Source: a virus. Taken from it: 21,002 bases of DNA. The translations under genes and the position numbers were made by a program. Under the pieces are notes generated by a model. It did not search any database. It was given only the letters and a program-made list of their open reading frames with translations, and had not been told where the DNA came from. This document shows positions 1 to 21,002 of this stretch, piece after piece. Numbering within the stretch: position 1 is the stretch's first letter; each line of letters starts with the position of its first letter. The stretch spans positions 1 through 21,002 of the IMG/VR virus record IMGVR_UViG_3300036939_000016; one strand, given 5' to 3'.

Positions 1-374
1 GGTCAGTAATAACCACTAAGCTTCTGGCGTATACGATGCACCTGTTTAAGCGGTTCCGGATACCCGCACGGCTAGTCTTGACAGTACATGATGAGTTCTG
101 TTATCTGACCCGGTCTGAGTTCGCTGAGTCAGTGGTCTACATCATGCAGTTAGCTCACTTGCTACTGAGAGCTGATATAACCCTATCATTGGGGCTTGAT
201 GGGATACCGGCTAACTATGCATACTTTGATGGTATTGAGGTAGACACTATCTTCCGTAAAGACCCAACAGCACAGCCCAGAACCCCTGATGACCCGGACA
301 TCTTCATTGAACCGGGTAAGGAATATAGCCCCCACGAAGCAGCTATTGCTGGAAGACGGTTATTAGTCAAGTAG
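1..374 (+). CDS. DNA polymerase, family A, Pol-gamma-like (C-terminal fragment)
   Basis: The reading frame is open from the left edge (first full codon at position 3), so the ATG at 36 is internal and the gene begins outside the window. The product would be the replicative phage polymerase. The C-terminal palm motif C appears as LTVHDEFCYL, whose HDE holds a catalytic carboxylate. About 40 residues later comes LGLDGIPANYAYFDGIEVD, then FRKDP and RTPDDP. From memory, this order and spacing match the end of mitochondrial DNA polymerase gamma (HDEVRYL, LGLNDLPQSVAFFSAVDID, RKE, KTPSNP) much better than T7 or E. coli Pol I. Polymerases of this kind have been described in TIM5-like cyanophages (recalled, not checked). 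It is followed by a hairpin terminator and a dNMP-kinase-like gene. Only about 123 residues are visible. Confidence 0.8.
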   Translation, partial: SVITTKLLAYTMHLFKRFRIPARLVLTVHDEFCYLTRSEFAESVVYIMQLAHLLLRADITLSLGLDGIPANYAYFDGIEVDTIFRKDPTAQPRTPDDPDIFIEPGKEYSPHEAAIAGRRLLVK

Positions 375-387
375 GTTAACGCCGTAG

Positions 388-397
388 GCATAAATAC
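388..397 (+). promoter_or_regulatory. GTATNNATAC-type motif (GCATAAATAC)
   Basis: One of the intergenic copies of the recurring GTATNNATAC dyad, here with one change (GCATAAATAC). It contains ATAAATA, the core of T4-type late promoters, and is followed by CCATTGA as in other copies. It overlaps the 5' arm of the hairpin at 396-422 and lies 59 nt before the ATG at 456. Its role as a promoter is inferred. Confidence 0.4.
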
Positions 398-422
398 CCA
401 TTGATGTGACAGGTCAATGGGT
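396..422 (+). terminator. hairpin terminator after the polymerase gene
   Basis: A perfect 9-bp stem, ACCCATTGA (396-404) with TCAATGGGT (414-422), encloses a 9-nt loop and is followed by a T-rich stretch (GTTACTATTT). It lies 22 nt after the polymerase stop codon. The T tract is weak, so it could also be a leader hairpin of the next gene if transcription starts at the adjacent ATAAATA motif. Confidence 0.5.
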
Positions 423-455
423 GTTACTATTTAGGAAGTTAAGTAAGGAGTAGTG

Positions 456-770
456 ATGAGTCACCAACCGGAAGAGGTCAATGAATGGGGTCTAACTAGG
501 ACTCAGTTCTCATGGGTGTTAGACAGACAGCGTCAACTAGGCGGAAGTGCTGAGGCGTTCGACCGTGCATACCTAGAACTCACTGGGCTATTAACCCTAG
601 GTCAACAGTCGGGTGAGAGTTTGAGCATCAGAGTTGTCAGACCGGATGGCACCCGCAACCGTGCCGCTTATCGTGATGAGTCTGCCATATCCAACTATTA
701 CAGCATGAATGGCTACGGACTAGTTAACCAGGGTGAGTATGTCAGACTACGTTATGGGTATCCAGAATGA
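456..770 (+). CDS. hypothetical protein, 104 aa
   Basis: I do not recognise this protein. I chose the ATG at 456 because the ribosome binding site TAAGGAG (444-450) lies 5 nt upstream; a GTG at 453 would be only 2 nt away. The product is polar, with a probable helical N-terminal half (WGLTRTQFSWVLDRQRQLGG) and a C-terminal part with paired basic and aromatic residues (VRLRYGYPE). There is no signal peptide or membrane span. It is the first gene of a plus-strand run reaching 2467 and lies next to replication genes; no function can be assigned. Confidence 0.7.
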   Translation: MSHQPEEVNEWGLTRTQFSWVLDRQRQLGGSAEAFDRAYLELTGLLTLGQQSGESLSIRVVRPDGTRNRAAYRDESAISNYYSMNGYGLVNQGEYVRLRYGYPE

Positions 771-840
771 GACTAGTCATAGAGCTTAGTCTATGGTATC
801 TTACATTATCATTGGTCATTCACTTAGTGAGGTTAGGTTG

Positions 841-1437
841 ATGGTTGACATTATTCTACTGATGGGAGTATCTAAAGCAGGTAAGGATACGCTCTACCGG
901 GCACTGGTTGGCAGTGAGCTAGGTCAGACAGTCAAGCTGTTCAACCATAAGGTTGTAGGTTTCAGCAAGCGCCAATGGGAACTAGAATGGGGCTTACCTC
1001 ATGGGGCGTTAGAACTGCCAGAGGTCAAGAATATGGTTATACCCGGTCACCCGCAAGGATGGCGATACATTGACCTAATGGTACATCTAGCTAAGGAATA
1101 TGCCCTGCTCAACAGAAGACCTCAGCAGCTAGCACGGTTTAAACAAGATACTCAATGGCTGTTAGATAACGGGTTTGTGCCGGTGTTCACAGATGTTAGG
1201 ATGCCGGATGAGATGAGTCACATCATTGACTTACACATTGAAGGGCACCGGGTCTTACCATTCTTATTGAGCCGTGATGGTTGCGTGATGCTTGACAGTG
1301 ATAAGCACCTATTCGATAATATGTCAACCCTTGCCAACTTCGGAATAGATGTGATAGAGTTAACTCATAACGGTTCGCTGGATGAGTTGACCCATGATGT
1401 ATACCGATGTTATCGAGGCGAAGTTAGCAGAGTATAA
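841..1437 (+). CDS. putative deoxynucleoside monophosphate kinase (P-loop)
   Basis: The 198-aa product starts MVDIILLMGVSKAGKDT. The Walker A/P-loop GVSKAGKDT (residues 9-17) follows a hydrophobic beta strand, as in phage dNMP kinases of the T4 gp1 type, which phosphorylate dNMPs for DNA synthesis. A later segment, NGFVPVFTDVRMPDEMSHI, resembles the part of those enzymes that follows the lid (VxxDVRxxxE). An upstream ATG at 793 exists, but only the ATG at 841 has a purine-rich ribosome site (GAGGTTAGG) and starts right at the expected first strand. It overlaps the HNH gene by 44 nt. Substrate specificity cannot be read from the sequence; another adenylate-kinase-like P-loop kinase is the main alternative. 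Confidence 0.7.
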   Translation: MVDIILLMGVSKAGKDTLYRALVGSELGQTVKLFNHKVVGFSKRQWELEWGLPHGALELPEVKNMVIPGHPQGWRYIDLMVHLAKEYALLNRRPQQLARFKQDTQWLLDNGFVPVFTDVRMPDEMSHIIDLHIEGHRVLPFLLSRDGCVMLDSDKHLFDNMSTLANFGIDVIELTHNGSLDELTHDVYRCYRGEVSRV

Positions 1438-1822
1438 ACTTTGCAGCCGGTGTAAGGAGGTCAGACGGCTCACTGAGTTTAATGTCCACAGACAACGGAC
1501 AGATGGTAGACAACGTCAGTGCCGGTATTGTAACATTGAGTATCTCAAACAGTGGCGCAAGACTAGCCCTGATAAGTATGCTGAGGATAGGAACCGCTAC
1601 AGGGCACGGAAGGCTAACGCTGAGGTACCACTGACCCTTGAGGAGAGAGACACGGTAAGACGGCTCTATTCAGCCGCTAAATGGCTAACTCAGAACACCG
1701 GCACTGCCTACCACGTAGACCACATCATACCACTGTGTAAGGGTGGGTTACATCATCCGGATAACCTCAGAGTCATCACCGCAGAAGCTAACCTAAGAAA
1801 AGGAGGCAGACTAGAATGCTAA
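1394..1822 (+). CDS. HNH endonuclease with N-terminal zinc finger
   Basis: This 142-aa protein has two parts. Residues 17-46 carry CSRC and CRYC, a Cys4 zinc-binding pair. Residues 105-135 carry the HNH core YHVDHIIPL (His107, Asp109, His110), then HHPDNLRVI (Asn124) and a final Asn133. Such free-standing HNH nucleases are common in phages as homing endonucleases or, when next to packaging genes, terminase helpers; no terminase is seen nearby, so a homing or nicking role is more likely. Its start lies inside the 3' end of the kinase gene (44-nt overlap), and an alternative ATG sits at 1397. No intron or split gene is visible around it. Confidence 0.85.
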   Translation: MMYTDVIEAKLAEYKLCSRCKEVRRLTEFNVHRQRTDGRQRQCRYCNIEYLKQWRKTSPDKYAEDRNRYRARKANAEVPLTLEERDTVRRLYSAAKWLTQNTGTAYHVDHIIPLCKGGLHHPDNLRVITAEANLRKGGRLEC

Positions 1823-2055
1823 TATGTAATGGTAATAACTACGGGTTGACACTAACACGGGTGCAAGTTGAGACAGTCAACCGGGCTAATGAGTGGACAG
1901 TTATCATCAATGACCTAGTTGAGTCCGACCAGGTTAACCGCTTCCACGCCACTCACTCAACGGGTCGGGTATTTGGAGACATCAACGGGGTTATCTACGG
2001 AACATCTCAGAATATCATTGACGAATGGGTGACCATCTGCCATAATAGAGCATAG
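1816..2055 (+). CDS. hypothetical protein, 79 aa
   Basis: Unrecognised small soluble protein. The ATG overlaps the end of the HNH gene by 7 nt and is preceded by AAAGGAGG (about 1799-1806), a strong ribosome site, so translation is probably coupled. The composition suggests a small beta-rich fold (TLTRVQVETVN, WTVIINDLV, GRVFGDINGVIYG). No motif supports a function. Confidence 0.65.
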   Translation: MLICNGNNYGLTLTRVQVETVNRANEWTVIINDLVESDQVNRFHATHSTGRVFGDINGVIYGTSQNIIDEWVTICHNRA

Positions 2056-2067
2056 GAGGATAAATAA

Positions 2068-2331
2068 ATGAGTTGCCCACTTAATGCCCAAGGGTTCCAA
2101 GAGTGCCCAGTCGATAACCAGCCCATTGAGTCAGTCAGTCCGGTCATAGTAGACGACTACACCGGCAGAAGTCCTGCCACCGCTTCTAATGGTGTCTGGA
2201 TGAGTCATCTCATCATCGGTGTGGTGGTCTTCATCGTCCTGGCTTCATTGCTGAGGCGTGAGGCACCTGAGGACACACAAGAGACCAACAGCGACCAAGT
2301 CAACCCAACAGAGGATAACCGCCATGAATAG
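2068..2331 (+). CDS. small single-span membrane protein, 87 aa
   Basis: The ATG follows AGGAGGATAAATA, a strong ribosome site. Residues 1-43 are polar, about 44-62 form one hydrophobic span (MSHLIIGVVVFIVLASLL) and RR follows, so the positive-inside rule puts the acidic C-terminal tail (EAPEDTQE) in the cytoplasm and the N-terminus outside. It overlaps the next membrane-protein gene by 8 nt. A pair of tiny single-span proteins in one operon could be lysis proteins (holin/antiholin or spanin-like). There is no lipobox and the hub gene next door is on the other strand, so this is only a suggestion. Confidence 0.65.
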   Translation: MSCPLNAQGFQECPVDNQPIESVSPVIVDDYTGRSPATASNGVWMSHLIIGVVVFIVLASLLRREAPEDTQETNSDQVNPTEDNRHE

Positions 2332-2467
2332 CATTACTGAAGTCAAGCCCAGCGACTACATCCCCAACCCTGAGGCAGATGCCCAGATGCCAGCCGATAC
2401 GTTAGCCATCGTTCTAGTAGGTGCCGCTGTTCTCACTGTTCTGCTCTGCTTGACTGGTAAGAACTAA
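2324..2467 (+). CDS. small single-span membrane protein, 47 aa
   Basis: The in-frame upstream start at 2258 would lie deep inside the preceding gene. The ATG at 2324 has GAGG about 10 nt upstream and gives MNSITEVKPSDYIPNPEADA, a proline-rich polar head, followed by one hydrophobic span at residues 24-43 (ADTLAIVLVGAAVLTVLLCL) and the short tail TGKN. It overlaps its membrane-protein neighbour by 8 nt. The function is unknown; with its neighbour it is a candidate lysis or membrane-modifying protein. It is the last plus-strand gene before the convergent hub gene. Confidence 0.6.
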   Translation: MNSITEVKPSDYIPNPEADAQMPADTLAIVLVGAAVLTVLLCLTGKN

Positions 2468-2492
2468 CTGAATAACTGACCGGGCATCAGCC

Positions 2493-4688
2493 CTATGTCA
2501 TCTGACCCTCAGTGAGGTTTGCTAAACCTACCGCTGAGGGTTTATTGAATGTTCGTGACCCGGTCTTAAACTGGTCTTTAGGATAGCCCTGCAAGTCCCA
2601 ATGAAGGTGGGCAGCAACACCACCAGTGTTACCACTCCGACCAATGACCTTAGCTCGTTGGACACTATCACCAGCCTTAACAAACATGGCGGATAAGTGC
2701 ATACACCTACTAGTACCACCGTCAGTATGTCTTATGGCAATGCAGTTACCACCAGCCCCAATGTTCTTGGCATACTCCACGACCCCATCATTCATTGCCA
2801 CTACTGGGATACCAATGGGCGTCCCGACATCCTCACCACAATGGGGGCTAGTACCTATGTTCCTTATCTTGGCACACCGACTGGTCACTGGATAGCCTGA
2901 CACGGGTCTAATATATCCCGTTGCCGTTGGCTTACCAGTGATAGGTGCCGGTTGAGCAGGGTCAGTGGGTGTTGTGTTGTCTAGCACTTCCACAGGACTG
3001 TAACAGTGTAAGACCGTGTGACCCTCCGCCAACCTATGCTCTACCTTATCAACGCACCATATCCGGCTGAGAACCCCTGGTAGACCCTCAGTGAGTACTG
3101 TCCAGAGTGGCTCAAACATGAGTGAGTTATTATCGAGTGGTATTGTAAACTTACTAGGGAGACCCTTTAACCGCTTAGTCCTAGACCGCATTGAGTCCGC
3201 TAGTCCAGCTTGCTCTTGACTTATTGACCCGGTAGCAGGGGCAACAGGTGACCCGGTAACATCCTTTGACGTTGCCGTATCAACATCGGGTTTGGTCTGA
3301 GTCAGTTGACCGGAGGCAATATCTAACTCAACCTTATTCTCAGACTGAAGCATTGAGCTGCTAGCATCCTCAGCCTCATCTGTCAAGGCTTTATCCTCAA
3401 TATCCCAGCTTATAAGGTTGAGACCCGGATATAGTACATATGCACTATCCACTAGGTTAGCCAGTGACTTAACCGTGATGACATTATTGACTGATGAAAG
3501 GAATAGACCGCAGCGGTCACACTCACGTTGAAGGAGCTGATAGTCAGAGATACCGGACTGGTCAATGTGTGTATATGTGAAGTCTTCAGGGGCTAACCAA
3601 GCTAACTTGACCTTATGAGCTAGCGCCACTCTCTCAGCCAGTTGCTTAAGGCTAACGCCCTGCTCAGTCTTAGACCTCTGACGCCTATTGAGTACCCATC
3701 TGACATCCTGACCGACGATAACCGTGCTGCCAGAGTCACTGGGTTTAGTGCCCTGATGAAAGAACTCAAAGCTCACATCCCCAATGGTCACAATGAGCTT
3801 ACCGCCTTTAACGATAACCTCAGGGCTGGTCTGAGAGGGTTGACCGGCTTGAGTCTCAGTAGCTACCGCCTTAACCGCAGTAGTACCACCGGCTTGAGCT
3901 TTCAGCGATGGAACCTCCTTAAGGATGGCTGTAGCTTCATTGGCTATCTTCTGACCATTCTTACCCTTGTCGCCGTTTATCATGCTTCTGGCGTTGTAGA
4001 AGTCCCGCTTAGAGCCATTGCAGTAGAAGCTAATAGGCTTACGGTTGGCGTACATCCCGTCCCTCATCCCAATGACTAGGGTCTGAGCAGCATAACGGGG
4101 TTCCGCTAACTTCTCCGGCGTTGCCACGGCATCAATACCTAACTTCTTAGACCACATCCCATAGGTCAGTTTGCCGGTCACCTGAACATAACCACGTCCA
4201 CGGTATTTATACCCATCACCGGGTTGGTCATTGCCGATATCTCTACGACCCTCTAAATACTGGAAGTAAGCTCTACTACCCTGCTCAACCATGTGGGCAT
4301 ACTTACCCGTTTCATGTTCCGCCGTTGCCAGTATATAGGCTATCTGTCCATCATCGGTTACCCCATTGGCTAAACACGTCTTAACAATGAGTAACCTATT
4401 CTCAGCTAGACCCTTAGGCGCTACCCCATCAACAACATTGATAGGTTGACCGCTAGCGTCCGCTGTAGGGGCTGATGTAGGCTGTACAAGGGGCTGAATA
4501 CCTCCGTTAGCCAGTGTATGCTCAATGAGCTTTGCAGCCGTCTTATGAGTGGGGTCAGCGATGGTCACTTGACAGGATGTTCCGCTCTTACCCTGACCAA
4601 TGGATACCCATAAGTCAGTAAGCATCCCGCCTTCACCCGTAGTCCATAGCTCATCGAACCCGTCAATATGTACTGATGCTGGTATCAT
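2493..4688 (-). CDS. baseplate hub protein with GH19 lysozyme and M23 peptidase domains
   Basis: This 731-aa protein should sit at the tail tip and cut the host cell wall during injection. Residues 1-55 and about 295-570 look like the two halves of a gpD/VgrG-type hub: a beta-rich start, then FEFFHQG and SDYQLLQRECDRCGLFL. Between them, about 95-260, lies a GH19 chitinase/lysozyme-like domain with AEHETG (catalytic Glu126 in HET), LEGRRDIGN, GDGYKYRGRGYVQVTG and a late YNARSMING. Residues 590-712 are an M23 zinc endopeptidase with complete metal and catalytic residues: H616xxxD620, CMHLS (His664) and HLH (694-696). The frame is open up to 4775, but the added 29 residues are basic and cross the divergent promoter region; MIPASVHIDG is a better hub start. 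The ATG lies 3 nt from a GTATAAATAC motif and has no Shine-Dalgarno sequence. Confidence 0.85.
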   Translation of the reverse strand: MIPASVHIDGFDELWTTGEGGMLTDLWVSIGQGKSGTSCQVTIADPTHKTAAKLIEHTLANGGIQPLVQPTSAPTADASGQPINVVDGVAPKGLAENRLLIVKTCLANGVTDDGQIAYILATAEHETGKYAHMVEQGSRAYFQYLEGRRDIGNDQPGDGYKYRGRGYVQVTGKLTYGMWSKKLGIDAVATPEKLAEPRYAAQTLVIGMRDGMYANRKPISFYCNGSKRDFYNARSMINGDKGKNGQKIANEATAILKEVPSLKAQAGGTTAVKAVATETQAGQPSQTSPEVIVKGGKLIVTIGDVSFEFFHQGTKPSDSGSTVIVGQDVRWVLNRRQRSKTEQGVSLKQLAERVALAHKVKLAWLAPEDFTYTHIDQSGISDYQLLQRECDRCGLFLSSVNNVITVKSLANLVDSAYVLYPGLNLISWDIEDKALTDEAEDASSSMLQSENKVELDIASGQLTQTKPDVDTATSKDVTGSPVAPATGSISQEQAGLADSMRSRTKRLKGLPSKFTIPLDNNSLMFEPLWTVLTEGLPGVLSRIWCVDKVEHRLAEGHTVLHCYSPVEVLDNTTPTDPAQPAPITGKPTATGYIRPVSGYPVTSRCAKIRNIGTSPHCGEDVGTPIGIPVVAMNDGVVEYAKNIGAGGNCIAIRHTDGGTSRCMHLSAMFVKAGDSVQRAKVIGRSGNTGGVAAHLHWDLQGYPKDQFKTGSRTFNKPSAVGLANLTEGQMT
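2505..2541 (+). terminator. terminator hairpin inside the 3' end of the hub gene
   Basis: Nested arms ACCCTCA (2505-2511) and AGGTTT (2515-2520) pair with AAACCT (2524-2529) and TGAGGGT (2535-2541) around the loop GCT, and TTTATT follows on the plus strand. It lies 38 nt after the last plus-strand stop but within the last codons of the minus-strand hub gene, so one DNA stretch appears to serve both. Confidence 0.55.
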
Positions 4689-4691
4689 TGA

Positions 4692-4701
4692 GTATTTATA
4701 C
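4692..4701 (-). promoter_or_regulatory. late-promoter-like GTATAAATAC motif before the hub gene
   Basis: Read on the minus strand, the sequence is ATAGGTATAAATACTCAATG, ending in the hub start codon. TATAAATA equals the T4 late promoter core. If it works at T4 spacing, transcription would begin at or next to the ATG and the mRNA would be leaderless. The same layout occurs before the spike and sheath genes. Confidence 0.5.
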
Positions 4702-4704
4702 CTA

Positions 4705-4734
4705 TTGACCTTATAAGTTAGTATCTGATATCTT
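4705..4734 (+). promoter_or_regulatory. sigma70-type promoter for the gene at 4766
   Basis: TTGACC (4705-4710), an 18-nt spacer and TATCTT (4729-4734) precede a leader that ends in GATAGACACAAAGGAG. The leader GATATAGATAGAC is nearly repeated before the gene at 10733. The match to consensus is moderate. Confidence 0.4.
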
Positions 4735-4765
4735 AGATATAGATAGACACAAAGGAGTTTAACCC

Positions 4766-5011
4766 GTGACCACATTCCAACAGTTCCAAACCAATGTTCT
4801 CAACGTCCTACCACACCCTACAATGCGCTTCACCGATGAGTCTACACAGTACCGCGCTACAGTGACCTATCCCGACACTCAGCACACTTGTACAGTCATC
4901 TTGACCCGTGCTAGCGGTATCTACAGCATCACTGAGCGGTACCCTAACACAACCTATCACGGGTCTGCTACTGACCTCAGACGCGCCTATCAGAACCTCC
5001 AACCGCAGTAA
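4766..5011 (+). CDS. hypothetical protein, 81 aa
   Basis: Unrecognised. It starts with GTG, chosen because AAAGGAG (4751-4757) lies 8 nt upstream and no ATG follows nearby. The product is polar and Thr/Tyr-rich and looks like a small beta-sheet domain ending in a helix (TVTYPDTQHTCTVILTR, IYSITERYPNTTYHG, TDLRRAYQNLQ). It is the first gene of the plus-strand accessory block and is transcribed away from the hub gene. A hairpin terminator follows at 5035. Confidence 0.65.
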   Translation: MTTFQQFQTNVLNVLPHPTMRFTDESTQYRATVTYPDTQHTCTVILTRASGIYSITERYPNTTYHGSATDLRRAYQNLQPQ

Positions 5012-5034
5012 GTCACTTTAACGTAAACTGACGT

Positions 5035-5054
5035 GCCCTGCCATCCGGTGGGGC
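5035..5054 (+). terminator. Rho-independent-like terminator
   Basis: GCCCTGCC (5035-5042) pairs with GGTGGGGC (5047-5054) over 8 positions, including two G-T pairs, around the loop ATCC, and TTTAT follows. It lies 23 nt after the stop of the 81-aa gene. Confidence 0.65.
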
Positions 5055-5068
5055 TTTATCATTGGTAA

Positions 5069-5078
5069 GTATGAATAC
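5069..5078 (+). promoter_or_regulatory. GTATNNATAC motif (GTATGAATAC)
   Basis: Copy of the recurring dyad, flanked by AA on the left and TCATC on the right as in the copy at 6871. It lies just after a terminator and 25 nt before a TTGACA promoter. It may be a late promoter or an operator for that promoter. Confidence 0.35.
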
Positions 5079-5103
5079 TCATCAAAATAAAGTGATAAAT
5101 AGG

Positions 5104-5132
5104 TTGACATCGGAATGAGTATCGCCTAAGAT
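5104..5132 (+). promoter_or_regulatory. strong sigma70-type promoter
   Basis: Perfect TTGACA (5104-5109), a 17-nt spacer and TAAGAT (5127-5132), preceded by AATAGG as in the promoter at 6917. It would start transcription near 5139 and give a leader of about 25 nt with the ribosome site AGGAG before the ATG at 5165. Confidence 0.7.
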
Positions 5133-5164
5133 ATAGAAAGATAAGAAAACAGGAGTAAGAGACC

Positions 5165-5920
5165 ATGACACAGTACAGAACCTACAGACGCGAGATAGAG
5201 AACTTCTCCGCTAACACTGACTACCGCTTAGAGGGTCGTAACGGTAACTGGGCACTAGTCAACCGTCCTGAGTGCGAACCTATTCAGGTTATGGCAACCG
5301 GTCAAACACTCAATGAGTTGAGGCTCAATATGTACAGCTCTGGGTTACATTGCCCGGTGGTTATCCGCGTCACTGATGAGATGTTAGATGACTACCTGTG
5401 TGCCACGCCCCTAGAGGTCTACCGTAACCACGATAACCACTGGGCACTGGTTAACCACTCAGTTGACTCTGACGCTGATGTGACGGTTGAGCGGTCAGCT
5501 CGTGATATGCTCAACTACCTCTATGACCTAGCGCCATCCTGCCCGGTTCAGTATGAGACTGAGGAGGTACTAACTGACCCCTACTCTGGTATCTCACTGG
5601 TCTTCATCGGTGGGCAGTTAAGCACGGTCACAGCGGGTTCTGTGGTAAACACATTCAGTGGTGTATATGAACCCCTTACCTGTAACATATCCGTCGCTTC
5701 TACCAGCCAAAACGGGGCGCTAGTTGAGGTTCCCGCGCTAGAGTCATCCACTGAGTCACACGGTTCTTTAACGGCACAGTTCGACGGTGTTAACTTTGGT
5801 CGTATATTTGGTAACGTTCTGCCTGTTGACGGTGATGGTAACCCCTACTGGGTTGTCGCTGATGACTTAGAACCGGGTTGGTATCCGACCAATGAGTACA
5901 GCGGATATGATGGCTGGTAG
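5165..5920 (+). CDS. hypothetical protein with internal duplication, 251 aa
   Basis: Not recognised. The ATG follows AGGAG (5152-5156) and a short purine-rich spacer. The N-terminal half contains two related units: residues 19-67 (YRLEGRNGNWALVN to GLHCPVVIRV) and about 84-130 (EVYRNHDNHWALVN to APSCPVQY). They share [NH]WALVN, a central helix with LNELRLNMY or RDMLNYLY, and a CPV strand. Residues 130-251 are a separate Gly/Ser/Val-rich region ending in aromatic, acidic residues (ADDLEPGWYP, YSGYDGW). It is the largest gene of the accessory block, has its own strong promoter and a hairpin terminator, and is therefore a single-gene unit. Confidence 0.75.
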   Translation: MTQYRTYRREIENFSANTDYRLEGRNGNWALVNRPECEPIQVMATGQTLNELRLNMYSSGLHCPVVIRVTDEMLDDYLCATPLEVYRNHDNHWALVNHSVDSDADVTVERSARDMLNYLYDLAPSCPVQYETEEVLTDPYSGISLVFIGGQLSTVTAGSVVNTFSGVYEPLTCNISVASTSQNGALVEVPALESSTESHGSLTAQFDGVNFGRIFGNVLPVDGDGNPYWVVADDLEPGWYPTNEYSGYDGW

Positions 5921-5933
5921 TTGACAGTCGATG

Positions 5934-5959
5934 CCCTAGGGTTGACATCAGTCCTAGGG
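5934..5959 (+). terminator. hairpin terminator after the 251-aa gene
   Basis: CCCTAGG (5934-5940) pairs perfectly with CCTAGGG (5953-5959) around a 12-nt loop that includes TTGACATC, followed by TATAAAATATT. The T content is low but it sits 13 nt after the stop codon. Confidence 0.55.
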
Positions 5960-6003
5960 TATAAAATATTGACTAAAGTACTTTTTGACGACTTGAGGTT
6001 TAA

Positions 6004-6222
6004 ATGATAAATATCAATGGGTTACAGGTTCTCAGAACACAGGAGTTAGAAGACCTAGACGGGTCAAAGGGGCTAAGGATAGAGTTTTATAATGGGATGG
6101 TGTTAGAGATATGGGGCACTAGTAGCGATGGTAGCCCCACTGAGCTTATATTCAATAGCAGCACATCTGCCGATGCTGTACCCGTAAGACGGCAACAAAG
6201 ACTACCACGCCATAGGGGTTAA
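6004..6222 (+). CDS. hypothetical protein, 72 aa
   Basis: Unrecognised. GAGG (5995-5998) lies 5 nt before the ATG. The first 50 residues form a plausible beta unit (LRIEFYNGMVLEIWGT, PTELIFNSST) and the tail is strongly basic (VRRQQRLPRHRG), which could bind nucleic acid. It ends one nucleotide before the next start and so probably belongs to an operon running to 6666. Confidence 0.6.
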   Translation: MININGLQVLRTQELEDLDGSKGLRIEFYNGMVLEIWGTSSDGSPTELIFNSSTSADAVPVRRQQRLPRHRG

Positions 6223-6223
6223 T

Positions 6224-6439
6224 ATGACACACAACATCACACATCACAGAGCAGAGAACCGGGTCAGCATTGAACCTCAGTTGACCGTAGCCCAGATGGA
6301 ACAAGTCAGGCAGATACTTAACTGCCAACGGGTCAACAGTCTCAGACCACCGGTGAACCGAACTGACTTCTACCGACGCGGCATAAGCCACGATGAGTTA
6401 CAGCGCATTCAGAACTATTTATCAGGTCTAGCACTATGA
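6224..6439 (+). CDS. hypothetical protein, 71 aa
   Basis: Unrecognised. AGGGG lies about 7 nt before the ATG. It is polar and basic, with a helical middle (TVAQMEQVRQILN) and a C-terminal helix (SHDELQRIQNYLSGLAL). It overlaps the next gene by 4 nt (ATGA), so the two are translationally coupled. Confidence 0.6.
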   Translation: MTHNITHHRAENRVSIEPQLTVAQMEQVRQILNCQRVNSLRPPVNRTDFYRRGISHDELQRIQNYLSGLAL

Positions 6440-6666
6440 GTGAACCCATCAACCCATATACCCAGTTGAGACACCGCATTAGACAGCGCTATGGTGCCGT
6501 TGCTGTTGAGTCCAGCGCTGAGTTCCTAGCTGGTTATGCACAGGGCAGAATAGTTGATATGAGGTTTAAATACTGGGCTAATGAGGCGGATATTGCCATC
6601 AACCGTGGTGCCCAGTATGCTTGGGGCTTCTATGCCGGTCTCATGAATGAAGACATCTCACTGTAA
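6436..6666 (+). CDS. small protein of the GYxxG...AWG[FY]xxG[YL] paralog family, 76 aa
   Basis: One of three paralogs in this window (with 8338-8547 and 8544-8735). All share an N-terminal helix with basic residues (LRHRIRQRYG), then a core FLAGYAQGR, about 20 residues, and QYAWGFYAGL at the C-terminus. Function unknown; the conserved Gly and aromatic pattern suggests two packed helices. The ATGA overlap with the upstream gene supports this start. It is followed after 7 nt by a GTATAAATAC motif. Confidence 0.65.
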   Translation: MSEPINPYTQLRHRIRQRYGAVAVESSAEFLAGYAQGRIVDMRFKYWANEADIAINRGAQYAWGFYAGLMNEDISL

Positions 6667-6673
6667 CCAATAA

Positions 6674-6683
6674 GTATAAATAC
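6674..6683 (+). promoter_or_regulatory. late-promoter-like GTATAAATAC motif
   Basis: Contains TATAAATA (6675-6682) and is followed by CTATTGACCT and the ATG at 6694. At T4-late spacing, transcription would start only about 5 nt upstream of that ATG; no Shine-Dalgarno sequence is seen. The left flank TAA and right flank CCTATTGACC match the copy at 4692. Confidence 0.45.
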
Positions 6684-6693
6684 CTATTGACCT

Positions 6694-6870
6694 ATGAAAG
6701 AGATAACCACCGCTCAAGCTTCCAATGTTGCGGCACACATCCGGTTAATGAATAGCTATGCAGGGCAACTGATGCGGACTAGAGACCAGATAGAGAGGCG
6801 GTCACTGCTAGCAGCCCTGCGAGATGTTTACCAGAGCTTCACAGCCCTGCTAGACTCAATGAGTGACTAA
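6694..6870 (+). CDS. small helical protein, 58 aa
   Basis: A short open frame starting MKEITTAQASNVAAHIRLMN and ending LLDSMSD. It is almost wholly helix-forming and amphipathic with alternating Arg/Glu and Leu (RTRDQIERRSLLAALRDVYQ), as in small coiled-coil proteins. It fills the gap between a GTATAAATAC motif (11 nt upstream) and a second copy that starts right at its stop codon. There is no ribosome site, so translation from a very short or absent leader is likely if it is real. The function is unknown. Confidence 0.55.
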   Translation: MKEITTAQASNVAAHIRLMNSYAGQLMRTRDQIERRSLLAALRDVYQSFTALLDSMSD

Positions 6871-6880
6871 GTATTTATAC
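6871..6880 (+). promoter_or_regulatory. GTATNNATAC motif (GTATTTATAC)
   Basis: Begins immediately after the TAA of the 58-aa gene and is followed by TCATTG, as in the copy at 5069. On the minus strand it reads TATAAATA. It lies 36 nt before a TTGACA promoter. Confidence 0.35.
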
Positions 6881-6916
6881 TCATTGTGAAGATACTGTAA
6901 AGAATACCTCTATAGG

Positions 6917-6945
6917 TTGACAATGACTTATAAGGGTATTACTAT
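6917..6945 (+). promoter_or_regulatory. strong sigma70-type promoter
   Basis: TTGACA (6917-6922), a 17-nt spacer and TACTAT (6940-6945). TATAGG precedes the -35 box. Transcription would start near 6952, giving a short leader with TAAGGAG before the ATG at 6976. Confidence 0.75.
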
Positions 6946-6975
6946 AGAGATATAGACAAGTAAGGAGTAAGACCG

Positions 6976-7236
6976 ATGAGAACCGACCTAATACCAACTG
7001 AGCAGAACCACCGACTAGCTATCGCCTACCACTGGCGGGAGTATTATTACTCAATGACCATCACTGACCGGGGTATTGACCAGTTATCTTTATCCTTAGA
7101 AGCCCCTGATAACTGCCGTGCGTTTGGTCAGTGCTGTACTACCCACTTCAGAACCCATCGGCTGAGACGTACTCAGACCCAACCCGGCTACCTCACCAAT
7201 GAACCCTACAATACTCTAGACTCCAGACCGCTCTAA
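6976..7236 (+). CDS. hypothetical protein, 86 aa
   Basis: Unrecognised. TAAGGAG lies 9 nt before the ATG. The N-terminal half is aromatic and probably beta-rich (RLAIAYHWREYYYSMTITD); the C-terminal half is basic and Thr/His-rich with two cysteines (GQCCTTHFRTHRLRRTQ). It has its own strong promoter and the largest terminator hairpin of the window, so it is a single-gene unit. Confidence 0.65.
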   Translation: MRTDLIPTEQNHRLAIAYHWREYYYSMTITDRGIDQLSLSLEAPDNCRAFGQCCTTHFRTHRLRRTQTQPGYLTNEPYNTLDSRPL

Positions 7237-7255
7237 ACCTATTTCCTCAATATTT

Positions 7256-7302
7256 TATAACAATGCCCGGTGATAACAAAGTCACTGGGCATTATTGTTA
7301 TA
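7256..7302. terminator. large hairpin, probably a two-way terminator
   Basis: AATGCCCGGTGA (7262-7273) pairs with TCACTGGGCATT (7282-7293) with one G-T pair, and the stem continues outward as TATAAC (7256-7261) with GTTATA (7297-7302) after a 3-nt bulge. The stem totals 18 bp around an 8-nt loop. A/T-rich flanks on both sides suit termination in either direction. It marks the left border of the non-coding control region 7237-7643. Confidence 0.65.
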
Positions 7303-7327
7303 AGGCTGACTTATAGGCTGACTGTCT

Positions 7328-7358
7328 TATTGAGAATGACCCCTCTATATTCTCAATA
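7328..7358. repeat. 10-bp inverted repeat
   Basis: TATTGAGAAT (7328-7337) and ATTCTCAATA (7349-7358) are perfect inverted copies separated by 11 nt. Just before it, GGCTGACT occurs twice (from 7305 and 7317). It is the second dyad of the control region; the role is unknown. Confidence 0.5.
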
Positions 7359-7406
7359 GTGGCGTTAGGGCAATATTTCAAGTTGGGTCTGTTATTTGCG
7401 TAGCCA

Positions 7407-7420
7407 GGTCAAATATGACC
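7407..7420. repeat. palindrome GGTCAnnnnTGACC
   Basis: GGTCA (7407-7411) and TGACC (7416-7420) surround AATA. The overlapping 13-mer CAGGTCAAATATG (7405-7417) is repeated exactly at 7634-7646, where its last three bases are the start codon of the ribbon-helix-helix gene. A protein-binding site is plausible. Confidence 0.45.
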
Positions 7421-7426
7421 TACGGA

Positions 7427-7524
7427 GGCTGTAACCCTTACTGTGTATACATTCTTGGTAGGTCTCAAGCAGGTCAGTGGTAGCCTACCAAATGAGCCAT
7501 CCTTACACCATAAGGGTTACAGCC
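7427..7524. repeat. 98-nt dyad with three nested stems
   Basis: The outer arms GGCTGTAACCCTTA (7427-7440) and TAAGGGTTACAGCC (7511-7524) are a perfect 14-bp inverted repeat. Inside, GTGTA (7443-7447) pairs with TACAC (7504-7508), and TTGGTAGG (7455-7462) pairs with CCTACCAA (7484-7491), leaving a 21-nt loop. It could form a long RNA hairpin, a DNA cruciform or an origin-type structure. No coding frame or transposase is associated with it. Confidence 0.6.
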
Positions 7525-7533
7525 ATTAGTCCT

Positions 7534-7566
7534 GTAGACAGGTCGTAGACAGCCCGTAGACAGGTC
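7534..7566 (+). repeat. 11-bp direct repeats, cluster 1 (three copies)
   Basis: GTAGACAGGTC (7534-7544), GTAGACAGCCC (7545-7555) and GTAGACAGGTC (7556-7566) lie head to tail with an exact 11-bp period, about one helical turn. They are upstream of the TATAAT promoter of the ribbon-helix-helix gene. The pattern fits an operator or iteron array for a helical-phase DNA binder. Confidence 0.8.
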
Positions 7567-7576
7567 AGTGAATAGG

Positions 7577-7605
7577 TGGGCAAGATGCCTAGGTCACGTT
7601 ATAAT
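7577..7605 (+). promoter_or_regulatory. promoter with perfect TATAAT between two repeat clusters
   Basis: TATAAT (7600-7605) is a perfect -10 box. TGGGCA (7577-7582), 17 nt upstream, is a weak -35 box (4 of 6). The start site would fall near 7612, inside the second cluster of 11-bp repeats, so proteins bound to the repeats could block or recruit polymerase. Confidence 0.65.
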
Positions 7606-7606
7606 G

Positions 7607-7639
7607 GTAGACAGGACGTAGACAGGACGTAGACAGGTC
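7607..7639 (+). repeat. 11-bp direct repeats, cluster 2 (three copies)
   Basis: GTAGACAGGAC (7607-7617), GTAGACAGGAC (7618-7628) and GTAGACAGGTC (7629-7639) have an exact 11-bp period. The cluster begins right after the -10 box and ends 4 nt before the ATG of the ribbon-helix-helix gene, so it covers the whole leader and displaces a normal ribosome site. Confidence 0.8.
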
Positions 7640-7643
7640 AAAT

Positions 7644-8015
7644 ATGGGTAGGAATGCACAGGTTAAGATGAGCGTCAGCTTAGAGGATATGGAGCTTATA
7701 AAGCAACGTGCCGACCAAGCAGGAATGAGCGTGAGTGCGTATATGTACTCATTGGTACTACCAGAGCGTAGCCCGGTCGTAGACAGGTCACAGACAGGCT
7801 ACCCCCAACCGCAGGGGCTAACACCGGAGATGAAGGAGGATATCGCTATCGAATGCTACAAAGTGACTAATGAGATACAGCACTGGGCAGACGGTGAGCA
7901 TAAGCGCCTAGATGCAGTGACCACGGCACAGCAAGCTGAGATAGACCGCCTCAAAGCACAGCTATCCGCCATTGAGTCTAGAGTCACAGAGTTTATGGTT
8001 GACAACTTCAGCTAA
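7644..8015 (+). CDS. ribbon-helix-helix DNA-binding protein with coiled-coil tail, 123 aa
   Basis: Residues 7-42 show the ribbon-helix-helix pattern: strand QVKMSVSLED, helix MELIKQRADQAG, turn MSVSAY, helix MYSLVLP. The C-terminal half has a long charged helix (HKRLDAVTTAQQAEIDRLKAQLSAIESR), likely a coiled coil for oligomerisation. I keep the ATG at 7644, although no ribosome site precedes it, because the paralog at 8051 aligns from its first residue. Clusters of 11-bp repeats lie upstream, in the leader and inside the gene (7768-7800), so it probably binds them and regulates itself. RHH proteins of this kind include plasmid copy, partition and mobilisation regulators (CopG, ParG, MobC); which role applies here is unknown. 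Confidence 0.75.
   Translation: MGRNAQVKMSVSLEDMELIKQRADQAGMSVSAYMYSLVLPERSPVVDRSQTGYPQPQGLTPEMKEDIAIECYKVTNEIQHWADGEHKRLDAVTTAQQAEIDRLKAQLSAIESRVTEFMVDNFS
7768..7800 (+). repeat. 11-bp repeats, cluster 3, inside the RHH gene
   Basis: GTAGCCCGGTC (7768-7778, 9 of 11 matches), GTAGACAGGTC (7779-7789, perfect) and ACAGACAGGCT (7790-7800, degenerate) again follow each other with an 11-bp period. They encode the linker (SPVVDRSQTGYP) between the DNA-binding and coiled-coil parts of the protein. Confidence 0.65.
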
Positions 8016-8050
8016 TAGATGGTATAGTTAGGTAAGTTAGAGGTTTAAAG

Positions 8051-8341
8051 ATGACACGCAACATCCCAGTTAAAGTATTAGTTACCGCTTCCGAGGCTGA
8101 GTTGATAAAGGCTAGGGCTTCTGAGGCTGGTCTATCTGTCAGCTCTTATATCTACTCATTGATATTCCCGGTAGCACAACCTACCAATAATGTCAATGAC
8201 CTCAGCTCTGAGGTATCTGAGATGAAAGTTACATACCACGAGTGCTTCGATACCATCATCACACGACTGGAAGCCCAGAATGACCGGATACACAGGTTTG
8301 AGCGTTTCATGTGGTCTCAGACTAAGGAGAACAACCAATGA
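8051..8341 (+). CDS. second ribbon-helix-helix protein, paralog of 7644-8015, 96 aa
   Basis: It aligns with its upstream neighbour from residue 1: MTRNIPVKVLVTASEAELIK against MGRNAQVKMSVSLEDMELIK, then ARASEAGLSVSSYIYSLIFP against QRADQAGMSVSAYMYSLVLP. The C-terminal part (about 55-96) is a different, shorter helix (FDTIITRLEAQNDRIHRFERFM). GAGG lies 8 nt before the ATG. A tandem duplication followed by divergence explains the pair; they could form heterodimers or bind different sites. It overlaps the next gene by 4 nt. Confidence 0.75.
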   Translation: MTRNIPVKVLVTASEAELIKARASEAGLSVSSYIYSLIFPVAQPTNNVNDLSSEVSEMKVTYHECFDTIITRLEAQNDRIHRFERFMWSQTKENNQ

Positions 8342-8547
8342 CAGCACCGACACTTAAGGACTTAAAGACCCGGATGCGGCTAGAGTTCACTGGTCATCAG
8401 GTTGACCGTAACAGCACTGAATACGTTCAGGGTTATAACCAGGGTCAATGTTCCGCGTCAGTACCCATTGGGGCTGTGCTGAATATGTCGCCGGATATGG
8501 CATGGGGCTTTGTAGAAGGTTACGAGTCTATCAGGGGGCGTCAGTGA
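8338..8547 (+). CDS. GYxxG...AWG[FY]xxGY family protein, 69 aa
   Basis: Second member of the paralog family seen at 6436-6666. It has a basic helical start (LKDLKTRMRLEF), then EYVQGYNQGQ, a spacer of about 17 residues and DMAWGFVEGY. Its start overlaps the RHH gene (ATGA) and its stop overlaps the next paralog (GTGA), so RHH and both small proteins form one coupled operon. The function is unknown. Confidence 0.65.
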   Translation: MTAPTLKDLKTRMRLEFTGHQVDRNSTEYVQGYNQGQCSASVPIGAVLNMSPDMAWGFVEGYESIRGRQ

Positions 8548-8735
8548 GCGATACCGACAAGGCACGGGATAAGATAGCTAAGGCATTTGGCTGTACCGTC
8601 AACCAATGCTCTGATGACTACAAGAAAGCATATCATCTAGGTAACAATGCTCACAACCTGCCCATTGATATGCTAATAAACACCAACGCTAACTATGCTT
8701 GGGGCTATCTCAACGGATATCTAGCAAGAGACTAA
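8544..8735 (+). CDS. GYxxG...AWG[FY]xxGY family protein, 63 aa
   Basis: Third family member. The start is GTG at 8544, overlapping the previous stop (GTGA), with GGGGGC about 6 nt upstream; the ATG at 8448 in the same frame lies inside the neighbour and yields no related sequence. It shows DYKKAYHLGN and NYAWGYLNGY separated by about 18 residues, with a helical, Lys-rich start (DKARDKIAKAFG). Two copies in tandem indicate local duplication. Confidence 0.65.
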   Translation: MSDTDKARDKIAKAFGCTVNQCSDDYKKAYHLGNNAHNLPIDMLINTNANYAWGYLNGYLARD

Positions 8736-8738
8736 CCA

Positions 8739-8945
8739 ATGAACATCAAACACTACTTAATGACCGTTGAGGAGGCAGCTCTGGGCACCATTGACCTAGA
8801 TAAGGCTGAGACCTACCGGGTGCCGTTCAGGGTTGTTGTAGGTGACGGAGTTATCTATCGTGGTCAAGTTAGCAGGGTTAACGGATGCCTCATCACTGAG
8901 TATAACAATGAGTATGTCGTTGTGTGCTACGTCAAACCGGTCTAA
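8739..8945 (+). CDS. hypothetical protein, 68 aa
   Basis: Unrecognised. It begins 4 nt after the previous stop without a clear ribosome site, so it probably depends on coupling. The sequence suggests a small beta barrel (YRVPFRVVVGDGVIYRGQVS, CLITEYNNEYVVVCYV) after a short helix. It is the last gene of the RHH operon before a new sigma70-type promoter. Confidence 0.6.
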   Translation: MNIKHYLMTVEEAALGTIDLDKAETYRVPFRVVVGDGVIYRGQVSRVNGCLITEYNNEYVVVCYVKPV

Positions 8946-8974
8946 AGTGACGTAAAAGATGTCACACTAAATAG

Positions 8975-9004
8975 TTGACAGGGCAGCATCTACCGAGCTA
9001 TATT
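8975..9004 (+). promoter_or_regulatory. sigma70-type promoter with upstream element
   Basis: TTGACA (8975-8980), an 18-nt spacer and TATATT (8999-9004). The upstream sequence GACGTAAAAGATGT, ending 11 nt before ATAGTTGACA, recurs almost exactly before the promoter at 16697 (GACATAAAAGATGT). Confidence 0.7.
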
Positions 9005-9040
9005 AGATACATAAGAAACAAACAAGCAGGAGTCAACCAG

Positions 9041-9307
9041 ATGTCTAACGCAACCCAGTCCACCGGCACCAGCAACATCATCACTATCAACACCGCCAAC
9101 AGCTCATGGGTCACTGCCTTAGAAGCCGTTGAGCTGACCAATGACCTCTATAGCCTCACCCTGGCGACTGAGACTGAGGTCTATGAGTACCGTGTACCTC
9201 AGACCATCGTGACCGCATTCGTTGAGACCGCTGATGCTACTGACGGGCACGTAGGGGCACTGTTTAACCAGACAGTCCGTAACCGCTTCATCGCTTGCCG
9301 TGGCTAG
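9041..9307 (+). CDS. KTSC-domain-like small protein, 88 aa
   Basis: The ATG at 9041 follows CAGGAG by about 9 nt; an in-frame ATG at 8975 lies inside the promoter. Residues 1-20 are Ser/Thr/Asn-rich. The rest matches the KTSC pattern as I recall it: SWVTALEAVEL, a strand pair ending VYEYRVP, a helix (TIVTAFVETAD), then HVGALFNQTVRNRF. KTSC domains are small single-domain proteins, common in phages, named for similarity to a lysyl-tRNA synthetase C-terminal region, and have no settled function. It is a single-gene unit with a promoter at 8975 and a terminator at 9328. Confidence 0.6.
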   Translation: MSNATQSTGTSNIITINTANSSWVTALEAVELTNDLYSLTLATETEVYEYRVPQTIVTAFVETADATDGHVGALFNQTVRNRFIACRG

Positions 9308-9327
9308 GCTGACGCCGTTTAACTGAT

Positions 9328-9354
9328 AGGGTTAGGCTCAATAGGTCTAGCCCT
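9328..9354 (+). terminator. hairpin terminator
   Basis: AGGGTTAG (9328-9335) pairs with CTAGCCCT (9347-9354) with one G-T pair, around an 11-nt loop, and is followed by TTACTAA. It lies 20 nt after the stop of the KTSC-like gene. Confidence 0.55.
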
Positions 9355-9369
9355 TTACTAACTGACTAA

Positions 9370-9379
9370 GTATTTATAC
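9370..9379 (+). promoter_or_regulatory. GTATNNATAC motif (GTATTTATAC)
   Basis: Flanked by CTAA and CTACTGG; it lies 18 nt before the ATG at 9398, with the ribosome site GGAG in between. No TTGACA promoter is visible between the terminator at 9328 and this gene, so the motif is the best candidate promoter here. Confidence 0.4.
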
Positions 9380-9397
9380 CTACTGGAGATAAGACCA

Positions 9398-9883
9398 ATG
9401 ACCGGACAACAACAGAACCATAACCGACTCGCTGAGACCGTGGCACAACTAGAAGAACAGGTTAACGAGGGTCAGGCACTCATCACTGAGATATTGACAC
9501 GGCATTCTAGCCTATTGGCTCAACTCGGTAACACAGTAGAGCAAACCGCCGAACTTCTAGGCGTGATGGCTGCTAACCTCAATGAGCATGAGACCCGGAT
9601 AGATATGCACACTGAGACCCTAGGTTACATGAATAACACCATAGGGGATATCATGCAACGGTTAGAGGTCACTGAGCCGGATGAGGATGAGCTAGCGGAT
9701 ATTGAGGCTGAAGTTGAGCGCACCACACCAGACTTTATCATTGCCGTATATGGTGAGGACATCCGGGAGGTATTCCGTGAGGTCAATGACCGCCTCTATG
9801 AGCATCTAGAGGGTCAGTCTTACTTCATTCAGTTCACCCCCTTGGATGAATACTGGTATAGCGCTGAGGTATTCATTGACTAG
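9398..9883 (+). CDS. coiled-coil protein, acidic, 161 aa
   Basis: Residues 8-95 form a long heptad-rich helix (RLAETVAQLEEQVNEGQALI, AQLGNTVEQTAELLGVMAAN, HETRIDMHTETLGYMNNTIG). A very acidic link (EPDEDELADIEAEVE) leads to a C-terminal domain that looks globular and beta-containing (PDFIIAVYGEDIREVFREV, YFIQFTPLDEYWYSAEVFID). GGAG precedes the ATG. I recognise no family. Its acidity would fit a DNA-mimic or anti-defence protein, but nothing shows this directly. Confidence 0.65.
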   Translation: MTGQQQNHNRLAETVAQLEEQVNEGQALITEILTRHSSLLAQLGNTVEQTAELLGVMAANLNEHETRIDMHTETLGYMNNTIGDIMQRLEVTEPDEDELADIEAEVERTTPDFIIAVYGEDIREVFREVNDRLYEHLEGQSYFIQFTPLDEYWYSAEVFID

Positions 9884-9931
9884 TGCCAGTTAAACCCCCT
9901 GTATCCCTATCAACTTACCGGAGTATAACCA

Positions 9932-10153
9932 ATGGAAGCCAATAAACTAACTGACGTGCTAGGTAACCTTGCTGACCTCAAAGCGTCTATTGTCCGGTGT
10001 ACTGAACTCACACCAGCCGATAAGTCAAAGCTCATCAAGGATGCACTGGATATGGAGGTCAAGTTATATAACAGCCTAGTAAACGCCAGTGAGTTTACTG
10101 AGGCTCTCAGCAAAGCTAAGAAACCGGGTCGTGATATGTTTGACTATCGTTAG
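9932..10153 (+). CDS. hypothetical helical protein, 73 aa
   Basis: Unrecognised. CGGAG lies about 10 nt before the ATG. It is predicted all-helical (KLTDVLGNLADLKASIV, ADKSKLIKDALDMEVKLYNS, FTEALSKAKKPGRDMF). Its stop is one base away from the stop of the minus-strand spike gene, so the two transcription units converge with no room for a separate terminator. Confidence 0.6.
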   Translation: MEANKLTDVLGNLADLKASIVRCTELTPADKSKLIKDALDMEVKLYNSLVNASEFTEALSKAKKPGRDMFDYR

Positions 10154-10154
10154 C

Positions 10155-10652
10155 CTACCAGCCCTTACTGGTCACTGTATCACCGTCTGAGTCCTTAGCA
10201 CCTACCGTCGCCACTTCTTTACCATTGACCTTAAAGGAGGTGATAGCCTTTAACTCCACCGACCCATCCTTAAGAATAAGCTGAGACTGTCCTACAGTAA
10301 GCGTTATAGACTCATTGGTTATCTCAACCAGTGAGTCTTCTAGTTTATAGGTCAGACGGTCAGTCTGTGCTGGCGGGTTGATGGCGTTCTGGACAATGCC
10401 CAGTTGTACACCCGTGTTAGGGTTGCCGTTGAGGTATGAAAATGCTAGGGTATCACCGACCCGGTATGCTGGCAGGGTTAGCCCATTAGCCCCTGTAAGC
10501 CTCCACAAGGGTGCTGAGAGTGACTTACCACCAGTATGAGCCAATGACACCTGAACTGCCCCTGTAGCCTCATCTACGTACCGGATAGGGGCGAATAGGA
10601 CGGAGTCAAGTCTAGAGGATGGTTGAGGCTTCCGGACTAGGTCACTGAACAT
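10155..10652 (-). CDS. baseplate assembly protein V / spike (gpV-like), 165 aa
   Basis: The N-terminal 90 residues fit the OB-fold of P2 gpV and T4 gp5 N-terminal type spikes: VDEATGAVQVSLAHTGGKSL, PLWRLTGANG, YRVGDTLAFSYLNGNPNTG and LGIVQNA. After it come short beta repeats (DSLVEITNESITLTVGQS, LILKDGSVELKAI) of a triple-stranded helix and the typical end FKVNGKEVATVGAKDSDGD. It forms the central puncturing spike under the hub. The ATG lies 3 nt from a GTATTTATAC motif and has no Shine-Dalgarno sequence. In many myoviruses V sits between tail hub and baseplate genes; here it is separated from both by plus-strand gene blocks. Confidence 0.85.
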   Translation of the reverse strand: MFSDLVRKPQPSSRLDSVLFAPIRYVDEATGAVQVSLAHTGGKSLSAPLWRLTGANGLTLPAYRVGDTLAFSYLNGNPNTGVQLGIVQNAINPPAQTDRLTYKLEDSLVEITNESITLTVGQSQLILKDGSVELKAITSFKVNGKEVATVGAKDSDGDTVTSKGW

Positions 10653-10655
10653 TGA

Positions 10656-10665
10656 GTATAAATAC
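10656..10665 (-). promoter_or_regulatory. GTATNNATAC motif before the spike gene
   Basis: On the minus strand the sequence is CATAGGTATTTATACTCAATG minus its first base, with the same ATAGGTATNNATACTCAATG arrangement as the hub gene. The ATG begins 3 nt after the motif. On the plus strand it reads TATAAATA and lies just upstream of the promoter of the 10733 gene. Confidence 0.45.
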
Positions 10666-10668
10666 CTA

Positions 10669-10697
10669 TGGGCAATAGAGTGTTTTAGAGCTATTCT
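10669..10697 (+). promoter_or_regulatory. weak sigma70-type promoter for the gene at 10733
   Basis: TGGGCA (10669-10674), a 17-nt spacer and TATTCT (10692-10697). The leader GATATAGATAGATAGACAC with GAAGGAG resembles the leader before 4766. The -35 box is poor, so confidence is low. Confidence 0.35.
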
Positions 10698-10732
10698 TGA
10701 TATAGATAGATAGACACGAAGGAGTCAGACCA

Positions 10733-10984
10733 ATGAGAACCATTATCAACCGACCGGCACTTATACCCTATAACGCCCACCGGGTCATTGATGGCGTGAT
10801 ACAGCCTAACTCAGTCTATGCTGAGGCATACCGCGATAGCTACCACTGGTTACACGTCTGTAGCTTTGATGGGTGCCGTTACCTGTATTACCCTGAGAGG
10901 GTTGATATAGATGCTGTAATAACTGGCTTACTTCTGTGTAAATATAGCATCATTGAGCAGGGCATCTTAGAACCTCTATTTTAG
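10733..10984 (+). CDS. hypothetical protein, 83 aa
   Basis: Unrecognised. AAGGAG lies 9 nt before the ATG. The product is soluble, aromatic and cysteine-containing (YHWLHVCSFDGCRYLYYPERV) with a hydrophobic C-terminal segment (VITGLLLCKYSIIEQGI) too interrupted to be a sure membrane span. It is the first of three plus-strand genes placed between spike and tail-initiator genes. Confidence 0.6.
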   Translation: MRTIINRPALIPYNAHRVIDGVIQPNSVYAEAYRDSYHWLHVCSFDGCRYLYYPERVDIDAVITGLLLCKYSIIEQGILEPLF

Positions 10985-10988
10985 ACCC

Positions 10989-11213
10989 ATGAGAGTTATT
11001 GCGCTATTGACATCCGGCTACAATGGCACTGAGCATTTATACCTAGTCCTATCATCTGTAGGTTGCTATGGGTATATCCGGTCAACTTTACCCGACTTAA
11101 TAGGTAGAAGACCGAAAGGGCGTCAAAGTGACCTACACTGGTGTATATCAGCAAATACGGAGTTTACTGAGAATGTTGACTATTTATACCTAGACTGTTG
11201 CCCCATTGACTGA
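10989..11213 (+). CDS. hypothetical protein, 74 aa
   Basis: Unrecognised. It begins 4 nt after the previous stop with no obvious ribosome site (TTTTAGACCC), so it is probably coupled to the upstream gene. It has a hydrophobic first half (MRVIALLTSGYNGTEHLYLV) and four cysteines overall; the C-terminus reads VDYLYLDCCPID. Two degenerate copies of the GTATTTATAC motif fall inside it (11033 and 11180), coding and probably not functional. Confidence 0.5.
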   Translation: MRVIALLTSGYNGTEHLYLVLSSVGCYGYIRSTLPDLIGRRPKGRQSDLHWCISANTEFTENVDYLYLDCCPID

Positions 11214-11227
11214 GACTGTGTTATACT
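11198..11227 (+). promoter_or_regulatory. extended -10 promoter for the gene at 11259
   Basis: TGTTATACT (11219-11227) is an extended -10 box (TGnTATACT). TTGCCC (11198-11203), 18 nt upstream, is a partial -35 box. It overlaps the end of the 74-aa gene. Transcription would start near 11234, with AGGAG before the ATG. Confidence 0.5.
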
Positions 11228-11258
11228 TTAGGAAGTTCACTAGATAGGAGTCCACACG

Positions 11259-11465
11259 ATGAAGTATCAAATGAAGCAAGCCGGTACACAGGAGGTTGGC
11301 ACCCGGTCTTACCAACATTCTAACTTCACTCATTATCTCTACCGTCATGAGGCTGGGCGGTCATGGGTCGAGCCGTTCACGTCATGGGAAGCTCTGGTGA
11401 ATAAGTTAGGTCGTACACCGCTAGATGTTGAATGGGGTACACTGACACCAGTTAGCCCTGACTAG
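11259..11465 (+). CDS. hypothetical protein, 68 aa
   Basis: Unrecognised. AGGAG (11247-11251) lies 7 nt before the ATG. It is polar with many aromatic residues (QHSNFTHYLYRHEAGRSWVE, FTSWEALVNKLG). Its last 14 nt overlap the 3' end of the minus-strand tail gene (tail-to-tail), showing that late and early units are tightly packed. Confidence 0.6.
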   Translation: MKYQMKQAGTQEVGTRSYQHSNFTHYLYRHEAGRSWVEPFTSWEALVNKLGRTPLDVEWGTLTPVSPD

Positions 11466-12231
11466 TATCCAGTATTTGACTTAAAGGGTTGCGGTCATTC
11501 TCCACCATCACTGAACCACTGGACTTAGGCACGTCCGGTGGCTTCTTGCTTGGGTCAGTTATCGGGTGTTGGGGCTTAGGGGTGATACCTAGCTCAGTGA
11601 GCTTACCCGCCTTACGTCCATCAATAGTTACCTCCCCAGCTTCGCTGACTTTAATAACCGAACTGGGTTTAAAGTTGAGTTCCGCTGCCTTCTTAGTGTC
11701 CTTAGTCAGCAGTGCCTTAACCTCTTTAGCATATTCCTCCCGCTCACGCTCACTGAGCTTAAGCACCTTACCACTCAATGAGTTATCTACCGGCTTAGGC
11801 GCTAGCTTAGGCACTGGATACACCGGGCACGGCACCAGTGACAGGTCAATGATGGCATGGGTCAGCACACCCCCAGTCATCAGCCTCCGGTTGACCTTCA
11901 TACTCAACAGCTTTACACGGTCTAGTGCTATGTCACCCCATTGGACTGTTATCACAGGGGTATCATTGACTTGTGACACCGGGAGGGTTAGAGCAATGAG
12001 CCATTTAAGCTCAGTGGTGACAGGCAAACCACGGTTGAACAAATGAACCTGCGGAAGCTCAATGGTGTTCTCTGAGTATTTATACTTTATAAGGGGGTTA
12101 GCCGTGTACAGCACCGGGAGCTTGCTAACCTCTTGCTTGTAGACCTCATCCAATGACTGAGCCATAGTGAGGTTTATAGTGGTGTTATCATCCAGTCGCT
12201 TAAGAGTCACTGGGATACTGGCTGTTACCAT
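11452..12231 (-). CDS. tail tube initiator / baseplate protein (CIS-tube type), 259 aa
   Basis: It lies directly after the tape measure gene (4-nt gap), where contractile systems carry a LysM-type tube-initiator or baseplate protein (XkdP, T4 gp53, Afp7). The middle fits that class: ENTIELPQVHLFNRGLPV, LKWLIALTLPVSQ, TPVITVQWGD, LDRVKLLSMKVNRRLMTGGV and IIDLSLVPCP. The second half is a charged helix (SEREREEYAKEVKALLTKDT) and a Pro/Lys/Asp-rich tail; I see no clear LysM domain. It probably joins tube to baseplate. Assignment rests on position and pattern, so a different baseplate part is possible. Confidence 0.55.
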   Translation of the reverse strand: MVTASIPVTLKRLDDNTTINLTMAQSLDEVYKQEVSKLPVLYTANPLIKYKYSENTIELPQVHLFNRGLPVTTELKWLIALTLPVSQVNDTPVITVQWGDIALDRVKLLSMKVNRRLMTGGVLTHAIIDLSLVPCPVYPVPKLAPKPVDNSLSGKVLKLSEREREEYAKEVKALLTKDTKKAAELNFKPSSVIKVSEAGEVTIDGRKAGKLTELGITPKPQHPITDPSKKPPDVPKSSGSVMVENDRNPLSQILDTSQG

Positions 12232-12235
12232 TGGC

Positions 12236-14080
12236 TTAGGTCAGTTGTTGGGTAAGGGTTCGGTCATATTCGGTTCTGAAGGCACTGATAACCATGTTCA
12301 CTAGCTCAGTGGGGTTAGCGGCATTGGCACCATTGATGTTTATGACTGGGTTAAATGCTGTCTGCTGTACCGTGCTGTTATTGTTTGACACCGTAGCGGG
12401 CGCTGGAAGAGGCTGTGAGCCACTGGGTTGAGCTAGTGGTAGAACTGATGGGTTAGCCGTGGTAGGGCTACTGGAGGCGCTAGCAGGTGCCTCACCGGGT
12501 TGTTGACCGGGTATGATAGACCTTAGTTTGTCAATGCCCGCCGCTACTGCATCCTTTACTGGTTCCGGTACTAGCTTACTCACTGCCTCCGGTGCCGATA
12601 CTCCGCCGCTAAATGGGTTAAGCTTCTCAATGAACCCTCTGACCCGGTTGTATCCATCCTCAAATATCTCACCGATGCGCTGCAACACTGACTTGATACG
12701 GTCTAGCACCGGGTCAACCAATGACTTGACATCTGACCACTTATCTGATACCCATTTAAACAGGTTGGAGAGGTCGCGGTTGAAGCCACTGCCTAACCCC
12801 TTCATCCCTCTACCTAGGTCATTGGTGGCAACTTGGAATACTCCACCCAGTAGCCCCATAAAGAAGCTAGTTCCGAACTTCGTTACTGCCATGATGACCG
12901 CTAGCCACAGGGCAGGGTCAAAGATGACCTCAGCTAGGAATATAGCTCCCTGCATCGCCACAGTACCAAAGAATGAACCCATGTTACTGCCGAAGCTTGC
13001 CCAGTCCACTGAGTTGATGAGACCGGTCACTGATGCCCCTAGCTGGTTTGCTACCTTGGATGGGTCAAAGGTTCTGATAAAGTCCCCTAACCCGGCAAAG
13101 TATGACCCCACAGACCCAATGAGATGACCGACTAAGTCCGTGGGACTAGTCCCGTTGAAGTCTTCAAGGGTTGCCTCAAAGCCCGTAACCCATGACCCAA
13201 TAAGGTCGAAGAAGTCTATCACCACGGTCATTGGGTCAAACGTCAAGCCTAGCTTACTGAGCAGCTTGTTAGCCGTGTTACCCATTGAGTCTATACGGCT
13301 CAGTAGGTCGGTGAAGGCATCCATAGCCGTCCTATCACCCCTAGACCTCACTGCCCGCATAAAGCCAAATGTGCCTATGTCCTGGTTAGTCAGGTTATCT
13401 TTCCAAGCTTGCAGGATGCTGTCAGCCGTGTTCTTTATCTCATTTATCATCTGGTCAGGGGTCAGTTGCTTGAGGACGGTCTCAAGTATTCTCTGCCTCT
13501 GAGCAGATGACATCTTCTTAAAGTCCTGAGTAGTCTTACCTATCTGGGTTAACCGCTCATTGACCTTCATCACAAACGCAGGGTTACGGTCATCAAAGCT
13601 TAACGGGTTCAATGACGCTAGCGTGTTACCAACGCTTAAGAACTGCTTCATGTAGTACGCGGTATCCTGTGCCTGAGTTCCGCTGGCTTGACCCAACAGC
13701 ACAGCCCTCTTAGATAGCTCAATGAGGTCGGTCTTAAACGTCTTGACCCCCAACTGGTCAGATAGGTCATAGTTCTTAGCAATGACCCCTTGGATGCTCT
13801 GAGCAAAGCTCTGGTAGTCCTTAGTCACCCCTGGTAACTCAGCGGCAACTTTAGCCAGCTCAACGTTGAGGTCTTTAGTGAAGCCCTTAGCATTCTCGAA
13901 GCTCATACCAGTGACCGCACTGAGAGACCCTGAGTTAGCTAAGAAGCTAGTCTGAAGCTTTATAGACTCCATCAGTTGACCCTGTAGACCACTGAAGGCT
14001 TTAGTAGCAAAGCCGGTGATGTTGGACACCACACCGCTTATCATATCATTGGCTACTAGGTCAACTAAGATGCTACTCAT
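12236..14080 (-). CDS. tail tape measure protein, 614 aa
   Basis: This protein sets tail length and is ejected through the tube. It has the usual features: helical, Gln/Lys/Ser-rich N-terminal half (about 1-290), hydrophobic central region at 365-418 (GAIFLAEVIF, LWLAVIMAV, FFMGLLGGVF), amphipathic helices at 430-490 and a Pro/Ser/Ala-rich, low-complexity stretch near 515-575. At about 1.5 angstroms per residue it predicts a tail of roughly 90 nm. The start ATG overlaps the stop of the frameshifted chaperone (ATGA), the standard arrangement of chaperone before tape measure. Confidence 0.9.
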   Translation of the reverse strand: MSSILVDLVANDMISGVVSNITGFATKAFSGLQGQLMESIKLQTSFLANSGSLSAVTGMSFENAKGFTKDLNVELAKVAAELPGVTKDYQSFAQSIQGVIAKNYDLSDQLGVKTFKTDLIELSKRAVLLGQASGTQAQDTAYYMKQFLSVGNTLASLNPLSFDDRNPAFVMKVNERLTQIGKTTQDFKKMSSAQRQRILETVLKQLTPDQMINEIKNTADSILQAWKDNLTNQDIGTFGFMRAVRSRGDRTAMDAFTDLLSRIDSMGNTANKLLSKLGLTFDPMTVVIDFFDLIGSWVTGFEATLEDFNGTSPTDLVGHLIGSVGSYFAGLGDFIRTFDPSKVANQLGASVTGLINSVDWASFGSNMGSFFGTVAMQGAIFLAEVIFDPALWLAVIMAVTKFGTSFFMGLLGGVFQVATNDLGRGMKGLGSGFNRDLSNLFKWVSDKWSDVKSLVDPVLDRIKSVLQRIGEIFEDGYNRVRGFIEKLNPFSGGVSAPEAVSKLVPEPVKDAVAAGIDKLRSIIPGQQPGEAPASASSSPTTANPSVLPLAQPSGSQPLPAPATVSNNNSTVQQTAFNPVININGANAANPTELVNMVISAFRTEYDRTLTQQLT

Positions 14081-14256
14081 TTGTTATCCGTCCACAGTTC
14101 CGCTATAACTTCAATGGTCTCTATGACATCCCATAACTCTAGGTCTTTATACTTAATGAGGTACCCATTGGCTAGGTTACCGCAAGCTTTAACCACGGCA
14201 ACCTTTAACTCATGGGTTGTGAAGCCACGACCATAGAAGTTATAAACCGGCTCATC
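14077..14256 (-). CDS. T-frame extension of the tail assembly chaperone (+1 frameshift product)
   Basis: An open frame that lacks its own start codon begins inside the end of the chaperone gene and runs to a TGA at 14077-14079 overlapping the tape measure ATG. It encodes 59 residues after the shift, DEPVYNFYGRGFTTHELKVA through to ELWTDNK, a compact helical domain. It is joined to the chaperone by reading CUG GGC AAA G GAU GAG instead of GGC AAA GGA UGA: tRNA-Lys on AAA can slip +1 onto AAG with full pairing. The fusion is 164 aa (105 + 59). Lambda G/GT and many other tails make such a pair, usually by -1; Mu by -2. A -2 shift would reach the same frame here but with poor re-pairing. Confidence 0.75.
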   Translation of the reverse strand, partial: DEPVYNFYGRGFTTHELKVAVVKACGNLANGYLIKYKDLELWDVIETIEVIAELWTDNK

Positions 14257-14572
14257 CTTTGCCCAGTTGACTGAAAGCTGGAAACAACCGGAGGGCTGAC
14301 CCTAACACCTCCACATCTTCACTATCGAGGTCAAGGAACTGGTCTAAGCTCATTGGGGTCTCAAGTAGCTGGCTTACCATGACGTACATGACCCTTAAGG
14401 CTGACAACGGCTGACCAGTCCTTTGAGCCTCACTGATGGCTGTATCAATGTTGTCTAAGTGCCTAGCCTTGACCGGGTTCATCACCACTCTCTGACCAGA
14501 GATAGGCAACTGTTCAATAATGACCTGTCTACGGTCATTCATCATTGGGACTGTCTGTTCTGATGTATCCAT
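14252..14572 (-). CDS. tail assembly chaperone (G-like), 106 aa
   Basis: Its place between tail tube and tape measure and its frameshift partner identify it as the short chaperone that coats the tape measure before the tube polymerises. It is a mixed helical protein (VKARHLDNIDTAISEAQRTG, SALRVMYVMVSQLLETPM, DQFLDLDSEDVEVLGSALRL) ending QLGKG. The ATG is preceded by AAGGTG. The stop UGA (14252-14254) lies two codons after the probable slip site AAA-G at 14257-14260. A GATAAATAAC stretch upstream may be a weak late promoter. Confidence 0.8.
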   Translation of the reverse strand: MDTSEQTVPMMNDRRQVIIEQLPISGQRVVMNPVKARHLDNIDTAISEAQRTGQPLSALRVMYVMVSQLLETPMSLDQFLDLDSEDVEVLGSALRLFPAFSQLGKG

Positions 14573-14602
14573 TGCTTTATCACCTTATAGTTATATAGTT
14601 AT

Positions 14603-15061
14603 TTATCGCTGAACGTTACCAACGGCTAGTTCTATTTCTAGAGTGGCACTGCCGGAACCATCCCTATCACCGGCACTGTTGCGGTCAAAGCGGACTATCT
14701 CGCAGTCTAGCAGGGTCAGTGGCTTGATGCCCGGTAGTGGTGTCCCTTGGATATTGGTTGACACTGCCATGATGGTAACCGTCAATAGCCCTCTCACCGG
14801 GTTCTGTAACCATTGGTCATAGAATGCCAGTAGCGGGTCGTCTTGGTCTCCAGTATTCTCAAAGTGCTTAGTCAGTGTGACGTTGGCATACTTGACATAG
14901 TCCGTGTATGTGCGGGTGATACCGGCTGTAGGGTCACTGACCTCAAAGGTACCATACTCATCCCGTGGTGCTGTGAACTTGTTAAACGTCACTGTAAGGG
15001 CATTGGCACCCTCACCCAACGTAGTAATAAACTGCTTCTGGCTCAGTGGTCTAATGGGCAT
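14603..15061 (-). CDS. tail tube protein, 152 aa
   Basis: Size, position directly downstream of the sheath gene and a beta-rich sequence (ANALTVTFNKFTAP, VKYANVTLTKHFENTGDQDD, NPVRGLLTVTIMAVS, LLDCEIVRFDRNSAGDRDGS, SATLEIELAVG) match T4 gp19 / P2 FII-type tube proteins, which stack as hexamers inside the sheath. The ATG is 33 nt from the sheath stop, with only a weak ribosome site (AGAG). The end TLEIELAVGNVQR is typical for the family. Confidence 0.85.
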   Translation of the reverse strand: MPIRPLSQKQFITTLGEGANALTVTFNKFTAPRDEYGTFEVSDPTAGITRTYTDYVKYANVTLTKHFENTGDQDDPLLAFYDQWLQNPVRGLLTVTIMAVSTNIQGTPLPGIKPLTLLDCEIVRFDRNSAGDRDGSGSATLEIELAVGNVQR

Positions 15062-15093
15062 TGTCTCTATGTTGCTATATAGCTATATGGTTA

Positions 15094-16608
15094 TCAAGCG
15101 TTGCCGTTGCTGTTGTCAGCACCATCGGGGATATCATCAGCGGGTGCCTCAGCGGATACATCCACAGTGAAGTTCTCACCCAGTGATGCCCGTCTGATGT
15201 TCACAATAAAGAACTCAAGCACAGGTGAGGGCTTGACATCAGCATCTAGGTTGAGGATACCGGACTCTAACCCATTGAATGAGTTGTTAGTCATATCACA
15301 CGTTACCCGGTATGCTTCATCAGGGGTCTGACCAAACAACCCACCGGCACGTCTAACATCCTCTAGGATGGCGCTAGCAGTGCCCTTAGCCCGTGCCATC
15401 ACTGTTCCATACCCGTTGATGGTCTTGAAGACAAAGCCCTTGAATGCGTTCTCAAGTGCCTTAGTACAGACGTTCAGAATGACCCGTGTAGTCACCCATT
15501 TATAGAATGGACTGGTTGAGACTGTTCTCACGCCCCAAATGACTGTACCTTGTCCGTTGGGTAACTGCCGACCTGGGTTAATACCGGCTGGATAGAGGCT
15601 ATCTTGCATGATGTCAGTGACATCGAACGTGAATGACTTGACCCCGTACAGTGGGAACTCGGTACCGGCTGGCGGCTCAACGAAACCCTCCTGCTGATAA
15701 CGTCTTAGCGTCAACCCAGCAACACCAGCACTCAATGGTACTTGGTTATCGTTCTCATCAATGGCATATGGCATATAGTACGCTAAGTGACCCCGTGGTG
15801 ACTGTAACTGACCTACCTCAGCCAATGCACCCGCGACAGTACCACCGGCTGTAGTACCATTGGCTACACCAGCACTACAGTCGGCATAGGCTACCCACTT
15901 ATACTTCCGGTCAGCGCAATGAGCTTCCATTGAGGTCGCAAGTAACTTCCGGTCATTGGCTACTGACCACCGCTGAAAGAACTCAGGGGCAATAAGGAAG
16001 CCTTGTCCCATATCCGACCGCATCACCGCCAACGCATCCAATACATCACCCAGCACGGGATAGGTATTTGTACTCACTGAGCCTAGAGTGACGTTAGACG
16101 ATACACTGACCGCAACGCCAGACGCATATCTCAATGTGGTACCTCGGATAGATGCAATAGTTGAGAGCTTACCGTTAACCTCATCTGCCAACCGCTCAAT
16201 GATGACGCTTGCTGTATCCCCAGTGACCGCTACCGTTGAGGCGGCATATCCATCAATGGTTACTGTGTAGGTGTTACCTACGGTTACTGTAGGAATGGTC
16301 AATGACCGCTCGGTTCTCACAGGGATGTTATAGAAGTAAAGCCCCTGCCCGTGTAACTGCTTAAAGTACAGCCTCACTGAGTTGATACTATATGAGGCTC
16401 CTAGCTGGTTATAGAAGTCACTAGGACTTGATACCAGTGTAAGCTTGCCGGATGTTTCAGGCTTCCCACCCGCATAACCTAGCATATAGACTCGGTTATG
16501 TGCCGGTAGACTGGCTGGGATAACCCCTACCGTGGTCTCAGTGGTATAGACCCCTGGTGTGTATACTTGACTACCTGCTACTGAGATGTTATCAGCCATA
16601 GTGACCAT
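15094..16608 (-). CDS. contractile tail sheath protein, 504 aa
   Basis: The start QVYTPGVYTTETTVGVIPA is the N-terminal strand-swap region found in sheath proteins (xPGVYxxE), and the C-terminal half contains INPGRQLPNGQGTVIWGVRT, KWVTTRVILNVCTKALENAF and FIVNIRRASLGENFTVDV, all family hallmarks. The middle (about 115-200) is a variable Thr/Val-rich surface domain. The tail TPADDIP-like end here reads APADDIPDGADNSNGN, acidic and disordered. It heads the minus-strand tail module. Two ATGs are possible, 16608 and 16599 (MADNISV); the first lies 4 nt from a GTATCAATAC motif. Neither has a Shine-Dalgarno sequence. Confidence 0.93.
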   Translation of the reverse strand: MVTMADNISVAGSQVYTPGVYTTETTVGVIPASLPAHNRVYMLGYAGGKPETSGKLTLVSSPSDFYNQLGASYSINSVRLYFKQLHGQGLYFYNIPVRTERSLTIPTVTVGNTYTVTIDGYAASTVAVTGDTASVIIERLADEVNGKLSTIASIRGTTLRYASGVAVSVSSNVTLGSVSTNTYPVLGDVLDALAVMRSDMGQGFLIAPEFFQRWSVANDRKLLATSMEAHCADRKYKWVAYADCSAGVANGTTAGGTVAGALAEVGQLQSPRGHLAYYMPYAIDENDNQVPLSAGVAGLTLRRYQQEGFVEPPAGTEFPLYGVKSFTFDVTDIMQDSLYPAGINPGRQLPNGQGTVIWGVRTVSTSPFYKWVTTRVILNVCTKALENAFKGFVFKTINGYGTVMARAKGTASAILEDVRRAGGLFGQTPDEAYRVTCDMTNNSFNGLESGILNLDADVKPSPVLEFFIVNIRRASLGENFTVDVSAEAPADDIPDGADNSNGNA

Positions 16609-16612
16609 AAGA

Positions 16613-16622
16613 GTATTGATAC
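16613..16622 (-). promoter_or_regulatory. GTATNNATAC motif before the sheath gene
   Basis: The minus strand reads ATAGGTATCAATACTCTTATG, less its first base: the same layout as before the hub and spike genes, with TATCAATA as core and the start codon 4 nt beyond the motif. It is the only promoter candidate for the main tail operon in this window. Confidence 0.45.
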
Positions 16623-16696
16623 CTATAGACTGTCACAGCTAGCGCTGTCCTCATTGGTGTAAGTCATTATGACATAAAAGATGTTAGAGAATATAG

Positions 16697-16725
16697 TTGA
16701 CATCACTGGTCAGACTTGCTACTAT
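16697..16725 (+). promoter_or_regulatory. strong sigma70-type promoter of the non-coding RNA/tRNA unit
   Basis: TTGACA (16697-16702), a 17-nt spacer and TACTAT (16720-16725). The upstream element GACATAAAAGATGT followed by ATAGTTGACA matches the promoter at 8975. Transcription would begin near 16732 and read into the tandem repeats and tRNA-Trp. Confidence 0.75.
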
Positions 16726-16761
16726 ATAAGAGTAAGAGACAGGGAGACAAGAGCCGGTTGT

Positions 16762-16810
16762 TGAGGTAGTGAGTAATAAGGGCGGGTTACACTGCATCCT
16801 TTCACACCCA
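16762..16810 (+). repeat. 49-nt structured repeat, copy A
   Basis: TGAGGTAGTGAGTAATAAGG at the 5' end and CATCCTTTCACACCCA at the 3' end flank a variable middle. GGT and GTGA (A bulged between them) pair with TCAC-ACC, and AAGG pairs with CCTT after a 5-nt bulge GTAAT. The result is an 11-bp bulged hairpin with a loop of about 16 nt. Copy B lies 110 nt downstream with 44 of 49 identical bases. Confidence 0.7.
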
Positions 16811-16871
16811 ACGCATAACTAGCAGTTAGTCAAGACTGACTCTTACAAACCTGGTTATCCTGGTTGACCGC

Positions 16872-16920
16872 TGAGGTAGTGAGTAATAAGGGAGGTTTAG
16901 GCTTCATCCTTTCACACCCA
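16872..16920 (+). repeat. 49-nt structured repeat, copy B
   Basis: Identical to copy A at both ends; all five differences fall in the 14-nt middle, which forms the hairpin loop. Constant stems and bulges with a changing loop suggest selection on RNA or DNA structure. The 61-nt interval shows no third copy, but GTGAGTAA recurs once more near 17018. Confidence 0.7.
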
Positions 16921-17122
16921 GTCAAGGTCAAACTAATGTTAACCATTTCTCAATGTTACATTCTTGTTTGTAGGGACTCAGACGCCGTTGAGGACTGAAA
17001 GCATCCGAGAGGGTGAGTAAACCTAGCGTTCTGAAAGGTCTACGAACTGGTCAACTACCCGCCTAATGGGTCAGGTTAATGAGCGAATGTTGATAGCTCA
17101 TTGGTCTGATACCAGAGGGCAA

Positions 17123-17165
17123 CATCTAACAGAGAAACGAGTCAACATAGGGACTCTGTTAGGTG
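17123..17165 (+). other. 12-bp stem with possible pseudoknot to the tRNA 3' end
   Basis: CATCTAACAGAG (17123-17134) pairs with CTCTGTTAGGTG (17154-17165), with one G-T pair. Its 19-nt loop contains AACGAGTCA (17136-17144), perfectly complementary over 9 bp to TGACTCGTT (17246-17254), which includes most of the 3' acceptor strand of the tRNA-Trp. The long-range pair and the tRNA acceptor stem exclude each other. Confidence 0.5.
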
Positions 17166-17180
17166 CGGTGGTTACCTCAT

Positions 17181-17252
17181 GGGTCAGAAATGCTCACGGT
17201 GAGCTATTAGCCTCCAAAGCTGATGGTTAGGGTTCGACCCCCTACTGACTCG
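17181..17252 (+). tRNA. tRNA-Trp (anticodon CCA)
   Basis: Folded by hand. Acceptor: GGGTCAG (17181-17187) with CTGACTC (17245-17251), 7 bp with one G-T. D arm: GCTC/GAGC with a short loop ACGGT. Anticodon arm: TTAGC/GCTGA (one G-T) with loop CTCCAAA, U33 present, anticodon CCA at 17214-17216. Variable loop TGGT. T arm: TAGGG/CCCTA with loop TTCGACC. Discriminator G73 (17252), a bacterial tryptophan identity base. The total is 72 nt. No CCA is encoded directly after it. Oddities are the short D loop, four bases instead of two between acceptor and D stem, and no U8. It may be a degenerate or specialised phage tRNA. CCA anticodon agrees with UGA being a stop here. Confidence 0.7.
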
Positions 17253-17280
17253 TTGTCCAATAACCTTATCTTATACATCA

Positions 17281-17547
17281 ATGAGTCAAGAGTGTTTACA
17301 GCTTATCTTCCAGTCCTTTGAGGGTGCCCCGTGGTCAGATGTACAGCCCAGTGACCATATCATCTTATTAGCACTGGCTGAGTCAATGTATGTAGAGCGG
17401 TCGGGTGTTCTGTACCCTATCACTGTCCGGTGTGGTGCCGGTGGTATCCCGAGAGACTCACTGCGGGCTAGGCAGTTATACCTAGAGAAGCACGGCTATC
17501 AGAACACCAGCATCTTGTCAACTCTAGAAGGCTATGAAATGGCATGA
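17281..17547 (+). CDS. hypothetical protein, paralog of 17544-17762, 88 aa
   Basis: Unrecognised. No ribosome site precedes the ATG; instead TTATACATCAATG resembles the motif-plus-start arrangement of the late genes. The C-terminal half, LYPITVRCGAGGIPRDSLRA and LYLEKHGY, aligns with the next protein (AYPIIVTRGNLPQGGYRSIK, YLESQGY). The N-terminus is acidic and helical. It overlaps the next gene by 4 nt (ATGA). It lies before the tail fibre genes, so a small structural or assembly role is possible. Confidence 0.6.
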   Translation: MSQECLQLIFQSFEGAPWSDVQPSDHIILLALAESMYVERSGVLYPITVRCGAGGIPRDSLRARQLYLEKHGYQNTSILSTLEGYEMA

Positions 17548-17762
17548 CTATTAAGTTAGGTTACAAAGTGGCACCTAATGCGGCAACCCTGCCAGTGAGT
17601 ACCAATGACCTGTTATTTATTAAGGAGAATGGTCAGGTCAGTGTTGCGATAGGTCAATATGCCTACCCCATCATTGTGACCCGTGGTAACTTACCTCAAG
17701 GCGGTTACCGGAGTATTAAGACCTATCTAGAGAGCCAAGGCTACAGGGTCATCATTGACTAG
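17544..17762 (+). CDS. hypothetical protein, paralog of 17281-17547, 72 aa
   Basis: It shares with its upstream neighbour a strand YPI-V, a Gly/Pro turn, an Arg-containing helix and the end YLExxGY. The preceding part is a beta hairpin (NDLLFIKENGQVSVAIGQYA). The ATGA overlap supports the start and translational coupling. The function is unknown; tandem duplication of a small domain is likely. Confidence 0.6.
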   Translation: MTIKLGYKVAPNAATLPVSTNDLLFIKENGQVSVAIGQYAYPIIVTRGNLPQGGYRSIKTYLESQGYRVIID

Positions 17763-17767
17763 TGACA

Positions 17768-17784
17768 GTCTATAGTATATAGAC
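17768..17784. promoter_or_regulatory. inverted repeat GTCTATA-n3-TATAGAC
   Basis: A perfect 7-bp inverted repeat with a 3-nt centre, 11 nt before the ATG at 17796. It contains TATAGT and TATATA, possible -10 boxes, and could be a promoter with an overlapping operator for the tail fibre operon. Confidence 0.35.
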
Positions 17785-17795
17785 ATAATAGGTCA

Positions 17796-18404
17796 ATGGT
17801 CAGTATAAACTACAATGAAGCATGGTATAGAGGTAGACCGGTATACAACCGGCTGCCTCTTTCTGGCTATCAGGATAACTCAGCGGTTGACGCCATCACT
17901 AAGCCCATTGACCTTAAGCTGATGTCAGTTAAGGGTACTCTAGAGGCGCTAGCAGAGGCGCTAGACCCGGTCAACTGCCCAGTAGGTTATCTTGACTATG
18001 TAGCATATCTCAATGGGTTCTCTGGGCGGTATTGGGATGCTCTATGGACTAATGAGGTTAAGCGGCAACTGGTCACTGATGCCCGGTACATCTGGGCTAA
18101 CCGAGGTAAGGCTGAGATAGTCAGCAAGGTTCTAACCATCCACGGGATAACCCATGATGTCTGGAGAACCGGGTCATTGACGCTACCCTTTACCTTAACC
18201 GCTACATTCTCAACGCCTCAGATGTTGACCTATATCCGGCTTCCGTTGAGCTATCTTAGGGCATCAACTCAGTGGCGTGAGGCGGAACGCACCCGTAAGA
18301 ACTTCTTACACTGCGGCATTAAGACCCGTGTTGTCTATGATAAGTTCTATCTTGGGTTCTCTAAGCTGGGTGACCCATTATTTACTAGAGGTATAATGAC
18401 GTAA
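17796..18404 (+). CDS. baseplate/tail protein I (P2 gpI-like), 202 aa
   Basis: The layout is that of P2 gpI: a start with LPLSGYQDNSAVDAITKPID, then the PVNCPVGYLDYVAYLNGF motif followed by WDALWTNEVKRQLVTDARYI and WANRGKAEIVSKVLTIHGI, which correspond to the LPWLAWxxxVD...W......KR.....A......RGT..AI...L...G pattern of the family. The protein links baseplate wedge and tail fibres. It lies immediately upstream of two fibre genes, as in P2 (I then H). The ribosome site is weak (AGGTCA); the inverted repeat at 17768 lies just upstream. Confidence 0.8.
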   Translation: MVSINYNEAWYRGRPVYNRLPLSGYQDNSAVDAITKPIDLKLMSVKGTLEALAEALDPVNCPVGYLDYVAYLNGFSGRYWDALWTNEVKRQLVTDARYIWANRGKAEIVSKVLTIHGITHDVWRTGSLTLPFTLTATFSTPQMLTYIRLPLSYLRASTQWREAERTRKNFLHCGIKTRVVYDKFYLGFSKLGDPLFTRGIMT

Positions 18405-18405
18405 T

Positions 18406-19515
18406 ATGACTCAAGTTATCTGTAAGTTTTATGACTCTGAGGATAACCCGCTAGTCGGGTCAGTTTGGGTTAAGCTTGACGGTACCCTACAGAACTCAAC
18501 TGACACAGCGACCTATCTGCCAGTAGTATCTAAGACTCCTCTGGTCAATGGCGGGTGTACTCTCAACTTAGAACCCAGTGATATAAGTAAAGTTACCTAC
18601 CTTATTGAGGTATACACCAAACAGACCTTAACCATTGAGGATGAGAATGGTGACCCGGTCAGTGCTGAGGTTGATACCTTAGTTGACTCATATAGTGTCA
18701 TTATACCATTCTCCGCCACACCAATAACCCTAGAGAGTCTTCAGCGTAAGACCGGCATTGACCGCGATAGGACTGATACGATGATACCGGCAGTAGTCCG
18801 GAGGATGTCAACTAGTTCAGAGTTCTGGCAACTGTTACAGCAGGAGTTGTTTCCATTCAAGGGTACATATAACCCATTGAGCTACTACCGTAAAGGTAAC
18901 CTAGTTGAGTATGACGGATCAGGATGGATATGTATCAGCAATGAGCCTATACAGGGCATTGTGCCGGTCACTGGTTCACCCTCATGGGGTCTATGGGTCA
19001 GTCGTGGTCAGCAGGGTTCAGGGGTCACGGGCAACGATACAGCCTACTCAGTGGCGTGGAATGGCTCAACGGATGTCGCCACGCGGAACGCTATCTATGA
19101 TAAAATAGAGGCTTTAGTTGCCCAGTTAGCCTCAACCTATGTCGGTATCAATAGTCCTAACTTCACAGGGGCACCGACACTGGCAACGGCACCGGCTAGC
19201 AATGACAGGTCATCTAAGCTAGTCAGTAGCCAATGGGTAGGAACCCTGTATGATGACGCTAAGAACTCTGGCTTAAGGGTTGGCTCACTTATGTTGTTTC
19301 CATCTGCTAGTAGACCATTGGGGTTTATTAAGTGTGGTACCGGTGCCCCATCATTGGACGTATCCCAAACGACATACAGCCAGTTATTTGCCATATATGG
19401 TACAACCTTTGGAACATCAACGGCTGGTAACTTCAAACTGCCTAGTGCTGCTCAGTTGCCAACCCTACCTAGCACTACCCTATCTTGGTATGTATTCACC
19501 GGACGGAATGACTAA
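18406..19515 (+). CDS. tail fibre protein with tail-collar domain, 369 aa
   Basis: The N-terminal 120 residues look like an Ig/transthyretin-type beta domain (VICKFYDSEDNPLVGSVWVK, TLNLEPSDI). Residues about 150-205 contain a carbohydrate-binding-like module (GTYNPLSYYRKGNLVEYDGS, WICISN, WGLWV). After a helix comes SPNFTGAPT, a short repeat seen in fibre shafts, and residues about 288-369 form a phage tail-collar domain (RVGSLMLFPSASRPLGFIKC, SQLFAIYGTTFG, NFKLP). It is probably the proximal fibre part. It begins one base after the gpI-like stop and overlaps the next ATG by one base. Confidence 0.75.
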   Translation: MTQVICKFYDSEDNPLVGSVWVKLDGTLQNSTDTATYLPVVSKTPLVNGGCTLNLEPSDISKVTYLIEVYTKQTLTIEDENGDPVSAEVDTLVDSYSVIIPFSATPITLESLQRKTGIDRDRTDTMIPAVVRRMSTSSEFWQLLQQELFPFKGTYNPLSYYRKGNLVEYDGSGWICISNEPIQGIVPVTGSPSWGLWVSRGQQGSGVTGNDTAYSVAWNGSTDVATRNAIYDKIEALVAQLASTYVGINSPNFTGAPTLATAPASNDRSSKLVSSQWVGTLYDDAKNSGLRVGSLMLFPSASRPLGFIKCGTGAPSLDVSQTTYSQLFAIYGTTFGTSTAGNFKLPSAAQLPTLPSTTLSWYVFTGRND

Positions 19516-20885
19516 TGACTAACTATCCTAATGTACCATTTACTGATGGTAGTGACTTCCTACCAGGACACGCAGACTTAGCCTTCAAAGCCCCTATCTT
19601 TGATGGTCAGACTCAGTACCTCGGTCACCGCAACAAGCTACAGGACAACGAGCTTGAGCCTACTGGAGTTATCAGCCGTGTGGCAACCATCACTGACAGC
19701 TTCGCGGTTGCCCATGTCTCAGCACTAACTGTTAGTGTCCAGGGCGGGGTCTTATACCTACCCAACGCAACACGACAGGTTAAGAGCTTAACCAATATCA
19801 TTGTACCTGACAACGCTGAGTCTTATGTCTGGTATGACTCATTAGGGGTTCTGAGAGCCACTACAACCTATGACACTTATGCTACAGTCCTAGCTAAGGT
19901 AACATCTGTCGCCGGTGTGGTGACAGCCATTGAGCCGTGGCACCGTGTAGAATATAAGCGGATGCTACCACCATCTAGGCTCATTAAGGTCTTTGGCGGG
20001 TCAAGTGTCAATGATATAGTCTGTACGCAGGGACAGGTATTGCCTCCGGTGGTTATCTGTCGTCGGTTCACTGTACCGGCTGGTATCGCGGTTACGTTCT
20101 CTAACTACTGTAAGATACTTTGCCAAGACTTCATAGTTGACGGTACTATCACTGGCGTATCAACTATCAAAGGTGGTGAGGGTACCGCTGATATTTCATC
20201 CGGTGGTAGTACTACGGTCAGTGGCTTTACCGGGTTCGGTATCGGTGGTGGTCAGATATACTCACCCGGTACAACTTACTCCTTCTTGATGCAGCCCTAT
20301 GGTTCCGGTGGCGCGAGTCCTAACTGGGCAACTACGTCAGATAGTGCTGGAATGACGTACGACATCGGTGATGGTGGTAACGGTGGATGTGGTCTATACG
20401 TTGAGGCATCTAGAGACATAACGGTCAATGGTACCGTTAACTGTAAAGGTGGTGATGCGATGGCTACCACTGCTAGTACCGCTGATAAGATAGTTGCCGG
20501 TGGTGCGGGTGGTGGTGCCGGTGGGACTATTGTCTATATCTCACTGGGTAAGTGTATATTTGGTGCCTCTGCCATTCATGACATTAGAGGTGGTAATGGT
20601 TCCAATGGGTTTGGCAACTATAACCAACAGATAAAAGGCTTAGGCGGTGGTAACGGCGGTGGGGGTCAGATGTGGATATTCTGCGCCAACGCTAACCCTG
20701 GCACCAGTCAAGTCTTGCTGACACCGGGCACTAAAGGAGCTAACTCAACTAGCGCCGGTTCACTGACCTATTCAGGCTCATCAGGCGGCTCTAACGGTGG
20801 TTCCGGTGGGGATGGCAACGGAGGCTCTAGACCGGGCACTGTAGGCTTATTTAACATTATCACGGAGATACCCATAGGACTATGA
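19515..20885 (+). CDS. glycine-rich tail fibre tip / putative receptor-binding protein, 456 aa
   Basis: Residues 1-210 are a non-repetitive N-terminal part (DGSDFLPGHADLAFKAPIFD, then beta-rich VQGGVLYLPNATRQV). From about 215 to 445 the chain is very glycine-rich with runs such as GGAGGGAGG, GLGGGNGGGG and GGSNGGSGGDGNGG alternating with short variable hydrophobic strands. T-even gp38-type adhesins pack polyglycine helices in a similar way with variable loops that bind the receptor, so a host-recognition role is likely. It follows the collar fibre in an operon (TAATG overlap) and overlaps the next gene (ATGA). Confidence 0.65.
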   Translation: MTNYPNVPFTDGSDFLPGHADLAFKAPIFDGQTQYLGHRNKLQDNELEPTGVISRVATITDSFAVAHVSALTVSVQGGVLYLPNATRQVKSLTNIIVPDNAESYVWYDSLGVLRATTTYDTYATVLAKVTSVAGVVTAIEPWHRVEYKRMLPPSRLIKVFGGSSVNDIVCTQGQVLPPVVICRRFTVPAGIAVTFSNYCKILCQDFIVDGTITGVSTIKGGEGTADISSGGSTTVSGFTGFGIGGGQIYSPGTTYSFLMQPYGSGGASPNWATTSDSAGMTYDIGDGGNGGCGLYVEASRDITVNGTVNCKGGDAMATTASTADKIVAGGAGGGAGGTIVYISLGKCIFGASAIHDIRGGNGSNGFGNYNQQIKGLGGGNGGGGQMWIFCANANPGTSQVLLTPGTKGANSTSAGSLTYSGSSGGSNGGSGGDGNGGSRPGTVGLFNIITEIPIGL

Positions 20886-21002
20886 GATACGTTTATGTAC
20901 AAGGCGGTCAAGTCATCAGTGATGCCCATGAGCCTTATCTACAGATATTCTCAGTAATGGAAGCACCTAACGATGTAGCCAATGAAGACCTAATAGAGGT
21001 AG
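20882..21002 (+). CDS. hypothetical protein, N-terminal fragment
   Basis: It starts with an ATG overlapping the previous stop (ATGA) and runs off the window: MRYVYVQGGQVISDAHEPYL continuing through NDVANEDLIEV, 40 residues. Its place after a receptor-binding gene suggests a fibre assembly chaperone or another fibre component, but the fragment is too short to assign. Confidence 0.55.
   Translation, partial: MRYVYVQGGQVISDAHEPYLQIFSVMEAPNDVANEDLIEV

Follow-up and report, generated by a model that had tools for sequence, protein, structure and literature searches.

What is the role of two sets of three 11-bp direct repeats that flank a TATAAT box immediately upstream of a ribbon-helix-helix (RHH) gene? 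The locus belongs to an IMG/VR virus fragment (G000) of 21,002 bases, not a complete genome, whose whole length is referred to below as the window. The tail sheath that it encodes shares 31-35% identity with those of Nostoc, Anabaena and Leptolyngbya phages, the bacterial-genome loci retrieved with the sheath alignments are cyanobacterial in every case, and the Leptolyngbya phage Lbo402-yong5 matches the hub, tape-measure and tail genes of the window at 28-38%. To judge by these alignments, the phage is a relative of the cyanobacterial phages, and its host is presumably a cyanobacterium. The analysis described here suggests that the repeats are probably an autoregulatory operator array of the adjacent RHH gene, named here RHH1.

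The repeated unit, GTAGACAGGWC, is present in three plus three copies with a period of exactly 11 bp on either side of the TATAAT (Table 1). An earlier note on this sequence had described two clusters of three exact-period repeats around a TATAAT at 7600-7605. The box is present as claimed and the positions and period of the clusters are correct, but the copies are less uniform than stated: GTAGACAGG[T/A]C fits five of the six, the middle upstream copy being GTAGACAGCCC, with two mismatches. All six intergenic copies are in the forward orientation, as is every copy in the region. When the array is compared with itself at an offset of 11, 21 of 22 positions match, as against at most 16 at period 11 in 200 Markov shuffles, whose best score over all periods between 6 and 30 is 19; the period is beyond chance. 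Several additional elements had been overlooked in that note, namely a third triad, two single copies of the unit and a long dyad. The third triad, located within the RHH1 gene itself, is degenerate (9, 11 and 7 of 11 matches for its successive copies) and keeps the same phase as the main triads. Among 5000 synonymous recodings of RHH1 that respect the phage's own codon use, none produced an equivalent of this inner triad and 33 produced one exact copy, so that synonymous codon choice alone is an unlikely source. The single related copy upstream shares, with the bases around it, 18 of 19 positions with the start region of RHH1; a 22-codon ORF beginning at 7415 has this 19-bp leader, nearly that of RHH1, and extends into the dyad. 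The exact copy on the minus strand is situated early in the gene 14252-14572, which comes after the tail tube gene. Taken on its sequence, the array is a real, well-ordered regulatory element.

Table 1. Coordinates in the window of the repeats, predicted signals and genes at the RHH1 locus
Feature	Position	Strand	Details
Terminator-like hairpin closing the upstream gene block	7262..7293	+	
Single related copy	7400..7410	+	GTAGCCAGGTC; AAATATG next, as at the RHH1 start
Long dyad/hairpin	7427..7524	.	98 nt; inner 8-bp stem TTGGTAGG/CCTACCAA
Upstream triad	7534..7566	+	GTAGACAGGTC GTAGACAGCCC GTAGACAGGTC; starts 7534, 7545, 7556
Predicted RHH1 promoter	7577..7605	+	TGGGCA-17-TATAAT; 10/12 consensus positions
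Downstream triad	7607..7639	+	GTAGACAGGAC GTAGACAGGAC GTAGACAGGTC; starts 7607, 7618, 7629
RHH1	7644..8015	+	123 aa; N-terminal RHH (Arc/NikA-like), linker, helix 61-122; PF21983 1.9e-8
Third, degenerate triad within the RHH1 gene	7768..7800	+	GTAGCCCGGTC GTAGACAGGTC ACAGACAGGCT; starts 7768, 7779, 7790
Predicted own promoter of RHH2	7999..8028	+	TTGACA-18-TATAGT; without repeats
RHH2, paralogue of RHH1	8051..8341	+	96 aa; Pfam NikA-like 6.4e-9
Single exact copy	14522-14532	-	GTAGACAGGTC; about 0.02 expected by chance

The predicted RHH1 promoter fits in the 40-bp gap that separates the two triads, the GC content of which is 45%. This promoter is a prediction only, because six promoter-like sites were found as compared with 4.7 in shuffles; TATAAT occurs just three times on the plus strand of the window. 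The downstream triad spans the predicted start site and the leader and ends 4 bp before the RHH1 ATG, with its last AGG positioned like a Shine-Dalgarno sequence, in agreement with the earlier proposal that this cluster takes the place of the leader. The starts of the two triads are 73 bp apart, which corresponds arithmetically to about seven helical turns of 10.5 bp each; both triads should therefore lie on the same side of the helix, from where they could make contact over the promoter. The whole arrangement occupies a gap of 407 bp (7237-7643), the second-largest between called genes. In the same gap, the outer stem of the long dyad (7427-7440/7511-7524) is a perfect 14-bp pairing within a 21-nt, 90% dyad; its folding is pronounced as RNA (z -4.6) and as DNA (z -5.7), and no T run comes after it. 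An Rfam search returned no match. A perfect 10-bp inverted repeat of operator-like appearance, TATTGAGAAT/ATTCTCAATA, is also observed at 7328-7358 with a spacer of 11 nt.

The assignment of the downstream gene to the RHH class, already made in the earlier note, is correct, to judge by the Pfam NikA-like scores of the two RHH proteins (34.8 and 36.3 bits for a cut-off of 27) and by the presence of Arc and of the NikA N-domain among the best folds for RHH1. NCBIfam gives weak matches to mobilisation proteins, far under the equivalog cut-offs; the RHH domain families matched are NikA-like or mobilisation only, none being a ParR family. The predicted model of RHH1 comprises the two RHH helices followed by a 62-residue C-terminal helix; built from two sequences, it is of modest quality (pLDDT 80.6, pTM 0.38). 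Its fold matches are weak by E-value, with none below 0.001, but Arc and the NikA N-domain are retrieved at high Foldseek probability. Arc of phage P22, an RHH repressor, is the best solved relative of RHH1 by sequence (E 0.07) and is among the best by fold; it is much shorter than RHH1 and binds a single operator rather than triads. Residues 9, 11 and 13 of Arc face the DNA, and residue 6 of RHH1 aligns with Arc 9; positions 6, 8 and 10 should therefore face the DNA in the new proteins. In the alignment these are Q6/K8/S10 in RHH1 and P6/K8/L10 in RHH2. Since these predicted residues differ, the two paralogues should recognise distinct DNA sequences or else combine into mixed dimers.

A one-way, strictly periodic array placed on the own promoter of an RHH gene is the pattern of an RHH autorepressor, and both of its components, an RHH domain in the gene product and tandem sites at the own promoter, are observed here. 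From this layout we infer that RHH1 is the binder and that it would act by cooperative binding, repression and looping. One RHH1 dimer would contact each 11-bp unit through its beta-ribbon, and dimers on adjacent units, lined up along a single helical face, would bind cooperatively. The filled array would shut the promoter, because the triads flank it and the second one covers the start site and the Shine-Dalgarno sequence; RHH1 would in this way limit its own synthesis. Contact between the two triads over the promoter, of the sort seen in the ParR-parC complex of R1, may also occur, and the weak triad within the RHH1 gene may serve as an auxiliary site. If this operator reading is true, the locus offers a clean natural array with one unit, one spacing and three triads of graded quality, suited to the measurement of RHH dimer cooperativity along DNA, and it adds a phage, from a group that has received little study, to the cases of plasmid-partition-like layout.

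RHH operator arrays of such a layout are known already. Plasmid R1 comes nearest in layout: its parC, which belongs to the type II partition system ParMRC, consists of two blocks with the par promoter between them, and ParR binds and represses it (PMC5016525); a 22-bp oligonucleotide corresponds to parC iterons 1 and 2 (PMC4949242). The present locus resembles R1 parC by its tandem repeats of about 11 bp in two blocks flanking a promoter, which in R1 are bound and autorepressed by an RHH protein. It differs from it by its 3+3 repeats instead of 5+5, by an unrelated repeat sequence, by the identity of the first gene (the RHH protein here, ParM in R1), by an RHH protein that is Arc/NikA-like and not of a ParR family, and by the motor gene, not found in the 21-kb fragment. 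In plasmid R388, the stbDRs surround their own promoter with 9-bp repeats, two bases apart and in two sets of five, and stability does not require the motor-like gene (PMC3098194). Here too, two sets of direct repeats with an 11-bp period surround the promoter of the operon encoding the binder, promoter and binder both being predicted in our case; the R388 unit is however a 9-bp sequence, TTGCATCAT, and StbA, of the TraK type (homologue TraK_RP4), is not known to be an RHH protein. Viral precedents exist as well. F55 of SSV1 is a viral RHH repressor whose 11-nt site is repeated in its own and in early promoters (PMC9608457, PMC5569661). A virus-encoded RHH protein and an 11-nt site present in several copies, its own promoter included, are common to both systems. 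SSV1 nevertheless has an archaeal host, its site is ATAGATAGAGT, with one or two tandem-repeat binding sites per promoter, and F55, with 55 aa, is devoid of the long C-terminal helix of RHH1. In Bacillus phage B83, an RHH protein is associated with iterons in the 165 bp before a parM-like gene (PMC6669507); this segregation locus also combines a phage RHH protein with repeats, but it includes a ParM-like motor and the prophage is in a plasmid state. The remark in the earlier note that no described phage system with this repeat was known to it is too strong, because SSV1 F55 and phage B83 precede it.

Three readings had been put forward at the outset. An autorepressed switch fits best, a replication-iteron origin fits worse, and a centromere has the appropriate geometry, but no motor gene was found in the fragment. 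According to this last explanation, which is on the whole unlikely, RHH1 would be the adaptor and the triads a small parC by which an extrachromosomal prophage is kept in the cell, autorepression being included; the motor would be encoded elsewhere in the phage, or replaced by hitch-hiking on the host nucleoid as proposed for R388 StbA. The geometry of R1 parC (PMC5016525) and of the R388 stbDRs (PMC3098194), the RHH adaptor and iterons of phage B83 (PMC6669507), and the association of the array with a dyad within an unusually large gap all speak for it. The two iteron blocks around a promoter that are typical of ParMRC are indeed present, but neither a ParR-family adaptor, RHH1 matching NikA-like instead, nor a ParM gene was found in the 21-kb fragment: no Pfam match to a ParM, ParA or TubZ motor was obtained among the scanned proteins, PF06406 giving no match with a search control that was equally silent. 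The repeats are moreover 3+3 only, where R1 has 5+5, and no extrachromosomal lysogeny is known for this phage. A compact, motor-less variant, in which RHH1 would wrap the triads in a parC-like manner, silence the promoter and hold an extrachromosomal genome, acting perhaps through its 62-residue C-terminal helix together with the adjacent dyad, is a long shot. The same dyad, which adjoins the array, could also be seen as a plasmid-derived oriT remnant, with RHH1 and RHH2 as NikA/MobC-type accessory proteins. Pfam NikA-like is the best family for both proteins, the weak NCBIfam matches are to mobilisation proteins, and the RHH protein MobC of RA3, which is located beside oriT, is an autorepressor (PMC4175270). 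A transfer origin is still very improbable: NikA-like is a broad family, the NCBIfam scores are too low for an equivalog, the RA3 MobC site is a palindrome and not a set of 11-bp direct repeats, and a NikA-like RHH domain is found here with no relaxase among the scanned window proteins. Slippage can expand direct repeats, and the array might be the functionless leftover of a tandem duplication. This explanation is the hardest to believe, given that unit and phase recur at three separate places, one of them in a coding stretch, and that one triad overlies the promoter start.

The remaining explanation, a replication origin in which the repeats would be iterons of a phage initiator and RHH1 a neighbour or a copy-control factor, is unlikely and ranks, on the sequence comparisons, below the operator reading, against which it counts that the 8-bp repeat core recurs in origin iterons of other elements. 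When viral contigs were searched for a pair of GTAGACAG words at a distance of 11 bp, a looser criterion than the exact repeat pair, 26 loci were retrieved, 17 of them with at least three clustered copies. Those that could be assigned lie beside D5/VapE helicases, and GTAGACAG clusters are found next to such SF3 primase-helicases in unrelated phages and satellites (L088, L067/L068, L072, L089). SF3 origins (D5/VapE, P4 alpha-like) resemble the present array by their short clustered repeats, some with the word GTAGACAG. They are however mostly in both orientations, unevenly spaced, beside the helicase or initiator gene and often around a more A+T-rich gap, whereas the window array is one-way and strictly periodic, and no D5/VapE/P4-alpha initiator was found among the scanned window proteins. 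Two-way iterons and an A+T-rich gap, for which L088, L089 and L073 provide the comparison, are missing here: all six copies are forward, and the 40-bp gap has 45% GC, near the window mean of 49%, as compared with 31% for 48% in L088. The shared GTAGACAG word is itself not diagnostic, because 12 D5/VapE phages, picked by protein and not by repeat, have TAGACA at background and in most cases carry other repeated words beside the helicase gene (GTGAACA, TGCAACA, GGGTTAC, GGGACAA, CTACACT and others). The helicase of Lbo402-yong5, for its part, matches Herpes_ori_bp and not D5/VapE. The origin explanation keeps some weight because this comparison is modest in size and because the clusters of L069, L074, L079 and L084, to which no initiator is assigned, are also mostly or wholly one-way. 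A cluster of repeats of about 11 bp in a phage may thus serve either as an RHH operator or as an SF3 origin; its orientation and spacing, as well as the gene next to it, are useful for discriminating between the two. More generally, SF3 phages and satellites (L095-L106, L067-L092) often have short iterons beside the helicase, with a word that differs by lineage and is GTAGACAG in some. In Anabaena phage A-1(L), two GCGTTACAA clusters in both orientations were also noticed (L013 4400-4850 and L012 20500-20910), one of which occupies the gap between transposase and thymidylate kinase genes, near a primase gene, and looks origin-like.

Relatives of the locus were sought at several levels. No close relative was detected by TBLASTN of RHH1 against phages and plasmids or of RHH2 against phages, by peptide patterns of both proteins in viral and genome contigs, or in the sheath-related records and 18 host genomes. 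A profile of RHH1 and RHH2 gave five weak matches in 386 cyanobacterial genomes (E 0.002-0.009); judged by eye, the best of them (L062) is a short RHH-like protein whose gene precedes an acetyltransferase-like one, and was set aside as an apparently unrelated antitoxin-acetyltransferase pair. The exact repeat pair was not found in viral contigs, and the looser one occurs in a single genome of the 386. Among the sheath relatives, one 11-bp array was observed (L033/L057, TTATGTGACTG), but the block that holds it consists of head genes, with no RHH gene among them, and this array was rejected.

Other features of the fragment can be mentioned. The small genes 6436-6666, 8338-8547 and 8540-8735 look paralogous by eye, with AWGxxxG near the C-terminus, and those scanned had no Pfam match over the cut-off. 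The largest gap between called genes (16609-17065, 457 bp) is near a tRNA-Trp gene (17180-17253) and contains a 49-nt direct repeat (16762/16872, 90%). Two 33-nt stretches, 8948-8980 and 16670-16702, are 82% alike and end with TTGACA, with TGACRTAAAAGATGTYA upstream, and are possibly a shared early promoter element. Finally, a dispersed 17-bp motif, TTGAGTATWWATACCTA, has 25 matches at four mismatches or fewer as compared with 1.7 in shuffles, among them sites at 4688, 6670, 9366, 10652, 11029 and 11176 on the plus strand and at 6868, 14140 and 16061 on the minus strand. Several are located just 5' of small plus-strand genes and the one at 14140 is upstream of the tape-measure gene; with its TATAAATA-like sequence, this motif possibly acts as a phage promoter or in regulation.

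Follow-up and report, generated by a model that had tools for sequence, protein, structure and literature searches.

A putative noncoding RNA gene with twin hairpins and a tRNA-like end in a cyanophage-like myovirus

The locus and its viral setting

The analysed DNA (the window) is a viral record of 21,002 bases from a contractile-tailed phage, a myovirus, and the features of the locus are listed in Table 1. The sheath proteins nearest to that of the window were those of Nostoc phage N1, A-1(L) and Leptolyngbya phage Lbo402-yong5, phages of filamentous cyanobacteria, and the tail protein I, the hub/lysozyme protein and a polymerase fragment of the window agreed with this affinity. Judged by these similarities, the virus is probably a cyanophage and its host would be a cyanobacterium. 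The tail hub protein (760 aa, 2493-4775 on the minus strand) was found to comprise an endolysin/chitinase-like domain fused to an M23 peptidase. Scans of viral contigs yielded four clear relatives, which have 7-11 proteins in common with the window at about 23-48% identity, namely G014 (46,452 bases, probably complete because the hub gene spans the contig ends), G024 (46,406 bases), G046 (46,420 bases) and G023 (a fragment of 21,285 bases).

Table 1. Features of the noncoding locus and its neighbouring genes (positions in the window)
Feature	Position	Strand	Evidence or remark
Divergent tail sheath gene	15094-16608	-	31-35% identity to cyanophage sheaths
Upstream element TAAAAGATGTTAGAG	16675-16689	+	Identical 15-mer before G046 noncoding-unit promoter
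Sigma-70-like promoter, TTGACA-17-TACTAT, TG-extended	16697-16725	+	10/12 consensus
Predicted noncoding structured RNA body	16726-17180	+	MFE -154.6, z -3.76
5' strand of closing stem P1 (GTAAGAG)	16732-16738	+	Pairs with 16840-16846, probability ~1.0
Hairpin copy 1 (49-nt core 16762-16810)	16760-16812	+	Repeat and fold prediction
3' strand of P1 (CTCTTAC)	16840-16846	+	Pairing probability ~1.0
Hairpin copy 2 (49-nt core 16872-16920)	16870-16922	+	Repeat, fold prediction, compensatory changes relative to copy 1
18-bp hairpin in RNA body	17067-17114	+	MFE and centroid structures
12-bp hairpin in RNA body	17123-17165	+	Inverted repeat I8, 92% complementary; MFE/centroid structures
tRNA-Trp(CCA)-like element, very small D loop	17180-17253	+	ARAGORN
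First downstream ORF, 88 aa	17281-17547	+	ORF list
Tail protein I-like gene, first of the tail-fibre genes	17796-18404	+	Pfam Tail_P2_I 1.8e-7; phrog_32946

The minus-strand sheath gene is separated by 672 nt without protein genes from plus-strand ORFs that begin at 17281 and run into the tail-fibre genes; the first of these ORFs had no match in Pfam or PHROG. An earlier reading made from the sequence only had described two 49-nt elements here as the first thing transcribed from a promoter and as followed by no protein gene for about 360 nt. A promoter-like site does lie just upstream of them, and the next candidate gene begins 361 nt past the second copy. However, the interval is not empty, as the tRNA-Trp-like element at its end had been missed and 16726-17180 is strongly folded.

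An exact copy of TAAAAGATGTTAGAG stands at 17226 (+) in G046, likewise preceding a noncoding unit and its promoter, and no other exact copy was found across the five genomes. A copy with three mismatches precedes another promoter at 8953 of the window, and the region of the 16697 promoter resembles the promoter region 8948-8980 (82% over 33 nt). A reading of the reverse strand as a T7-like promoter, with ACTCACTA lying in the repeat, was rejected: the sequence lacks a GGG start and has no further copy in the window. The search for a phage-type RNA polymerase carries no weight here, as it drew a blank in the relatives and in the control genomes alike.

Twin hairpins within a folded noncoding stretch

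The two 49-nt copies, 110 nt apart, were recovered as reported, with 44 of 49 positions identical, and each half-pattern of the 49-mer was confined in the window to the two copies (0.13-0.15 chance matches expected). The conserved bulged stem was likewise reproduced, the hairpin predicted in both copies being the same, its bulges measuring 1 nt, 5 nt (GUAAU) and, in addition, 2 nt (AU). Taken singly, the hairpins were of ordinary stability (z -1.1 to -1.5). The statement that the five changes are confined to the loop proved wrong: three fall in the loop (16786, 16790 and 16791 in copy 1 numbering), and the other two form a compensatory stem pair (16783/16794), C22-G33 in copy 1 becoming A22-U33 in copy 2. 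A second compensatory pair lies just outside the 49-mer (U-A 16761/16811 to C-G 16871/16921), and one further flanking pair, 1-2 bases beyond the 49-mer, changes from G-C to G-U. As a result, eight of 53 columns differ between the copies, five of them paired, and pairing is kept in all five. Such complete preservation arose in 0.13% of random placements of eight changes (P ~0.001) and in 6.6% of cases when random letters were put in the same columns, the structure having been predicted from the same two sequences whose changes were scored. The preserved pairing may thus be taken as support for an RNA structure, not as proof of it.

The 55-nt flanks of the two hairpins share 33% and 29% identity, inside the range of shuffled sequences, while the stems, the bulges and the loop triplet UUA stayed constant. 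Because the flanks are unrelated, either the hairpin alone was copied or the hairpin alone was kept, and either way it is the hairpin that forms the unit. Two compensatory changes, unrelated flanks and a place right behind the promoter speak for the part of the earlier claim that these elements act as RNA. As stand-alone RNA elements they were not borne out, since both copies sit within one long noncoding stretch that ends at the tRNA-like element, and copy 1 lies innermost in a 115-nt domain, which the 5' end of the transcript would close through P1 (GUAAGAG/CUCUUAC). Base pairing is possible between GUUAC, the terminal loop of copy 1, and the conserved GUAAU bulge; its computed energy is weak, and copy 2 retains its UUA/UAA core. 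Noted post hoc, this hints at a possible contact between hairpins.

None of 100 shuffles folded as well as the plus strand of the RNA body, and a second calculation gave z -2.9. The minus strand of the same stretch reached z -2.5, so symmetric hairpins supply part of the plus-strand signal. Coding controls of equal length ranged from z +0.7 to -2.6, and the sliding-window folds placed 16961-17120 among the strongest on the plus strand, with similar values in some coding windows; fold energy alone is therefore not decisive. The longest stop-free stretch in the body measures 156 nt.

The tRNA-like element ends 27 nt ahead of the first downstream ORF and scored 27.1 bits with the Rfam tRNA model, below the gathering score of 29 bits. 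A T-arm/acceptor minihelix is a minimal kind of RNase P substrate, and the element has the corresponding 7-bp acceptor and 5-bp T stem (7+5 bp). It could also be an ordinary tRNA. A remnant of a tRNA array was rejected, the noncoding stretch holding a single T arm, and no tmRNA gene was found in the window by ARAGORN or cmscan.

Known RNA families and the arrangement in related viruses

The covariance search that the sequence-only reading had proposed for the element found no homologues, an outcome which that reading had itself named as refuting it. The model built from the two copies matched only itself in 23 sequence sources (best other match 14.1 bits, E 1.2), and the 49-nt hairpin model had no match in 48 related phage records, in two cyanobacterial genomes with a related sheath gene or, under stricter filters, in 292 cyanobacterial genomes. 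No DNA similarity to 16600-17300 was detected among 50,697 phage records, nor any exact 20-mer of the element in viral contigs; a single gapped-pattern match in viral contigs fell inside a recombinase-like gene and was set aside as chance. That the element matches no known riboswitch or phage RNA class was upheld: no Rfam family reached its gathering score in the window, and across the searches at gathering and permissive E-values only tRNA was found, the other matches being at chance level or overlapping tRNA. GOLLD and ROOL gave no covariance match (cmscan; the window at the gathering score, 16600-17300 at E 5). What recurs across the relatives is a larger arrangement, not the 49-nt element.

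The case for this arrangement covers five genomes, the window and its four relatives. G014, G024 and G023 (46-48% sheath identity) share the order of a promoter, then a noncoding RNA (175-630 nt), then a tRNA or minihelix, the latter being a T-arm/acceptor element that closes the noncoding units. G014 carries a tRNA-Ile (68.5 bits) behind a promoter-led noncoding RNA (z -2.8 to -4.3), together with a second unit whose 5' part is similar to the first and which ends in a 57-nt element of acceptor and T arm. The unit of G024 is 630 nt long and has a degenerate tRNA at its end (23.9 bits), an element that scores 41.3 bits with the tmRNA model (cut-off 47). The 175-nt unit of G023 ends in a 58-nt minihelix followed, as in the window, by the tail protein I gene, and those of G014 and G024 stand ahead of other genes. 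The 57-58 nt elements of the second G014 unit and of G023 are too short for full D and anticodon arms. Every noncoding gap of the five genomes was searched for a minihelix (5-bp T stem, TTCGA loop, 6-7-bp acceptor), which returned four, in the window, G014, G024 and G023, against 0.025 in shuffles; beyond these and the tRNA-Ile of G014 there were no further matches. The sole T arm in a gap of 784 kb of other viral sequence belonged to one real tRNA.

Fold energies were low for the bodies of the first G014 unit (-4.3), G023 (-4.3) and G024 (-2.3), and three of the nine units (the second of G014 and G046a and G046b) folded no better than shuffles. None of the four promoter-led noncoding units of G046 ends in a minihelix, apparent terminators standing there instead. 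A first domain closed by the 5' end was seen in the window, G046a, G046c and G046d; this similarity is weak evidence, since purine-rich leaders are also carried by mRNAs of these phages. The unit bodies cannot be aligned between viruses and what is shared is the arrangement, not the body sequence, which allows a common arrangement only and not a common origin of the RNAs.

Several further noncoding stretches were recorded in the course of these comparisons. In G046 a pair of paralogous small RNAs, each about 130 nt long, is predicted at 742-869 and 424-551 (-), with strong promoters and terminators and with a closing stem that stays paired through change on both sides; a covariance model of the two matched only themselves. 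Also in G046, 1233-2190 (+) is promoter-led and mostly noncoding (about 900 nt), ends in a terminator-like hairpin and is no more stable than shuffles. A-1(L) and Lbo402-yong5 were checked for further units and no minihelix was found in them. The gap 11953-12546 of A-1(L) holds similar promoter-led noncoding stretches (about 12127-12345 and 12440-12520), the first ending in a terminator-like hairpin, and these are possible small RNAs of a cultured cyanophage.

Candidate interpretations

The best reading of the locus is a lineage-specific noncoding RNA that would be released by host tRNA-processing enzymes, with the twin hairpins as putative duplicated binding sites. Quite possibly, though we hold this tentatively, the hairpins are duplicated domains of one noncoding RNA gene of about 450 nt in a cyanophage-like myovirus, its product being cut free at the tRNA-like end. 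The order of promoter, body and tRNA-like element is read from the DNA as predicted features; processing and function are what we infer from it. The promoter with its conserved upstream element would start an RNA whose first 115 nt fold back around the first hairpin copy; the second copy and several long hairpins would come next, and the degenerate tRNA-like element would close the unit before the tail genes. Host RNase P may then cut 5' of the minihelix and RNase Z or CCA enzymes may act 3' of it. The tail mRNA would in this way be severed from the noncoding RNA, whose 3' end would be set by the cut. The paired 5' end would make for a long-lived folded RNA, on which the two hairpins may present a duplicated site that binds a protein or some other RNA.

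Known systems offer partial parallels. The large phage RNAs GOLLD and ROOL frequently lie close to tRNAs and assemble into RNA cages (PMC12286853). The window RNA shares with them the setting of a long structured noncoding phage RNA adjoining a tRNA, a loose feature that is insufficient for membership, and it differs in length (about 450 nt, where many GOLLD RNAs exceed 800), in lacking shared sequence and in having no Rfam match at E 5. It is not a member of either family, and by analogy of setting a similar way of working is possible. RNase P processes phage RNAs that are not tRNAs, such as M3 RNA and antisense C4 RNA (PMC11143913). The likeness to these lies in the T-arm/acceptor minihelix of the window RNA. 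Its body is much longer than either of them, and cleavage here is predicted. With tmRNA it has in common a longer RNA with a tRNA-like end, but its acceptor strands lie about 70 nt apart and are not split by the body.

A wider claim, which we consider rather unlikely, is that these units form an undescribed class of cyanophage noncoding RNA genes. Each would have a strong promoter and a structured body, 175-630 nt long, that evolves fast, and its 3' tRNA or minihelix would serve as a processing and protection signal. The window member would add two hairpin docking sites, formed possibly through pairing of the copy 1 loop, GUUAC, with the GUAAU bulge in copy 2 or in a separate molecule, as in an RNA-only assembly. 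The functional role of the large phage RNAs near tRNAs (GOLLD, ROOL) remains unexplained; if the claim is true, compact units with fast-evolving bodies that retain a promoter and, at the 3' end, something tRNA-like, reduced in the extreme case to a T-arm/acceptor minihelix, would link the nearness of tRNAs to a concrete role in RNA 3' processing, which could then be tested.

Among the alternatives to a released RNA, the strongest, though still unlikely, takes the stretch for a 5' leader that regulates the tail-fibre operon, with the hairpins acting in cis, by antitermination or by binding a regulator, on read-through into 17281 onwards. Phage HK022 has tandem hairpins, the put antiterminator RNAs, right at the start of a transcript, and the window transcript would begin in the same manner. 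The plus strand shows no terminator-like site from the 16697 promoter to the tail genes, and the G023 unit too directly precedes its tail protein I gene. Unlike put, however, the body in the window is long and ends in a tRNA-like element, which a leader does not need, and the units of the relatives precede differing genes (those of G014 and G024) or apparently end in terminators (G046). A second promoter-like site (17762-17789) stands right ahead of the tail genes of the window.

Marginally more doubtful is the view that the locus is a normal phage tRNA gene whose precursor carries a long leader, in which case the RNA ahead of the tRNA would be a by-product and its hairpins would only shape processing. 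ARAGORN calls the window element a tRNA-Trp and the full-score tRNA-Ile of G014 occupies the corresponding place, but the window element stays below the family cut-off, two of the other elements have no room for both remaining arms, and a tRNA needs no leader of such length (175-630 nt), let alone one with compensatory changes, as in the window. Tandem operators acting in the DNA downstream of the promoter are improbable: a near-identical pair within 160 nt behind a promoter with mostly invariant stem bases would suit them, yet every paired change keeps pairing and the window holds no other copy. Repeated short hairpins behind a promoter might also suggest CRISPR-repeat mimics (RNA anti-CRISPRs) or duplicated genes for small peptides (GTG frames VSNKGG..ILSHP, in which two of the five changes are synonymous), readings that we regard as barely credible, given that 49 nt with a long internal structure presumably exceeds usual CRISPR repeats and that the frames span only 17 and 38 codons, GAGG lies too near GTG for a ribosome site and three of the five changes alter residues.

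Two other elements were noted elsewhere in the window. A near-palindromic motif of the GAGTATAAATACC / GAGTATTTATAC type occurs at six places (4690, 6674, 6871, 9370, 10654 and 12074; 0 expected in shuffles), several of them near gene starts, and also in G014, G024, G023, G046 and A-1(L), being absent from Lbo402-yong5; it has a TATAAATA core and may be an operator, or an element like a late promoter, that these phages have in common. The noncoding stretch 7237-7643, which carries a strong hairpin and several GTAGACAGGTC iterons upstream of two paralogous ribbon-helix-helix-like genes (7644 and 8051), is a possible partition or autoregulation site.
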